A stretch of DNA of 64,000 nt from Rhodococcus xishaensis (lineage in GTDB: Bacteria; Actinomycetota; Actinomycetes; Mycobacteriales; Mycobacteriaceae), in contig NZ_RKLO01000006.1 of the NCBI RefSeq assembly GCF_004011825.1, positions 62,001 through 126,000 of the forward strand, read 5' to 3'. Below the pieces are notes generated by a model. That model saw only the letters and a program-made list of their open reading frames with translations, was not told where the DNA came from and made no database searches. The translations under genes and the position numbers were made by a program. Positions 1-64,000 of the stretch are shown here, piece by piece; positions within the stretch are counted from its first letter, which is position 1, and each line of letters opens with the position of its first letter.

Positions 1-55
1 CCCCGAAGGTGCCCAGGCGTTCCCGATCCGGCACTTCGGACGGTCGGAAATGCAC
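1..55 (-). CDS. 5' end of a divergent gene, cut by the window edge
   Basis: An open reading frame starts with GTG at 55-53 and runs off the left edge, giving only 18 residues (VHFRPSEV...). A strong AGGAGG ribosome binding site lies eight bases upstream of the GTG, which supports a real start. The gene is divergent from carD. In Mycobacterium tuberculosis the gene divergent from carD is the lipoprotein gene lpqE, so that is a possible identity by position. The visible residues do not show a signal peptide or lipobox, so the identity stays open. Confidence 0.5.
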   Translation of the reverse strand, partial: MHFRPSEVPDRERLGTFG

Positions 56-143
56 GATTGAGGCCTCCTGTCAAGCCCTAAGATCAGGCAAGGAAGCCCC
101 TGACCTGCACCGTTGATGAGCCGATCCTTTGGTCACGTGTTAA

Positions 144-662
<519 letters not shown>

Positions 663-664
663 CG

Positions 665-1339
665 GTGAGCGAGAATCGAGGGCCGGTCGTTGCACTGGTC
701 CCGGCCGCCGGACGCGGAGTTCGGCTTGGTGAATCGATTCCGAAAGCCTTCGTCGAACTGGCCGGTCGAAGCATGCTTTGTCGGGCCGTCGACGGCCTGC
801 TCGAATCCGGGGTCGTGGACACGGTCGTAGTGATCGTGCCCGAGGAACTGGTCGATCGTGCGCGGGCGGATCTACCCGACAGCGTTGTGGTCGTCGCCGG
901 CGGGGATGAGCGGGCCGATTCGGTTCGCGCCGGACTCGCTGCGGCGACCGACGCCGAACTAGTGCTGGTGCACGACGCGGCTCGAGCGCTCACGCCACCG
1001 TCGCTGATCGCGCGTGTCGTCGCCGAACTGCACGCGGGCCGCACCGCGGTGATCCCGGTGCTGCCGGTCAGCGACACCATCAAGACGGTCGACGTGCTCG
1101 GCACCGTAACGGGCACACCACCGCGTTCGGAGCTGCGAGCGGTCCAGACGCCGCAGGGCTTCGACGCGAACCTACTCCGCCGCGCCTACCGCGACGTCGA
1201 CGGTGACGCGACCGACGACGCGGGACTTGTCGAACGGCTGGGCGAGCGGGTACGCACCATCGTCGGTGAACCCCAGGCATTCAAGATCACGACACCGTGG
1301 GATCTCGCTTTGGCCCGGGCTCTGCTCGGGCAGGCCTGA
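665..1339 (+). CDS. ispD: 2-C-methyl-D-erythritol 4-phosphate cytidylyltransferase
   Basis: IspD transfers CMP from CTP to methylerythritol phosphate in the non-mevalonate isoprenoid pathway. The protein is 224 residues, the normal family size. It carries the nucleotide-binding glycine-rich loop [11 protein letters not shown] near residue 13 with the following Lys of IPKAF, and the HDAARAL segment near residue 107. The GTG start at 665 lies two bases after the carD stop. ispF follows after 43 bases, so consecutive-pathway genes sit together, as in related actinomycetes. Confidence 0.96.
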
Positions 1340-1382
1340 ACCGCGAAACTCCGGGCAGTCCTCGAGCAAGGGAGCTTCACGC

Positions 1383-1859
1383 GTGCGAGTAGGAATCGGC
1401 ACCGACGTTCATCCCGTCGAACCCGGCCGCCCGTGCTGGATGGCGGGTCTGTTGTTCGAAGACGCGGACGGTTGCGCCGGACACTCCGACGGCGACGTCG
1501 CGGCACACGCGCTGTGTGATGCCCTGCTGTCGGCCGCGGGACTCGGTGACCTCGGCTCGGTGTTCGGCACCGGCCGACCCGAGTGGGACGGCGTCAGCGG
1601 TGCGCGGATGCTTGCCGAGGTTCGGCGGCTGCTCGAGGACGCCGGCTACGTCGTGGGTAACGCGGCGGTGCAGATCATCGGCAACAGTCCCAAGATCGGC
1701 CCGCGTCGCGAGGAAGCCCAGCGCGTGCTCGGCGACGTCCTGGGTGCACCCGTGTCGGTATCTGCGACGACCACCGACGGACTCGGACTCACCGGTCGCG
1801 GTGAGGGCGTCGCCGCGATGGCGACCGCGCTGGTCATCCCCACCGATAGCGCCCGGTAG
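1383..1859 (+). CDS. ispF: 2-C-methyl-D-erythritol 2,4-cyclodiphosphate synthase
   Basis: IspF cyclises CDP-methylerythritol phosphate with loss of CMP. From the GTG at 1383 the product is 158 residues, matching the family. The frame stays open upstream, but the first residues [12 protein letters not shown] are the conserved N-terminus, with metal ligands Asp8 and His10. The GHSDGDV motif lies near residue 35 and the C-terminal [13 protein letters not shown] motif near residue 134. The zinc-dependent homotrimer is cytosolic. The gene sits 43 bases after ispD and 11 bases before cysS. Confidence 0.96.
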
Positions 1860-1870
1860 AATCGCACGTC

Positions 1871-3280
1871 GTGACCCTGCGCCTATACGACACCGTGACA
1901 CGGGCTTTGCGCGACTTCGTTCCGCTGACCCCCGGGCATGCGTCGGTGTACCTGTGCGGCGCCACCGTTCAGGGCGAGCCCCACATCGGGCACGTCCGCA
2001 GCGGCGTCGCGTTCGACGTCCTCCGGCGCTGGCTGCTTGCGCACGACTACGACGTGGCTTTCGTGCGCAACGTCACCGACATCGACGACAAGATCCTGAA
2101 CAAGGCCGCCGAGGCCGGTCGCCCATGGTGGGAGTGGGCCGCGACCTACGAGCGGTCGTTCGACTGGGCCTACCTACAGCTCGGGGTGCTGCCGCCGTCG
2201 GCGGAACCGCGCGCGACCGGCCACATCACGCAAATGGTCGACATGATGCAGCGCCTCGTCGACAACGGTCACGCGTACGCGGCGCAGGGTGACGTGTACT
2301 TCGACGTCGCGAGCTTCCCCGACTACGGCAAGCTGTCGGGACACAAGCTCGACGACGTGCATCAGGGTGAGAGCGAGGCCGCAGGCAAGCGTGACCCGCG
2401 GGACTTTACGTTGTGGAAGGCCGCGAAGCCGGGGGAGCCGTCGTGGCCGACGCCGTGGGGGCCAGGACGGCCGGGATGGCACCTCGAGTGCTCAGCTATG
2501 GCCGTGTTCTACCTTGGGCGGGAGTTCGATATTCATTGCGGTGGAATGGATCTGGTATTCCCGCATCACGAGAACGAGATCGCGCAGGCGAAGTGCGCCG
2601 GCGACGGCTTCGCACGGTACTGGCTGCACAACGGCTGGGTCACGAAGTCCGGCGAGAAGATGTCGAAATCGTTGGGCAACGTACTCTCGGTGCCCAATGT
2701 GCTGAAACTTGTTCGCCCGCAGGAACTTCGGTACTACCTCGGCAGCGCCCACTACCGATCGATGCTCGAGTACTCCGAGGAGGCGCTGCAGGAAGCCGCG
2801 ATCGCGTACCGCCGTTGCGAGTCCTTCGTGATGCGCACGGTCGAACGCGCCGGTGAGGTCCATGTCGGAAAGTGGACCGAGCAGTTCGCGGCTGTGCTCG
2901 ACGACGACCTGAACGTGCCCGCGGCGCTCGCGGAAATTCACGGACGGGTGCGCGAAGGCAACATCGCACTCGAATCGGGCGATTCGGAGGGCGCGCGAGC
3001 ACTAGCAGCGCAGGTGCGGGCGATGCTCGGGATTCTCGGTATGGATCCGCTCGACCCGCATTGGACCGAGGCGACGGACAGCTCGGCGGCCATGGGCGCC
3101 CTCGACGTGCTCGTGCAGGCCGAACTCGACCGGCGTCAGCAGGCCCGGGCGGACAAGAACTGGGCGTTGGCCGACGAGGTCCGGGACCGGTTGGCAGCGG
3201 CGGGCATCGCCGTGACCGATACCCCGAGTGGGCCCGAGTGGTCGCTCGAACGATCTTCTTCCAACGAATCGGGTACGTGA
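1871..3280 (+). CDS. cysS: Cysteinyl-tRNA synthetase
   Basis: This 469-residue class I synthetase charges tRNA-Cys. Cys29 (a zinc ligand in the family), the HIGH motif at residues 38-41 and the KMSKS motif at about residues 263-267 are all present. The [18 protein letters not shown] zinc-site region lies upstream of KMSKS. The start is GTG at 1871, 11 bases after ispF. The stop codon overlaps the start of the rRNA methyltransferase gene by one base. The longer MshC-type homologue is excluded because the order matches cysS1 next to ispF in mycobacteria. Confidence 0.97.
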
Positions 3281-4245
3281 TGGCAGGCAATTCGAGTAGG
3301 CGTGGTGCGGTCCGGAAGGGCGGGACCAAGAAGGGCCAGGTCGTCGGGTCCGGTGGCAAGCGCCGTAAGGGCCTCGAGGGGCGTGGCGCCACGCCTCCCG
3401 CCGAGGCACGGACCAAGCATCCCGCAGGCAAGAGGGCTCGCGCATCCGCGAGGGCCGCGGAACAACGCCAGGCCCAGCGCGTCGCGGCGATTCGCCGAGC
3501 CGAGGACGCCCCGGAAACGGTGCTCGGACGCAATCCCGTCGTCGAGTGTCTGCGCGCGGGTGTGCCGGCGACCGTGCTGTACGTGGCGGTGGGTGCCGAG
3601 ACCGACGATCGGCTCAAGGAAGCGGTACAGCGCGCCGCCGACACCGGCATCTCCATCCTCGAAGTACCGCGGACCGATCTGGACCGGATGAGCTCGAACG
3701 GGATGCACCAGGGCATCGCACTCCAGGTGCCGCCGTACAGGTACGCACACCCGGACGATCTGCTCACCCGGGTCCGCTCCGACCAGGAACCGGCGTTGCT
3801 GGTCGCGCTCGACAACATCACCGATCCTCGCAACCTCGGTGCCGTGGTGCGTTCGGTGGCTGCTTTCGGTGGTCACGGCGTCGTCATTCCGCAGCGTCGC
3901 AGCGCGAGCGTCTCGGCGGTCGCGTGGCGTACCAGCGCCGGTGCGGCGGCCCGAATGCCCGTCGCACGAGCCACGAATCTGACTCGTACGCTTAAGGATT
4001 GGCAGGCCAAGGGCATCCAGGTCGTGGGCCTCGACGCGGGCGGCGACACGAGTCTCGACAACTACGACGGCACCGACCCGGTCGTGATCGTCGTCGGCTC
4101 CGAGGGCAAGGGTCTTTCTCGGCTTGTTCGCGAAACGTGCGACACGATCCTCAGCATCCCGATGGCCGGTGAGGTCGAGTCGCTCAACGCATCCGTCGCC
4201 GCCGGTGTGGTGCTGTCCGAGATCGCCCGGCAACGCCGCGGCTGA
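3280..4245 (+). CDS. rlmB: SpoU-family 23S rRNA/tRNA 2'-O-ribose methyltransferase (RlmB type)
   Basis: The protein (321 residues from the ATG at 3280) is a SPOUT-fold methyltransferase. Three parts are visible. A very basic Lys/Arg/Gly-rich tail covers residues 1 to about 70. A substrate-binding SpoU_sub domain ([16 protein letters not shown]) follows. The C-terminal catalytic domain has the knot motifs [15 protein letters not shown] and [16 protein letters not shown]. The family methylates a ribose 2'-OH, RlmB doing so on 23S rRNA; the exact target base is inferred. The start overlaps the cysS stop by one base (TGATG), implying translational coupling. The basic tail is typical of actinobacterial members. 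Confidence 0.92.
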
Positions 4246-4260
4246 CCGTGCACCGGATCG

Positions 4261-5121
4261 CTACACCCGGTGAAATCTGATGCGAGACCCCGGTCGTAGC
4301 TGCGCTGCGGCCGGTATGTCGTCTTCCACGACGACCGCGATCACCGGGTAGCCACCCGTCACAGGGTGATCGACCAGAAACAGCACCGGCATGCCGTTCG
4401 GTGGCACCTGCAACGCCCCGGTCACCATGCCCTCGCTGGGCAGTTCACCTTGGTTGGCCCGGAGCAGCGGAGCCGGACCCTCCAAACGTGTGCCGACCCG
4501 GTCGGTGTCGGCGGTTACCTCCCACGTCTGCCGCACAAGTGCCGTCCGGGAGTCGGGCGTGAACCAGTCGTCCCGCGGGCCCATGTGGATCCGCAGTTCG
4601 ACTGGGTCGGTGGCCGGCGCCGGAGGGGGAACGAAGTTCTCGATCGGCAACTCGCCGTGCAGGTTTCCGATCAGGAGTCGGACCGAGTCGCGGATCGGTT
4701 CGGGGCCGATCCCGGAGAGGGTGTCGGTGCAGCGGCTGCCGAGGACGGCGGGGACGTCGATCCCGCCACGTACCGCGAGATAGGAGCGCAGTCCGGCAAG
4801 GGCGATACCGAGCGCCACTTGGTCGCCGTCCTGCAGATGGATCGTCGAGTAGAGCGGGCCGGGCGCGCCGTTGATCGTGAGGGGGGTGGGCGCGCCGGTA
4901 ACCGCGATCGTCGCCGGACCGACCGCGCGAATCTGGAGTCCGCCCAACGTGACCTCGAGGGCGGCGGCCGATGGGTCGTTACCGACGAGGCGGTTGGCAC
5001 AGTCGTGCGCGGTGATGTCCGCGGCGCCCGCAACCCCAACTCCCAGTGACGCATGGCCGACCCGCCCACGATCTTGGACGGTGGTACGCGCGCCGGCGCG
5101 CAGGACTTCGAGCCATGCCAT
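4261..5121 (-). CDS. pxpC: 5-oxoprolinase subunit C (biotin-dependent carboxyltransferase-like fold)
   Basis: This 286-residue protein has the KipA/PxpC signature LEVLRAGARTTVQDRGR at its N-terminus and the DHPVTGGYPVIAVV segment near the C-terminus. PxpC works with PxpB and PxpA to hydrolyse 5-oxoproline (pyroglutamate) to glutamate using ATP. The ATG at 5121 (MAWLEVLRAG) is chosen because it begins directly before the conserved domain. A TTG 33 bases upstream is possible. It is the last gene of the pxpABC operon and is convergent with rlmB, with only 15 bases between them. Confidence 0.92.
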   Translation of the reverse strand: MAWLEVLRAGARTTVQDRGRVGHASLGVGVAGAADITAHDCANRLVGNDPSAAALEVTLGGLQIRAVGPATIAVTGAPTPLTINGAPGPLYSTIHLQDGDQVALGIALAGLRSYLAVRGGIDVPAVLGSRCTDTLSGIGPEPIRDSVRLLIGNLHGELPIENFVPPPAPATDPVELRIHMGPRDDWFTPDSRTALVRQTWEVTADTDRVGTRLEGPAPLLRANQGELPSEGMVTGALQVPPNGMPVLFLVDHPVTGGYPVIAVVVEDDIPAAAQLRPGSRIRFHRV

Positions 5122-5170
5122 GCGTCGATTGTTGCCGATCGAGCTGGGACGCAAGCCCGGACGACCAACC

Positions 5171-5776
5171 TCACACGGCGACGAATGTGACCGCCACGCC
5201 TGGCCGCAACAGCGCCGGCGGGTCGCGGTCGACGTCCCACATTCGTTCGGTAGTCGTTCCGATCAGTTGCCAACCACCCGGTGAGCTGCGGGGATAGATC
5301 CCGGAGAACTCGCCGGCGAGCCCGACGGCACCTACGGGGACCGTCATACGGGGTGAGGCGCGGCGGGGGACGTGCAGGCGCGGGTCGCCACCGATGAGGT
5401 AGCCGAAGCCCGGACTGAAGCCGACGAACGCCACGGTCCACGTTCGGCCGGTGTGGGCGGCGACGACACCGTCAGCGCCGAGCCCGGTGAGCGCGCCGAC
5501 CTCCTCGAGATCGGGCCCGTCGTAGTGGACAGGGATCTCGATGTGGTCGATCTGGGACGGGTCCTCGGCGTTCATCGGCGCGGTCGCTCGCACCCACGCC
5601 GCGATGCTGTCGGGTCGGGCTCCGTGGAACTGGACGAGGACGGTGCGAGCCGCGGGCACGAGATCGGTGACGGCGGGGTGGCATTCGGCCACGAGTCCTC
5701 GGTAGTGCGCGAGCGTCTCGTCGAGCCCGTCGAACTCGACCAGCAGCGCCCGGTCTCCCGCGTCGAGGATGCGCAT
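5171..5776 (-). CDS. pxpB: 5-oxoprolinase subunit B (KipI-like)
   Basis: The 201-residue product has the KipI/PxpB layout: an N-terminal half (ILDAGDRALLVEF) and a C-terminal domain with FVGFSPGFGYLIG and the RASPRMTVPVGAVGLAG segment. It is predicted to form the ATP-dependent 5-oxoprolinase with PxpA and PxpC. The ATG at 5776 overlaps the pxpA stop codon by one base. A GTG one codon earlier is also possible. The gap to pxpC is 49 bases. Confidence 0.93.
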   Translation of the reverse strand: MRILDAGDRALLVEFDGLDETLAHYRGLVAECHPAVTDLVPAARTVLVQFHGARPDSIAAWVRATAPMNAEDPSQIDHIEIPVHYDGPDLEEVGALTGLGADGVVAAHTGRTWTVAFVGFSPGFGYLIGGDPRLHVPRRASPRMTVPVGAVGLAGEFSGIYPRSSPGGWQLIGTTTERMWDVDRDPPALLRPGVAVTFVAV

Positions 5777-6534
5777 CACACGAACGGCTTCACTTGGATC
5801 TTCTTGTCGTCGAGGAGCTTACGGATCGCCGCCGCCATCTCGACGGCAGCAGGCGTGTCACCGTGCACGCAGATCGTCTCCGCCGGAACCTCGATCCGTG
5901 ACCCGTCGATCGCTTGTGTCGTTCCCTTGGTGACCAACTCCAGCACCCGCTGCGCGACTGCGTCGGGTTCGTGCAGGACCGCTCCCGGCTCGGTGCGAGG
6001 GACCAGACGGCCCTCGGGGGTGTAGGCGCGATCGGCGAACGCCTCCCGGACGGCCCGGAGTCCAGCCGCCTCGGCCTCCTCGAGGAAGGCCGATCCGGGT
6101 AGGCCGAGAACCGGCAGCGACGGATTCACCGCGCGCACCGCATCGACGACGGCGCGCGCCTGATCGCGATGGTGCACGATCGCGTTGTACAGCGCGCCGT
6201 GTGGCTTGACATACGTGACAGCGGAACCGGCCGCACGGGCCAACGCATCGAGCGCGCCGATCTGATAGATGACGTCAGCGGCCAGATCCGCGGACGAGAT
6301 GTCGATGAATCGTCGTCCGAATCCGGCGAGGTCGCGGTAGCCGACCTGTGCACCGATCCGCACCCGGCGTTCGGTCGCATCGCGGCAGGTCCGGAACAGC
6401 GTGGTGGGGTCACCGGCGTGGAAGCCACATGCGACGTTCGCGCTCGTGACGAGGTCGAGCATCGCCGCATCGTCGCCGAGGGTCCAGGCGCCGAAGCTCT
6501 CGCCGAGGTCACTGTTGAGATCGATCACCGCCAT
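5776..6534 (-). CDS. pxpA: 5-oxoprolinase subunit A (LamB/YcsF family)
   Basis: The protein has 252 residues, the usual length of the LamB/YcsF family. It begins with the family signature [14 protein letters not shown] and carries [11 protein letters not shown] near residue 35 and [10 protein letters not shown] near residue 114. The Asp and His residues of these motifs build the active site. PxpA acts with PxpB and PxpC on 5-oxoproline. The frame extends far upstream, but the ATG at 6534 directly precedes the conserved start, and the upstream translation is low-complexity. It is the first gene of the operon. Confidence 0.94.
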
Positions 6535-6566
6535 GATGTTGATCCTAGGCCGACCCCGGGTGGGAC

Positions 6567-7481
6567 TCAGGCCGCTATTCGCTCCTCCACGACAACGGCG
6601 ACCCGTCCCGAGGTCCGGCGACGGGCCGACCCGATCCCGCGGCACACCAGGTAGATCATGAACGAGATGGCGGTGACGAAAGTCGACACCGGCACGCCCG
6701 GGGCCAACGAGAGCAGGATGCCGCCGACCGCGGCGAGTTCGGCGAATGCGACAGCGAGCACCGTCGCCCGCAGCGGGCTGGCGGTGACGTGCGCGGCGGC
6801 GGCCGCCGGGGTGATGAGCAGGGCCATCACGAGGAGGGCGCCGACGATCTGTACGCCCAGAGCGGCGGTGATGCCGACGAGTACGGCGAACACGATCGAC
6901 AGCCCCCGCACCGGCACCCCACGCGCGGCGGCCACGTCTGGGTCGGTGCTGGCGAACAGCAGCGGACGGTAGACCACCGACAGCGTTCCGAGCACCACGA
7001 CCGCACACAGCAGCAGCAGCGCGAGCCCGGAGATACCGGGCGCGACGATCTGCCCGACGAGCAGTGAGAAGCTGGTGCCGGTACGGCCCTCGTATGCCCA
7101 CAGGAACAGCACCGACAGTCCCAGACCGAACGCCATGATCACACCGATCACCGAATCACGTTCCCGTGCTTTGGTTCCCAGCAGACCGAACAGGACGGCC
7201 GCCACGACGGATCCGACGATGGCGCCGATACCGACGCCGATGCCGATCAGCAGTGCTGCGGACGCACCGGTCAGTGACAGCTCCGACGTCCCGTGCACCG
7301 CGAACGACATCTGCCGACTCACGATCAGCGGGCCGATCATGCCTGCGAGCAGGCCGAGGATCGCGCCGGCGATCAGGGCTTGCTGGACGAAGTCGTACTG
7401 CAGCAGATGGGCCGTCGCGGAGACGTCGAACAGACGTGACATCGCGTCGGTGAATTTGTTGCTGCCGAACTCGATGCTCAT
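6567..7481 (-). CDS. znuB: Zinc ABC transporter permease (ZnuB type)
   Basis: This 304-residue integral membrane protein of the ABC-3 family has about eight hydrophobic segments from residue 37 on. It also has the typical [18 protein letters not shown] cytoplasmic loop near residue 62. It forms the membrane channel for the metal delivered by the binding protein. The ATG at 7481 overlaps the znuC stop by four bases (ATGA), which indicates translational coupling. Zinc rather than manganese is inferred from the His-rich binding protein and the upstream Zur-like site. Confidence 0.9.
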
Positions 7482-8350
7482 GCGTGGTCCTCGGTGTGGT
7501 GGACGCCCTCGCCGGGGCGGGGCCCGCCGCCGCTGCCGAGCGCGTCGATGGCGTCGCCGGTACCGACGACGACGAGTCGGCCGCGTACGTGCAGTACCTC
7601 GACCTCGGTGCGGTACAGCTCGGAGAGCACCTCGGCGGTCATGACCTCGTCGGGGGTGCCGATCCTGAACTGACCGTCCACGAGGTAGAGCACGCGGTCG
7701 ACGAGCGGGAGGATCGGGTTGATCTCGTGGGTGACGAACAGGACGGCGGTGCCGTGTTGGCGCCGCCGCCTGTCGATCAAGTCCGAGACACGGTGCTGAT
7801 TCGCGATGTCCAGGCTGAGCAGCGGCTCGTCGCACAGCAGGACCTTGGGGTCGCCAACGAGCGCCTGCGCAATCCGCAGCCGCTGCTGCTCGCCCCCGGA
7901 CATCGACCCGATCGGGCTGTCGGCGTACGCCTGCGCGCCGACCTGGGCGATCGCGGAGTCTACGATCGCCCGCCGCTTGGCCCGGTCGCGCAGCCCGATG
8001 CCCCAGCGCTGTCCGTCGACGCCGAGTCCGACGAGGTCGCGTCCGCGCAGGGGTAGGCCCTCGTCTAGGGACCTCTGCTGCGGCACGTACCCGACGTTCG
8101 CGTTGCCGGCACGGGCCGGGGTGCCGGCGATCCGCACGCTGCCGGACGTCGGCGCGAGCTGGCCGAGCAAGACCTTGAGCAGCGAGGTCTTGCCCGACCC
8201 GTTCGGGCCGAGGACGGCAAGGAACTCGCCCTGCTGCACGGCCAGGTTCAGATTCGACCACAGGGTACGGTCACCGAACGACAGGCACGTCTCACGCAGT
8301 TCGACGGCGGGCGTGGTACCCGTTGCTGTCGTGGTGCTCGTTGTGGTCAT
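7478..8350 (-). CDS. znuC: Zinc ABC transporter ATP-binding protein (ZnuC type)
   Basis: The 290-residue ATPase shows Walker A (GPNGSGKT, about residue 49), the Q-loop (VGYVPQQ), the ABC signature (MSGGEQQRLRIAQAL), Walker B (VLLCDEP) and the H-loop (VTHE). It energises metal uptake with the ZnuB permease. An unusual Thr-rich run (MTTTSTTTATGTT) forms the N-terminus, and a glycine-rich, His-containing tail (GVHHTEDHA) forms the C-terminus. The gene follows znuA by five bases and overlaps znuB by four. Confidence 0.93.
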   Translation of the reverse strand: MTTTSTTTATGTTPAVELRETCLSFGDRTLWSNLNLAVQQGEFLAVLGPNGSGKTSLLKVLLGQLAPTSGSVRIAGTPARAGNANVGYVPQQRSLDEGLPLRGRDLVGLGVDGQRWGIGLRDRAKRRAIVDSAIAQVGAQAYADSPIGSMSGGEQQRLRIAQALVGDPKVLLCDEPLLSLDIANQHRVSDLIDRRRRQHGTAVLFVTHEINPILPLVDRVLYLVDGQFRIGTPDEVMTAEVLSELYRTEVEVLHVRGRLVVVGTGDAIDALGSGGGPRPGEGVHHTEDHA

Positions 8351-8355
8351 GACAA

Positions 8356-9402
8356 TCAGGATGCCGCATTCAGTGCATCAGCGAGTGACTGCGCGGTCTG
8401 TGTCTGCCATTGCACGAAGTCCATCCCCTCGGGCAGGGTCTCGGTGACCTCGACGACGGGAATATCGGCGGCCTCAGCAACCTCGCGGATACTCTGGGAG
8501 ACCCTGTCCTCGGTCTGCGTGTTGTAGATCAGTACGCGGACCTTCTTGTCGGAGAGCAGGTCCCGGGTCTCGGCGATCGCCGCCGGCGATGGGTCGGTGC
8601 CCTCCTCGACAGCGTTGCTGAACTCCGGGGGAGTGATGTTGTCCAGTGACGCGGCCTCGATCAGGTAGTGCGCGATCGGTTCCGTTTGTGCCACGGGTTC
8701 GCCGCCGTACGCGGAAGCGATCTCAGCCGTCGTCTCCGAGACCTGTCGCAGTTGCGCGCGGAACGCCTCCGCGTTGTCGGTGTACGTCGCAGCGCCTTCG
8801 GGGTCGAGCTTGCCGAGTTGCTCGGCTATCGCGCTCGCGGTGGCGTCGACGGTCGGCATGTCGTACCAGACGTGCTCGTTCTCTGCTCCATGCGCGTGGC
8901 CGGCGTGCTCTTCCTCGGACTCGCCCGCGTGTGCGTCGGCGGCTTCTTCGTCGGAGTGGGCGGCGTGTTCTTCCGCGGACTCGCCCGCGTGCTCGTCTGT
9001 GTCGGAGTCGCTCGCGTGCTCGCTGGTGCCCTCCTCGTACAGTTCGAACGCGTCGACGATCGGCTTGTCCTGGGTAGACCCGAGAATGTCCTCGACGAAC
9101 TGGTCGTAGCCACCGCCGTTGAGGACGACGAGCGACGCGTCGACGATCTTGGCGGCGTCGGAGGGACTGGCCTCGTACGAGTGTGGGTCGGCGGACGGCT
9201 CGGTGATGATCGAGGTGACCTCGAGCCGGTCTCCGGCGACGGCCTGCGCGACGCTGCCCCACACATTGGTAGATGCAACGACGCTGATCTGCCCGTCGGC
9301 GTCGGGAGAGCTACCGCAGGCGGTCAGGAACGCCGCGGCGAGGGTCGCTCCGGCGGCCACTGTGGCCGAACGCAAAGCAAGGGACTTGCGGGATATGCGC
9401 AC
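8356..9402 (-). CDS. znuA: Zinc-binding lipoprotein of an ABC importer (ZnuA type)
   Basis: The 348-residue product is a cluster A-I metal-binding protein. An N-terminal signal peptide ends in a lipobox (LTAC, Cys29), so the protein should be anchored outside the membrane. The family motif for the metal site is present (ADPHSYEASPSD). A long Asp/Glu/His-rich insertion at about residues 127-175 has recurrent EEHA and HAGES units. This is the classic zinc-collecting loop of ZnuA. The start is GTG at 9402 behind an AGGAGA ribosome binding site. It is the first gene of the znuA-znuC-znuB operon. Confidence 0.93.
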   Translation of the reverse strand: MRISRKSLALRSATVAAGATLAAAFLTACGSSPDADGQISVVASTNVWGSVAQAVAGDRLEVTSIITEPSADPHSYEASPSDAAKIVDASLVVLNGGGYDQFVEDILGSTQDKPIVDAFELYEEGTSEHASDSDTDEHAGESAEEHAAHSDEEAADAHAGESEEEHAGHAHGAENEHVWYDMPTVDATASAIAEQLGKLDPEGAATYTDNAEAFRAQLRQVSETTAEIASAYGGEPVAQTEPIAHYLIEAASLDNITPPEFSNAVEEGTDPSPAAIAETRDLLSDKKVRVLIYNTQTEDRVSQSIREVAEAADIPVVEVTETLPEGMDFVQWQTQTAQSLADALNAAS

Positions 9403-9463
9403 AACTTTCTCCTGGTCACGATTTCGAAACGGCCCGGTTTGGAACGGCCGCGGCTCCTTATTG

Positions 9464-9481
9464 GTAACGGTTCTCGTTTAC
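9464..9481. promoter_or_regulatory. Putative Zur operator / AT-rich palindrome upstream of znuA
   Basis: An 18-base imperfect inverted repeat, GTAACGGTTCTCGTTTAC, lies 62 bases upstream of znuA in an otherwise GC-rich gap. It has GTAA/TTAC arms and an inner AACG/CGTT pair. Actinobacterial Zur sites have a similar AT-rich form (AAAATNATTTT-like cores). Zur control is inferred from the gene content and was not tested against a matrix. Confidence 0.45.
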
Positions 9482-9565
9482 ACTTTAGCGGAGTCATTTT
9501 GGTCGCTTCTCACCAGGCAGCCATCCGAGTTAGCTCTGTTGTCGCCGAGCCGCTACCGTCCCGTT

Positions 9566-10687
9566 ATGCCAAGGTCTCGTCAGCCGCGCCCCCGAGCCAC
9601 GCTGGCGTCGCTCGCCGCCGAGCTGAAGGTCTCGCGGACGACCGTCTCCAATGCGTACAACCGACCCGACCAGTTGTCGGCCGAGTTGCGCGAACGGGTG
9701 CTGCTCGCGGCCAAGCTGCGCGGCTATCCCGGACCCGATCCGGTGGCCCGCTCACTTCGCACCCGACGTGCCGGGGCGGTCGGCTTGCTACTCACCGAGG
9801 CGCTGAGCTACTCGTTCCGGGATCCGGCCGCGATGAGCTTCCTCGCGGGCCTCGCCGAATCGTGCGAGGCTGCCGGGCAGGGCCTGCTGCTCATACCAGC
9901 CGGGCCCGGCACCGACGACGCCGAGGCCGCTGCGGTGGTCCAGCAGGCCGGAGTCGACGGCTTCGTCGTGTACTCCGTCGCCGACGATGACCCCTACCTC
10001 GCGGCAGTGCGGGAGCGGCGCCTGCCGACCGTCATCTGTGACCAGCCACGGGGGGTGCCAGGGGCCTCGCTGGTCGGCATCGACGACCGGGCCGCGATGA
10101 GGAAGGTTGTCGACCACCTGATCGATTTGGGACACCAGGAGATCGGTGTCCTGTGCATGCGTCTCGGTTGCGAACGCTCCGACGGCGTCGTCGAGCGGGA
10201 GCGTCTGCACGCCCCCAATTTCCACGTCCAGCGCGAGCGCATCGCCGGAGTCCAGGACGCACTCGCGGATGCCGGCCTGGACCCGACGTCGCTCACCGTC
10301 GTCGAGCGGTACGAGCACACCGCCCGCGCCGGGCAGTCCGGCGCCGCAGAGGCACTCGCGGCCAACCCGCGTATCACCGCCCTCGTGTGCACCACTGACG
10401 TCCTCGCACTCGGTGCCTTGGACTGGGCACGACGCGAGGGCGTCGACGTCCCAGGCCAGCTGTCGATCACCGGTTTCGACGGCATCGAACAGGCCCTACG
10501 CGAGGGCCTGACCACGGTGCGTCAACCGCAGGAGGACAAAGGTCGACGTGCCGGCATCCTATTGCTCTCAGACTCCGACTCCGGCGTCGCTACCGTCGAG
10601 ACACTAGAGACGCAACTGGTGGGCGGTCGGACCACCGCGTCCCCACCCGGACACGCCGTCGAGTCGGTCATCGCCGAGACGGCGTAA
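9566..10687 (+). CDS. LacI-family transcriptional regulator
   Basis: The 373-residue protein has an N-terminal helix-turn-helix (ATLASLAAELKVSRTTVSNA, residues about 11-30) followed by the hinge and a periplasmic-binding-protein-like effector domain. The last part has ITGFDGIEQALREGLTTVRQP, typical of LacI/GalR regulators. The ATG at 9566 is chosen because it starts just before the HTH, although the frame is open further upstream. A LacI-type gene (Rv3575c) occupies the same place next to kstR in M. tuberculosis. The effector is unknown. A sugar such as trehalose is possible, because the next gene is a trehalose-type enzyme. Confidence 0.9.
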   Translation: MPRSRQPRPRATLASLAAELKVSRTTVSNAYNRPDQLSAELRERVLLAAKLRGYPGPDPVARSLRTRRAGAVGLLLTEALSYSFRDPAAMSFLAGLAESCEAAGQGLLLIPAGPGTDDAEAAAVVQQAGVDGFVVYSVADDDPYLAAVRERRLPTVICDQPRGVPGASLVGIDDRAAMRKVVDHLIDLGHQEIGVLCMRLGCERSDGVVERERLHAPNFHVQRERIAGVQDALADAGLDPTSLTVVERYEHTARAGQSGAAEALAANPRITALVCTTDVLALGALDWARREGVDVPGQLSITGFDGIEQALREGLTTVRQPQEDKGRRAGILLLSDSDSGVATVETLETQLVGGRTTASPPGHAVESVIAETA

Positions 10688-10696
10688 GGGCGGACG

Positions 10697-13264
10697 TCAG
10701 GTCTCGGCGAACCTGTCGGAACTGAGCAACTGTGCACAGCGCAGCAGGCCGAGATGGCTGTACGCCTGGGGGTGATTTCCTAGTGAGCGCTCGGTGACTG
10801 GGTCGTACTCCTCGGCGAGTAGGCCCGTCGGACCTGCCGCATTCACCAACTGCTTGAACAGCGCCTCGGCATCGGAGCGTTGCCCGATCAGGAGGTACGC
10901 CTCGACCAACCACGCGGCGCAGAGGTGGAATCCGCCCTCGGAGCCCGGCAGTCCGTCGTCGTGGTGGTACCGGTACACGGTCGATCCGCTGCGCAGTTCG
11001 GCCTCGGTCGCGACGACGGTCGCCGCGAACCGCTCATCGGCGGGGTCGATCAGCCCGGACAGTCCGATGTGCAGCGTCGCTGCGTCGAGGTCGGTGCCGT
11101 CGTAGGCCGCCGTGTAGGACTCGACGTCGGCGTTCCAGCCCTTCTCGGTCACCTCCTCGGCGATCTCGTCGCGCAACGCAGCCCACCCAGCGCCGGCCTT
11201 GCGGCCGAAGTTCTCGGCCAAGGTCAGCGCCCGGTCGACGGTGAGCCAGCCCATCACCTTCGAATACACGTGGTGGCGCGGGTTGTCGCGGATCTCCCAG
11301 ATGCCGTGGTCGGGCTCAGTCCAGCGTCGTTCCACCGCGGAGACCATGGCGCACACCAGTTCCCAGTCTCGGTCGGTGAGCGCCCCGGAACCAGTGATGC
11401 CCTTCTTCTCGCGCGCGTGGGAGAGGCTCGAGATCAGATCGACGATGGGTCCGAACACGTCGAGTTGGACCTGCTGGTTGGCGGCGTTGCCGACGCGCAC
11501 CGGCCGCGATCCCGCATATCCGGGAAGCGAGTCGATCACCGCCTCCGGTGGCAGTCCGCTGCCGTACAGCGTGTACAGCGGGTGCAGGCGCTCTGGGCCG
11601 GAGAGCGTCTCGAGCACGCCGTGTACCCATTCGAGGTAGCCCTCGGCCTCCTCGAGCGAACCCAGGCTCACAAGCGCCGACGCCGTCAGCGCGGCGTCAC
11701 GCAGCCAGCAGTAGCGGTAATCCCAGTTGCGCACGCCACCGATCTCCTCCGGCAACGAGGTGGTCGCCGCCGCGATTATCGATCCGCTCGGGGCGTGGAC
11801 CAGTCCGCGCAGCGTCAGCGCCGACCGCTTCATCAGATCCCGTTTCAGCGGGGGTAGCTCGAGAGTCTTCGCCCAGTCCCGCCAGTACGACTCGGCGATC
11901 TCGCGCCGCTCTGGCTCGGGTGTGTTCGATGGACTGAGATCGTCTGTTCCGAAACGTAATTCGAGCACGATCGGGCCCTGTGAGGGGTCGACGACGGCGT
12001 ATGCCGTTTGCTGCGTGCCGTCGGTGGTGATGTTCCAACGCACGCCGGGAGAGCGCAGCACCATGGGTTCGTTGGTGCCGAAGACCCGCAGGCCGTCGGT
12101 GTCAGGCTCGAACTGTACGGGCACCTGGCCGAACTCGGGACGAGGAGCAAAGCTCACGACCGCCTTCGCCCGACCGGTGATGACGCGGGTCAGGTCGGTA
12201 CGGCCGGCGTCGACGTCGTGCGGCAGGTAGTCGGTGACCGCGAGACTGGCCCACCGGGTCTGCACCGTCATGGTGCTGTCGATGTACTGCTGGCTCAGCG
12301 GCAGTGCCTCCCGCTGCGGACCGACGCTGAAGTGTCCGGCCTCGGTACCGCCGAGCAGGTGCGCGAACACCGCGGCCGAGTCCGGCTCGGGGTGGCACAT
12401 CCAAGTCACGTTCGCATCGGGGGTGATGAGGGCGACCGAGCGGGGGCTGGCAAGCATCGTCAGCCGCTCGATCGGTGGTGCGTCCGCGCCGGAGAGCCAC
12501 GTGCGCCGCTCCTCGAGCAGGAGCGCCAGCGCGGCCGCGACGTCCTCGGACGAGTCGACGCGGTACTCGGCCGAAGTGTCACCCTCACCGACCTTGATGC
12601 CGATGTCCGGGCCCTGCAGGCGTCTGAAGGCCTTCTCGTCGGTGACGTCGTCGCCGAAGAAGACCGTGGCGGTCGCGGCCTCCTGATGGCGGAGGATGTC
12701 GAGTGCGTTGCCCTTGTCCGTTGGGATGACAGCGAGCTCGATGACAAACTTGCCTTCGGTCACCTGCACTCCGGTCCACAGCGCGGCTTCGGCGTGGACC
12801 GCGGCGAGGGCCTTCGCCCCCACCTCCGGAGTGGCGTTGCGTACGTGCAGCGCCGCGCTGGCGGGCTTTGTCTCTACGGACACCCCGGGGTGCAGGTCCG
12901 CGATCCGGGACAACTCCGATGTCACCTCGCCCAGCAGCTTGCGGGCGTTCGCGTCGATCGCGTGCACGAATCCGATGTCGAACTCCGATCCGTGGCTGCC
13001 GACCAGCTGGACTTCGACCGGCAGCCGCGACAGCGTTGCGAGGTCCTTGAGTGCGCGCCCGGAGATGACTGCGGCGGTGGTGCCGGCGAGCCCGGCCAGA
13101 GCGCGCAGTGCCCGCACCGATTCGGCATGGGGATACGCCTTCTCCGGATCGGAGACGAACGGCGCCATCGTGCCGTCGTAGTCGGACGCCACCAGCAGGC
13201 GAGGAGTCCGGGCCACGGTGGACAGGGCCCGGCGGAGTTCGATCGGCAGATCCAGAGCGCTCAC
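10697..13264 (-). CDS. Trehalose-6-phosphate phosphatase fused to a GH15 glycosidase
   Basis: The 855-residue protein joins two enzymes. Residues 1 to about 250 are a HAD-type trehalose-phosphatase (OtsB) with the nucleophile motif SDYDGT near residue 27, the VISGRALKDL segment and the metal motif FFGDDVTDE near residue 203. Residues from about 265 to the end are a GH15 glucoamylase/trehalase-like domain with VRNWDYRYCWLRDAALT near residue 520 and a (alpha/alpha)6-type helical tail. Free-standing OtsB proteins and free-standing GH15 trehalases are each common. The fusion would make trehalose and cleave a glucoside in one chain. The GTG start at 13264 lacks a strong ribosome binding site. The gene is convergent with the LacI gene. 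Confidence 0.85.
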   Translation of the reverse strand: MSALDLPIELRRALSTVARTPRLLVASDYDGTMAPFVSDPEKAYPHAESVRALRALAGLAGTTAAVISGRALKDLATLSRLPVEVQLVGSHGSEFDIGFVHAIDANARKLLGEVTSELSRIADLHPGVSVETKPASAALHVRNATPEVGAKALAAVHAEAALWTGVQVTEGKFVIELAVIPTDKGNALDILRHQEAATATVFFGDDVTDEKAFRRLQGPDIGIKVGEGDTSAEYRVDSSEDVAAALALLLEERRTWLSGADAPPIERLTMLASPRSVALITPDANVTWMCHPEPDSAAVFAHLLGGTEAGHFSVGPQREALPLSQQYIDSTMTVQTRWASLAVTDYLPHDVDAGRTDLTRVITGRAKAVVSFAPRPEFGQVPVQFEPDTDGLRVFGTNEPMVLRSPGVRWNITTDGTQQTAYAVVDPSQGPIVLELRFGTDDLSPSNTPEPERREIAESYWRDWAKTLELPPLKRDLMKRSALTLRGLVHAPSGSIIAAATTSLPEEIGGVRNWDYRYCWLRDAALTASALVSLGSLEEAEGYLEWVHGVLETLSGPERLHPLYTLYGSGLPPEAVIDSLPGYAGSRPVRVGNAANQQVQLDVFGPIVDLISSLSHAREKKGITGSGALTDRDWELVCAMVSAVERRWTEPDHGIWEIRDNPRHHVYSKVMGWLTVDRALTLAENFGRKAGAGWAALRDEIAEEVTEKGWNADVESYTAAYDGTDLDAATLHIGLSGLIDPADERFAATVVATEAELRSGSTVYRYHHDDGLPGSEGGFHLCAAWLVEAYLLIGQRSDAEALFKQLVNAAGPTGLLAEEYDPVTERSLGNHPQAYSHLGLLRCAQLLSSDRFAET

Positions 13265-13334
13265 AGAAACAAACCTAAGCGATCGGAGGCACGCTGGCGC
13301 ACAGTCCTCCCCCCGCTGGTGCGGCGGACACCAC

Positions 13335-13973
13335 CTATACGTGTGCTTTCGATCCGTTGCCGAGGAGCAGCTCGACCGTCAGTTCCAGACGCTTCGCGAC
13401 ATCGGTGGCCGAGGATCGGCGGGTGAGCCACGCCACAAGGTTCGACAGCCACACGTCGCTGATGACGCGCGCGATCGCGAGCTCTTCCTCGGTGGGCACC
13501 CCGTCGGTGATCGCACGGGCGAACAAGGTGTCCATCAGCTTGCCGACCTGATCGACCTCGGCGGCCGCCGACGCGTCGGCAAACATGAATGCGCGGGTCA
13601 TGGCCTCGGCGAGCAGGGGATCGCGCTGCATGGCCTTGGTGATCTGGCCGAGGATGAGCTGCATCCGCTCGAGCGGGCTGCGGCCCGGCGGGATCTTGCC
13701 TTTCGACTCGATCCGTGCAAACTCGCGGGCGAGCGCGGAGACGAGCAAGTGCACCTTCGACGGGAAGTAGCGGTACAGCGTGCCCACGGCGACATCCGCG
13801 CGCTCGGCGACCGCCCTCATCTGCACTGCCTCATAGCCGCCCTTGGAGGCCAGCGCGAGGGTGGCGTCGAGGATCCTCTTGCGTCGCTCACGCTGAGCGT
13901 TCGAACTGAGGTCGTCGTCGCTGAGGGTCGAGACCGGCCCCCCGGCGGCCTGGGATCGTGATGAGGTGGTCAT
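13335..13973 (-). CDS. kstR: KstR, TetR-family repressor of upper cholesterol catabolism
   Basis: The 212-residue TetR regulator has its HTH at about residues 30-75 (RRKRILDATLALASKGGYE, ADVAVGTLYRYF). KstR represses the cholesterol side-chain and A/B-ring genes and is released by CoA thioesters of early steroid intermediates. Identity rests on the sequence, on the divergent fadE34 gene and on the near-perfect KstR operator between them, which implies autoregulation. The ATG at 13973 has a GAAGGAA ribosome binding site. Several other KstR-type operators lie in this window in front of steroid genes. Confidence 0.95.
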   Translation of the reverse strand: MTTSSRSQAAGGPVSTLSDDDLSSNAQRERRKRILDATLALASKGGYEAVQMRAVAERADVAVGTLYRYFPSKVHLLVSALAREFARIESKGKIPPGRSPLERMQLILGQITKAMQRDPLLAEAMTRAFMFADASAAAEVDQVGKLMDTLFARAITDGVPTEEELAIARVISDVWLSNLVAWLTRRSSATDVAKRLELTVELLLGNGSKAHV

Positions 13974-14018
13974 CGACAGTAGTTCCTTCGCACCTTGACT
14001 CCTGACTGCCGATCATAT

Positions 14019-14032
14019 TAGAACACGTTCTA
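14019..14032. promoter_or_regulatory. KstR operator between kstR and fadE34
   Basis: TAGAACACGTTCTA fits the published KstR consensus TnnAACnnGTTnnA at every fixed position. It lies 45 bases upstream of kstR and 33 bases upstream of fadE34, so one site can control both divergent genes. Confidence 0.9.
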
Positions 14033-14065
14033 GATGAAGTTGTCATCAAGAGAGGTGTAGCCGTA

Positions 14066-16246
14066 GTGACAATCGCCACGACCGACGAACAGAAGGCTGT
14101 CCAGAGGTCGATTCAGGCGTGGGCCCGCTCCGCGAACCCGACCGCCATCCTACGCGAGGGACCTGGGGATTTCTGGCGTCAGTCGTGGCCCGCCGTCGCC
14201 GAACTCGGGCTGTTCGCGGTGGGTGTTCCCGAGTCCGTCGGCGGCGTCGGCGGCGAGATTGTCGACTTGGCCGCGATGTTGGAACAGACGGCGGCCGAAC
14301 TCGTGGGTGGCCCACTATTGCCCACCGCTCTCGCCGGACTGGTCCTCGGACGCAGCGCCGATGCCGCCGCCAAGCAATGGGCCGGGGAGATCGCAGAAGG
14401 CGATCTCCCGGTCTCGATCGTGGTCGATGGGGGTGACCTGTCCTCCACCGCCGAAGCCGACGGAGGATTGGTCCTCAGTGGCCATGCGGGCAACGCTCTC
14501 GGTGGCGGACCGGACATCGCGGTCCTCGTGCCGGTACGCGCCGGAGACGACCTCGTGTGGTGCCTGGTCGACGGTGCTGCACCAGGTCTGGTGGTCGAGG
14601 AGCTCGACATCCTGGACAAGAGTCGCGGCACGGCCCGAATCCGTTGTGAGAAAGTTGTAGTGGCGCCGGACCGGATCGTCTCGGGCGTGGCGCCGGAACT
14701 CGTGCTCGACCTCGCGGCGGCGCTCGCGGCCGCGGAGGCGGCCGGCGTGGCCGGTTGGACCCTGAACACCGCGGTCGAGTACGCCAAGATCCGCGAGCAG
14801 TTCGGCAAGCCGATCGGCTCGTTCCAGGCGATAAAGCACCTGTGTGCCGAAATGCTGTGTCGTACCGAGCAGACGCGCGCGGTGGCCTGGGATGCCGCGG
14901 TCGCGGCCGAGGAAGCCCTGCCGGACCCGGACACGGGTCGGTCCGCTGTGTCGGAACTGCCGATCGCCGCGGCCGTGGCCGCATCCATCGCGCTCGATGC
15001 GGCGGTCCAGAATGCGAAGGACTGCATTCAGATCCTCGGCGGCATCGGCTTCACCTGGGAGCACGACGCGCACTACTACCTGCGCCGCGCGGTCTCGCTC
15101 AAGCAGTTCCTAGGTGGCAGCAACCGCTGGCGTGCCCGGGTGACGGAACTGACCCGGGCCGGTGCCCGCCGCCATCTCACGATCGATCTGTCCGAACTCG
15201 AGTCGGAGCGCGCGGCGATCCGCGCCGACGTCGCCGCCCTCGCGGATGTGCCGGACTCGGAACGCCGCGTCGCGCTCGCCGAGTCGGGGTACGCGGCACC
15301 GCACTGGCCGCGTCCGTACGGTCGCGGCGCTAGCGCCGCCGAGCAGATCCTGATCGCCGAGGAGATGGCCGCCGCCGGCATCGACCGCCCCGACCTCATC
15401 ATCGGCTGGTGGGCGGTTCCGACGATCCTCGAACACGGAAGTCCGGAGCAGATCGAACGTTTCGCGCTGCCGACGCTGCGCGGCGAGATCACCTGGTGCC
15501 AGTTGTTCAGCGAACCCGGTGCCGGATCGGACCTGGCGTCGTTGCGCACGACCGCGGAGAAGGTCGACGGCGGCTATAAGCTCAACGGGCAGAAGGTCTG
15601 GACGTCGCTCGCCCGCGAGGCGGACTGGGCGATCTGCCTGGCGCGCACCGACAAGGATGCGCCCAAGCACAAGGGCATCACGTACTTCCTGCTCGACATG
15701 CGTACCGCCGGGATCCGAATCTCGCCGCTGCAGGAGATCACCGGCGAGGCACTGTTCAACGAGGTCTTCCTCGACGACGTCTTCGTCCCCGATGAGTGCG
15801 TCGTCGGGCAGGTGAACGGCGGGTGGAAGCTGGCCCGCACGACCCTGGCGAACGAGCGGGTCGCGATGGGCGGGGGGTCGTCGCTCGGCAAGGCGGTCGA
15901 GGAACTACTCGAACTCGCGGGTGATCCCGATCCGGTGACCGCCGACCGCCTGGGCGCACTGATCGCCGAGGCGCTGGTCGGATCACTGCTCGAGCTCCGC
16001 ACGACACTGCGCCAACTCGACGGCCAGGATCCCGGGCCGGCGTCGAGTGTGCGCAAGCTCGTCGGAGTACGCAATCGTCAGGACGTGGCGGAGTTCGCCG
16101 TCGAGCTCGCGGGTGAGGCCGGCTGGGTCGAGGGTCCGCTCACGCGGGAGTTCCTCAACTCGCGGTGCCTGTCCATCGCGGGGGGCACCACCCAGATCCT
16201 GCTGACGGTCGCCGCCGAGCGTCTGCTGGGGTTGCCACGCGACTGA
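14066..16246 (+). CDS. fadE34: Acyl-CoA dehydrogenase FadE34 (ChsE3 type), two ACAD domains in one chain
   Basis: At 726 residues this is about twice the usual acyl-CoA dehydrogenase length. Residues 1 to about 370 and 375 to 726 each form an ACAD unit. The first has EQFGKPIGSFQAIKHL near residue 248; the second has WPRPYGRG, SEPGAGSDLASLRTTA and LSIAGGTTQIL. FadE34 and its relatives oxidise C24-type steroid side-chain acyl-CoAs, acting as homomers in place of the usual two-gene alpha2beta2 enzymes. The gene is divergent from kstR, as Rv3573c/Rv3574 are in M. tuberculosis, behind a KstR operator. The start is GTG at 14066. Confidence 0.93.
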   Translation: MTIATTDEQKAVQRSIQAWARSANPTAILREGPGDFWRQSWPAVAELGLFAVGVPESVGGVGGEIVDLAAMLEQTAAELVGGPLLPTALAGLVLGRSADAAAKQWAGEIAEGDLPVSIVVDGGDLSSTAEADGGLVLSGHAGNALGGGPDIAVLVPVRAGDDLVWCLVDGAAPGLVVEELDILDKSRGTARIRCEKVVVAPDRIVSGVAPELVLDLAAALAAAEAAGVAGWTLNTAVEYAKIREQFGKPIGSFQAIKHLCAEMLCRTEQTRAVAWDAAVAAEEALPDPDTGRSAVSELPIAAAVAASIALDAAVQNAKDCIQILGGIGFTWEHDAHYYLRRAVSLKQFLGGSNRWRARVTELTRAGARRHLTIDLSELESERAAIRADVAALADVPDSERRVALAESGYAAPHWPRPYGRGASAAEQILIAEEMAAAGIDRPDLIIGWWAVPTILEHGSPEQIERFALPTLRGEITWCQLFSEPGAGSDLASLRTTAEKVDGGYKLNGQKVWTSLAREADWAICLARTDKDAPKHKGITYFLLDMRTAGIRISPLQEITGEALFNEVFLDDVFVPDECVVGQVNGGWKLARTTLANERVAMGGGSSLGKAVEELLELAGDPDPVTADRLGALIAEALVGSLLELRTTLRQLDGQDPGPASSVRKLVGVRNRQDVAEFAVELAGEAGWVEGPLTREFLNSRCLSIAGGTTQILLTVAAERLLGLPRD

Positions 16247-16279
16247 CCTGCGGCGGGGTCCGGTCGCAGGAGAAATTGG

Positions 16280-16293
16280 TGGAACGTGTTCTC
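16280..16293. promoter_or_regulatory. KstR-like operator, distal site upstream of fadE28
   Basis: TGGAACGTGTTCTC keeps the AACnnGTT core and the first T of the KstR consensus but ends in C instead of A. It lies 79 bases before the fadE28 start. Confidence 0.65.
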
Positions 16294-16335
16294 GTGCGAC
16301 CGGACCTTTCTTCGATATCCTGCAGGTGATACAAC

Positions 16336-16349
16336 AGGAACACGTTCTA
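16336..16349. promoter_or_regulatory. KstR operator, proximal site upstream of fadE28
   Basis: AGGAACACGTTCTA has the full core and the final A of the KstR consensus, with A replacing the leading T. It lies 22 bases before the fadE28 start. Together with the site 56 bases upstream it makes a paired operator for the side-chain operon. Confidence 0.75.
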
Positions 16350-16371
16350 AATCGTAGGCGGGATTGGCAGC

Positions 16372-17445
16372 GTGGATTTCTCTCTGGATCAGACACAAGA
16401 AACGGTGGCGGAGATCGTCGTGGGTCTGCTGGCTCGCGAGCACACCGATCCTGCCGACACCGGCGGCTTCAGTGACGAGTTGTGGCAGGCGCTGGCGAAA
16501 GCCGACCTGCTCTCGCTCGCCGTGCCGGAGCGGCTCGGCGGTGACGGCTTGGGTGTGCTCGAGATCGCGACGACGCTCACCGAGATCGGGCGCGGTGCCG
16601 CGCCCGTCCCGGCGCTCGCGACGCTCGGCTTCGGCGTCCTCCCGGTGCTCGCGCTTGGTACTGCCGAGCAGCAGGACGCGCTGCTCGACGGCGTGGCGAC
16701 CGGGCGGGTGCTCACCGCTGCACTGGCGGAGCAGGGTGCTGCGTTCCCCGCGACGCCGTCGACGACCGCTGTGGCGGATGGAGACGACGTCGTCGTGACC
16801 GGGCACAAGATCGCGGTGCCGTTCGCGGACATCGCTCACCGCATCCTGGTGCCAACCGACGGCGGAGTGGTGCCGGTGGCCCCGGACGCGCCGGGGGTCA
16901 CGCTCACCAAGAGCCCTAGTTCGGGCGGTGGGCCGGAGTTCTCGGTCCGGCTGGACGCGGTCCGGGTTCCATCAGCGGACGTCCTCGGCGAGGGACTCGA
17001 CGGCGTCGCGGCTCTTTACCGGTTTGCTCTCGCGAGCATCGGTGCCTACGCCGACGGACTCCTCGCCGGTGCCACTGCACTGGCCGCCGAGCACCTGTCC
17101 ACCCGGGAGCAGTTCGGCAAGCCGCTCGCGACCTTCCAGGCCGTCGCCCAACAGATTGCGGACGTCTACGTTACGTCCCGGACGCTGCACGTGTCCGCGC
17201 TCGCCTCCGTGTGGCGGGTGTCCGAAGAGCTCGATGCCGCAGACGATCTCGATGTGATGGCTTACTGGATCGCGACCGAGGTCCCGGGCGCGATGCGGAC
17301 GCTGCATCACCTGCACGGCGGTATCGGCGTCGACGTCACGTACCCGATGCATCGCTACTTCTCCATCGCCAAAGACTTGGCGCGCCTCGTCGGCGGCGCC
17401 TCGTACCGACTCGACCTCGTGGGGGCCCGGTGTTCATCGATCTGA
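16372..17445 (+). CDS. fadE28: Acyl-CoA dehydrogenase FadE28 (ChsE1), alpha/beta partner of FadE29
   Basis: The 357-residue acyl-CoA dehydrogenase-like protein begins MDFSLDQTQETV and has REQFGKPLATFQAVAQQIAD near residue 245. In mycobacteria ChsE1 and ChsE2 form an alpha2beta2 enzyme that dehydrogenates the three-carbon side chain of 3-oxo-4-pregnene-20-carboxyl-CoA. The gene order fadE28-fadE29-chsH2-chsH1-ltp2 matches Rv3544c to Rv3540c, which supports the assignment. The GTG at 16372 follows two KstR-type sites. The end overlaps fadE29 by 16 bases, so the subunits are translationally coupled. Confidence 0.92.
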   Translation: MDFSLDQTQETVAEIVVGLLAREHTDPADTGGFSDELWQALAKADLLSLAVPERLGGDGLGVLEIATTLTEIGRGAAPVPALATLGFGVLPVLALGTAEQQDALLDGVATGRVLTAALAEQGAAFPATPSTTAVADGDDVVVTGHKIAVPFADIAHRILVPTDGGVVPVAPDAPGVTLTKSPSSGGGPEFSVRLDAVRVPSADVLGEGLDGVAALYRFALASIGAYADGLLAGATALAAEHLSTREQFGKPLATFQAVAQQIADVYVTSRTLHVSALASVWRVSEELDAADDLDVMAYWIATEVPGAMRTLHHLHGGIGVDVTYPMHRYFSIAKDLARLVGGASYRLDLVGARCSSI

Positions 17446-18578
17446 CACCCGAGCAGCGTGAGCTGCAGGCGGAACTGCGCCGCTACTTCTCCGAACTGAT
17501 CTCTCCGGCCGAAGCCGAAATCATGATGACCGAACGGCACGGCCCCACCTACCGCGAGATCATTCGCCGTATGGGTAAGGACGGCTGGCTCGGTGTCGGT
17601 TGGCCCGTCGAGTTCGGTGGCCGCGGCTTCGGCGAGATCGAGCAACAGATATTCGTCAACGAGGCCGTGCGAGCGGACATTCCGCTGCCGTCCGTCACGC
17701 TGCAGACCGTTGGCCCGACGCTGCAGGTGTACGGGACCGAGGAACAGAAGCGCAAGTTCCTGCCCGCGATCCTCGCCGGCGAGGTGCACTTCGCGATCGG
17801 CTACTCCGAGCCCGATGCGGGTACCGACCTCGCCGCGCTACGAACCACGGCGGTCCGCGACGGCGACGAGTACGTCATCAACGGCCAGAAGATCTTCACC
17901 ACCGGTGGCCACGACGCCGACTACATCTGGCTCGCGGTTCGCACCGGCGACGCCGAGTCCCGGCACCGCGGCATCTCGATCCTGATCGTCGATACGAAAG
18001 ATCCCGGTTTCTCATGGACGCCGATCATTACCTCCGACGGCGCACATCACGTCAACGCCACCTACTACTCCGACGTCCGTGTCCCGGCGAGCATGCTCGT
18101 CGGCGAGGAGAACAGGGGCTGGAAGCTCATCACGACGCAGCTCAATCATGAACGCGTCATGCTCGGACCCGCCGGTCGGGTGGCTGGCGTGTACGAGAAG
18201 GTGTACCACTGGGCGGCCAAGCGGAATCTGTTGGACCTGCCCGACGTCCGCCGTGGACTGGGCGAGATCCATGCCACCTACCGCCTCAACGAACTGCTGA
18301 ACTGGCAGGTCGCCGCGGCGACCGGCGACGTCGACATCGCCGATGCGTCGGCCACCAAGGTCTTTGCGACCGAACGTATTCAGCGCGTGGGCCGGATCGC
18401 GGACGAGATCGTCGGCGCTCACGGCGACCCAGGTGATCCCGAGACTGCAGCACTCATGCGCTGGCTCGACGTCCACGTGAAGCGAAACGTGGTCATCACC
18501 TTCGGTGGTGGCGTCAACGAGGTCATGCGTGAGCTCATCGCCATGGCCGGACTCGGACTGCCGAAGGTGCCGCGATGA
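17430..18578 (+). CDS. fadE29: Acyl-CoA dehydrogenase FadE29 (ChsE2)
   Basis: From the GTG at 17430 the product has 382 residues and begins VFIDLTPEQRELQAELRRYF, the expected N-terminus. ACAD landmarks are GYSEPDAGTDLAALRTTA near residue 128, INGQKIFTTGGH, and the C-terminal helix with VITFGGGVNEVMRELIA. It pairs with FadE28 to make the ChsE1-ChsE2 enzyme of steroid side-chain beta-oxidation. The frame is open upstream of 17430, but that part is antisense-like low complexity inside fadE28. The stop overlaps the chsH2 start by four bases. Confidence 0.93.
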   Translation: MFIDLTPEQRELQAELRRYFSELISPAEAEIMMTERHGPTYREIIRRMGKDGWLGVGWPVEFGGRGFGEIEQQIFVNEAVRADIPLPSVTLQTVGPTLQVYGTEEQKRKFLPAILAGEVHFAIGYSEPDAGTDLAALRTTAVRDGDEYVINGQKIFTTGGHDADYIWLAVRTGDAESRHRGISILIVDTKDPGFSWTPIITSDGAHHVNATYYSDVRVPASMLVGEENRGWKLITTQLNHERVMLGPAGRVAGVYEKVYHWAAKRNLLDLPDVRRGLGEIHATYRLNELLNWQVAAATGDVDIADASATKVFATERIQRVGRIADEIVGAHGDPGDPETAALMRWLDVHVKRNVVITFGGGVNEVMRELIAMAGLGLPKVPR

Positions 18579-19561
18579 CAGACAACGACACGACAGCACA
18601 GATCCTCTCCGGCGCCGAGCAGGTCAGGGCGGGTGGGCCGAGCAAGGCGCGTGCCGGCCGCGATCCGATCAACATGCCGATGATCCGCAACTGGCTCGAG
18701 GCGATCGGCGACGAGAACCCGATCTACGTGGACGAAGACGCGGCGATTGCGGCGGGCCACGGCGGTCTCGTGGCACCGCCCGCGATGGCGCAGGTGTGGA
18801 CCATGCGCGGCCTCGGCGCAATCCGTGAGGAGGACGATCCGCTCGGTCGGATGACACAGATCCTCGACGATGCCGGGTACACGTCGGTGGTCGCGACCAA
18901 CTGTGACCAGACCTACCACCGCTACCTTCGTCCAGGCGAGGAGGTGACCATCGAGTCGACGCTCGAGGACGTGGTCGGCCCGAAGAAGACCGGGCTCGGC
19001 GAGGGCTGGTTCTTCACCACACGCCACTTCTGGAAGGTGGGCGACGAGGTCGTCGCCGAGATGCTCTTCCGGATCCTCAAATTCGCTCCACCGAGTACGT
19101 TGTCGACCGAGACTGCTTCGGTCCCTGATGATCTCGATCCATCACGGATGCTCCGACCGATGCCGTCGCGCGACACCCAGTTCTTCTGGGACGGCGTTGC
19201 CGCGCACGAGTTGCGGATCCAGCAACGACCGGACGGATCGCTGCAACACCCCCCGGTACCGGCGGTGTGGAAGGACAAGACCGAGACCACCGACTACGTG
19301 GTCGCCTCCGGTCGCGGCACCGTCTTCAGCTTCGTCGTCCATCACGCCCCCAAGGTTCCGGGCCGCTCGCTGCCGTTCGTGGTGGCGCTCGTCGAACTCG
19401 AGGAGGGCGTTCGCATGCTCGGCGAGCTGCGCGACGTCGACCCGTCCGAGGTCGCGGTCGACATGCCGGTGGAGGCGTGCTACCTGGACTTCCCGGGCGA
19501 TGACGAAACCGGGAACGAGCCCTGGACGCTGTACGCGTGGCGTCCGGTGAAGGAGTCGTAG
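18575..19561 (+). CDS. chsH2: ChsH2, MaoC-like hydratase subunit with C-terminal DUF35 domain
   Basis: The 328-residue protein has an N-terminal MaoC-like half (PMIRNWLEAIGDENPIY near residue 35) and a C-terminal DUF35/OB-fold half from about residue 195. ChsH2 pairs with ChsH1 to hydrate 3-oxo-4,17-pregnadiene-20-carboxyl-CoA, and its DUF35 part docks the aldolase Ltp2. The zinc-ribbon cysteines usual for DUF35 proteins are absent here (ELRIQQRPDGSLQHPP contains none). The ATG at 18575 overlaps the fadE29 stop (ATGA) and chsH1 follows directly. Confidence 0.93.
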   Translation: MTDNDTTAQILSGAEQVRAGGPSKARAGRDPINMPMIRNWLEAIGDENPIYVDEDAAIAAGHGGLVAPPAMAQVWTMRGLGAIREEDDPLGRMTQILDDAGYTSVVATNCDQTYHRYLRPGEEVTIESTLEDVVGPKKTGLGEGWFFTTRHFWKVGDEVVAEMLFRILKFAPPSTLSTETASVPDDLDPSRMLRPMPSRDTQFFWDGVAAHELRIQQRPDGSLQHPPVPAVWKDKTETTDYVVASGRGTVFSFVVHHAPKVPGRSLPFVVALVELEEGVRMLGELRDVDPSEVAVDMPVEACYLDFPGDDETGNEPWTLYAWRPVKES

Positions 19562-19984
19562 ATGACCAGCGCACTCGAGATCTCCGTCGGCGACAAGCTC
19601 CCGGGCCTGTCCATCCACGGGGATCCAACGTTCATCGTCTCGACGGCGTTGGCCACCAGAGACTTCCAGGACGTGCACCACGACCGGGACAAAGCACAGC
19701 AGCGAGGGTCCAAGGACATCTTCGTCAACATCCTCACCGACACCGGGTTGGTGCAGCGATTCGTCACCGACTGGGCCGGTCCGCGGGCGCGGATCACGTC
19801 GATCAAGCTGCGCCTCGGTGTGCCGTGGTACGCATACGACACGCTGCACCTGTCCGGTGAGGTCGTGGCGGTGGAAGACGGGGTCGTGACGGTCAAGATC
19901 GTCGGCAAGGACAGCCTCGGGGACCACATCACGTCCACGGCCACTTTGGTGATGAACGACGACTCGGATGGAGGACGAGCATGA
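19562..19984 (+). CDS. chsH1: ChsH1, catalytic MaoC-like steroid enoyl-CoA hydratase subunit
   Basis: The 140-residue single hot-dog protein carries the hydratase motif RDFQDVHHDRDKAQ near residue 33, including the catalytic Asp and His. In mycobacteria ChsH1 supplies the active site and ChsH2 the CoA-binding groove. The product is the 17-hydroxy side-chain CoA ester. The ATG at 19562 follows the chsH2 stop with no gap, and the stop overlaps ltp2 by four bases. Confidence 0.93.
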   Translation: MTSALEISVGDKLPGLSIHGDPTFIVSTALATRDFQDVHHDRDKAQQRGSKDIFVNILTDTGLVQRFVTDWAGPRARITSIKLRLGVPWYAYDTLHLSGEVVAVEDGVVTVKIVGKDSLGDHITSTATLVMNDDSDGGRA

Positions 19985-21150
19985 GCGGGCTGTCCGGGAA
20001 GGCCGCGATCGTCGGCATCGGTGCCACCGACTTCTCCAAGGACTCAGGACGCAGCGAACTGCGCCTGGCAGCCGAGGCGGTCAAGGCGGCGCTCGACGAC
20101 GCGGGACTGAAGCCGTCCGACGTCGACGGTCTGACGTCGTTCACGATGGACACCAACACCGAAGCGGCCGTTGCTCGTTCGGTTGGGATTCCGAGTCTGA
20201 AGTTCTTCAGCCGGATCCACTACGGCGGCGGCGCGGCGTGCGCCACCATCCAGCAGGCAGCGATGGCGGTCGCGACCGGGGTCGCGGACGTCGTGGTGGC
20301 GTACCGAGCCTTCAACGAGCGGTCGGGCGCCCGCTTCGGTCAGGTCAACGCCGGGCTGGTGCAGCAGGTCAACTCCTCGGGTACGGACAACGCGTTCTCG
20401 TACCCGCACGGGCTGGGGACCCCGGCGTCGTTCGTCGCGATGGTCGCCCAGCGGTACATGCACGTCTACGGCGCCACCAGTGAGGATTTCGGCCGTGTCG
20501 CGGTCGCAGACCGCAAGCACGCCGCTACCAATCCCAAGGCATTCTTCTACGGCAAGCCGATCACGCTCGAGGACCATCAGAACTCACGGTTCATCGCCGA
20601 ACCGCTGCACCTGCTGGACTGCTGCCAGGAGTCCGACGGTGGCATCGCGATCGTCGTCACCTCGCCGGAGCGGGCCCGCGATCTGCCGAACAAGCCGGCG
20701 ATTGTCGCGGCGGCAGCGCAGGGCAGCGGAGCCGACCAGTACATCATGACCAGCTACTACCGCGACGGCCTGACAGGACTGCCCGAGATGGGGCTGGTCG
20801 GGGACCAGTTGTGGGAGCAGTCGGGGCTGCGTCCTTCCGAGATGCAGATGGCGGTGCTCTACGACCACTTCACCCCGTACGTACTGATGCAGCTCGAGGA
20901 ACTCGGCTTCTGCGGTCGCGGCGAGGCTCGCGATTTCATCGCCGACGGTGCGATCGAGCTCGGTGGGCGGTTGCCGATCAACACGCACGGCGGCCAACTC
21001 GGTGAGGCGTACATCCACGGGATGAACGGCATCGCCGAGGGGGTGCGGCAGATCCGGGGCACCTCGGTCAATCAGGTGCCCGACGTCGAGAACGTCCTCG
21101 TGACCGCCGGCACGGGTGTGCCCACCTCGGGACTCGTGTTGTCCGCGTAG
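19981..21150 (+). CDS. ltp2: Ltp2, thiolase-fold steroid aldolase
   Basis: The 389-residue protein has the lipid-carrier/thiolase fold (AAIVGIGATDFSKDSGRSEL at the N-terminus, PINTHGGQLGEAYIHGMNG near residue 325). Ltp2 performs the retro-aldol cleavage of the 17-hydroxy side-chain CoA ester to androstenedione and propionyl-CoA, in complex with ChsH1/ChsH2. It is the last gene of the five-gene operon and the start overlaps chsH1 by four bases. No strong terminator is seen; only nine bases separate it from the convergent SDR gene. Confidence 0.93.
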   Translation: MSGLSGKAAIVGIGATDFSKDSGRSELRLAAEAVKAALDDAGLKPSDVDGLTSFTMDTNTEAAVARSVGIPSLKFFSRIHYGGGAACATIQQAAMAVATGVADVVVAYRAFNERSGARFGQVNAGLVQQVNSSGTDNAFSYPHGLGTPASFVAMVAQRYMHVYGATSEDFGRVAVADRKHAATNPKAFFYGKPITLEDHQNSRFIAEPLHLLDCCQESDGGIAIVVTSPERARDLPNKPAIVAAAAQGSGADQYIMTSYYRDGLTGLPEMGLVGDQLWEQSGLRPSEMQMAVLYDHFTPYVLMQLEELGFCGRGEARDFIADGAIELGGRLPINTHGGQLGEAYIHGMNGIAEGVRQIRGTSVNQVPDVENVLVTAGTGVPTSGLVLSA

Positions 21151-21159
21151 TTGTTTCGG

Positions 21160-21990
21160 TCACTCGGCGTAGCTCGTGCCCAGCGTTAGTTCCCGCCATT
21201 GCTCCACATCGGAGCCGCGAGCCTGGTAGACGCTCTGAAACCTGTCGTAGGCGTCCTCGCCGAGCAGGAGCAGGAACGGTGAATCCGGAGCTTCGACGGC
21301 TGTGACGATCGCCCGCGCGGCCTTCGCGGGGTCTCCCGGCTCCTTGCCGTACCCGGTGGCGTTCTCCTTGCGTCGCTTTCCTGCCGTCTCGGCGTAGTCG
21401 ACGAGCGCCTCGGCGGACTGGGCCAGCGAGCGGCCCGCGAACTCGGTGCGGAACCCACCGGGTTCGACGATCGTCACACTGATGCCGAGCGGTCGGACTT
21501 CCTTCTGGAGCGATCCGGAGAGTCCCTCGAGCGCCGCCTTGGTCGCCGCGTAGTAGCCGGATCCGACCGCCGTGCTCCGGGCGCCGATCGAGGAGATGTT
21601 CACTATCGCGCCCGTACGCCGCGCCCGCATGCCCGGCAGCACAGCCTTGATCATCGAGACCGCCCCGAAGAAGTTGGTGTCGAACAACCGCTGGACGTCG
21701 TCCTCATCGCCCTCTTCCACTGCGGCGCGGTAGCCGTACCCGGCATTGTTCACAAGGACCTCGACACCGCCGAACCGGGCCTCGGCGCGCTCAGTCGCCG
21801 CCGTCACCTGCGCGGGGTCCGTCACGTCCAGACCGACCACGAGCGCAGTGTCCGGGTACGAGTCGACGAACTCTTGCAAGGCGGCGGTGTTGCGGGCGGT
21901 GACGACCGCGTCGTGGCCGCGCGCGAGCACCTCGCGGGCGAGCGCGCGACCGAGGCCGCTCGAGCAGCCCGTGATGAGCCAGGTGGACAT
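21160..21990 (-). CDS. Short-chain dehydrogenase/reductase
   Basis: The 276-residue classical SDR has the cofactor motif TGCSSGLG (residues 8-15), NNAGYGY near residue 85 and the catalytic YYAATK near residue 148. The Arg at the end of the second beta strand region (TARN) suggests NADP(H). The substrate is not evident. It is convergent with the ltp2 operon, and no KstR-type operator is seen in front of it, so a steroid role is unproven. Confidence 0.85.
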   Translation of the reverse strand: MSTWLITGCSSGLGRALAREVLARGHDAVVTARNTAALQEFVDSYPDTALVVGLDVTDPAQVTAATERAEARFGGVEVLVNNAGYGYRAAVEEGDEDDVQRLFDTNFFGAVSMIKAVLPGMRARRTGAIVNISSIGARSTAVGSGYYAATKAALEGLSGSLQKEVRPLGISVTIVEPGGFRTEFAGRSLAQSAEALVDYAETAGKRRKENATGYGKEPGDPAKAARAIVTAVEAPDSPFLLLLGEDAYDRFQSVYQARGSDVEQWRELTLGTSYAE

Positions 21991-22179
21991 GTCGATTACT
22001 TCCTTTCGTCGACGACCGCTGAAGTTGCAGCAAACTGGACTTGACTCGCGGAAGTGCAGCGTCGGGCTTCCGAAGTGCCCGCCGAGACCCTTCGGCCTGC
22101 GTAAGGTGTTTCGCTGACGGGCCGCGGCATGTGCCGCAACATCCGGTGAGTTGGTCCTGGAGCGAGGAGGGACGTCACG

Positions 22180-22542
22180 GTGGCACTGCGCGGGTGGCGA
22201 CCGAAGGCGTTCCGTGTCGGGGAGGATCCGGACCCACGATTCTCCCTCGCGAACGAGCGGACCTTCCTCGCCTGGATTCGAACCGGCCTCGGGCTGATCG
22301 CAGGCGCGGTCGGTCTGGAGGCGTTCGGGGGGGAGGTGGCGTCACCGGGCATCCAAACCGCCCTTGTGGTGGGGTTGCTCGTCGGTGCGGTCCTGTTGGT
22401 CGTCTCCGCGTTCGTGCGCTGGATGGGTGTGGAGGCGGCGATGCGGAAGGGCGGCAGTTTGCCAGTGCCCGCCATCGCAGCACTGGTGGTGTTCATAATC
22501 GCCGCCGCCGGCATCACATTGCTCGTGGTGGTGATGCGTTGA
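22180..22542 (+). CDS. DUF202-family membrane protein, first of a pair
   Basis: The 120-residue protein has three predicted membrane helices (about residues 30-48, 59-82 and 97-119). It carries the DUF202 signature FSLANERTFLAWIRTGLGL just before and within the first helix. The function of DUF202 proteins is not established. The GTG start at 22180 is preceded by GAGGAGG. The stop codon overlaps the start of a second DUF202 gene (TTGA), so the two are a coupled pair. Confidence 0.85.
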   Translation: MALRGWRPKAFRVGEDPDPRFSLANERTFLAWIRTGLGLIAGAVGLEAFGGEVASPGIQTALVVGLLVGAVLLVVSAFVRWMGVEAAMRKGGSLPVPAIAALVVFIIAAAGITLLVVVMR

Positions 22543-22874
22543 GCGGGGAGCAGGCGGGGCACCGGGATCCCGGGCTGCAACCCGAGCGGACGACACTCGC
22601 ATGGGTGCGTACGGCCGTGGGTCTGGCCGCGGTCGCCTTCCTTTGCCTACGGTACGTTCCAGGATCGTCGGTGATGGTGCAGGTGATCGGGACATGGACG
22701 ATCGTGGTGGCATCCGCGGTGGTGGTGACCGCACGTAGTCGAAACGAACGGGTCGCTGAACGTTTCGAGGCAGGTCGCACCGTATATCCGTTCCTTCAAC
22801 TGTTGGTCCTGACCGTCACGGTGGCGGGACTCGCGGGCGCGTCGGCCATCATCATTCTCGTCGTCGGGCGGTGA
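22539..22874 (+). CDS. DUF202-family membrane protein, second of a pair
   Basis: The 111-residue protein repeats the DUF202 pattern (LQPERTTLAWVRTAVGL near residue 13) and three hydrophobic helices. No ATG or GTG lies in frame near the beginning. A TTG at 22539 overlapping the upstream stop (TTGA) is the most reasonable start. Adjacent paired DUF202 genes are common in actinobacteria and may form a hetero-oligomer, which is an inference. Confidence 0.75.
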   Translation: MSGEQAGHRDPGLQPERTTLAWVRTAVGLAAVAFLCLRYVPGSSVMVQVIGTWTIVVASAVVVTARSRNERVAERFEAGRTVYPFLQLLVLTVTVAGLAGASAIIILVVGR

Positions 22875-22919
22875 CAATCGCATCGCCGACGACGGGATCT
22901 GCCATCGTGTGCCCAGGGT

Positions 22920-23273
22920 TTACCAGCGGTCGTACCAGGGGTCGAAGCGGCCTTCGTGAGAGATCCACACCGCCGCGAGCACGATGTAAGCGATCGCGAG
23001 AAGTACCAGGATGCCGCCGAGAATCCACAGTGACAGCTGGCCGAGCCTACGGACTCGCTCGGAGGCGGCTTGGGCACCGGCGTGGTCGCCCCTGGTCCAA
23101 CGTGGATAGACCTCGAACGCATTGCTGAATGCAGAGAATGCGAGAGGCCAGAAGGCAACCAGGGCGGCCACTGCCCAGCCGGCATTGGTCGGCGGTGGGG
23201 GTGGAGGTTGCCCGGGTTCTGCAGGGCCGGGAGGGGGCGGGGGAGGTGCAGGTTCTGGATTTGTCGAGGTCAT
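22920..23273 (-). CDS. CD225/dispanin-like small membrane protein
   Basis: The 117-residue product has a proline-rich N-terminus (PPPPPPGPAEPGQPPPPPP region, residues 8-28). Two hydrophobic segments follow: NAGWAVAALVAFWPLAFSAF at about 30-49, and LWILGGILVLLAIAYIVLAA at about 83-102. A loop rich in Ala/Arg (GDHAGAQAASERVRRLGQ) separates them. This is the CD225/dispanin arrangement. Members of this fold act at membranes, but the bacterial role is unknown. It ends 45 bases after the DUF202 pair on the opposite strand. Confidence 0.7.
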   Translation of the reverse strand: MTSTNPEPAPPPPPPGPAEPGQPPPPPPTNAGWAVAALVAFWPLAFSAFSNAFEVYPRWTRGDHAGAQAASERVRRLGQLSLWILGGILVLLAIAYIVLAAVWISHEGRFDPWYDRW

Positions 23274-23350
23274 GACAGCAACACCTCATTCGCATCTGCC
23301 ACCAGTCACCCTCGACGTTACACCGACGGCTAGAGGGAGCGGGCATGAAA

Positions 23351-23395
23351 CGACGCCGGTGACACCTGCGGATTCGCGTGGTGTCACCGGCGTCG
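23351..23395 (-). terminator. Hairpin terminator of the cholesterol oxidase gene
   Basis: A perfect 16-base inverted repeat (CGACGCCGGTGACACC and its complement) with a 13-base loop lies 19 bases past the stop codon of the oxidase gene. There is no T-run, as is usual in high-GC actinomycetes. Confidence 0.8.
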
Positions 23396-23413
23396 CTGTC
23401 GGATCAGGACCGG

Positions 23414-25192
23414 CTACGGGAGCAGCTGATCCATGAAGTCGTTCGTGAAGATGCGGTGCGGATCGATCTCGTTGAAGCGAGCCAGCGCCGTGTCCCAGTT
23501 CTCCGACGCTGGTACGCCCTCGCGGTAGGTGGCGGGCATCTTGTTCGCGATGATGTCAGGGTCGGTGTACGGATCCGGGCCGAACGCCCAGCCCTTCGAC
23601 CACTCCGGACGGAACGTGGCGTTGCCGTCGTTGTAGTGCGACCGCATCCACTGCTCCATCTCCTGGTAGAACTCGAACATTCCGGGGGTGCCCGGAACGC
23701 CGAGAACGTTCAGCCAGATGGCAACGTCCCAGTCGGGCTGATCGGGACGCGGACGAACCGCCGAGATGGTCGGCGGACCTGCCGACGGCACCAGGACATC
23801 GGCTGCCTGGTCGAGTCCGCAGCAACGGATCTCGACCGGGCCGTTCAGCGGGTACTTTCCCTGGGAGCGGTAGAACTCCATGCGCTCGTTGAACCATTGC
23901 GTGAAGTCGTAGATCACAGTGGCGATGTTGGCGCGACTGGTGATGACGGCGCCGCCGCCCTCCGTCAGACGCATTGTCGTGGCCTTGATGTAGAACTGGA
24001 CGTCCTTCGACCAGCCCCAGATGTCCCTGGTATTGGTGAACGTCAGGCCGTCGGAGGTGACGGCGTACATCGCCCTGCCGAACGCCGGTGCGATCGAGGG
24101 GCTTCCGGAGGTGATTTCTCCGAGCATGTCGGTGACCCACTCCGGCAGGTTGTCGGAGAAGGTGTAGTTGTAGGGCTTCGTCACCTCCTTTGACTGAGGT
24201 GGCTTGGTCGGCGCGACCGACCAGACCTTCATCCACGGCTTTTCGGTGAAGGGGTACCAGATCGCCTCAGCGCGGCCACTTTCGGCGATGAACTTCTCGA
24301 AGGTTCGTCCCTCGGCGCCCTTCGGTGCGAACAGTTCCTCCCACGGGATGTTGGTGTAGCTCTGGCATCGTTGACGCACGTTGGGGCCGGCCTGCATGGT
24401 CACCGACGTCAGGAAGCAACGACCGAGATTGGTGAGCATCGGGGTGATCGCGGGATCGTTGCGCTGGTAGGTCCTGAGCGCGTACTTCTCACCGTCCCAG
24501 ACCACGGCGGTAAGTTCGGTGATGAGGTTGCTCAGGGATCCGAAGGTGTTGCCCGGTACCGGTGCTTCACCGTCAGCCGGCAGGGCTGCACCGTGCGCGT
24601 CGACGGCGAGTGCGCCGGCGACCGACAGCACGCCGGGAGCCGGCAGGTTGGCCCAGCCGAGGTTGTGCTTCTCCAGTTCGGCGCAGATCGACTCGATGCT
24701 CGCGCCCGCACCGGCGGTGACGGTCGCGGGGGACCCGGACGGGTTCACTTCCACCGAGTCCAGGTGCGCCATCGTGTCGGCCAGGATCACCTTCTCCACG
24801 TTCGAGTCGTGCACGACCGTCAGCGGGGTCCAGCCGTGCATCGCACCGCGGGGACGGACCTTGTAGCCGTTCTCGTGTGCCCAATTGACAAGGCGGACGA
24901 CGTCGTCGGGAGTCTTCGGCGAGCAGACCCAGGTGGCGTCCAGCATGATCTCCTTGGACCAGTTCTGGTACGCCTGCTGGAAGAGGTTGATTCCTTCGGG
25001 GAAGTCGGGCGGAGTGGGAAGCGGTTCCACCGGTCCCGAGGAACCAAGGGAACCAAGCGATCCCAAGGATCCGGCGGGAACTGCGAAGGCCGGAGTCCAG
25101 GCGCCCGCAAACGCGCCTGCCGCGACGGCGCCGGCGCCCGCGGTCAGGAAGCCTCGCCGCGACATCCGCGGCTGCTCGTCGAATGACGTCAT
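23414..25192 (-). CDS. Tat-exported FAD-dependent cholesterol oxidase, type II (VAO family)
   Basis: The 592-residue protein starts with a twin-arginine signal peptide (SRRGFLTAGAGAVAAG, residues 11-26). A PCMH/VAO-type FAD domain follows, then a cholesterol-oxidase substrate-binding domain. His119 in RPRGAMHGWTPL matches the histidine that covalently holds FAD in type II oxidases such as Brevibacterium BCO2. It should oxidise cholesterol to cholest-4-en-3-one outside the membrane, making H2O2. A GSLGSLGSLGSSG linker lies just after the signal peptide. The ATG at 25192 is preferred to a TTG five codons earlier because it has TTGGAG nine bases upstream. Confidence 0.85.
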   Translation of the reverse strand: MTSFDEQPRMSRRGFLTAGAGAVAAGAFAGAWTPAFAVPAGSLGSLGSLGSSGPVEPLPTPPDFPEGINLFQQAYQNWSKEIMLDATWVCSPKTPDDVVRLVNWAHENGYKVRPRGAMHGWTPLTVVHDSNVEKVILADTMAHLDSVEVNPSGSPATVTAGAGASIESICAELEKHNLGWANLPAPGVLSVAGALAVDAHGAALPADGEAPVPGNTFGSLSNLITELTAVVWDGEKYALRTYQRNDPAITPMLTNLGRCFLTSVTMQAGPNVRQRCQSYTNIPWEELFAPKGAEGRTFEKFIAESGRAEAIWYPFTEKPWMKVWSVAPTKPPQSKEVTKPYNYTFSDNLPEWVTDMLGEITSGSPSIAPAFGRAMYAVTSDGLTFTNTRDIWGWSKDVQFYIKATTMRLTEGGGAVITSRANIATVIYDFTQWFNERMEFYRSQGKYPLNGPVEIRCCGLDQAADVLVPSAGPPTISAVRPRPDQPDWDVAIWLNVLGVPGTPGMFEFYQEMEQWMRSHYNDGNATFRPEWSKGWAFGPDPYTDPDIIANKMPATYREGVPASENWDTALARFNEIDPHRIFTNDFMDQLLP

Positions 25193-25240
25193 TTTCGTGT
25201 ACTCCAAAGTGTTGAGGGGGAATCGAGGGGTGTATTTGTC

Positions 25241-25274
25241 CCGGTCGGGTCGACAAGTATGTCGACCCGACCGG
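25241..25274 (-). terminator. Hairpin terminator after chsH3
   Basis: A perfect 14-base inverted repeat (CCGGTCGGGTCGAC and complement) with a six-base loop lies 17 bases past the chsH3 stop. It separates the kstD-chsH3 unit from the cholesterol oxidase gene, which therefore needs its own promoter in 25193-25240 or readthrough. Confidence 0.8.
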
Positions 25275-25290
25275 TACAGGCGGGATGTCG

Positions 25291-26151
25291 CTACGCGACG
25301 GTGAGCACGACGTCTGCCAGGGCCGGTGACTCGTCGCGTTCGGGAACAGTTGCCGAGAGCAGTAGTTGGCTGCCCTCTCGCCAGATTCGCGTCCGCAGCG
25401 TCTCGCCGGGAAAGACCACTCCGGCGAATCGCGCCCGGAATCCTTTGACGCGATTGGAATCACCGTCGAGGATGGTGTCGGTCGCCGCCTTGCAGACGAT
25501 GCCGTACGTGCAGAGTCCGTGCAGAATCGGTGCGGGGAAGCCTGCAGCCGAGGCGAAGTCGGGATCCGAATGAAGCGGATTGCGATCCCCACACATCCGG
25601 TAGAGGAGCGCTTGCTGCGGCAGGACCGGTGAGATCACCTCTGCATCGGGTGCGCGATCGGGTAGGTCGACGGATTGTGACGGTCCTCTTTCGCCTCCGA
25701 AACCGCCTTCTCCGCGCGCGAAGATGGATGACCGTGCAGTCCACAGTGGTGAGCCGTCCAGCGCCACGGTCGACGACTCCTGCACGATCACCGCGGCCTT
25801 GCCCTTGTCCCACACCTCGGCGATGCGGGTGGTCGTTCGAGCTGATCCGCTAGCCGGAATAGGCTGGTGCACTGTCACTTCCTGGGTGCCGTGGACGACC
25901 TTGGCCAGGTCGATCTCGACTCCGGGGAACGATACGCGCGGCGCCTCAGTGGCGTGGATGCTGGCGACGACGGTCGCGAAGGTCGGGAGGACCTGCGGCT
26001 CGGCGTCGTCGAGGTACCGCAGCTCGTGCGGGTCGAGCGGGCGGGCACCCGCGCCGATCCCGAGGTGGTAGAGCTGCACGTCCGAGGGTGTCCAGGAGAA
26101 CTCCTGGCCCGGGAGCTCGGCTCCGATCGCAATTGACGGATCGATGGGCAC
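25291..26151 (-). CDS. chsH3: MaoC-family steroid enoyl-CoA hydratase (ChsH3, Rv3538 type)
   Basis: The 286-residue protein is a double hot-dog 2-enoyl-CoA hydratase 2. The hydratase motif YRMCGDRNPLHSDPDFA, with the catalytic Asp and His, lies near residue 189, followed by ILHGLCTYG. Length and position downstream of kstD match Rv3538 of M. tuberculosis, linked to hydration of a steroid side-chain enoyl-CoA. The GTG at 26151 has AGGAGA six bases upstream. Twelve bases separate it from the kstD stop, so both belong to one transcript ending at the 25241-25274 hairpin. Confidence 0.87.
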   Translation of the reverse strand: MPIDPSIAIGAELPGQEFSWTPSDVQLYHLGIGAGARPLDPHELRYLDDAEPQVLPTFATVVASIHATEAPRVSFPGVEIDLAKVVHGTQEVTVHQPIPASGSARTTTRIAEVWDKGKAAVIVQESSTVALDGSPLWTARSSIFARGEGGFGGERGPSQSVDLPDRAPDAEVISPVLPQQALLYRMCGDRNPLHSDPDFASAAGFPAPILHGLCTYGIVCKAATDTILDGDSNRVKGFRARFAGVVFPGETLRTRIWREGSQLLLSATVPERDESPALADVVLTVA

Positions 26152-26163
26152 TGGTCTCTCCTG

Positions 26164-27855
26164 TCAGTTCTTCACGGATTCCGCAGCGGCACGGGCCCGG
26201 ATGGCGACGTCGAGCGCGGCCAGGTACGCGAACGTCATCGCGGGGCCGATCGTCGCGCCGGGGCCGGCGTAAGTGTGTCCCATGACGGGGGAGCTACAGT
26301 TGCCGGCGGCATAGAGACCCTCGATGACCGAGCCGTCCTCGCGGAGTGCACGACCGTCGACGTCGGTGACGATGCCACCCTTGGTCCCGAGGTCGCCCGG
26401 GACCATCTTGATCGCGTAGAACGGTGCCTTGCTGATCTCGCCGAGGCTCGGGTTCTTCAGGCGGGGATCGCCGTAGTAGTGGTCGTATCCGCTGTCACCG
26501 CGGCCGAAGTCCTCGTCCTTGCCATTGCGTGCGAAGCCGTTGAAGCGTTCGACCGTCTCGGTCAGAGTCTCGACCGGCAGCTCCGTCTTCTCGGCCAGTT
26601 CGGCAATTGTGTTCGCCTTGACCACGATTCCCGCCTTGAGCCAGCGGCCCGGGAACGGCGAGCGCGGCGTGATGCCGGCGAAGGTGTACCGGTTGCGGTA
26701 GCGCTGGTCGAGGATCATCCAGGTGGGGATGTTCTCACCGGGTCCCTCGCCCTGGCCGTAATCACCGCCGTACATCGTGTGAACGGCCTCGACGTAGGGC
26801 GCGGCCTCGTTGCCGAAGCGCTTACCACGCGTATTGACCATGATGGAGCCCGGCAGGGTGCGCTCGGACAGCGCGAACCAGGGTCCGCCAGTGAGCGGGA
26901 TCGAGGGGCCCCACCACGCGTCGTCCATGAAATCGACAGCGGCACCGAGCTTCTGGCCGGCGGCGATGCCGTCGCCGGTGTTGGCCTTGGCGCCGACGGT
27001 CCACTCGGTGCCGATTGGAGCACGCTGGTACTTCTTGCGCATCTCGTCGTTGTGCTCGAATCCGCCGGAGCCCAGCACGACGCCGTAGCGGGCGTGGATG
27101 ATCTGTTCCTCGCCGTCGACCAGCACCTTGACGCCGCGCACGACGTCATCTTCGGTATGGAGATCGGTGAGCGGGGTGCCCAGCAGGATCGGGACACCGG
27201 CGTCGCGCAGGCCGATCCGCAGTCCGGCCATGAGGGCCTGGCCTCGCACCAGCAGGTCCTTGCCTCGAACCTTGGCGGCCAGGAACCGCATTCCGACCTT
27301 CATCGCGCGCAGCGGGCCGCGACGGTTACGCATGAGCAGGTTGAGCCAGCGGAAGTCGGCCTGGGTGATGACGAAGTTCTTGGGGCCCTCCACGTAGTCC
27401 GGCTCGAGATTCTTGCGGTCGTCGCCGAGACGGTTGCCGTCGAACGGGGTGGGCTCGACGGAGCGTCCGCCGAGACGTCCGCCGGGCGCCTCGGGGTAGT
27501 AGTCCGAGTAGTTCGGGACCCACTGCAGTTCCAGCGCACTGTTCTTCAACACGAACGAGAGCATCTCGGGGCCACGATCGATGTAGGTATCGATCTTCTC
27601 CAGCGGAACGACGTCGCCGATGATGTTGTGGAGGTAGGTGCGGGCCGCCTCGGTGGTGTCGGTGACGCCGTCGCGCTCGAGCACCTCGTTGTTCGGGATC
27701 CAGACACCTCCGCCCGACCGTGCGGACGAGCCGCCGTAGTGTGCGGCCTTCTCCACGACGACCGCGCTCAGGCCCTGATGTGCGGCGGTCAGGGCGGCGG
27801 TCATACCGGCAGCACCGCTGCCGACGACGACGATGTCGTATTCCTGCTTGCTCAT
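26164..27855 (-). CDS. kstD: 3-ketosteroid delta-1-dehydrogenase
   Basis: The 563-residue flavoprotein introduces the C1-C2 double bond in ring A of 3-ketosteroids, which with 9-alpha-hydroxylation breaks ring B. The FAD motif IVVVGSGAAGMTAA lies at residues 8-21 and EKAAHYGGSSARSGGG follows. The C-terminal GHTYAGPGATIG contains a Tyr (about 529) matching an active-site Tyr of characterised KstDs. Length equals that of M. tuberculosis KstD. The ATG at 27855 gives the conserved N-terminus, but a KstR operator begins two bases upstream, leaving no room for a ribosome binding site. The mRNA is therefore probably leaderless. Confidence 0.95.
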   Translation of the reverse strand: MSKQEYDIVVVGSGAAGMTAALTAAHQGLSAVVVEKAAHYGGSSARSGGGVWIPNNEVLERDGVTDTTEAARTYLHNIIGDVVPLEKIDTYIDRGPEMLSFVLKNSALELQWVPNYSDYYPEAPGGRLGGRSVEPTPFDGNRLGDDRKNLEPDYVEGPKNFVITQADFRWLNLLMRNRRGPLRAMKVGMRFLAAKVRGKDLLVRGQALMAGLRIGLRDAGVPILLGTPLTDLHTEDDVVRGVKVLVDGEEQIIHARYGVVLGSGGFEHNDEMRKKYQRAPIGTEWTVGAKANTGDGIAAGQKLGAAVDFMDDAWWGPSIPLTGGPWFALSERTLPGSIMVNTRGKRFGNEAAPYVEAVHTMYGGDYGQGEGPGENIPTWMILDQRYRNRYTFAGITPRSPFPGRWLKAGIVVKANTIAELAEKTELPVETLTETVERFNGFARNGKDEDFGRGDSGYDHYYGDPRLKNPSLGEISKAPFYAIKMVPGDLGTKGGIVTDVDGRALREDGSVIEGLYAAGNCSSPVMGHTYAGPGATIGPAMTFAYLAALDVAIRARAAAESVKN

Positions 27856-27856
27856 G

Positions 27857-27870
27857 TAGAACACGTTATA
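27857..27870. promoter_or_regulatory. KstR operator abutting the kstD start
   Basis: TAGAACACGTTATA matches TnnAACnnGTTnnA fully. It is identical to the site in front of kshA. It touches the kstD start region and lies 148 bases upstream of hsaG, so it may serve both divergent genes. Confidence 0.88.
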
Positions 27871-27910
27871 GAATGGGATGGCTGCCAGTCCATGCTTTCT
27901 GCCAGTAAGT

Positions 27911-28009
27911 ATGGCTGGGAGCACCGACCGTGACGATGGCAAACACACACGCGTTGCAGCCCTCTTCGTGGTGTCTGCGTTCGTCGCGGCAGTCCTGCGG
28001 TTCGAGTAG
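27911..28009 (+). CDS. Possible 32-codon leader ORF upstream of hsaG (uncertain)
   Basis: A short frame from ATG 27911 to TAG 28009 would encode a peptide with a charged start ([14 protein letters not shown]) and a hydrophobic end ([18 protein letters not shown]). Its stop codon overlaps the AGGAG ribosome binding site of hsaG, so its translation could affect hsaG initiation. It has no clear ribosome binding site of its own. It may be a chance frame. It does not resemble the end of HsaE, the enzyme whose gene would be expected here. Confidence 0.2.
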
Positions 28010-28017
28010 GAGTTCAC

Positions 28018-28920
28018 ATGACGAAGGCAAGTGTCGCAATCGTGGGTTCCGGCAACATCAGCACGGACCTGCTCTACAAGTTGCAACGTTCCCGCTGGAT
28101 CGAGCCGCGCTGGATGATCGGCATCGATCCCGCGAGCGAGGGCCTCGCACGCGCCCGGAAGATGGGCCTCGAGACGTCAGCCGAGGGCGTCGACTGGTTG
28201 CTCGACCGGCCCGAGAAGCCCGACCTGATCTTCGAGGCGACCTCCGCGCACGTACACCGCGATGCCGCACCCCGGTATGCCGAGCACGGAATCCACGCAA
28301 TCGATCTGACCCCGGCCGCGGTCGGCCCAGCCGTGGTGCCGCCGGCGAATCTGCGCGAACATCTCGACGCTCCGAACGTCAACATGATCACTTGCGGTGG
28401 TCAGGCGACGATCCCGATCGTCTACGCGGTTTCCCGTGTCGTGGACGTGCCGTACGCGGAAGTGGTCGCGTCGGTTGCGTCGGTGTCCGCCGGGCCGGGA
28501 ACACGCGCGAACATCGATGAGTTCACCAAGACCACCAGCCGCGGTGTCGAGGTGATCGGCGGTGCCCGCAAGGGGAAAGCCATCATCATCCTGAACCCCG
28601 CCGAGCCACCGATGATCATGCGCGACACCATCTTCTGCGCGATCAGCGAGGACGCCGACCGCGACGCGATCACTGAATCGATCCAGAGCGTCGTCGCGGA
28701 CGTCCAGCAGTACGTCCCCGGGTATCGACTACTCAACGAGCCCCAGTTCAGCGGCCCGACCGTCGTCTCGGGCGGGCATGCCACCGTCACGGCGTTCGTC
28801 GAGGTCGAGGGTGCCGGCGACTTCCTGCCGCCGTACGCGGGCAACCTCGACATCATGACCGCCGCGGCAACCAAGGTGGGCGACGAGATCGCCCGAGAGC
28901 TTCTGAGTGTGAAGGCGTGA
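28018..28920 (+). CDS. hsaG: Acylating acetaldehyde/propanal dehydrogenase HsaG
   Basis: The 300-residue protein has the NAD-binding start [17 protein letters not shown] and the catalytic Cys126 in [12 protein letters not shown]. HsaG oxidises the aldehyde released by HsaF to the acyl-CoA (propionyl-CoA in the steroid pathway). The two proteins form a channelling complex. AGGAG lies five bases before the ATG. The stop overlaps the hsaF start by four bases (GTGA). In M. tuberculosis hsaE precedes hsaG; here it does not. Confidence 0.95.
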
Positions 28921-30008
28921 GCGACATGGGCAACAGCGGCAAGATCGGCCGGACCGACAGTGTTCACACCGACGGGGTTCACTTCGACGGCACGTGGGAC
29001 ATCCGCATCACGGACACCTCGCTGCGCGACGGGTCCCACCACAAGCGGCACCAGTTCACGGGCACCGAGGTCCGCGACATCGTCGCCGCCCTCGACGGCG
29101 CCGGTGTGCCGGTCATCGAGGTCACCCACGGCGACGGACTCGGTGGATCCTCGTTCAACTACGGATTCTCGAAAACCCCTGAGCAGGAATTGATCAAGAT
29201 CGCGGTCGAGACCGCCAAGCGGGCGAAGATCGCGTTCCTCATGTTGCCCGGTGTCGGTGTCAAGGAGGACATCGTCGAGGCGCAGGACAACGGCGCGTCG
29301 ATCTGCCGCATTGCGACGCACTGCACCGAGGCCGACGTCGCCATCCAGCACTTCGGGCTCGCTCGCGACCGCGGTCTCGAGACCGTCGGCTTCCTGATGA
29401 TGGCGCACACCGTGACGCCCGAGAAGCTCTCCGAGCAGGCCCGCATCATGGCCGACGCCGGCTGCCAGTGCGTGTACGTCGTCGACTCCGCCGGCGCGCT
29501 CGTTCTCGAACAGGTGACTGAACGGGTCGAGGCGCTTGCTCAGGAACTGGGCGACGACGCCCAGGTCGGCTTCCACGGCCACGAGAACCTGGGGCTCGGC
29601 GTCGCGAATTCCGTCGCGGCGGTCCGGGCCGGGGCCAAGCAGATCGACGGCAGCACTCGGCGTTTCGGTGCCGGAGCCGGTAACACCCCGGTCGAGGCGT
29701 TCGTCGGCGTCTGCGACAAGATCGGTGTCAAGACCGGCATCGACTTCTTCGCTGTGGCCGACGCCGCGGAGAACGTCGTCCGCCCCGCGATGCCGGCCGA
29801 GTGTCTGCTCGACCGGCAGGCTCTGATGATGGGCTATTCCGGCGTCTACTCGAGCTTCCTCAAGCACGCCGAGTTGCAGGCCGAGCGCTACGGCGTCTCC
29901 GCGGCCGAGATGCTCGTGCGGGCGGGTAAGCGAAAGCTTGTGGGTGGTCAGGAGGACCAGTTGATCGACATCGCGCTCGAGTTGCAGCGCGAGGACACGG
30001 CGCAATAG
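28917..30008 (+). CDS. hsaF: 4-hydroxy-2-oxoacid aldolase HsaF
   Basis: The 363-residue HMGL-like aldolase has the start of the barrel with [13 protein letters not shown] near residue 40. The metal-binding pair of His lies in [12 protein letters not shown] near residue 219. A C-terminal communication domain follows. HsaF cleaves 4-hydroxy-2-oxohexanoate to pyruvate and propanal and passes the aldehyde to HsaG. The GTG at 28917 gives about 15 residues more than usual ([15 protein letters not shown]); ATG 28926 is an alternative start. A strong bidirectional hairpin follows. Confidence 0.94.
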
Positions 30009-30032
30009 GTCCGAACCGGACACAATGCGAAA

Positions 30033-30060
30033 GGGCGTGCATCCCGTGGGATGCACGCCC
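30033..30060. terminator. Bidirectional terminator between hsaF and the kshA unit
   Basis: A perfect 13-base inverted repeat (GGGCGTGCATCCC and complement) with only two bases between the arms lies between two converging genes: 25 bases after hsaF and 42 bases after the Cys-rich gene. Confidence 0.85.
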
Positions 30061-30101
30061 CTCCTCATCACACAAACATCAGGTTCGTTTCCGCGGGTTC
30101 G

Positions 30102-30440
30102 CTAGGACTCCGCGTCACGCACCTCGATGATGCCCTCCAGCACCGCGTGTTCGATGCTGTCCAGCAGACGCGGGCAGGTCTGACGTGACCCGGTCCGTCC
30201 GCCCGAATCGGCGAACTCCGGGCACACTTCCGCCGGATCGGCCTGCCACTGGATGCTGGTATGCCTGTAGCTGTTCTTGCGCACGAGCACACACGTGCCA
30301 CACGACCGGCACTGCACCTCCTGCAGCCCCGCGTCGAGGTAATTGTGCTCGTCGGCGGCGGTTTGTGCACGGACGGCCTCGACCCGGGCAGGGCTGTCTG
30401 CATAGCTGGGGGCCTTGGCCCAAGTCGAGGTCATCGTCAC
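30102..30440 (-). CDS. Small Cys-rich protein translationally coupled to kshA, function unknown
   Basis: The 112-residue soluble protein has a Cys cluster CRSCGTC near residue 44 and two further cysteines in CPEF (about 73) and CPRL (about 89). This suggests a zinc or iron-sulfur site. The rest is rich in acidic and Ala residues with no signal peptide. The GTG at 30440 overlaps the kshA stop by four bases; an ATG two codons inside is the alternative start. The coupling points to a role with the Rieske oxygenase KshA, such as cofactor assembly or electron transfer, but this is inference. I do not recognise the family. Confidence 0.7.
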   Translation of the reverse strand: MTMTSTWAKAPSYADSPARVEAVRAQTAADEHNYLDAGLQEVQCRSCGTCVLVRKNSYRHTSIQWQADPAEVCPEFADSGGRTGSRQTCPRLLDSIEHAVLEGIIEVRDAES

Positions 30441-31603
30441 ACTCCCGTCTTGTGCTCGGCGCCGTCCGCGTCGGCCTTCGCGGCCTTCTCCCGGGCCTGA
30501 CGAGCCAGGTTCTCGTCGACCTCACGCTGCCACGCTTCGACAGCCTTGGTGGTGTCGATCTCGAACTCGAAGCGCTGCGTCATCTTCTCGTCGACGTCGG
30601 CGACGTCGACGTAGAACTGCTGGTACCAGCGGCGCAGTTGGTAGACCGGCCCGTCCTCCTCGCACAGCAGCGGGTTATCGATCTTGGTCTTGTTCTTCCA
30701 GATCTTGACGTCCTGCTCGAAGCCCATCGTGACGCCCTCGGTGAACTTGGCGGCGATCTTGTCGGTGGTGGCATCGTCGAGGCCCTTGGGCTTCTCCACG
30801 CTCACGCCGTACATGAGCACGAACGAGTCCTGTGTGACCGGGTAGTGGCAGTTGATCAGGATGCTCTCGGCCTTGTAGCCGCTGTAGTCGTTGTGCAGCC
30901 AGTTGATCATGTACGACGGGCCGAAGTAGGACGCCTCCGAGTCGAGCACCGACTCGCCGTACTGGGTACCCATGTTCTGCACGTCCGGTCGGCCGTGGTT
31001 TTGCAGGTACTGCGATGCGATGTGGCCCTCGAAGACGTTCTTGAAGTACTTCGGGAAACCGAAGTGGACGTAGAAGAAGTGCGCCATGTCCACGACGTTG
31101 TCGACGATCTCACGGCAGTTCGAGCCCTTGACGAGGATCCGATTCCACTGCCAGTCGGTCCACTCGTCGGTGAAGACCTGCGGAATGTGCGGGATCGTGA
31201 TGTCGTCCGGCGGAGGGTTGCCCTCCGGGTCGTTCCACACGAACAGCTGCTTGTTCTCCTGCAGCGTGATCCACGAGCGCGTGCGGGCGATCGGCGGCAC
31301 GCGGCGGGCGTACGGAATGTCGGTACACTTGCCATTGCCACCCCAGCGCCAGTCGTGGAACGGGCACGCGACCGAGTCGCCCTTGATCTCGCCCTGGCTC
31401 AGGTCACCACCCATGTGACGGCAGTACGCGTCGAGTACGTGGAGCTTGTTCTGACTGTCCGCGAAGATCACTAGCTTGGTGCCGAATGCCTCCACCGCGT
31501 GCGGCTTGCCGTCGAGAAACTCGCTCTCCAGGCCGAGGCAGTGCCAGCCGCGTGCGAAACGCGTCTGTGCGGCTCCCACATCGATCTCACGAATCTGCGC
31601 CAT
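30437..31603 (-). CDS. kshA: 3-ketosteroid 9-alpha-monooxygenase, oxygenase component
   Basis: The 388-residue Rieske oxygenase binds its [2Fe-2S] cluster with Cys61, His63, Cys80 and His83 (YCRHMGGD, ACPFHDW). The mononuclear iron site is in NVVDMAHFFYVHFG (Asp172, His175, His180). KshA hydroxylates C9 of androstenedione-type steroids, triggering ring B opening together with KstD. Its reductase KshB is not encoded in the window. The ATG at 31603 lies 30 bases after a KstR operator, and the next gene is coupled to its stop. Confidence 0.96.
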   Translation of the reverse strand: MAQIREIDVGAAQTRFARGWHCLGLESEFLDGKPHAVEAFGTKLVIFADSQNKLHVLDAYCRHMGGDLSQGEIKGDSVACPFHDWRWGGNGKCTDIPYARRVPPIARTRSWITLQENKQLFVWNDPEGNPPPDDITIPHIPQVFTDEWTDWQWNRILVKGSNCREIVDNVVDMAHFFYVHFGFPKYFKNVFEGHIASQYLQNHGRPDVQNMGTQYGESVLDSEASYFGPSYMINWLHNDYSGYKAESILINCHYPVTQDSFVLMYGVSVEKPKGLDDATTDKIAAKFTEGVTMGFEQDVKIWKNKTKIDNPLLCEEDGPVYQLRRWYQQFYVDVADVDEKMTQRFEFEIDTTKAVEAWQREVDENLARQAREKAAKADADGAEHKTGV

Positions 31604-31633
31604 CAGTACCTCACATCCCTTCGCGGCATTTGC

Positions 31634-31647
31634 TAGAACACGTTATA
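31634..31647. promoter_or_regulatory. KstR operator upstream of kshA
   Basis: TAGAACACGTTATA is a full match to the KstR consensus and the same 14-mer as at kstD. It lies 30 bases before the kshA start codon. Confidence 0.9.
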
Positions 31648-31737
31648 GAACTTCAGTCGATTCCGCTAGATTCTGGGGCCTTGGCATTGGCGACGACTAG
31701 TGGTTACCGGTCGCGTTTGCTTTTCCTCGACACGGAA

Positions 31738-31751
31738 GAGAACGTGTTCTA
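31738..31751. promoter_or_regulatory. KstR operator upstream of hsaA
   Basis: GAGAACGTGTTCTA has the complete AACnnGTTnnA part with G instead of the leading T. It lies 42 bases before the hsaA start, separate from the kshA site 90 bases away, so each divergent unit has its own operator. Confidence 0.78.
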
Positions 31752-31793
31752 GTCTCAGGGCAGTGAACATCGATTCAAAGACGGGAGCGTCCA

Positions 31794-32969
31794 GTGGATG
31801 ACCATGACAGCCGCGAGGTGATGGGTCGGATCGACGCGCTACTGCCGGTGCTGCGTGAACGCGCGCAGGAGACCGAAGATCTGCGCCGTATCCCCGACGA
31901 GTCCATCAAAGCCCTGCAGGAGAGTGGTTTCTTCCGCCTGCTGCAGCCCAAACAGTGGGGCGGCTACGAGGCCGATCCCGTCACCTTCTTCACAGCGGTG
32001 CGCAATATCGCTAGCGCTTGTGGTTCCACCGGCTGGGTCGCCGGAATTCTCGGCGTCCACAACTGGCATCTCGCGTTGTTCGATCAGCAGGCGCAGGAGG
32101 ACGTCTGGGGCGAGGACACCGACGTTCGCATTTCGTCGTCGTACGCGCCGATGGGTGCCGGTGAGGTCGTCGACGGCGGCTACAAGGTCAACGGTGCGTG
32201 GGCGTGGTCCTCGGGCTGCGACCACGCGACGTGGGTCGTTGTCGGTGGACCGGTCATCAAGGATGGCCGGCCCGTCGACTTCGGCAGCTTCCTGATCCCC
32301 CGCGAGGACTACGAGATCGACGACGTTTGGAACGTCGTCGGTCTGCGCGGTACCGGCAGCAACACCATCGTCGTGAAGGACGCGTTCGTACCGCGTCACC
32401 GCTTCCTCAGCTTCAAGGCGATGAACGACCTCGCCTCTCCGGGCCTGCAGCAGAACACGGCTCCCGTCTACAAGATGCCCTGGGGCACTGTCCATCCCAC
32501 GACGATCTCGACCCCGATCGTCGGTATGGCCTACGGCGCGTACGACGCGCACGTCGAGCACCAGGGCAAGCGTGTGCGCGCGGCCTACGCGGGCGAGAAG
32601 GCCAAGGACGACCCGTTCTCGAAGGTCCGCATCGCCGAGGCGTCCAGCGACATCGACGCTGCGTGGCGACAGCTGTCCGGCAATGTTGCTGACGAGTACG
32701 CGCACCTGATTGCCGGCGAGGAGGTTCCGATCGAGCTGCGTCTGCGCGCCCGGCGGGACCAGGTCCGCGCCACCGGTCGCGCCATCGCGTCCATCGACTT
32801 GCTGTTCGAGAACTCGGGCGCCACTGCCCTGGCCAACGGCACTCCGATCCAGCGCTTCTGGCGAGACGCGCACGCTGGCCGGGTCCACGCCGCCAACGAC
32901 GCCGAGCGCGCCTATGTGATGTTCGGTGGCGCCGAGTTCGGTCTGCCCTTGACCGACACGATGGTCTAG
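31794..32969 (+). CDS. hsaA: 3-HSA hydroxylase, oxygenase component HsaA
   Basis: The 391-residue flavin-dependent monooxygenase has the acyl-CoA-dehydrogenase-like fold (LRRIPDESIKALQESGFFRLLQP near residue 27, WSSGCDHATWVVVGG near 137). HsaA hydroxylates 3-HSA to the catechol 3,4-DHSA using reduced flavin from HsaB. The GTG at 31794 is the first start in frame and gives the expected length. The order hsaA-hsaD-hsaC-hsaB is the same as in M. tuberculosis. Confidence 0.95.
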   Translation: MDDHDSREVMGRIDALLPVLRERAQETEDLRRIPDESIKALQESGFFRLLQPKQWGGYEADPVTFFTAVRNIASACGSTGWVAGILGVHNWHLALFDQQAQEDVWGEDTDVRISSSYAPMGAGEVVDGGYKVNGAWAWSSGCDHATWVVVGGPVIKDGRPVDFGSFLIPREDYEIDDVWNVVGLRGTGSNTIVVKDAFVPRHRFLSFKAMNDLASPGLQQNTAPVYKMPWGTVHPTTISTPIVGMAYGAYDAHVEHQGKRVRAAYAGEKAKDDPFSKVRIAEASSDIDAAWRQLSGNVADEYAHLIAGEEVPIELRLRARRDQVRATGRAIASIDLLFENSGATALANGTPIQRFWRDAHAGRVHAANDAERAYVMFGGAEFGLPLTDTMV

Positions 32970-35361
<2,392 letters not shown>

Positions 35362-35386
35362 GACCTGCCCCGGGGAAGGTTGGAGG

Positions 35387-35419
35387 GCCCCTTCACGCGC
35401 GCTTGGCGTGTGAAGGGGC
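35387..35419 (+). terminator. Hairpin terminator of the hsaADCB operon
   Basis: A 13-base inverted repeat (GCCCCTTCACGCG with CGTGTGAAGGGGC, one wobble pair) with a seven-base loop lies 25 bases after hsaB. Confidence 0.8.
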
Positions 35420-35549
35420 TCTCGCCTGTTGGCGAGGTTGTTCCGGAGTTTTGTGCGCGAGTCCGACTCGGGTGATCAACGGTGCCACTGAGAGTCCGTC
35501 GTGCGCATCGCCAATCTGTCAGCCCCTTGATAGCCGGAACTCAGGCTGG

Positions 35550-35592
35550 GCGCAGGGAGGGTGTGACGTGACGTTGCACAACCTCCCTGCGC
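35550..35592 (-). terminator. Hairpin terminator of thiC
   Basis: A 16-base stem (GCGCAGGGAGGGTGTG with CACAACCTCCCTGCGC, one wobble pair) with an 11-base loop lies 41 bases past the thiC stop. The 130 bases between this hairpin and the hsaB terminator show no gene. Confidence 0.78.
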
Positions 35593-35633
35593 CGCGTCAA
35601 GCTTCCGACGTGCGCTGAAGCAGCAAATGCGCC

Positions 35634-37377
<1,744 letters not shown>

Positions 37378-37536
37378 GCGTTCGGTAGTTGTCACAGGTT
37401 GCCCCGTGCACTGCGTGAGGCTACCCCGTGATCAAGCTGTACCCACGCAAGGTGGGGTACTGACCTTCGGCGCCGAAGTAGTCACCGGAGAAAAAGGGAC
37501 GCACGCGTGATGGCAATTCTCCGGACCCGGAACGGG

Positions 37537-37578
37537 GAAGGGCCCCTTGTGCACTCTCGGCGCACGAAGGGACCCTTC
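37537..37578 (-). terminator. Hairpin terminator of the ceramidase gene
   Basis: GAAGGGCCCCTTGTGC pairs with GCACGAAGGGACCCTTC (one bulge, one mismatch) around a nine-base loop. It begins 14 bases past the ceramidase stop. The remaining gap up to the thiC riboswitch shows no gene. Confidence 0.7.
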
Positions 37579-37591
37579 AGCTTTCCGCTGG

Positions 37592-39649
37592 TCAGCGGAC
37601 CGTGAACTCCGCTGACGTGCCGGTGAGGGGGAACACCGCGCCGACTGGATTCTTCCAGTTGCCGAAGTGCTGGATCCGGTAGGTGCCGGACGGGGTGCCC
37701 GCCGGAACGTCCCACGTGATGCGCGCAATCGAGGCGTTGGTTCCGTCGCGGCGCCAGCGGTACTTGGTGGACCAGTCACCGTCATCGGCGTGGCGCAACC
37801 AGCGGTCGCCGTCGCGTCGCTGCACCTCGAAGAACGTCCCGCCGCGGCGCAGATCGTTCTTGGGGTGGCCGGTGACGAACTCGGCTGCCACCTGCTCGCC
37901 CGCGCCGATGTTGCCCGCCGGCTGGACGACGACGTCGCCGAAGTTTCGCCCGGGCGGCGGCGCGTCGAACGGGAACTCACGCCCGAACCCGGGCTGGAAG
38001 CCGGAGACATCACGCGGCGCGGGACCGCGAGGGACGTCTACTCCCGACCTCATCGCGGAAGCCAGAGCCGCGAAGCCCTGTTGGTAGGCGGGCAGGGTGT
38101 TGCGACCGAACAGCGTCGAGCCACCCTCGTATTGCTGCTCGTCGTACTCCTCAGGGGTGGTGCAGTAACTCGAGTACGCGTTGGCGTAGCCCTGGAAGAT
38201 GACGTTCTCGAGCGGAACACCCAGTTCCTCGGCGACCGTCCGCCGGATGCGTAGACCCGACACGATGGTGAACTCGGCCGGCCCGCCGACGACGTAGACG
38301 TCACCGATACGGATGATCTGGATCTTGAGCACGTTCGGCACCCAGCCGTCCGGGGGCAGCAGGCCCACCGGAACCAGCACCATCTTGGGAGCCTGCGCGT
38401 CGGCGAGCCATTGCGGAGTGGGGGTGTCCATACCGCCGAGTGCGCCGACCAACGGGTTGCGAGTGCCCTCGGAGAAGATCTCGATCGCGGGGCCGTCCTC
38501 GGTGCTGCCCGCGGCCATCGCGGCGCCGATGGCCGCCGGCGCGGTGCGACGCGTCTGCCCGTCGGATGTGTACTTGCCGTCCACCACCTGGTTCGCCATG
38601 TCGAGGTACATGATTCGGCTGTCGACGGTGGTCGACGACGACGCTATCGCGTTCCCGAACGCCTCCCGGGCGGCAGCCACCTGGCGTTCACCGATGATGC
38701 GCGTGTTCTCGAACTCGTCCTTGGTGGGCCCCTGGCCGGGCGCGAGGTGCAGGTTGGGGGACATGTCGCCGGTGTTCGTCTGCGGGAAGGAGGCGACGAA
38801 GCCCGGCCTGCCGTCGAGGTAGCGCACCCCGGCGACATCGTGTTCCCAGAAGTAGGAGGCGGCACCCTTGTTGTCACCGGAGATCAGGTGGTTCTTGTTG
38901 GTCAGCGACGCGCAGTGTGTGGGGAACCAGGCGATGGCGCCGATGTTGCCACCACCCTGACTGATCTTCAGCACGCGCATCGCGGTGTCGATACCGAGCG
39001 GGTAGTAGTCCTTGTCGTGCTGGGGGTTTCGGTCGAAGGCGACGCGGGATCGGTTGACGCTGGCGTTCGTCAGTTCGCTGCGCCCGTACGAGACCGTGCC
39101 CGTCGCGAGGTCGTCGTGGGCGGTGATGATCGCTTCGACAATGCCATCGACCTCGGCGTCGAACACCTGTGGCTGGAAGCCCAGCGTCGCGAGACTGTAC
39201 GCGTAGTCCTGCGAGGCTCCGCCACATGCCGCGTGCGAGTGCACGGCCGTGAGCATCACGTTCTTCTCGGTGTACAGGCCACCGAACCTCTCGGCGAGAC
39301 GCGCCAGAACCGCGTCGTGCACCGCCTGGAACACCATGCAGGCGTCGGTGCAGACGTAGACGACGCGGTTGTCAGCGCCGTCGGCGAAGACGTACGCGCG
39401 CACACGGGTCCGCTGGTGTAGTCCCTCGGCCCGCTGGTCGAACTGCGAGTAGCCCATCATGCCGTTCTCGGCGATCGGCCCCGTTATGTCCGACAAGCCG
39501 ACGCCGACCCGGAATCCCGAGTGTGGCGCCTGGGCGCGGGCCGGGGCGACCGCGGAGCGGGGTTGAGCTGAAGCGGTCGAGTTGGCAATGGCCGCGAATA
39601 CCGGTGCGGTCGCGGCCCCCGCCAGCACGCTGCGTCGACTGATCGTCAC
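37592..39649 (-). CDS. Secreted neutral/alkaline ceramidase
   Basis: The 685-residue protein is a neutral ceramidase, which hydrolyses the amide bond of ceramide. A twin-arginine-type signal (ISRRSVLAGAATAPVFAA) heads the chain, so it is exported. The domain shows the zinc-site motif TAVHSHAACGGAS near residue 145 and the catalytic Ser motif TNTGDMSPN near residue 297. A C-terminal beta domain starts about residue 540. Known bacterial members act on host sphingolipids. It starts with GTG at 39649 behind AAAGGA. Confidence 0.9.
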   Translation of the reverse strand: MTISRRSVLAGAATAPVFAAIANSTASAQPRSAVAPARAQAPHSGFRVGVGLSDITGPIAENGMMGYSQFDQRAEGLHQRTRVRAYVFADGADNRVVYVCTDACMVFQAVHDAVLARLAERFGGLYTEKNVMLTAVHSHAACGGASQDYAYSLATLGFQPQVFDAEVDGIVEAIITAHDDLATGTVSYGRSELTNASVNRSRVAFDRNPQHDKDYYPLGIDTAMRVLKISQGGGNIGAIAWFPTHCASLTNKNHLISGDNKGAASYFWEHDVAGVRYLDGRPGFVASFPQTNTGDMSPNLHLAPGQGPTKDEFENTRIIGERQVAAAREAFGNAIASSSTTVDSRIMYLDMANQVVDGKYTSDGQTRRTAPAAIGAAMAAGSTEDGPAIEIFSEGTRNPLVGALGGMDTPTPQWLADAQAPKMVLVPVGLLPPDGWVPNVLKIQIIRIGDVYVVGGPAEFTIVSGLRIRRTVAEELGVPLENVIFQGYANAYSSYCTTPEEYDEQQYEGGSTLFGRNTLPAYQQGFAALASAMRSGVDVPRGPAPRDVSGFQPGFGREFPFDAPPPGRNFGDVVVQPAGNIGAGEQVAAEFVTGHPKNDLRRGGTFFEVQRRDGDRWLRHADDGDWSTKYRWRRDGTNASIARITWDVPAGTPSGTYRIQHFGNWKNPVGAVFPLTGTSAEFTVR

Positions 39650-39763
39650 GTGGTAGTCCTTTGCGCGAGGTCAAACTGAACTGGTCAATTGTCCAAGTGT
39701 CCAGCACACACGACACGGTCTCGATGCGCAAGGGGCACTTCGAGTCCGTCGAGTCTCTGAGTG

Positions 39764-40552
39764 TCAGACGGGTGTTGCGTCACCGAAGGTCATCCGTAGA
39801 TCGGGGATCGTGGTTGCCAACAGTGCTCTGCGGGGCAGGCCGAGCGAGCGCAGTTCGTCCGCGATCGGGTGGTCGCCCAGATGCAGAGAGACACCCCCGA
39901 TCCTGGATCGGACCCCGGTGGAGCGCATGTCCCATTGCGTCGACCGGGTAACCCCGTCCAGGTGCGAGTACGCCACGAGAGACGTGTTGGTGCCGCCACC
40001 AGGTGCCGGAAGGCCCTGCTTGACAGTTATTTCCGCGATCAGGTGGCCATCCTGGCTGACCCTGCCGCGACGGACGTCGCTGACGTGGTCGGCCTCGAAG
40101 TCGGCCAGGATCTTGGGGAAGCCCCAAATCCCGCGTCCGGCAGCGAGAGTGAATTCACCGTCGACGGGCAACCGGTGAATCAGTGCACCGGAATCGCCGG
40201 TGACCAGTGAACGTAGATCGCTCAGCACGGATGTCCGTCGGCGGCGGTGGTTGCGAACCATGAAGGTGACGCCGAACTCGTTGTACGGGCCGAGGTCGCC
40301 GTCGATGTAGTCGACGAATACCAATCCACAGAGGCCGTGGCCTGGCCGGTACTGAAGGAGCTCGAGCCCCGTGTGGTCGATCAGGTTCTGCGCGGCTGCG
40401 GAGGGAACCGAGTACATCGCCATGAATGCAGAAGCGGTCCGGACCTCGACCGGCATGTCGACCTTTTTGCCGAGCACCTCATGCGACGTCACTGCGACAC
40501 CACTGCGCCCCAGGCCGTCGGCGAACGCTCCGGAGTCCGTGTCCGAACCCAT
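39764..40552 (-). CDS. Acetoacetate decarboxylase-family protein
   Basis: The 262-residue protein has the ADC-fold signature LAAGRGIWGFPKILADFEAD near residue 150, including the Lys of WGFPK, and the LLQYRPGHGLCGLVFVDYIDG segment near residue 65. The real substrate is unknown; many ADC-like proteins are not decarboxylases. The ATG at 40552 is chosen because GGAAGGGAGAA precedes it. A long palindrome containing a KstR-like core lies 32 bases upstream. Steroid-linked regulation is therefore possible. Confidence 0.75.
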   Translation of the reverse strand: MGSDTDSGAFADGLGRSGVAVTSHEVLGKKVDMPVEVRTASAFMAMYSVPSAAAQNLIDHTGLELLQYRPGHGLCGLVFVDYIDGDLGPYNEFGVTFMVRNHRRRRTSVLSDLRSLVTGDSGALIHRLPVDGEFTLAAGRGIWGFPKILADFEADHVSDVRRGRVSQDGHLIAEITVKQGLPAPGGGTNTSLVAYSHLDGVTRSTQWDMRSTGVRSRIGGVSLHLGDHPIADELRSLGLPRRALLATTIPDLRMTFGDATPV

Positions 40553-40583
40553 CGCTTCTCCCTTCCTCCACGGATACCCCGCT

Positions 40584-40608
40584 GATAGTAGGAACAAGTT
40601 CTACTATC
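40584..40608. promoter_or_regulatory. Long palindrome with KstR-like core upstream of the ADC-like gene
   Basis: A 25-base palindrome has perfect eight-base arms (GATAGTAG and CTACTATC). It encloses the KstR-like 14-mer AGGAACAAGTTCTA (40590-40603), which matches the consensus except for the first base. It could be a KstR site or the operator of another TetR-type repressor with a longer footprint. Confidence 0.6.
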
Positions 40609-40699
40609 TGGGAAGAGTTGGGCGATTCTCGAGACTTACGGATGCGTCGATACTGGACCGCGAAGGATGTCGCGGCGGTGAATTGTCAGTGCTGAACAG

Positions 40700-41131
40700 T
40701 CAGGGGGACTGCGCGCAGTTCGGCGGGGGGACGTCGTGGGAGAGCGGGCTGCCGACGGGGTTGACGAACAGCGCGAGCAACACCATCGGGACCGATCCCA
40801 AGTTGCGGGCCATGTGGACGTAGCCGCTGCCGCTCGGTTCGATGAGTGTGTCGCCGGCGTTGTAGATGCCGTCGATCGCGCAGTCCGAAGCGTAGTGCGT
40901 CAACGTGCCCTCGGTGATGATCCCGTACGGCTCGCCGTCGTGGTAGTGCCAGCCCGTCGTGCCGCCCGGCGCGATGGTGATCCGGGTGAGGATGTAGTCC
41001 TTGTCGCCGATCCTGGCCTCTGCCAAGGTCTCCCCAGCAACGCCCTCGCCCGGAGTCGCGGACGCTGTTGCGGGGACGAGGTCGAGTGCCATCACGGTGG
41101 CCGCGACGGCGAGGATGTACGTGAGTCGCAT
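40700..41131 (-). CDS. Secreted cupin-domain protein
   Basis: The 143-residue protein has a signal peptide (about residues 1-26, ending near ATASATP) and a single cupin barrel. The metal-type motif GGTTGWHYHDGEPYGIITEG lies near residue 57 and a second HMARNLG motif near residue 106. Cys83 and Cys140 could form a disulfide. Function is not evident. It lies between the ADC-like gene and the aldo/keto reductase on the same strand. Confidence 0.75.
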   Translation of the reverse strand: MRLTYILAVAATVMALDLVPATASATPGEGVAGETLAEARIGDKDYILTRITIAPGGTTGWHYHDGEPYGIITEGTLTHYASDCAIDGIYNAGDTLIEPSGSGYVHMARNLGSVPMVLLALFVNPVGSPLSHDVPPPNCAQSP

Positions 41132-41181
41132 GGAGGTCCTTCCCGTGCCGTCTCTTCCCGATAGCCGGGCGGGGTCCGTTC

Positions 41182-42057
41182 CTAGGCGGGGGCGCCGAGG
41201 TTCATCTCGTCGGGGTGGAGTCCGACGCGGTCACCGTTCTCGAGTGCCGCGATGTCGGTGAGGTCCTGATCGGTGAGTTCGAAGTCGAATACGTCGATGT
41301 TCTGCGCGATCCGGTCGTCGTGGGTCGATTTCGGGATCACGATCAGGCCGTTCTGCAGGTGCCAGCGGATGAGGACCTGCGCAGGCGATTTTCCGTGCTG
41401 CTCGCCGATCCGCGTGATGACCGGGTCATTGAGCAGAGTGTTGGGCTTGGACGCCGGGCCCCATCCGGAGTTGCTGGTGCCGCCGAGTGGGCTCCAGGAC
41501 TCGACGGCGATGCCGTGGAGGGCTGCGAAGTCGCGGATCGCGTGTTGGGGGAGGTGCGGGTTCAGTTCCACCTGGTCGACGACGGGCAATGCGCCGCCGC
41601 GGTCGACGAGGTCCTGTAGATGGTGCGGTTCGAAGTTGCATACGCCGATCGCCTTGGCGCGTCCGGAGGCGGCGATCGTCTCGAGGGCGTCCCACGTGCG
41701 CAGGCGGATGTTCCGGTCCAGCAGCGGCCAGTGGACGAGGTACATATCCACGTAGTCGAGGCCGAGTCGGGACAGGCTCGCATCGAAGGCTGCTAGCGCA
41801 GGCTCGTACCCCTGGTCGGAGTTCCACAGTTTGGTGGTGACGAAGATGTCCTCACGAGGCACCGACGAGCGCGCGATGCCCCGGCCCACACCCTCCTCGT
41901 TCTCGTAGGTCGACGCGGTATCGAGGTGTCGATAGCCCGCCTCGTCGAGCGCGAATCGGACGGCGCGCTCGGTCTGGGCGTTCGTGGCCTGCCACACTCC
42001 TAGGCCGAGTTGGGGGATGACGGTTCCGGAACTCAGGGTGATCGATGGAGTGGTCAT
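41182..42057 (-). CDS. Aldo/keto reductase
   Basis: The 291-residue AKR has the complete catalytic tetrad Asp46, Tyr51 (GYRHLDTASTYENEEGVG), Lys76 (TTKLWNSDQG) and His109 (YLVHWP). The C-terminal IPKSTHDDRIAQNIDVFDF segment binds NADPH. It matches 2,5-diketo-gluconate-reductase-like actinobacterial AKRs. The physiological substrate cannot be told from sequence. Confidence 0.88.
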   Translation of the reverse strand: MTTPSITLSSGTVIPQLGLGVWQATNAQTERAVRFALDEAGYRHLDTASTYENEEGVGRGIARSSVPREDIFVTTKLWNSDQGYEPALAAFDASLSRLGLDYVDMYLVHWPLLDRNIRLRTWDALETIAASGRAKAIGVCNFEPHHLQDLVDRGGALPVVDQVELNPHLPQHAIRDFAALHGIAVESWSPLGGTSNSGWGPASKPNTLLNDPVITRIGEQHGKSPAQVLIRWHLQNGLIVIPKSTHDDRIAQNIDVFDFELTDQDLTDIAALENGDRVGLHPDEMNLGAPA

Positions 42058-42112
42058 GAATCCAGGCTAGGGGCGATGGCGCCGTGCCGCTGGGGAGTTG
42101 GCCGCTGGGCAG

Positions 42113-42619
42113 TTACCCGCCCTGCGCCGGCGGCTGCGACCACATATGCGTGAGGAACTCGAAGCTGGGGACGTCGTCGAGCGAGATCATCGATTCGTAG
42201 ATCCGTTCGTACGTCGTCCGGGCGATCCGCCAGCGGCCATCGTCGCCGCGGCGGTAGCTGTCCCGGTAGTAGCCGGCACCCGTGATCAGGCGCCGGGCCG
42301 CGGGAACGATGACGGTGTCCTCGAAGGCCCACGAACCCTCCGCGGTCCCACCGTTGACGGTGATCTCGGGATGATTGGCGATGTGCACGGAGGTGACCTC
42401 CGTCCCCAAGGCATTCCGCATGAACCCGACCAGGGTTTCGCGGCCCTCGAACACCAGGGGTTCGCTCAGTGCATGCGTTCCGTACTCGGCGACGATGCCC
42501 TCGTCGAGGGTGTCGGCGAACTCGTCCCACTGTTTGAGGTCCAGGGTGCGGAAGTATCGATACTTGAGCTGGCGGAGCTCCTCGAGCGCGGCCAGCTCTT
42601 CGAAGGTGCGGGTGTCCAT
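42113..42619 (-). CDS. SnoaL-like (NTF2-fold) protein
   Basis: The 168-residue protein has the SnoaL_4 pattern: ALEELRQLKYRYFRTLDLKQWDEFADTL at the start, IVAEYG, and ITGAGYYRDSYRRGDDGRWRIARTTYERIY near residue 112. NTF2-fold proteins of this type include hydratases, isomerases and binding proteins, some acting on steroids. It ends 55 bases before the aldo/keto reductase start and has the same strand. Confidence 0.78.
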   Translation of the reverse strand: MDTRTFEELAALEELRQLKYRYFRTLDLKQWDEFADTLDEGIVAEYGTHALSEPLVFEGRETLVGFMRNALGTEVTSVHIANHPEITVNGGTAEGSWAFEDTVIVPAARRLITGAGYYRDSYRRGDDGRWRIARTTYERIYESMISLDDVPSFEFLTHMWSQPPAQGG

Positions 42620-42718
42620 GGCCGGAGCATCACACAGCAGACCGGTTGCGTGAGCGGATTCGGCCGAATAGTCCGTTTTGGCGGGCTTTGGGTCCAGTGT
42701 CAGCCTAGGGTGACCACC

Positions 42719-43057
42719 ATGCGACTCACCTTGATGCGATCCGCAATCCTGACCGCGGCGCTATTCCTGGCCGCAGCCCCTGCAGTCGCCCACGCTCAAG
42801 ACTCCAGCGGTGGCGGGAGCCTTCCTGCAGGCAGCAGCGGCAGCTTCACGGGTTCCGCTGAGACCGTATTCGAGGCTTATCGATTCGACCGGACCTACAC
42901 CCGGGAGCAGATCACCGAGTGTCGGGAAGATGCCGCAGGCGACATCGCAACCGGCTGGCCCTCGTGCCCCACGGCACCGATCACCGCGCTGGACCTCGCT
43001 GCAGCACGCCTGATAGTCGGCTCCATGGAGCTGGTGTTCGGCGGCTCCTTGGGTTGA
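42719..43057 (+). CDS. Small secreted protein of unknown function
   Basis: The 112-residue product has a clear signal peptide (MRLTLMRSAILTAALFLAAA, cleavage likely after AHAQ near residue 27), a Ser/Gly-rich linker (SSGGGSLPAGSSGSF) and a short domain with two cysteines (Cys62 and Cys81). It is divergent from the SnoaL-like gene. I do not recognise the family. Confidence 0.7.
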   Translation: MRLTLMRSAILTAALFLAAAPAVAHAQDSSGGGSLPAGSSGSFTGSAETVFEAYRFDRTYTREQITECREDAAGDIATGWPSCPTAPITALDLAAARLIVGSMELVFGGSLG

Positions 43058-43447
43058 TTCAGCGCACCGCCTTTCGGGTCGGCGCCACGTCCTGTGGTGT
43101 CGACCCGATCGGGCACCGCAGCGAGGCAACTGCAGACGAGGGTGCCGCCATACCGAGGAACATCGAGGACGTCAGGCCGAATCCGGCTGAGCGGAATCGC
43201 AACAACCCGCCAGCCAAAAACTGATCTGACGAACTGATCTCGAGAACGGCTGTGCCCCCGGATCAGCTCCGGGGGCACAGCTCTGTGTGGTGCGTAAGTT
43301 GCGGCGGGGTCAGAAGATCTCTGCACAACCGCCCGCTCGCCCAGCACATCGTGCAGTCGACTTCTGAAACTGACATCCGGCCGGTGACGGACGGTGCGGA
43401 AGAGTCCCGAATCCGCTCTCGGCTCTCGTACCTGCGATCATCGGGGG
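43058..43447. other. 390-base gap with a terminator and a doubtful small frame
   Basis: A frame starting with TTG at 43054, overlapping the previous stop (TTGA), runs for 56 codons to 43224 with fairly high third-position GC. It has no recognisable features and is not called as a gene. A strong hairpin follows at 43249-43281. The remainder up to the HAD gene shows nothing clear. Confidence 0.5.
43249..43281 (+). terminator. Strong hairpin terminator
   Basis: A perfect 14-base inverted repeat (GCTGTGCCCCCGGA and complement) with a five-base loop. It lies 191 bases after the small secreted protein gene, so transcription may cover the possible small frame in between. Confidence 0.8.
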
Positions 43448-44260
43448 GTGACGCGAATCAGGCTGGTGGCATCCGACCTCGACGGGACCCTGCTGCGGTC
43501 CGACGGGACGGTCTCACAGCGGACGGCCCGGGCGATGGCCGCGGCCAGCGATGCCGGCATCGAGGTGGTGTGGGCGACCGCCCGCGCCCGGCACTCGGTC
43601 GGTCCGCTGGCCCTCTCGTGCGGGTTCCGCGGCGAAGTGATCTGCGCCAACGGTGCGATCACCCTCGACCTCGCCGAGGGCACCCCCGAGATCACCGCCA
43701 CCGTCTCGATCGAGATCACCGAGGCCGTCGCGGTCATGGACCGTGTCCGCACGCTCGTGCCGGGCGTGGTGTTCGCCAACGTCGGGCCCACTACCTTCGT
43801 GGCCGAGCCCGAGTACGCGGCGCTGTGCGACCACACCGACCACCAACGGACCCTCGACGAGATGATCCTCGAGGAGCGGTTGCCGCGGATGGGGGAGCCG
43901 ATGGTCAAGATCGTCGCTCGGCATCCCGAGGTGCCCGGTCGTGAGCTCTACCGTCTGGCGCTCACGGCCGGAATCGATGGGGTCGAGCTGACTCACTCGG
44001 GTGCCCCGTACATCGAGATGGCGGCGTCAGGTGTGTCGAAGGCCAGCGCACTCGCGAGGCTTTGCGCATCGAGAGGTATTGCAGCGCACGAGGTTGCGGT
44101 GATCGGTGACGGCGTCAACGACGTACCGATGTTGACCTGGGGTGGCGCCGCGCTGTGCCCCGAAAACGCGTTGCCGGAGGCGCGTGCGCTGGCCGAGCGG
44201 GTGCTACCCAGCAACGACGATGACGGCGTCGCGCAGTACCTCGAGGAACTGCTGGCCTGA
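43448..44260 (+). CDS. HAD-superfamily (Cof-type, IIB) phosphatase
   Basis: The 270-residue HAD hydrolase has motif I LVASDLDGTLLRSDG (Asp nucleophile near residue 10), a type IIB cap in the middle and motif IV VIGDGVNDVPMLTWGG near residue 220. Cof-type members dephosphorylate sugar phosphates and cofactors; the substrate here is unknown. The GTG at 43448 follows a GGGGG stretch that can act as ribosome binding site. It converges with fadE33 across a 52-base gap holding a weak hairpin (44277-44298). Confidence 0.87.
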   Translation: MTRIRLVASDLDGTLLRSDGTVSQRTARAMAAASDAGIEVVWATARARHSVGPLALSCGFRGEVICANGAITLDLAEGTPEITATVSIEITEAVAVMDRVRTLVPGVVFANVGPTTFVAEPEYAALCDHTDHQRTLDEMILEERLPRMGEPMVKIVARHPEVPGRELYRLALTAGIDGVELTHSGAPYIEMAASGVSKASALARLCASRGIAAHEVAVIGDGVNDVPMLTWGGAALCPENALPEARALAERVLPSNDDDGVAQYLEELLA

Positions 44261-44312
44261 CTGCTTTTTGACTACACCGGGGCCGATCAGCGCCCCGGCG
44301 CAAGACCCGAAC

Positions 44313-45449
44313 TCACGTGTGCAGACCCGCGAACGATTCCATCTCCTCGAGATACTGCTCGGGCTGCCCGAACAGCTGCGAGCTACCGTGGGCGCGCTTG
44401 AAGAACAGGTGCGCGTCGTGCTCCCACGTGATCGCGATGCCTCCGTGCAACTGGATCGCATCGCCGGCGACGGCGTTGAACGCCTCCGAGCAGTAGGCCT
44501 TCGCGACCGCGGCATCCGCAGCAGCCGATGGCAGCCCCTCGCCCAGCGAATGGACCGCCGCGTACGAAGCGGACCGCGCCGTCTCCACCAGGAAGTACAG
44601 ATCGGCCATGCGGTGCTTGAGCGCCTGGAAGCTGCCGATCGCGCGACCGAACTGCACACGTTCCTTGCTGTAGTCCACCGTGATCTGCAGGCAGCGCGCC
44701 GCGGCACCGACCTGCTCGGCGGACAGCGCGACGATCGCGATGTCGCGGACCCGCTCGAGCGCAGCGGACGCGTCGCCGACAGTGAGCCGCACGGCCGGGG
44801 CGGATGCGAACTCCACCACCGACATCGGGCGGGTCAGGTCCATGGTCGGCAGCGCGCGACGCGTCACGCCGCCAGCGGACGGATCGACCTCGAACAGTGC
44901 GATCGCACCGTCCTCACCCTCGACTGACGCCGCGACGATCAGCACGTCTGCATGTGCGCCGTCGAGCACATAATGCGCGGTGCCCGAGACGGTGAAACCG
45001 TCGGCATCGCGGCCGGAGGCTGTGCACGCGACATCCTTGCTGCGCCAGCGGCCCTCGGGACCCACCCAGCACAGCGCGGCGATGGATGAACCCTCGGCGA
45101 TACCTGGCAGCAGGCGCTCGCACGCCTCGGTGTTGCCCGACGCCAGGATCGCCTGCGCGGCCAGGACCACCGAACCGAACATCGGTGACGGCGTCAACGC
45201 CGCACCGAGCTCCTCGAGCACCAGATGCTGCTCGACGACGGTGGCACCGAAGCCGCCGAACTCCTCCGGGATCGCGAGCGCCGCGACACCGACCTGCTGG
45301 CACAGCACCTCCCACAGGCCGCGGTCGAACGCCTCGCCGGACTCGAGCGTTCGGCGCAGCGCGGCCGCGTCGGCGCGCTTGTTCAGCAGCTGGGCAACCG
45401 TCTTGCGGAGCTCGAGCTGCTCCTCCGTGAACACTCCGACCCCACTCAC
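44313..45449 (-). CDS. fadE33: Acyl-CoA dehydrogenase FadE33 of HIP degradation
   Basis: The 378-residue acyl-CoA dehydrogenase has KERVQFGRAIGSFQALKHRMADLY near residue 270 and LHGGIAITWEHDAHLFFKRAH near residue 338. It belongs to the KstR2 regulon cluster fadE31-fadE32-fadE33 of M. tuberculosis, acting on late CoA esters of the C/D rings. The GTG at 45449 overlaps the fadE32 stop by four bases, which fixes the start. Heteromer formation with FadE31 is known for the mycobacterial proteins. Confidence 0.88.
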   Translation of the reverse strand: MSGVGVFTEEQLELRKTVAQLLNKRADAAALRRTLESGEAFDRGLWEVLCQQVGVAALAIPEEFGGFGATVVEQHLVLEELGAALTPSPMFGSVVLAAQAILASGNTEACERLLPGIAEGSSIAALCWVGPEGRWRSKDVACTASGRDADGFTVSGTAHYVLDGAHADVLIVAASVEGEDGAIALFEVDPSAGGVTRRALPTMDLTRPMSVVEFASAPAVRLTVGDASAALERVRDIAIVALSAEQVGAAARCLQITVDYSKERVQFGRAIGSFQALKHRMADLYFLVETARSASYAAVHSLGEGLPSAAADAAVAKAYCSEAFNAVAGDAIQLHGGIAITWEHDAHLFFKRAHGSSQLFGQPEQYLEEMESFAGLHT

Positions 45450-46462
45450 AGCGCGCTCGCAATCCGTGCACGGTGCGCGGCGGCGGTGCCCCACGCGGAC
45501 TGCAGGGCGCGCACCTTGGTCAGCCACAGCGACAGGTCGCACTCGAGGGTGTAGCCGATCGCGCCGTGAACTTGCAGCGCCTTGCGCGATGCCAGGTAGG
45601 CGGCGTTCGCGGCGGCGACCTTCGCGGCCGAGACGTCGCGTCCGACGGTGGCAGTGCCTTCTGAGCCTTCTGAGCCTTCTGAGCCCTCGGCGATGGAGAT
45701 CGCCGCGCCGTACACCAGGGGGGTCGCCATTTCGACGGCGACGAGGGCGTCGGCGAGATGGTGCTTGACGGCCTGGAAGCTGCCGATGACGCGCCCGAAC
45801 TGCGAGCGGTTCTTGGCGTACTCGGTGGAGATGTCGATCATCGCGTGGCCGGCGCCGATCAGCTGTGCCGAGACGGCGAGAACGGCTAGGTCGTAGGCCT
45901 TCTGCGCGGCGACGGCGACGTCCGGACCCTGTGCCAGCGTCTCGACCGGCTCGACCTCGAACAGGCGACGGGCCGGGTCGACCGATTCGAGTCGCGTGCT
46001 CGCGCGGACCAACTCGAGGGTGTCACCGGAGACACGCAGCACCGGGTCGGCAAGGTCGCCGTCGAGGGCGCGCGGTGTCGACGGCTCGAAGACCAGCGAC
46101 GCGAGCGAGGAACCCTCGGCGATGCCGGGCAGGAAGCGCTTGGCCAACTGCTGGTCTCCCAGCGACGACAGCAGGGCCGGGACGGCGGCGGCGGTCTCGA
46201 GGATCGGGCCCGGGACCGCAGCGCGGCCCAGCTCGATGAACGCGACGGCCAGGTCGGCCGGATGGGCATCGATGCCGTCGAACTCCTCGGGCACGGCGAG
46301 CGCGGTCACGCCGGTCTCGGCGAGCTGCTGGAGCAGCGCGCGTCCGGACGCGGTGTCGTTCTCGCCCCACGCACGGACGACGGCCGGAGTGTTGGCGCCT
46401 GTGAGCAGAGCGCGGAGACTGTCCGCGAAGTCACGCTGCTCGGTGGACAGGGAGAATTTCAT
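45446..46462 (-). CDS. fadE32: Acyl-CoA dehydrogenase FadE32 of HIP degradation
   Basis: The 338-residue acyl-CoA dehydrogenase starts MKFSLSTEQRDFADSLRALL. It carries KNRSQFGRVIGSFQAVKHHLAD near residue 227 and VHGAIGYTLECDLSLWLTKV near the end. It is expected to pair with FadE31 and to oxidise a ring-opened CoA ester after IpdAB. A SEGSEGSEG run (about residues 260-268), from three 9-base DNA repeats, sits in a surface position between helices. The ATG at 46462 overlaps the fadE31 stop by four bases. Confidence 0.88.
   Translation of the reverse strand: MKFSLSTEQRDFADSLRALLTGANTPAVVRAWGENDTASGRALLQQLAETGVTALAVPEEFDGIDAHPADLAVAFIELGRAAVPGPILETAAAVPALLSSLGDQQLAKRFLPGIAEGSSLASLVFEPSTPRALDGDLADPVLRVSGDTLELVRASTRLESVDPARRLFEVEPVETLAQGPDVAVAAQKAYDLAVLAVSAQLIGAGHAMIDISTEYAKNRSQFGRVIGSFQAVKHHLADALVAVEMATPLVYGAAISIAEGSEGSEGSEGTATVGRDVSAAKVAAANAAYLASRKALQVHGAIGYTLECDLSLWLTKVRALQSAWGTAAAHRARIASAL
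45656..45682. repeat. Three tandem 9-base repeats inside fadE32
   Basis: GCCTTCTGA is repeated three times exactly, followed by a degenerate fourth unit (GCCCTCGGC). On the coding strand each unit adds Ser-Glu-Gly, so copy-number change would keep the frame. Confidence 0.9.
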
Positions 46463-47598
46463 CGATCCGCCTTCGGGAGTCCGAGCAGACGCTCGGCAAC
46501 GATGTTGCGCTGAATTTCGTTGGTACCGGCGTAGATCGGGCCGGATAGCGAGAACAGGTAGCCGTCCTGCCATTTGCCGGCGAGCTCGCCGTCGGCGCCC
46601 AGCAGATCGAGAGCGGTCTCGTGGATGCGGACGTCGAGTTCGGACCAGAAGATCTTGTTGATCGAACCCTCGACGCCGAGTGGGACGCCCTCGAGCATGC
46701 GGGTGACCGTGCCCCAGGTGTGCAGGCGGTACGCCTCGGCTCCGATCCACGCGTCGACGACGCGATCGCGGGCTGCAGTGTCGGTGGCGTCGGCGTGGGC
46801 CTTCCACACCTCGATCAGCCGGTCGACCGCAGAGGTGAACCGGCCCGGGCTGCGAAGCGACAGGCCGCGCTCGTTGCTCGCTGTGCTCATCGCCACGCGC
46901 CAGCCGTTGTCGACCTCACCGACGACGTCGGCATCCGGGACGAACACGTCCTCGAAGAAGATCTCCGCGAAGCCCGGTTCGCCGTCGAGCTGGGGGATGG
47001 GGCGCACCGTGACGCCGTCCGCGGTAAGCGGGAACATGAAGTACGTCAGACCCCTGTGGCGCTGCGCCTCCGGGTCGGAGCGGAACATGCCGAAGCCCCA
47101 ATCCGCGTAGGCGGCGCGCGAGCTCCAGGTCTTCTGCCCGTTGAGGATCCAGCCGCCTTCGGTGCGGCGTGCCGTAGAGCGGATGCCGGCGAGGTCGCTG
47201 CCGGCCTCCGGCTCCGACCAGGCCTGCGCCCAGATGTCGTCGGCGCGGGCCATGCGCGGCATGATCCGTGCCAGCTGCTCCTCGGTGCCGTGCTCGAACA
47301 GTGTCGGTGCGAACAGGAAGATGCCGTTCTGGCTGACTCGACCCGGTGCGCCGGCCTTGTAGTACTCCTCCTCGAAGAGCACCCACTCGATCATCGACGC
47401 GTCGCGGCCCCCGAGCTCCGACGGCCACGAGACCACCGACAGCCGGGCGTCGGCCAGCTTGCGTTCCCACTCGCGGTGGGCCTCGAAGCCCTCCGCGGTG
47501 TCCATCGACGGCAGTGGCTCCGCCGGGACGTTGGCGGCGAGCCATTCGCGCACTTCCAGCTGGAAGGCGCGGGCCTTCTCATCCAGTTCGAGATCCAC
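46459..47598 (-). CDS. fadE31: Acyl-CoA dehydrogenase FadE31 of HIP degradation
   Basis: The 379-residue acyl-CoA dehydrogenase has AQAWSEPEAGSDLAGIRSTA near residue 124, LNGQKTWSSRAAYADWGFG near residue 153 and SGPIYAGTNEIQRNIVAERL near the end. It is the first of three coupled dehydrogenase genes (fadE31-fadE32-fadE33) and the common partner of the mycobacterial heteromers. The GTG at 47598 follows fadD3 by 57 bases, so all four are probably one KstR2-controlled operon. Confidence 0.9.
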   Translation of the reverse strand: MDLELDEKARAFQLEVREWLAANVPAEPLPSMDTAEGFEAHREWERKLADARLSVVSWPSELGGRDASMIEWVLFEEEYYKAGAPGRVSQNGIFLFAPTLFEHGTEEQLARIMPRMARADDIWAQAWSEPEAGSDLAGIRSTARRTEGGWILNGQKTWSSRAAYADWGFGMFRSDPEAQRHRGLTYFMFPLTADGVTVRPIPQLDGEPGFAEIFFEDVFVPDADVVGEVDNGWRVAMSTASNERGLSLRSPGRFTSAVDRLIEVWKAHADATDTAARDRVVDAWIGAEAYRLHTWGTVTRMLEGVPLGVEGSINKIFWSELDVRIHETALDLLGADGELAGKWQDGYLFSLSGPIYAGTNEIQRNIVAERLLGLPKADR

Positions 47599-47655
47599 TA
47601 TTTCGCCTTCGCTTTCATACTGTTGACGTCCATTCCCCGAAGGAGGCCCTGCCCG

Positions 47656-49245
47656 TCATGCCTTGCCCTCGCGCAGATCGTTCTTGAGCACTTTGCCGGA
47701 AGCGTTGCGTGGCAAAGAGCTGACGATCCTCACCTCGCGCGGGATCTTGAAGTTCGCCAGCCGCTCCTTGCAGAATGCGATGACCTCTCCCTCCGTCACG
47801 GTCGCGCCCGGCTTCGCAACTACGTACGCGCGGCCGACCTCGCCCATCCGCTCGTCCGGGATACCGATGACGGCCGCCTCGGCAACGGATTCCATTCGTG
47901 CGAGGGCATTTTCGACCTCGGCCGGGTAGACGTTGAATCCGCCGGAGATGTACATGTCCTTGAGACGGTCGGTGATGTCGAGGTAGCCGCGTTCGTCGAG
48001 CACCCCGACGTCGCCGGTGTGCAGCCAGCCGTCCTCGTCGATCGTCTTCTTTGTCGCCTCGGGGTCGTCGAGGTAGCCGAGCATGATGTTCTCGCCACGG
48101 ACGAGGATCTCGCCCTGCTCGCCGATCTTGACCTCCATGCCGGGGATCGCCCGGCCGGACGAGGTCGCGACGGTGACGGGATCGTCGTCGGTGCGGCACA
48201 TCGTCACCACGACGGCTTCGGTCTGCCCGTAGGCGGTGAGGACGGCGTCGTAGCCGATCTCGGACTGCAGGCGCTCGACGAGGACGACCGGGACCGTGGC
48301 CGCGCCGGTCACGGCGACCCGCAGGCTCGACAGGTCGAAGTCTGCGCGGTTCGGGAAGTCCAGTATCGACTGGTGGATCGTCGGCGCGCCGGGCAGGACG
48401 CTGATCTTCTCGTCGGCGATCATCGCCATCACCTTCGGCATGTCGAAGACGGCCATCGGAACCATGGTGGCGCCCTGCAGGATGCACACCATGATTCCGG
48501 CCTTGTAGCCGAAGGAGTGGAAGAAGGGGTTGATGATCAGGTAGCGGTCGTTCGGTTCGACCTCGGCGCACTCGGCCCACGCGTCGGCGATGCCGACCGT
48601 CTGCCGGTGAGCGGTCACCACTCCCTTGCACTTTCCGGTCGTGCCCGAGGTGAACAGGATGTCGGCGACGTCGTCGGGCGAGACGGCGCGGGCGCGGGCG
48701 TCGGCGGCCTCGACGGTGACGGCCTCGGCCGCGGCCGGCAGCTGATCCCACTCGAGAATCTCGCCGCCCGGCAGTTCGGTCGTCGATGCATCGGACGAGG
48801 GATCGTCGGATGGGGTGCGCACGACGAGTTTGAGCGCGGCAAGGCCGTCGGGCCCGGCGGCCTCGAGAAGGTTTGCGAGACGGTCGTTGCCGAGGAAACG
48901 GTCGGGCACGACCAAGGCCTTGGCCCGGGTGCGCTCGAGGAGTTCGAGTGCCTCGTGGCCGGTGTAGCGGGTGCTGATGGGAACCAGGGTGGCGCCGACG
49001 TACTGGGCGGCCAGGAAGATCTCGACCCAGTGGTGGGTGTTGGGGGCCCAGACGGCGACGCAGTCGCCGGCCTCGATGTCCTTGGCCATCAGCGCCCGAG
49101 CCGCGGTGCGCACGCGATCGAGGAGCTCGGTGTAGGTGATGCGGTCCGATCCGTCCGCGACAGCCTCGTTCGATCCGAATTGCTCAGCGGCGCGCCACAG
49201 CGCGGCCGGGGTCGTCCGGGGCTCGGTGGTCACAGTCGTGCTCAC
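47656..49245 (-). CDS. fadD3: HIP-CoA synthetase FadD3
   Basis: The 529-residue ANL acyl-CoA ligase activates the propionate side chain of HIP (the C/D ring remnant) with CoA and ATP. Landmarks are the P-loop DILFTSGTTGKCKGVV near residue 203, YGQTEAVVVT near residue 334, the hinge DRLKDMYISGGFNVYP near residue 433 and the catalytic Lys of NASGKVLKNDL near the C-terminus. The GTG at 49245 is chosen for its GAGGAGA ribosome binding site. The frame is open further upstream but crosses the operator and fadE30. It is divergent from fadE30 across 55 bases. Confidence 0.93.
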   Translation of the reverse strand: MSTTVTTEPRTTPAALWRAAEQFGSNEAVADGSDRITYTELLDRVRTAARALMAKDIEAGDCVAVWAPNTHHWVEIFLAAQYVGATLVPISTRYTGHEALELLERTRAKALVVPDRFLGNDRLANLLEAAGPDGLAALKLVVRTPSDDPSSDASTTELPGGEILEWDQLPAAAEAVTVEAADARARAVSPDDVADILFTSGTTGKCKGVVTAHRQTVGIADAWAECAEVEPNDRYLIINPFFHSFGYKAGIMVCILQGATMVPMAVFDMPKVMAMIADEKISVLPGAPTIHQSILDFPNRADFDLSSLRVAVTGAATVPVVLVERLQSEIGYDAVLTAYGQTEAVVVTMCRTDDDPVTVATSSGRAIPGMEVKIGEQGEILVRGENIMLGYLDDPEATKKTIDEDGWLHTGDVGVLDERGYLDITDRLKDMYISGGFNVYPAEVENALARMESVAEAAVIGIPDERMGEVGRAYVVAKPGATVTEGEVIAFCKERLANFKIPREVRIVSSLPRNASGKVLKNDLREGKA

Positions 49246-49270
49246 AATCTCTCCTCGACGAGGCCTACAA

Positions 49271-49284
49271 AGCAAGTGCTTGGT
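49271..49284. promoter_or_regulatory. KstR2 operator between fadD3 and fadE30
   Basis: AGCAAGTGCTTGGT fits the KstR2 consensus AnCAAGnnCTTGnT at all fixed positions. It is the only such site in the 55-base gap and can control both divergent units. A TAGGGT box at 49284-49289 lies 11 bases before the fadE30 GTG and has the spacing of a -10 element for a very short or absent leader. Confidence 0.92.
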
Positions 49285-49300
49285 AGGGTACCGTATCGCT

Positions 49301-50512
49301 GTGGACGTTAGCCAGGGTATTGAGACCAGCGCTAGGACAGCCGCTGACGAGGCTTTTGCGCGGGAGATTCGTGATTGGCTGGAAGAGAACCTCACTGGGA
49401 AGTTCGCCGAACTGAAGGGCCTGGGCGGGCCGGGACGTGAGCACGAGGCGTTCGAGGAACGTCTCGAGTGGGACCGCCACCTGGCCGCCGCCGGCTGGAC
49501 CTGCCTCGGGTGGCCGAAGGAGTACGGCGGCCGCGAGGCGACGTTGAGCCAGCAGGTCATCTTCCACCAGGAGTACGCGCGTGCGAACGCGCCTGCGCGC
49601 GTGAGTCATATCGGCGAGGAGCTGCTCGGCCCGACGCTCATCGCGTTCGGCACGGAGGCGCAGAAGAAGCGCTTCCTCCCGGGCATCAAGACCGTCACCG
49701 AACTGTGGTGTCAGGGCTACTCCGAGCCCGGCGCAGGCTCCGACCTCGCGAACGTGTCGACGACGGCGCGCCTCGAGGGGGACCAATGGGTCGTCAACGG
49801 CCAGAAGGTGTGGACGTCGCTCGCGCACCTCGCCGACTGGTGCTTCGTCGTGGCGCGCACGGAGCCGGGCTCGTCCCGCCACAAAGGCCTGTCGTACCTG
49901 CTGGTTCCGATGAAGCAGGAGGGCGTCGAGGTTCGCCCGATCATCCAGCTCACCGGTACATCCGAGTTCAACGAGGTGTTCTTCGACGACGCCCGCACCG
50001 ACGCCGACCTGGTCGTCGGCGGTGAGGGCAACGGGTGGGGCGTCGCGATGGGCACACTCACCTTCGAGCGTGGCGTTTCGACTCTCGGTCAGCAGATCGG
50101 CTTCGCCCGTGAGCTCGCCTCGATCGTCGAGTTGGCCGAGCGTAACGGTGCCGCACAGGATCCCGCGATCCGCAACAAGCTCACCCGTGCGTGGATGAGC
50201 CTGCAGGTGATCCGTGCACATGCGCTGCGCACGCTCGCCAGTGTCGACGCCAGCACCAGCGGTGGCGAGGCGTCGGTCGCCAAGCTCCTGTGGGCCAACT
50301 GGCACCGCGGTCTCGGAGAGCTCGCGATGGAGGTTCAGGGTGCGGCCTCGCTGGTGGGCGTCGAGAACACCGAGCCGGGCGAGGAACTGAACGACCTGCA
50401 ACGGTTGTTCCTGTTCACCCGCGCCGACACCATCTACGGCGGGTCCAACGAGATCCAGCGCAACATCATCGCCGAGCGCGTGCTCGGCCTTCCCCGAGAG
50501 GCACGCCCGTGA
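49301..50512 (+). CDS. fadE30: Acyl-CoA dehydrogenase FadE30 acting on HIP-CoA
   Basis: The 403-residue acyl-CoA dehydrogenase has QGYSEPGAGSDLANVSTTA near residue 145, NGQKVWTSLAHLADWCFV near residue 167 and TIYGGSNEIQRNIIAERVLG near the end. FadE30 catalyses an early dehydrogenation in HIP-CoA breakdown. The GTG at 49301 lacks a ribosome binding site and lies just after a -10-like TAGGGT, so the transcript may be leaderless. The stop overlaps the next gene by four bases (GTGA). Confidence 0.92.
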   Translation: MDVSQGIETSARTAADEAFAREIRDWLEENLTGKFAELKGLGGPGREHEAFEERLEWDRHLAAAGWTCLGWPKEYGGREATLSQQVIFHQEYARANAPARVSHIGEELLGPTLIAFGTEAQKKRFLPGIKTVTELWCQGYSEPGAGSDLANVSTTARLEGDQWVVNGQKVWTSLAHLADWCFVVARTEPGSSRHKGLSYLLVPMKQEGVEVRPIIQLTGTSEFNEVFFDDARTDADLVVGGEGNGWGVAMGTLTFERGVSTLGQQIGFARELASIVELAERNGAAQDPAIRNKLTRAWMSLQVIRAHALRTLASVDASTSGGEASVAKLLWANWHRGLGELAMEVQGAASLVGVENTEPGEELNDLQRLFLFTRADTIYGGSNEIQRNIIAERVLGLPREARP

Positions 50513-51318
50513 CCGCCACTGTGAAGTCCCCCCTGTCTGTCGTCCCGGAGGAGATCGAAGGCCACAACCTGCTGAAGGGCAAGAAGGTCGTGGTGACGGC
50601 TGCAGCCGGAACCGGCATCGGCTTCGCGACCGCACGTCGCGCGCTACTCGAGGGTGCAGACGTGCTGGTATCCGACTTCCACGAGCGTCGTCTCGGCGAG
50701 ACCGTCGATAAACTGTCGGGCGAGTTCGGTGGCCCGCGGGTCGAGTCGTTCGTGTGCGATGTCTCGAGCACCAAACAGGTCGATGCGCTCATCGCCGGTG
50801 CCGCCGAGAAGCTCGGCCGCATAGATGTTCTCGTCAACAATGCCGGCCTCGGTGGCGAGACCCCGATTGTCGATATGACCGACGAGCAGTGGGACCGCGT
50901 CGTCGACATCACCCTCACCAGCACCTTCCGTGCCACCCGCGCTGCGCTGCGCTACTTCAAGAGCGTCGAACACGGCGGTGTCCTGGTGAACAACGCGTCG
51001 GTGCTGGGCTGGCGTGCGCAGCACTCACAGTCGCACTACGCCGCCGCGAAGGCCGGTGTCATGGCGCTCACCCGCTGCTCGGCGATCGAGGCTGCGGAGT
51101 ACGGCGTGCGTATCAACGCGGTCGCGCCGTCCATCGCACGCCACCCCTTCCTGGCGAAGGTGACGAGCGACGAGTTGCTCGACACCCTGGCGTCGCGCGA
51201 GGCCTACGGACGCGCCGCCGAGGTCTGGGAGGTCGCCGCGACCATTGCAATGCTCGCGAGCGACTACACCACCTACCTGACCGGCGAGATCGTCTCGATC
51301 TCCAGCCAGCGCGCGTAA
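50509..51318 (+). CDS. ipdF: IpdF, SDR dehydrogenase of HIP-CoA degradation
   Basis: The 269-residue SDR has the cofactor motif VVVTAAAGTGIGFATARRAL near residue 27, NNAGLGGE near residue 110 and catalytic SHYAAAKAGVMAL near residue 175. In M. tuberculosis the homologue next to fadE30 (Rv3559c, IpdF) oxidises a ring-C/D hydroxy group of the CoA intermediate. The GTG at 50509 overlaps the fadE30 stop by four bases. Confidence 0.9.
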   Translation: MTATVKSPLSVVPEEIEGHNLLKGKKVVVTAAAGTGIGFATARRALLEGADVLVSDFHERRLGETVDKLSGEFGGPRVESFVCDVSSTKQVDALIAGAAEKLGRIDVLVNNAGLGGETPIVDMTDEQWDRVVDITLTSTFRATRAALRYFKSVEHGGVLVNNASVLGWRAQHSQSHYAAAKAGVMALTRCSAIEAAEYGVRINAVAPSIARHPFLAKVTSDELLDTLASREAYGRAAEVWEVAATIAMLASDYTTYLTGEIVSISSQRA

Positions 51319-51426
51319 GTCGCCGTCCATGAGCGTGGCCGAGCGTGGCATCGGTGCAGATGAACTGAACCGATGCCGCATTGGGGCGCCCCGGAACGGC
51401 GCCCGACGAGCGAAGAACGAAGCCCT

Positions 51427-51440
51427 AGCAATCGCTTGGT
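51427..51440. promoter_or_regulatory. KstR2-like operator upstream of kstR2
   Basis: AGCAATCGCTTGGT matches AnCAAGnnCTTGnT except at one position (T for G). It lies 16 bases before the kstR2 start and implies autoregulation. TAGGAT at 51444-51449, seven bases before the ATG, looks like a -10 box and suggests a leaderless mRNA. Confidence 0.78.
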
Positions 51441-51456
51441 TGGTAGGATACCGAGC

Positions 51457-52080
51457 ATGACCCCACCCCGAGGCGCCGACGAGTCTTCGAACAAGTCCGG
51501 GCGTCGCGCCGAGCTTCTCGAGCTCGCCGCCAGCCTGTTCGCCGAGCGTGGCCTGCGGGCCACCACCGTGCGCGATATCGCCGACGCGGCGGGCATCCTG
51601 TCCGGCAGTCTCTACCACCATTTCGACTCCAAGGAGTCCATGGTGGACGAGATCCTGCGGGGGTTCCAGGATGACCTTTTCGGACGCTACCGCGAGATCG
51701 TCGACTCCAACCTGGGCTCACGTGAGACCTTCGAGGCCCTCGTGATCGCCTCGTTCGAGGCCATCGACGCCTCCCACAGCGCGGTCGCGATCTATCAGGA
51801 CGAGGTCAAGCACCTCGCCTCCAATGAGCGGTTCGCGTACCTCGCCGAGCGCAAACAGGAGTTCCGCAACCTGTGGGTCGGGGTGCTCGAGGCTGGTGTC
51901 GCCGATGGCAGCTTCCGCCAGGATCTCGACATCGAACTGGTCTTCCGTTTCATGCGCGACACCGTCTGGGTGGCCGTGCGCTGGTATCGGCCGGGCGGCT
52001 CGATGACCGCCGAGGCCGTCGCCAAGCAGTACCTTTCCATCGTTCTCGACGGGCTCACGAGCCCCGACGTCCGCAAGTAA
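51457..52080 (+). CDS. kstR2: KstR2, TetR-family repressor of the HIP regulon
   Basis: The 207-residue TetR protein has its HTH at about residues 18-62 (RAELLELAASLFAERGLRA, ILSGSLYHHFDSKESM). KstR2 represses the C/D-ring genes and is released by HIP-CoA, the product of FadD3. Identity rests on the sequence, on the flanking KstR2-type operator and on the position between ipdF and fadA6. The ATG at 51457 is chosen over upstream in-frame codons because it follows the promoter-like TAGGAT. Confidence 0.93.
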   Translation: MTPPRGADESSNKSGRRAELLELAASLFAERGLRATTVRDIADAAGILSGSLYHHFDSKESMVDEILRGFQDDLFGRYREIVDSNLGSRETFEALVIASFEAIDASHSAVAIYQDEVKHLASNERFAYLAERKQEFRNLWVGVLEAGVADGSFRQDLDIELVFRFMRDTVWVAVRWYRPGGSMTAEAVAKQYLSIVLDGLTSPDVRK

Positions 52081-52101
52081 CTCGACAACCAGGAGCCGTC
52101 A

Positions 52102-53256
<1,155 letters not shown>

Positions 53257-53260
53257 CGAG

Positions 53261-54175
53261 CTAGCCCGCTTCCGTTGCCCTCTCGGCCCTGTCACGGGCC
53301 GGGAGGGCATCGGTCGTTTCGGCCCGTCCCCGGGTGATCAGCCATCCGACGGCAGCGGCGGCAGGGAACATGACCACTCCGTAGACGGCGCCGGGGATCG
53401 CCATGTCGACACTGTCGAGGACACTGATCGCGATCGCGATCGCGAGGGTGCTGTTGTGGATGCCGATCTCCATCGAACACGCGATGGACTGGCGCTTGTC
53501 GGCGCCCAGGAGCTTCGGAATCCAGTAGCCCACAGTCAGGCTCGCGAGGCAGAACAGTGTCGTGATCATGCCGACGTCGGCGAGGTAGCTACCGACGTTC
53601 TCACGCTCGGCCACGATGGTGCCGGCGATGACGAGCACCAGCACGAGCGCTGACGCGATCCGCACGGGGCGATCCATGCGATGGGCGAAGACGGCGCGCT
53701 TGGCCCGCACCAGCATTCCGATGACGACCGGAATGAGCACGATCGCGAACACCTGCAGAACCTTGGTGAACTGCATGCCCATCGATGTCCCGGTATCGGG
53801 CTCGAAGTAGCCGAGCGCGAAGTTCGTGACGATCGGAAGCGTCACGACCGCGATCACCGAGTTGACGGCGGTGAGCGAGATGTTCAGCGCGACGTCACCA
53901 CGGTAGAGGTGGCTGAACAGGTTCGCCGTGGTGCCACCGGGCGAGGCGGCGAGCACCATCATGCCCACCGCGAGCAGTGGCGGCAGGTCGAACAGCAGCA
54001 CCAGCCCGAACGCGACCGCGGGCAGGATCAGCAACTGGCATGCCAGCGCGATCGTGACGACGCGGGGATGCCGTGCGACGCGGACGAAGTCGGCGACCGT
54101 CAGTGAGAGGCCGAGTCCGAACATGATGATCGCGAGCGCGGCCGGTAGGGCCACGGTGGCCAGGGGTGAGTCCAT
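53261..54175 (-). CDS. Bile acid:sodium symporter-family membrane protein
   Basis: The 304-residue protein has nine to ten hydrophobic segments and the BASS motifs LAASPGGTTANLFSHLYRGDVALN near residue 75 and ACSMEIGIHNSTLAIAIA near residue 230. Family members transport organic anions including bile acids with sodium. Its place directly beside fadA6 (convergent, four bases apart) suggests export or uptake of a steroid acid such as HIP, but no KstR2 site was seen upstream. The role is inference. Confidence 0.82.
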   Translation of the reverse strand: MDSPLATVALPAALAIIMFGLGLSLTVADFVRVARHPRVVTIALACQLLILPAVAFGLVLLFDLPPLLAVGMMVLAASPGGTTANLFSHLYRGDVALNISLTAVNSVIAVVTLPIVTNFALGYFEPDTGTSMGMQFTKVLQVFAIVLIPVVIGMLVRAKRAVFAHRMDRPVRIASALVLVLVIAGTIVAERENVGSYLADVGMITTLFCLASLTVGYWIPKLLGADKRQSIACSMEIGIHNSTLAIAIAISVLDSVDMAIPGAVYGVVMFPAAAAVGWLITRGRAETTDALPARDRAERATEAG

Positions 54176-54388
54176 GATTTTCGCCGTTCCTCGTGTACTG
54201 GTGTGTCGCGCACAGTAGCGACGAATTAGTGGCGGGAAGGCTGGAATGCCCGAATATCAACGGTGCGAGACGGATTCGGACATGCTGCAAGTGAGCATCG
54301 TCGGGTACCCGGGTCGTCAGCCGGACAGCCGGTGAGGTTGCCTTCGGAACGCTTCCGGACGGCGTCTCACGGGACTACCGTTCGAGGC

Positions 54389-54673
54389 ATGTGCCGAAAC
54401 ATCACGGAGCTGCGCGGGCTCGAACCGGCAGCCACCACCGAGGAGATCGAAGCCGCTGCCCGGCAGTACGTGCGCAAGGTCAGCGGAATCCAGAAACTCT
54501 CGGACTCCAACCGGGCCGCCTTCGAGAAGGCCGTCGAGGAGGTTGCAGCGACGACGGCCGAACTGCTCGCAGCCCTGCCACCGCGCCGGCAGCCACCGAA
54601 GACCGTCCCGCCGCTGCGACGGCCCGAGGTACGAGAGCGGATCGCCGCACGCGGTACGGCCACGGCTTCCTGA
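54389..54673 (+). CDS. DUF2277 protein
   Basis: The 94-residue protein begins [20 protein letters not shown] and continues with [19 protein letters not shown], the DUF2277 signature. The function is unknown. The tail is Arg/Pro-rich. The ATG at 54389 gives the canonical MCRNI start. The acetyltransferase remnant begins eight bases after its stop, so this gene may have been joined to it by a deletion. Confidence 0.85.
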
Positions 54674-54680
54674 CAAAGGG

Positions 54681-54875
54681 CGACAGCGGTGGGAGACGGC
54701 TGCGCCGATCACCATCGGCGACAATGTCTGGATGGGCGGCGGCGTCACGGTCTGTCCAGGGGTGACAGTGGGCGACAACACCACGATCGGGGCAGGCAGC
54801 GTCGTGACGAAGGATGTTCCGGGGCACGTCTTCGCTGCAGGGAATCCATGCCGGGTGGTCAAACCGGTGCCATGA
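54681..54875 (+). pseudogene. C-terminal remnant of a maltose O-acetyltransferase-type gene
   Basis: In one frame the translation gives [18 protein letters not shown] followed by [19 protein letters not shown] and [12 protein letters not shown], the last hexapeptide coils and tail of a left-handed beta-helix acetyltransferase of the Maa/NodL/LacA type. The N-terminal two-thirds, including the Mac domain and catalytic His region, are missing. No start or ribosome binding site precedes it. It is a gene fragment, not a functional enzyme. Confidence 0.8.
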
Positions 54876-54939
54876 GGCGGATGCTGCCACACAAACTTTC
54901 ACCTGATCGTCGGTAGGTGCGACCATTGGTGACGGGCTC

Positions 54940-55299
54940 TTACATGACGCGGTAGGAGATATCTACAGACATTCCGGCGACCGCGGACCAACGTAAGTCG
55001 GCTGCTACGGCGCCGTCGAGGGGTGCCTCGAGAGTGTCGGCCCGGCCCGTGTAGAGTTCCCGAAGCAAGGGTCTGACCTGGGGGCCTCGGGTCGACGGGG
55101 AAGACATCATCGAGACGGGGGCAGCGTTGTTGCCGATGGGGATTGGCGTGCGTTCAACTGCCCGCGTGAGCGGCGCTTCGTTCGTTCGCCGTATCGACCC
55201 CTGCTTCATCCCGGACCACCGAACGTCCCCCTTCTTCGGCGCGCTGCTCCAGGTCGGACCGATCGAGATTACGTCCAGAACGGCGAGGGGGAATTCCAT
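54940..55299 (-). CDS. Doubtful 119-codon frame in an otherwise empty 426-base gap
   Basis: The gap 54876-55301 has no recognised gene. One minus-strand frame from ATG 55299 to 54940 has coding-like third-position GC (about 80 percent by hand count) and a plausible composition (MEFPLAVLDVISIGPTW...). It has no ribosome binding site, and its start is only two bases from the divergent gene at 55302, whose own ribosome binding site lies inside it. It is more likely the promoter region of that gene. No family is recognised. Confidence 0.25.
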   Translation of the reverse strand: MEFPLAVLDVISIGPTWSSAPKKGDVRWSGMKQGSIRRTNEAPLTRAVERTPIPIGNNAAPVSMMSSPSTRGPQVRPLLRELYTGRADTLEAPLDGAVAADLRWSAVAGMSVDISYRVM

Positions 55300-55301
55300 A
55301 G

Positions 55302-56369
55302 ATGGGTAAGCACCACAAGGAGCGCGTGGGAAAGGCTGCGCGCGTCGCGATCGTTCCATCCGCTGCGGCCGCCGTGATCGTGGCCGCGTCCGGCGCGGCA
55401 CAGGCAGCGCCGAACCAACTGCCCTCGCAGGGTGGTGTCACATCCGCTCCCGAGACGCAGGGCGGCGTGACGTCAGCTCCGTCCACACAAGGCGGCGTCA
55501 CCTCGGCGCCCGAGCAGCCTGAGCCCCTGTACTGGGTTGAACTGCCGGCCCAGTACCAGAACATCGAATATCAGCCGCTCGAAAACTACGACTACGAGAC
55601 CAACACCTACGACGCGCCCGACGACTACCAGGTCGAACCCATCCAAATCCAGGAACTGCACCTGCCGACGCAAGTAGAGCCCACCGCGCCGATCATCGCT
55701 CCGCGCGACACGCTGCGTCTGGGCACTCACCATGCGCCGCAGCCCAACTGGGTCACCGACGGCGACCTCGCCCGTACCAACAACACCTCCGCCGTCATCG
55801 AGGCCGAGGTGTCGAACTTCTGGCGTTCGATCGGCGTCGAGACCAGTCGTGCCGACCGGGTCGCCGCCGCAGGGCTCGGAGGGGCTGCAGCCGGTGCGGT
55901 TGCATTCGGCACTGGGTTCGCCGCGATGGGTGCAGCGGTCGGCGGAGGCCCTATCAATCCCGTCGGCGCTGCCGCCGGTGCGGCGCTCTTGGGCATCCCC
56001 GCGGCTGTGGCGTTTGGCGCCGTGGGCGCTGCGGTCGGTACCGCCGTCGGCGCCGGCGATCTCGGCGAGCCGAAGGACATGTCGATCCCGGACATCGACA
56101 AGCCGGGAATCCAGGCCTGGACGGAGGAGACCCTCGCGCAGTGGGAGGCCACCCCTGGCCTCAACTTGGCTGCGGCGGCGGTGCGCGGCGTCGCCGCTTT
56201 GGCGCCCGAAGTCGACCGCCAGGCACGCGATTTGGTTGCGTCAGTGCCCGGCGGTGATCAGTTCCTCGAGGGTGTGGACGAGCGTCTGGAGACGTTCTAC
56301 AGCGACTCGTCCCTTGGTCTCGCATCAAATATGATCAGCGACGCCGTCGGTACCGGCATCCAGGCATGA
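55302..56369 (+). CDS. Secreted glycine-zipper protein with QGGVTSAP repeats, function unknown
   Basis: The 355-residue protein has a signal peptide (about residues 1-36, VAASGAAQAA). Three QGGVTSAP repeats with Glu/Ser/Thr linkers follow (residues 43-70), then a Tyr/Pro/Gln-rich stretch (70-130). A long Gly/Ala membrane-like region with GxxxG spacing covers about residues 188-250. The C-terminus is amphipathic and Asp/Glu-rich. No enzyme motif is seen. GAGGGGGAA precedes the ATG. The layout suggests a cell-envelope protein. It begins a three-gene cassette with the two following genes. Confidence 0.75.
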   Translation: MGKHHKERVGKAARVAIVPSAAAAVIVAASGAAQAAPNQLPSQGGVTSAPETQGGVTSAPSTQGGVTSAPEQPEPLYWVELPAQYQNIEYQPLENYDYETNTYDAPDDYQVEPIQIQELHLPTQVEPTAPIIAPRDTLRLGTHHAPQPNWVTDGDLARTNNTSAVIEAEVSNFWRSIGVETSRADRVAAAGLGGAAAGAVAFGTGFAAMGAAVGGGPINPVGAAAGAALLGIPAAVAFGAVGAAVGTAVGAGDLGEPKDMSIPDIDKPGIQAWTEETLAQWEATPGLNLAAAAVRGVAALAPEVDRQARDLVASVPGGDQFLEGVDERLETFYSDSSLGLASNMISDAVGTGIQA

Positions 56370-56374
56370 GACAG

Positions 56375-56406
56375 GTGGGGCGGACCCGGGCGCGGGTCCG
56401 CCCCAC
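56375..56406 (+). terminator. Perfect hairpin between gene 1 and gene 2 of the cassette
   Basis: A perfect 14-base stem (GTGGGGCGGACCCG and complement) with a four-base loop starts five bases after the stop at 56369. It ends 15 bases before the next ATG, just before that gene's AGGAGG. It may terminate most transcripts and so set the ratio of gene 1 to gene 2. Confidence 0.8.
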
Positions 56407-56421
56407 TCCGCAGGAGGACAC

Positions 56422-57846
56422 ATGGCGACGGACAACCGGATGGGTCACTCGCTGTTTCCGGACGTGACCGAGCACTACGAACGGCTTCCTGTCACAGGGG
56501 AATCCGCGCCACAGCAACCTCCAGCCGAACCGCCGGTCGACCGAGCTCCGGTCCCGGACGTCGAGTCGGCACCGGCTCCGGTTGTCGAGCCATCTCTGGC
56601 TCCGGAGATCGATCCGACCCCGGTTCCCGATGTCGAACCGGCCCAGGACGTGTCGCCGGGTGACGGCCCGGTCGGCGCCGTCAACCCCCAACCCGCACCA
56701 ACCTCGGACCTGCCCCCCGACTTCGACCAGATGCCGACGTGGCTGGTCGCTCCAGAGTCACCGGCCCCCGCGCGCAAGGAGCGTAGGGCGCGCAAGGAGC
56801 GTAAGGCGCGCAAGGAGCGTAGGGCGCGCAAGGCGCCCCCGGAGCGCACGGCGCCCATGGTGCCCACGGCGCCCCCGGCGCCTCCGGAGCGTACGACGCC
56901 CACGGCGCCCCCGGTGCCCCCGGTGCCCCCGGTGCCCCCGGAGCGTACGACGCCCACGGCGCCCCCAGTGCCGACGCCCACGGCGCCCCCAGTGCCCCCG
57001 GCGCCTCCGGAGCGCGCTGCGCCCACGGTGCCCCAGGAGCGCACGGCGCCCACGGTGCCCCAGGAGCGCACGGCGCCCACGGCGCCCCCGACGCCCCCGA
57101 CGCCCCCGACGCCCACGACGCCCAAGGAGTCCCCGGAGCCCACGGCGCCCGCGGCGCCCCCAGTGCCCCTGGCGCCCCCGGAGCGCACGGCGCCCTTGGC
57201 ACCCACGGTGCCCTCGGAGCGCACGGCGCCCCCGGCGCCCACTGTGCCCTCGGAGCGCACGGCGCCCCCGGCGCCCACAGAGCCCATGGTGTCCACGGCG
57301 CCCCCGGAGCGCGCGGCGGAGAAGAGCACGTCCGACCGCAGGAAGCCCCTGTTGATCGGAGCGCTCGTGGTCTCGGTTCTCGCGATAGCCACGACAGCAA
57401 CCCTCGCGCTGGGCGGGGATACCGACGGCACGCCGAATCCGGAAGGCGGCACGTCTGCGGCGCAGGCGGCGCCGGCGGCAGCCTCGGACTCTGCCTGGTG
57501 TGAGGAATCGGCATCCGGCGGCCGCAGCGTCGGCCGCGGTCCCGGCAACACTTCCGACGGCCCCGGCGTCATCCGGGCCTTCGACCACGCTTACTACGTC
57601 GAACGGGACGGCGCCCGGGTCGCGTCGCTCATGGTCGCCCCCAGCGCTGTTCCGGACATCCAGAAGTGGATCGACGATGTCCCACTCGGCACAGAGCACT
57701 GTGTCACTATCACGTCCACCCCGGACCCGAACGTGTATGCCGTTGAACTCGGCCTGCGAGGGGCAACTGAGGGCGTCATCCTGCAGCGGATCACCGTCGC
57801 CCCTTCGCCCGAGGGATACAAGATCGCGAAGGTGGAGGACGCGTAG
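56422..57846 (+). CDS. Proline-rich single-pass membrane protein with low-complexity repeats
   Basis: The 474-residue protein has four parts. Residues 1-112 are acidic and Pro-rich. Residues 113-133 are a basic KERRARKERKARKER run. Residues 134-300 are PPERTAPTAP-type repeats. A transmembrane helix (LLIGALVVSVLAIATTATLAL, about 311-331) is followed by an outer domain of about 125 residues with two cysteines (WCEE and EHCVTI). With no signal peptide, the repeat half should be cytoplasmic (N-in). AGGAGG precedes the ATG. The stop overlaps the next gene by one base, so a complex with the MinD-like protein is plausible. Confidence 0.75.
   Translation: MATDNRMGHSLFPDVTEHYERLPVTGESAPQQPPAEPPVDRAPVPDVESAPAPVVEPSLAPEIDPTPVPDVEPAQDVSPGDGPVGAVNPQPAPTSDLPPDFDQMPTWLVAPESPAPARKERRARKERKARKERRARKAPPERTAPMVPTAPPAPPERTTPTAPPVPPVPPVPPERTTPTAPPVPTPTAPPVPPAPPERAAPTVPQERTAPTVPQERTAPTAPPTPPTPPTPTTPKESPEPTAPAAPPVPLAPPERTAPLAPTVPSERTAPPAPTVPSERTAPPAPTEPMVSTAPPERAAEKSTSDRRKPLLIGALVVSVLAIATTATLALGGDTDGTPNPEGGTSAAQAAPAAASDSAWCEESASGGRSVGRGPGNTSDGPGVIRAFDHAYYVERDGARVASLMVAPSAVPDIQKWIDDVPLGTEHCVTITSTPDPNVYAVELGLRGATEGVILQRITVAPSPEGYKIAKVEDA
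56761..57310. repeat. GC-rich tandem-like repeat region
   Basis: The stretch is built from recurring GCGCAAGGAGCGTA-type units and then GCGCCC-rich units such as GAGCGCACGGCGCCC and GGTGCCCCCGGTGCCC. It contains no stop codon in several frames of both strands, which creates long false reading frames. Such repeats are prone to copy-number change. Confidence 0.85.
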
Positions 57847-58619
57847 TGAGCAATGTGGTCTCGCTGCGTCGGGTGCCGAACATGCCGGAGCCCGAGCGCG
57901 TGTCCGCGTTGGTCGTTGCCGGATCCGGTGGCGCCGCGACGACCACGACGGCCTATGGGCTTGCGACCGCACTGCGACTCGGAACCGGGCTGGAGGTTTC
58001 GGCGGTCGACTCCACGAGCGATGGCGGAAACCTGCTGTCCCGAACGGGATTCGAGGCCGTCGACCCGGTACGGTCGATTCGGCAGTTCGAGTCCCGTATG
58101 GCACTGACGTCGGCGGGCGCCGTGGTGGTCGGCAGCAGTGACGGGCAGCCCAGCGATCCGGCGATCGTCGACGAACTCCTCGCGGCCCGTCACAGCGCGC
58201 GCGTCCACGACGTCGGCACGGCTCTTCGTTCGACACGGCTGGCCCCGTTGATCCGGTCCGGCGCCGCTCTGGTGATGGTGGCGCCCGCGCGCTCCGAACC
58301 GCTGAGCCGCATGCGCGACGCCCTCGCGTGGGTGATGTCGGCGTACGGCCCGCAGGTGCTCGGCGAGGCGATCGTCGTCGTCTCGCATCAGCTGCCCGAC
58401 GCGCCGGTCGACCTCGGTCCCATCCGAGACGCCCTGTCGCCGCGCGTTGCGGGGTTCGTCGAGGTTCCGTTCGACCCAGCCCTCGCCGAGCCGGGGGTCC
58501 TCGATCACCGCAGGCTCGCGCCACCGACCATCGACGCCTGGGCGGACGCGTTGGAAGTGATCGGCGGGCTTCTCTCGAGCACGGACGACCGATCCGGAGC
58601 GGGCAGCGAACTCGCCTAG
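57846..58619 (+). CDS. MinD/ParA-like protein with a degenerate P-loop
   Basis: The 257-residue protein has the layout of a MinD/ParA-type SIMIBI ATPase: a P-loop region at about residue 27 and a following VSAVDSTSDGGNLLSRTG segment where the family has VLLVDxDxxGG. The P-loop reads VVAGSGGAATTTTAYGLA, lacking both lysines of the deviant Walker A motif (KGGxGKT). ATP hydrolysis is therefore doubtful. The GTG at 57846 overlaps the stop of the membrane-protein gene, implying a joint role. Similar domains occur in type VII secretion accessory proteins, but no ESX genes are nearby. Confidence 0.65.
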   Translation: MSNVVSLRRVPNMPEPERVSALVVAGSGGAATTTTAYGLATALRLGTGLEVSAVDSTSDGGNLLSRTGFEAVDPVRSIRQFESRMALTSAGAVVVGSSDGQPSDPAIVDELLAARHSARVHDVGTALRSTRLAPLIRSGAALVMVAPARSEPLSRMRDALAWVMSAYGPQVLGEAIVVVSHQLPDAPVDLGPIRDALSPRVAGFVEVPFDPALAEPGVLDHRRLAPPTIDAWADALEVIGGLLSSTDDRSGAGSELA

Positions 58620-58694
58620 CCTCCGTCCTTCATAGTCTCGTGTGTCGGGATCTCGTGAGTCGACCTCAGCGGTTTGGCGGTTACCCTCGAGAGG

Positions 58695-59699
58695 GTGACC
58701 AACTGGACCGACATGGCGCACGAGATCGCCGACAACATCCTGTTCCCGGTCGCCGGTCGCGTCGACGCCGACGGACAGATCCCGGACAGTCATTTCGAGG
58801 TCCTCGCCGAACACGGCTTCTACGGTCTCGCCGCGGCCGACGAGACGGATTTGACGCCGTCCGTGCTGGTCGAGGTGATCGAGACGCTCTGCGGTGGGTG
58901 CCTCGCCACTGGCTTCACGTGGGTACAGCACTTCGGTCCGGCCGCAGTGATCGCCAATTCACCCAACTCCGATCTACGCGAGCGGTACCTCGCGGGTCTC
59001 CTGGACGGCACCATCCGGGCGGGAGGTTCGAACGCCGGCGCGATTCCGGTGCCGCCGCTGCTGTGGGCTCGCCGCGTCGACGACGGGTACGTGCTCGACG
59101 GGTTCGCGCCGTTCGTGACCGGGTGGGGCATGATCGATCTACTCATGGTGTTGGCGCGCGACGAGGTCGACAACTCCATCGTGCAGGCCTTCATTCCCAC
59201 CGACTCTCTGCGCGGCCTCTCCGCCGAGCTTCTGCCATTGATCGCTGCGCGAGGTTCCAACACCGTGCGCCTGATGTTCGACGGTGTGGCCGTGCCCGCC
59301 GAAATGGTGGCGGGTGCCCTCACCCCGGAGGAGTTCGCGGAGGGTCAGCCGCTCGTAATACGGCTCGGCGGGTGCGCGGCCATGGGCGTCACGCGACGCG
59401 CAATCACAGAACTGAAGGCCCTCGGCGCCGAGGCCGAACCCTTCGAGAAGCAGGTGGCACAGGCGCGCCTGGACCTCGATGCGGCCGTCGAAGGACGAGC
59501 GGAAATTGCCGACGCACGAGCGTGCGCGTCTGCACTCGCAGTCCGGACGGCCACAGCCCTCGTCACCGCAAAGGGTGGTTCCTCGGCCATTGTCGGGAAC
59601 ACCGCGGAACGTTTGATGCGTGAGGCCACGTTCACTCTGGTCATAGCCGGCCGACCCACCATCAAGTCCGCGTTACTGAAGCGACTCAGCCGCGATTAG
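58695..59699 (+). CDS. Acyl-CoA dehydrogenase-like flavoprotein
   Basis: The 334-residue protein has an ACAD/HpaB-type fold: N-terminal helical part (NILFPVAGRVDADGQIPDSHFE), a central beta domain (VLDGFAPFVTGWGMIDLLMVL near residue 140) and a helical C-terminus (AKGGSSAIVGNTAERLMREA). It is shorter than typical acyl-CoA dehydrogenases and lacks the usual SEPGAGSD and REQFGK motifs, so the substrate may not be an acyl-CoA. The GTG at 58695 is preferred; a TTG at 58674 is possible. It lies outside the steroid operons and has no KstR-like operator. Confidence 0.7.
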   Translation: MTNWTDMAHEIADNILFPVAGRVDADGQIPDSHFEVLAEHGFYGLAAADETDLTPSVLVEVIETLCGGCLATGFTWVQHFGPAAVIANSPNSDLRERYLAGLLDGTIRAGGSNAGAIPVPPLLWARRVDDGYVLDGFAPFVTGWGMIDLLMVLARDEVDNSIVQAFIPTDSLRGLSAELLPLIAARGSNTVRLMFDGVAVPAEMVAGALTPEEFAEGQPLVIRLGGCAAMGVTRRAITELKALGAEAEPFEKQVAQARLDLDAAVEGRAEIADARACASALAVRTATALVTAKGGSSAIVGNTAERLMREATFTLVIAGRPTIKSALLKRLSRD

Positions 59700-60030
59700 C
59701 GGGTGCGCACCTTCAGATCCCCGAACAGCGAGTACGACGCGATCCGAATAATCGGGGCACCCCGGGGCGGGATCTTGTGCACCGCCGTCAAGTTCGCGGT
59801 CACCGAAGACGAAGAGGTCGAACCTTCTCAACTCAACCTGCACGCCCTCAGGAACGGTGACGGTGCTGTCTCCGAACAGTGAGACAAGGGCGATCGTCGA
59901 GGCCTCGGGCACCGATCACCGCTGACCTGAGGCTGAGCTTGACATCCCCAAACATGTTCAGCACCAACGTTCTCAGTGAGTGACCAATGACGGGAACGCT
60001 TGGTGTCGCCAAGAGTTCCGATACGGCCAC
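59696..60030 (-). pseudogene. DUF1707-type membrane-response protein remnant with two frameshifts
   Basis: Three consecutive frames together rebuild the C-terminal part of a DUF1707/LiaF-like protein. The first (60030 to about 59912) has LVLNMFGDVKLSLRSAVI, the second (to about 59805) PEASTIALVSLFGDSTVTV and PEGVQVELRRFDLFVFG, the third IPPRGAPIIRIASYSLFGD and ends LKVRTR. The repeated FGD motifs with PEGV in between are the family pattern. The DUF1707 N-terminus is missing. The end overlaps the stop region of the acyl-CoA dehydrogenase-like gene. Confidence 0.78.
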
Positions 60031-60243
60031 ATTGTGGGAATCCCTCCGGACCGAGACCCGTTAGGGCTGAGTTGAATTGGCAACCCTTCTGAAGGCTATC
60101 GACCCATCGATGGGCGACGTTTGCAAGTCATTTCGAGCATGGCGCACGATCAGCCAGGGAGGGGCCGATGAGCGTGCAGACCGCAGGTGGACACCACCTC
60201 ACACCGAACACGTTGCACGACATTGGTTTCCACGGCAACACCG
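60030..60243. repeat. Imperfect direct repeat, copy 1
   Basis: This copy starts at the GTG/ATG region of the DUF1707 pseudogene (CATTGTGGGAATCCCTCC) and runs to TTGGTTTCCACGGCA. It aligns along its length with 60694-60917, with shared blocks such as GAATTGGCAACCCT, GCTATCGACCCATCGA, AAGTCATTTCG and GGTTTCCACGGCA. It therefore duplicates a gene leader region. The bases 60244-60318 beyond it hold nothing recognisable. Confidence 0.85.
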
Positions 60244-60318
60244 CATTGACCCAGCGAGCGTGCTATGGGGCGGACCCAGAACCAACACGAACCCAGACAG
60301 CGGCCCGAACCACCTTGT

Positions 60319-60345
60319 GGCCCGACACCGTGATGGTGCCGGGCC
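60319..60345 (-). terminator. Hairpin terminator of the small secreted protein gene
   Basis: GGCCCGACACC pairs with GGTGCCGGGCC (one wobble pair) around a five-base loop. The hairpin lies 13 bases past the stop codon of the gene at 60358-60696. Confidence 0.72.
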
Positions 60346-60357
60346 AGCAAGGGGCGG

Positions 60358-60696
60358 TTAGGAACTGCCGAAGCTAGGGCACAACTCGCCGAGCCCCTGC
60401 AAAGAAAGGTTGTCGGGGTTGGTAGCGGCCACGCATATCATCGCAAGTGCTGTGATTATGAAGGGGAGCGCCACGGGGAGCGCCACGGGAAGCAGCACGG
60501 AGGTAACGACCGTATCGAGCGAGCTGCGGGCGCCGTCTGCGGCGACGTCGACGATCGTCGCTGCCGGCGCCGAAGGGGATATCACCTGGACGCTGGGCTC
60601 CGGCGCCGCTGTGTTCGCCTGGGCGATGCCAGATGCGCCAGCGGTGAGTCCGAGAGTGACAGCGACGACGACCATTGCCTTCCGAATGAAACCCAT
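60358..60696 (-). CDS. Small secreted or membrane protein of unknown function
   Basis: The 112-residue protein has a signal peptide (MGFIRKAMVVVAVTLGLTAG, cleavage likely near AQANTA at residue 28). A Ser/Pro/Ala-rich segment and a strongly hydrophobic stretch (SVLLPVALPVALPFIITALA, about residues 67-86) follow. The tail has two cysteines (ICVAAT, ELCPSF). GGAGGGA precedes the ATG at 60696. Its leader is copy 2 of the direct repeat also found before the DUF1707 pseudogene. Confidence 0.7.
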   Translation of the reverse strand: MGFIRKAMVVVAVTLGLTAGASGIAQANTAAPEPSVQVISPSAPAATIVDVAADGARSSLDTVVTSVLLPVALPVALPFIITALAMICVAATNPDNLSLQGLGELCPSFGSS

Positions 60697-60917
60697 TGTG
60701 AGAATCCCTCCCTGAAGTTGGCCGGGCCGAGACCCGGTAGGGTTGAGGTGAATTGGCAACCCTATGGAGAGCTATCGACCCATCGACATATGGCGTTAAC
60801 AAAGTCATTTCGGTCATGGCGCAATCAACCAGAGAGTTGCCGATGACCACCCAGGTGGCAGGCGGGTAGCCCAACGCAGCGAACGCTTTGCACCACCGTG
60901 GTTTCCACGGCACCACA
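60694..60917. repeat. Imperfect direct repeat, copy 2
   Basis: This copy spans the start codon and upstream region of the small secreted protein gene. It matches 60030-60243 with about a dozen inserted bases near the start (CTGAAGTTGGCCGG region) and scattered changes. The 150 bases from 60918 to 61070 show no gene or clear signal. Confidence 0.85.
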
Positions 60918-61070
60918 AGTCGAAGACATCATGCGCGCCCTGTGCGCACCCATCAAAGCCGTACGCACGCAGCAGGATGGTGGGCGGTGCGTCACACGCG
61001 GCACCGACGCGAGGGCGTGAGGTGGCGATGATCCTCAACCCGACCAGCGGTGTGAATCTGGAATAGAAGA

Positions 61071-61103
61071 GACCCCTCGCGCGCGGGTGGCGCACGAGGG
61101 GTC
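61071..61103 (-). terminator. Terminator of the ipdA-ipdB-ipdC operon
   Basis: A 14-base stem (GACCCCTCGCGCGC with GCGCACGAGGGGTC, one mismatch) with a five-base loop lies 23 bases past the ipdC stop. Confidence 0.82.
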
Positions 61104-61126
61104 CCTTCGATGCGGAGACGGGCCGG

Positions 61127-62191
61127 TCAGGCCCTGAGGTCTCCAAGCGCGTTGATCCGTGCCACGGCATCGGCCATGATCCGGTCGATGAGTTCCTTGC
61201 AGCTGGGCAGGTCGTCGATCATGCCGACCACCTGACCCGAGGCGAGGACGCCGGCCTCAGTGTTACCTTCCACCAGGCCGGCCTTGAGCAGCATGGGGGT
61301 GTTGGCGGCCATGATGATCTGTTGCCACGAGCGGTCGCTGGACCGCTTCATCGCGAGGCCGTCCTTGACCAGCGTGCTCCACTTCATGCCCGTCATCGAC
61401 TTGAACTTCATGGCGTTCCGAGCAGCGGCGATGAGACCCTTTGCATAGCTGGACTTCTCGAGGGCGTTCACCAGGTCGGTATTGAGCACGCGGTGCGGCA
61501 TGCCGTCGACCTTGACGGACACGGTCGTGTCCTGTAGGCCCCGCTGGAGGTACTCCTGCTTGACCGAGTCCGGCACGGCAGAGTCGCTGGTGAGCAGGAA
61601 ACGAGTACCCATCGCGACCCCGGCGGCACCGTAGGACAGAGCCGCAGCCAGCCCCCGACCGTCGAAGAAGCCGCCACCGGCCACGACGGGGATGTCGACG
61701 GCATCGAGAACGGACGGCAGCAGCAAAGTCGTTGCGACACCACCGGTATGGCCGCCGCCCTCGCCACCCTGCACGACGACGGCGTCGGCGCCCCACGAGG
61801 CGACCTTGACGGCGTGCTTGGCTGCACCGATCGACGGGATCACGACGACCCCGTTGTCCTTGAGCTTGGCGATGAGGTCCTTCTTGGGCGCCAGCGCAAA
61901 CGAGGCGACCTTGACCTTCTCACGGATCAGCAGGTCGATGCGCTCCTGCGCGTCCGACGCGTCGGCGCGCATGTTCACACCGAACGGCTTGTCCGTCAGC
62001 TGCTTGGTCTTGGCGATCGCAGCCTCGAGCTCCGGGTAGGTCATCGTTGCCGACGCCAGGATTCCCAGGCCACCCGCGTTCGCCGTCGCGGAGGTCAGGC
62101 GCGGTCCGGAGACCCAGCCCATGCCGGTCTGCACGATCGGGTGCTCGACACCGACCAGCTCGGTGAACGGGGTCTTCAACAGTTGGGTCAT
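61127..62191 (-). CDS. ipdC: IpdC, flavin-dependent enoyl-CoA reductase of HIP degradation
   Basis: The 354-residue protein has the nitronate-monooxygenase/enoyl-reductase TIM-barrel fold: HPIVQTGMGWVSGPRLTSA at the start, QGGEGGGHTGG near residue 142 and VVAGGGFFDGRGLAAAL near residue 170, which bind FMN. The mycobacterial homologue Rv3553 (IpdC) reduces a CoA-ester intermediate in ring C/D breakdown. The order ipdA-ipdB-ipdC and four-base overlap with ipdB support this over a true nitronate monooxygenase. Confidence 0.9.
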   Translation of the reverse strand: MTQLLKTPFTELVGVEHPIVQTGMGWVSGPRLTSATANAGGLGILASATMTYPELEAAIAKTKQLTDKPFGVNMRADASDAQERIDLLIREKVKVASFALAPKKDLIAKLKDNGVVVIPSIGAAKHAVKVASWGADAVVVQGGEGGGHTGGVATTLLLPSVLDAVDIPVVAGGGFFDGRGLAAALSYGAAGVAMGTRFLLTSDSAVPDSVKQEYLQRGLQDTTVSVKVDGMPHRVLNTDLVNALEKSSYAKGLIAAARNAMKFKSMTGMKWSTLVKDGLAMKRSSDRSWQQIIMAANTPMLLKAGLVEGNTEAGVLASGQVVGMIDDLPSCKELIDRIMADAVARINALGDLRA

Positions 62192-62961
62192 GACGCTACC
62201 TCGCGATCACGCAGGTTCTTCGGATCGAGAACCTCACGGATGATGCGCAGTTCCTCGGTGGTGGGCTCGCGGGTGGTGCCCGCCGAGTCGAGGCCGGCCA
62301 CCTCGAACGACGTGTTCGATACGACGTCGTCTGCGGCGACGCCCGGGTGCAGGGTCAGCGCGCGCATTGTGCGGTCGGGGCCGCCGAAGTCGAACACCCC
62401 GAGGTTGGTGACGACGCGGTGCAGGTGCAGGAACCTGAACGCCGGGTTCTGCGGGTCGACCTTGTCGTAGCCGACACCTGAGACGACGTCGACCTTGTCG
62501 CAGAACACGCGCGTACTGTGCTTGCCGACCCAGTAGCTGGTGGCGTGGTTGATCGTGTTTCCGGGGGCGCCGCGGACACCGAACATCTGACGGGTCGGGT
62601 GTTGCAGCGGCCCGAATGCCGACAGGTTCTGGTTGCCGTACTTGTCGATCTGGTTGGCACCCATGACGACGTGGCGACGACCCGACGCGACGACGTCGAA
62701 TACCTTGCGGAACGGCATCCAGCCCTCGATGGGTCCCTTCTTGCCCACGGGCGGGGTGTCCGCGAGGATCAGCGCCTCTCCGTCGGTGATGAGCAGGTCC
62801 GGCTCGGAGGTCAGGCGGGCCAGTCGGGCGCCGATGAGCGGCAACGTCGCCATCGGGCTGGCCATGATCTCGCCGGCACCGGAGAAGATCTCGGCGCACG
62901 CGATCGCGCAGTACTCGGCCCGAGTCACGGTGCGAGTGTCGGTGTCTTCCGTGGAGGTCAT
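62188..62961 (-). CDS. ipdB: IpdB, beta subunit of the ring-C hydrolase (COCHEA-CoA)
   Basis: The 257-residue protein has the class I CoA-transferase beta-subunit fold (RAEYCAIACAEIFSGAGEIMAS, GWMPFRKVFDVVASGRRHVVMG). IpdAB departs from CoA-transferases by hydrolysing the last steroid ring of COCHEA-CoA. The usual CoA-transferase catalytic Glu motif (SENG) is not seen here, which agrees with a hydrolase. The start overlaps ipdA and the stop overlaps ipdC, four bases each. Confidence 0.92.
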   Translation of the reverse strand: MTSTEDTDTRTVTRAEYCAIACAEIFSGAGEIMASPMATLPLIGARLARLTSEPDLLITDGEALILADTPPVGKKGPIEGWMPFRKVFDVVASGRRHVVMGANQIDKYGNQNLSAFGPLQHPTRQMFGVRGAPGNTINHATSYWVGKHSTRVFCDKVDVVSGVGYDKVDPQNPAFRFLHLHRVVTNLGVFDFGGPDRTMRALTLHPGVAADDVVSNTSFEVAGLDSAGTTREPTTEELRIIREVLDPKNLRDREVAS

Positions 62962-63842
62962 GCCTGCTGCTCCTCTGCGAACTTCTTGACGGCGGCCTGG
63001 TAGTCGTCCTCGGACCCGGACAGGAACCGGTCGACGAACGCCTGCCAGGCTTCGGGCGACTCAGCCGACTTCGCATAGTGGCGCTGGAACTTCTCGTCGC
63101 GGCCGTAGCTATCGCCGGCCAGCGTGAAGTGGGCGCCGTTCGGGGCCTCGACGACACCGTCGACCATCATGCGGTTGAGGATCAGTTGCTGCAGCGGAAC
63201 CTCCTTGACGAGCTGTTCGGTGTCGACCACCTTCTCGACGGAGACATAGCGCTTCTCGGCGGCCAGGCAGTAGAGGTCGTCGAAGTACGGGTCGACGCCC
63301 AGGTAGCCGGCGTTGCCGTGGGCGTCACCGATGTTCAGGTGCACGAACGACGCGTCCAGGTTCAGTGCCGGCATCGCGATGAGCGTTTCGGCCTCGCCCG
63401 ACTGGCTCGGGTACGGCGAGGTGACGGTCCTCAGCTCGTCGCCCCAGAAGTTGAGGACGTCCGAGCCGAGGCCCGCGCGGATCGGGAGGAACGGGAGGCG
63501 GGCGGCCGCGGCCTCGAGGCCGCACTTGACCATGCCCTCGTCCATCTCGCGGACCTCGATCTCGCCATTGGTGCGGGCCTTGGCGAACCATGGGTCGTAG
63601 AAGGGCGCCGAGTCGAGCGAGACGAAGCCGTAGTAGGCCTTCCTGACCTTGCCGGCCGAGCAGAGCAGGCCCAGGTCCGGTCCGCCGTAGGTGACAACGG
63701 TCAGGTCCTCGAGATCAGAACGCAGGATCGCGCGCACGAACGCCATCGGCTTGCGGCGCGAGCCCCAACCGCCGAGGCCGATCGTCATGCCGCTGCGCAG
63801 CTCGCCGACGACCTCGTCGAGCGACTTCCTCTTGTCACGCAT
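62958..63842 (-). CDS. ipdA: IpdA, alpha subunit of the ring-C hydrolase (COCHEA-CoA)
   Basis: The 294-residue protein has the CoA-transferase alpha fold (SGMTIGLGGWGSRRKPMAF near residue 18). Glu102 in REMDEGMVKCGLEAA lies where the IpdA family has its functional glutamate. With IpdB it opens ring C hydrolytically. ipdAB was first recognised as a steroid locus in Rhodococcus equi. The ATG at 63842 is 14 bases from the echA20 stop, so all four genes form one operon. Confidence 0.93.
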   Translation of the reverse strand: MRDKRKSLDEVVGELRSGMTIGLGGWGSRRKPMAFVRAILRSDLEDLTVVTYGGPDLGLLCSAGKVRKAYYGFVSLDSAPFYDPWFAKARTNGEIEVREMDEGMVKCGLEAAAARLPFLPIRAGLGSDVLNFWGDELRTVTSPYPSQSGEAETLIAMPALNLDASFVHLNIGDAHGNAGYLGVDPYFDDLYCLAAEKRYVSVEKVVDTEQLVKEVPLQQLILNRMMVDGVVEAPNGAHFTLAGDSYGRDEKFQRHYAKSAESPEAWQAFVDRFLSGSEDDYQAAVKKFAEEQQA

Positions 63843-63856
63843 AGTTTTCCAACTCC

Positions 63857-64000
63857 CTACTTGTTCGCGCGCGGCTTGCCGGTGGCAACGAACTCGTCGC
63901 GGTGCTCATCGGAGATGCCGGCCAGGTTCAGCTCGAAGGTGAAGCCCTGCTCCAGGCGGTAGCTCGTGTGCACGTCCTGGACGTCGATCCGGTTGATCGC
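63857..64000 (-). CDS. echA20: EchA20, ring-D hydrolase, 3' end only (cut by window edge)
   Basis: The last 47 codons of a gene run from the right edge to the TAG at 63857. The visible end reads AINRIDVQDVHTSYRLEQ, then GFTFELNLAGISDEHRDE and FVATGKPRANK. The phrase FELNLAGISDEHRDEF with the final basic tail fits the C-terminus of EchA20, a crotonase-fold enzyme that opens ring D before IpdAB acts. The place directly upstream of ipdA matches Rv3550-Rv3551 in M. tuberculosis. Only the C-terminus can be judged. Confidence 0.75.
   Translation of the reverse strand, partial: AINRIDVQDVHTSYRLEQGFTFELNLAGISDEHRDEFVATGKPRANK

Follow-up and report, generated by a model that had tools for sequence, protein, structure and literature searches.

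The genes g1, g2 and g3, located side by side in the window of Rhodococcus xishaensis (the whole analyzed stretch of DNA, 64,000 nucleotides), form a chromosomal orphan in the genus to which the window belongs. The trio may derive from the envelope block that conjugative plasmids of rhodococci carry, a copy of which has become fixed on the chromosome; this explanation, together with the mechanism proposed below, is about evenly balanced between being right and wrong. The way in which conjugation machines cross the mycolic-acid outer layer is poorly understood.

Genes of the trio

All three genes that an earlier note on this DNA had described, encoding a secreted glycine-zipper protein, a proline-rich one-pass membrane protein and a lysine-less MinD-like protein, were confirmed (Table 1). 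Homologues of g1 on plasmids are annotated as ‘insoluble domain protein’ or ‘hypothetical protein’. Almost all copies from the genus and from plasmids have the stop codon of g2 overlapping the start codon of g3, by either 1 or 4 bases.

Table 1. Features of the g1–g2–g3 locus, in positions of the window.
Feature	Position	Strand	Description
g1	55302..56369	+	Secreted protein; signal-peptide-like N-terminus, three QGGVT repeats, Gly/Ala-rich (glycine-zipper-like) stretch
Hairpin between g1 and g2	56374..56407	+	Stem 15 bp, loop 4 bases
g2	56422..57846	+	One-pass membrane protein; Pro-rich cytoplasmic part of ~309 residues
g2 LFPDVTEHY motif, residues 11–19	56452..56478	+	Candidate g3-docking peptide
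g2 PTWL motif, residues 105–108	56734..56745	+	Retained even where g3 and LFPDV are missing
g2 membrane segment	57349..57405	+	Predicted (hydropathy)
g2 extracytoplasmic domain	57424..57843	+	Two conserved Cys codons, 57499–57501 and 57700–57702
g3	57846..58619	+	MinD/ParA-fold protein; P-loop without lysine
g3 P-loop VVAGSGGAATTTT, residues 23–35	57912..57950	+	Lysine-free

Distribution on chromosomes

Among 14 genomes of the genus, g3 was found in 12, g1 in 13 and g2, scored by its extracytoplasmic domain, in all 14; the only genome with g1 missing, G091, has the locus at a contig edge. The marker of type IV secretion systems (T4SS), a protein of the SCO6880 family, is encoded in one of the 14 genomes, and there on a plasmid. 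No homologues of T4SS or cutinase genes were detected by tblastn (E 1e-4) in 12 chromosomal loci, covering up to 20 kb each and less than 1 kb upstream in G091. The earlier view of the three genes as one unit holds in so far as 53 of the 57 strong g3 hits in the loci collected here have g2 upstream, but g2 also occurs without g3, in 16 of 69 ORFs counted, including two from the genus of the window.

Plasmid counterparts and direction of transfer

In three annotated Rhodococcus plasmids of the pREC1 type, the envelope block contains homologous g1, g2 and g3 in the same order as in the window and lies between a cutinase gene and the T4SS operon, which encodes a TraG/T4SS coupling protein, a VirB4-like ATPase (weak similarity) and peptidoglycan enzymes with M23 and SLT domains; the chromosomal trio of the window has no such linkage to cutinase and T4SS genes. 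An undescribed free-standing system is not supported; the closest relatives of the trio head T4SS operons of conjugative plasmids. In total, g3 was found in 85 plasmid records, of which 61 are typed as conjugative.

In a midpoint-rooted tree, the chromosomal copies form one group adjoining the plasmid copies with an SH-aLRT of only 84; the plasmid-to-chromosome direction is therefore not proven. The reverse direction, in which the trio is a long-standing envelope module of Mycobacteriales chromosomes that plasmids captured to help the channel through the mycolate layer, is rather unlikely. It would account for nine loci of other genera with g2–g3 pairs and no detected T4SS (L064, L067–L071, L073, L078 and L079), among them the pair of L064, which adjoins a glutamate synthase gene and has a gene of a secreted SQPGVT-repeat protein upstream, for g2-domain proteins in 120 of 201 genomes of the family, and for L107, where a lysine-bearing MinD occurs together with g2 and a protein of QGGVT repeats. 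The closest clade speaks against it, with greater diversity among plasmid copies and the chromosomal copies gathered in a single shallow group at one site.

In the genome G130, a copy on the chromosome coexists with one on a T4SS plasmid (g3 63% identical), and the sister species P. equi accounts for 29 plasmid records with g3. Both facts agree with a chromosomal trio that acts on plasmid transfer, whether on the recipient side, as a helper or by exclusion, when plasmids with the same block come in. This is nevertheless improbable: coexistence shows neither help nor exclusion, and with the T4SS marker in a single genome of the genus, selection would be intermittent.

The linear Rhodococcus plasmids pLP337 and pROB02 carry homologues of g1 and g2 side by side, in a conjugation region of another arrangement. 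In both, the FtsK-domain gene has a divergent neighbor whose product, an AAA_10 ATPase, weakly resembles conjugation ATPases of the TcpF/VirB4 type; therefore, the T4SS-free status of these plasmids is not established, and the proposal that g1–g2 serves two unrelated DNA pumps is weakened.

The MinD-like protein g3

Profile matches bear out the SIMIBI-type (MinD/ParA) fold suggested earlier for the third protein, over most of its length; the match to lysine-bearing MinD-like proteins covers 240 columns (probability 99.8). A search of NCBIfam with g3 gave no match up to E 1, and no g3 relative was present among 135 pattern stretches of viral contigs. The gene that comes next on the plasmids, p5 (DUF6668, below the cut-off), was rejected as a close relative, its alignment with g3 being limited to the P-loop.

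The canonical deviant Walker A with signature and P-loop lysines is absent from the g3 family; in the P-loop columns of the loci collected here, the P-loop lysine is found in 0 of the 57 strong homologues (one plasmid is represented twice, as L043 and L057). The expectation that homologues keep the lysine, on which the earlier note had based its decay alternative, thus fails. The median dN/dS is 0.153 for g3, 0.212 for the g2 domain (pairs with L046 left out) and 0.294 for g1, the latter including L046 with its broken frame, which gives the highest pair; for comparison, the values of four flanking genes are 0.099–0.325. Judged by these ratios, g3 is under constraint. Since the loss of lysine is family-wide and dN/dS is low, g3 as a decayed copy is rejected, and the alignments identify lysine loss as a family trait.

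The whole trio as a passive, decaying plasmid remnant would explain why the neighboring T4SS genes are gone and why g1 and g2 have broken frames in G183 (genome completeness 79%). This is largely refuted, and very improbable, because dN/dS is as low as in the flanking genes and the frames are intact in all other chromosomal copies readable whole.

The membrane protein g2

In the extracytoplasmic domain of g2 (27 rows), the second cysteine is invariant and the first is conserved in at least 90% of rows. The motif LFPDV is present in all 12 g2 copies of the genus that accompany g3 and in neither of the two without it; these two genomes carry g1–g2 at the same site and appear to share one event, and the motif loss therefore counts as one case only. 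In the wider count, in which the sequences are related and the motif was picked after the data had been seen, LFPDV occurs in 37 of 53 g2 with g3, the other 16 being without it, and in 0 of 16 g2 without g3; L043 (the plasmid of L057), the second piece of the broken g2 of L046 and L121 (contig edge) are excluded. As the motif is lost where g3 is missing, LFPDV may be the site where g3 docks on g2.

Homology of the g2 domain to p13, p14, p15, p20 and p23, the plasmids’ own single-pass or lipoprotein channel candidates, was rejected, with probabilities below 1%. In the comparison with the NTF2-like proteins VirB8/TcpC, a SnoaL_2 match was found in one of 27 rows (E 0.044).

Intercistronic hairpin

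The hairpin between g1 and g2 starts 4 bases past the g1 stop codon, has one G–T pair at the base of the stem and is not followed by a T-run. It is conserved: in an alignment of 12 sequences of the genus it comprises 13 pairs, 4 of them changed on both sides. When three plasmid copies are included (15 sequences), only 6 consensus pairs are left, one of them changed on both sides, since the stems from chromosomes are hard to align with those from plasmids; L007, L046, L057, L061, L074, L075 and L081 have a low count for the perfect stem. A search of Rfam with the hairpin gave one chance-level match and no known family, and scans for sigma-70 promoters and T-tailed terminators found nothing.

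Proposed mechanism

The proposed mechanism proceeds from gene order, homology, the orphan state, sequence constraint and lysine loss across the family, from which we infer its remaining steps. The protein g2 would be an inner-membrane tether, the extracytoplasmic, probably disulfide-bonded domain of which would hold secreted g1, while the glycine-zipper stretch of g1 may insert in or line the outer (mycolate) layer. On the cytoplasmic side, the LFPDV–EHY peptide of g2 would dock on g3, which lacks the usual two-lysine ATP switch and may serve as a scaffold or as a clamp for positioning; owing to the hairpin downstream of its gene, g1 could be made in excess of g2–g3. On plasmids, the proposed task of the complex is to ready the place at which the transfer channel passes through the envelope, beside cutinase and peptidoglycan enzymes; on the chromosome, with no channel, the envelope-organizing part of that job would be kept.

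More doubtful is a broader interpretation, in which g1–g2 forms a trans-envelope module of mycolate bacteria whose MinD-like partner, with or without lysines, can be exchanged; this module would be autonomous on chromosomes and would have entered conjugation regions of more than one kind, and its lysine-less MinD would be read out by the g2 peptide, so that positioning would need no lysine-based ATP switch. The AAA_10 ATPase of pLP337 and pROB02 lowers the probability of this interpretation.

If the plasmid-derived explanation is correct, a plasmid-type block has been fixed in a genus including R. equi and close relatives; three small genes, together with a natural variant without g3, offer testable parts, separate from the transfer channel, for the passage of conjugation machines through the outer layer, and g3 represents a natural MinD-like protein under selection without the ATP-binding lysines.

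Comparison with known systems

The actinobacterial Ssd/CpaE-like family (TIGR03815), like g3, combines a MinD-like fold with a lysine-free P-loop (GGCGGAGASS); this genome has an Ssd of its own, encoded on another contig. The profile match of g3 to Ssd, whose alignment includes 9 of 10 loci, is partial (145 columns, probability 91) and weaker than that to lysine-bearing MinD-like proteins. The P-loop of E. rectale TadZ has likewise lost its lysines, and hydrolysis of ATP by a TadZ with both lysines missing is reported (PMC10482377). Lysine loss in MinD-like proteins is thus not new by itself, since Ssd and TadZ have it. An accessory role in a type VII (ESX) or Tad secretion system, which the earlier note’s analogy with polarity proteins implied, finds some agreement in the resemblance of the g3 P-loop to those of Ssd and TadZ and in a TadZ_N match in one of 28 g3 rows (E 0.0023), but is hardly credible: EccD, the sole ESX gene searched for, is present in one copy on contig C1 and not on C19, Ssd is likewise elsewhere, and the plasmid neighbors are T4SS genes.

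VirC1 of Agrobacterium and StbB of plasmid R388 are MinD/ParA-like conjugation positioning proteins. With them g3 shares the MinD/ParA-like character and the tie to conjugation, but it differs by its partners g1 and g2. StbB is required for polar placement of R388 and, when StbA is present, for transfer, and has a deviant Walker A (PMC3098194), whereas g3 is without both lysines.

Unlike the window, pLP337 and pROB02 have no g3; their g2 is short and without LFPDV, and upstream they encode an FtsK/SpoIIIE-domain protein, a small protein and a lysine-bearing ParA (KGGVGKTP). The pREC1 trio is flanked by T4SS and cutinase genes, neither of which was found in the 20 kb covered for the window. In the conjugation/T4SS region of the pREC1 backbone from Rhodococcus erythropolis PR4, which is common to other circular Rhodococcus plasmids, all three orthologues are found in the same order and spacing as in the window, with g3 66% identical.

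The three-gene unit in the chromosome

Re-reading of the sequence bore out the earlier note, which had described three adjacent ORFs in this order, a one-base overlap of the last two and a lysine-free P-loop in the third product. The unit (the trio) comprises g1, encoding a secreted glycine-zipper-like protein with QGGVT repeats, g2, encoding a proline-rich one-pass membrane protein with an extracytoplasmic domain containing two conserved cysteines (the g2 domain), and g3, encoding a protein of the MinD/ParA fold. The window (G000:C19:62001-126000) belongs to a genome of 3.7 Mb in 22 contigs; by g3, the nearest named relative is Rhodococcus spongiicola (96% identical), and the same-genus loci, where named, belong to Rhodococcus and Prescottella. 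Among the 14 genomes of the genus searched, g3 was found in 12, g1 in 13 and the g2 domain in all 14. The three-gene unit is real and conserved, and its site is fixed, as the chromosomal loci share the same flanking genes. At L046, a locus of genome G183 (79% complete), neither g1 nor g2 has an intact reading frame, owing to either assembly error or decay.

Median pairwise dN/dS of the chromosomal copies was 0.153 for g3 (66 pairs), 0.212 for the g2 domain (78 pairs) and 0.294 for g1 (78 pairs, broken copy included), compared with 0.099, 0.133, 0.221 and 0.325 for four flanking genes. Accordingly, g3 and the g2 domain are constrained like their neighbours, and g1 falls towards the less constrained side of the flanking-gene range.

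Coordinates of the trio and related features
Feature	Location	Description
g1	window, 55302..56369 (+)	secreted repeat protein
Hairpin	window, 56374-56407	G+C-rich, 15-bp stem, no T-run; directly 3' of g1, before g2
g2	window, 56422..57846 (+)	membrane protein
g3	window, 57846..58619 (+)	MinD/ParA-fold protein
p5	L041:20777-21328	plasmid gene 3' of g3
Array	L123:6379-13146	FtsK/SpoIIIE, small protein, ParA, g1, g2
Array	L124:5465-13251	same
Array	L081	same
MinD-like set	L107:2512-6024	lysine-bearing MinD-like protein, g2, secreted QGGVT-repeat protein
g2-g3 pair	L064:10336-12862	chromosomal, other genus

Plasmid homologues and the conjugation region

In the plasmid collection, a g3 homologue is encoded in 85 records (72 covering at least 80% of g3), from Rhodococcus (54), Prescottella (29), Hoyosella (1) and Nocardia (1); 61 of them are typed conjugative. 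In pREC1 of Rhodococcus erythropolis PR4, pCP135 and the SGAir0479 plasmid, a cutinase gene is followed by g1, g2, g3 and several small genes, distal to which are genes for an SCO6880-family protein, an ATP-binding protein, an M23 peptidase, a TraM-recognition (TraG-type) protein and a DUF4913 protein. Pfam domains identified in the pREC1 proteins are Cutinase, M23 and SLT, and TraG/T4SS coupling, and the ATP-binding protein has weak VirB4-type matches in NCBIfam. A review describes a MOB_F relaxase and T4SS for circular Rhodococcus plasmids of the pREC1 kind (PMC6852188). For a different R. equi plasmid, secreted cutinase has been proposed to aid the translocation complex across the envelope (PMC6794481); in work cited there, a cutinase reportedly promoted pFiD188 conjugation. 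Titles and opening lines of abstracts in the open-access literature on Rhodococcus conjugation, MinD-like proteins and T4SS contained no description of the trio, and no open-access papers were found under the gene-annotation terms 'insoluble domain protein', 'DUF6668' or 'SCO6880 family'.

The product of the plasmid gene p5 (DUF6668-like) also contains a P-loop, which lacks lysine in most copies (GAHGGAGVST) and retains the first lysine in pREC1 (SKGGAGVST). The chromosomal orphan trio has no p5 homologue.

No T4SS or cutinase genes were found at the 12 chromosomal g3 loci, where tblastn with 24 pREC1 proteins, covering up to 20 kb each (G091 ends at the contig end), matched homologues of g1, g2 and g3 alone. 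The SCO6880-family marker was present in one of the 14 genomes, G130, on a second contig, a 104-kb plasmid, and this genome carries the chromosomal trio besides. In the g3 tree (39 rows, midpoint root), the 12 chromosomal copies cluster as a single group (SH-aLRT 84), and the neighbouring plasmid copies require two changes; capture of the chromosomal trio from a plasmid would be the simpler reading. The trio is best read as an envelope block of a conjugation region persisting as a chromosomal orphan.

Pairing of g2 and g3 and the intergenic hairpin

For 53 of the 57 strong g3 homologues (ORFs of at least 140 bits in the profile search of fetched loci; 56 distinct places), an ORF with the g2 domain lies no more than 1.5 kb upstream in the same orientation, the exceptions being L062, L063, L065 and L066. 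Almost every copy in the genus and on plasmids has the two genes overlapping by 1 or 4 bases; the exceptions are the broken L046, and L059 and L060, with a one-base gap. Wherever a genus copy includes g3 (12 of 12), the motif LFPDV lies near the g2 N-terminus. In genomes G118 and G173, g1-g2 occupies the common genus site without a trace of g3, the cytoplasmic part of g2 is only about 50 residues long, and LFPDV is absent, with a second motif, PTWL, retained; this shared arrangement may reflect one event. The patterns LFPD[VLP] or W[FY]P[PSA][FVLI] were found in 37 of 53 g2 ORFs near a lysine-less g3 versus 0 of 16 without (69 g2 ORFs; Fisher P 3e-7, descriptive only, the pattern having been picked after inspection and the sequences being related). 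The LFPDV region is a candidate docking peptide.

All 12 genus copies whose g1 end is readable have a perfect stem of 11-17 bp that begins 3-6 bases past the g1 stop, exceeding the longest of 200 shuffles in 11 and equalling it in L051; in the consensus of these copies, 4 of 13 pairs show both-sided, i.e., compensatory, changes. Six of nine T4SS-type copies tested have stems of 12-14 bp, some with quite different sequence, and L007, L057 and L061 have shorter perfect stems. On the simplest reading, the hairpin is a candidate partial terminator or mRNA stabiliser, which would lift g1 above g2-g3.

Other arrangements of the family

A g2-domain protein is encoded in 120 of 201 genomes of the family and by 219 plasmid records. 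Two linear plasmids, pLP337 and pROB02, encode, in order, an FtsK/SpoIIIE-domain protein, a small protein, ParA (KGGVGKTP), g1 and g2, and the same set is present on contig C10 of G118; the window g1 product matches theirs in two blocks, at 57-58% and 47-48%. The FtsK-domain proteins of both plasmids match plasmid_TraB only weakly and a divergent TcpF/VirB4-like ATPase gene adjoins, so that a second transfer mechanism is at most a possibility. The order in pR1CP2 is g1, g2, cutinase, M23.

The set at L107, near a Ser/Thr kinase gene, appears to be a version of the module with an intact ATPase. Nine loci of other genera contain g2-g3 with no T4SS found by pREC1-protein queries, which could miss a diverged one. 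At L064, the pair adjoins a glutamate synthase gene, with a gene for a secreted SQPGVT-repeat protein upstream; L067-L070 and L079 contain similar chromosomal pairs.

The lysine-less P-loop and comparison with known proteins

The P-loop columns are lysine-free in all 57 strong g3 homologues. Weaker matches to the g3 profile (35-120 bits) mostly contain KGGVGKT or similar, including two loci where the lysine-bearing MinD-like gene is flanked by an integrase/XerC-type gene and that of ribosomal protein S2. The g3 profile aligned with the lysine-bearing MinD-like set over 240 columns (probability 99.8). R66 and R149 of g3 are invariant in a 28-row alignment; that either might substitute for the P-loop lysine is a guess. 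TadZ of E. rectale, a lysine-less MinD-like precedent, is said to retain ATPase activity (PMC10482377), so lysine loss by itself does not make g3 a 'pseudo-ATPase'. Ssd, encoded in the window's own genome, is likewise a lysine-less MinD-like protein (GGCGGAGASS).
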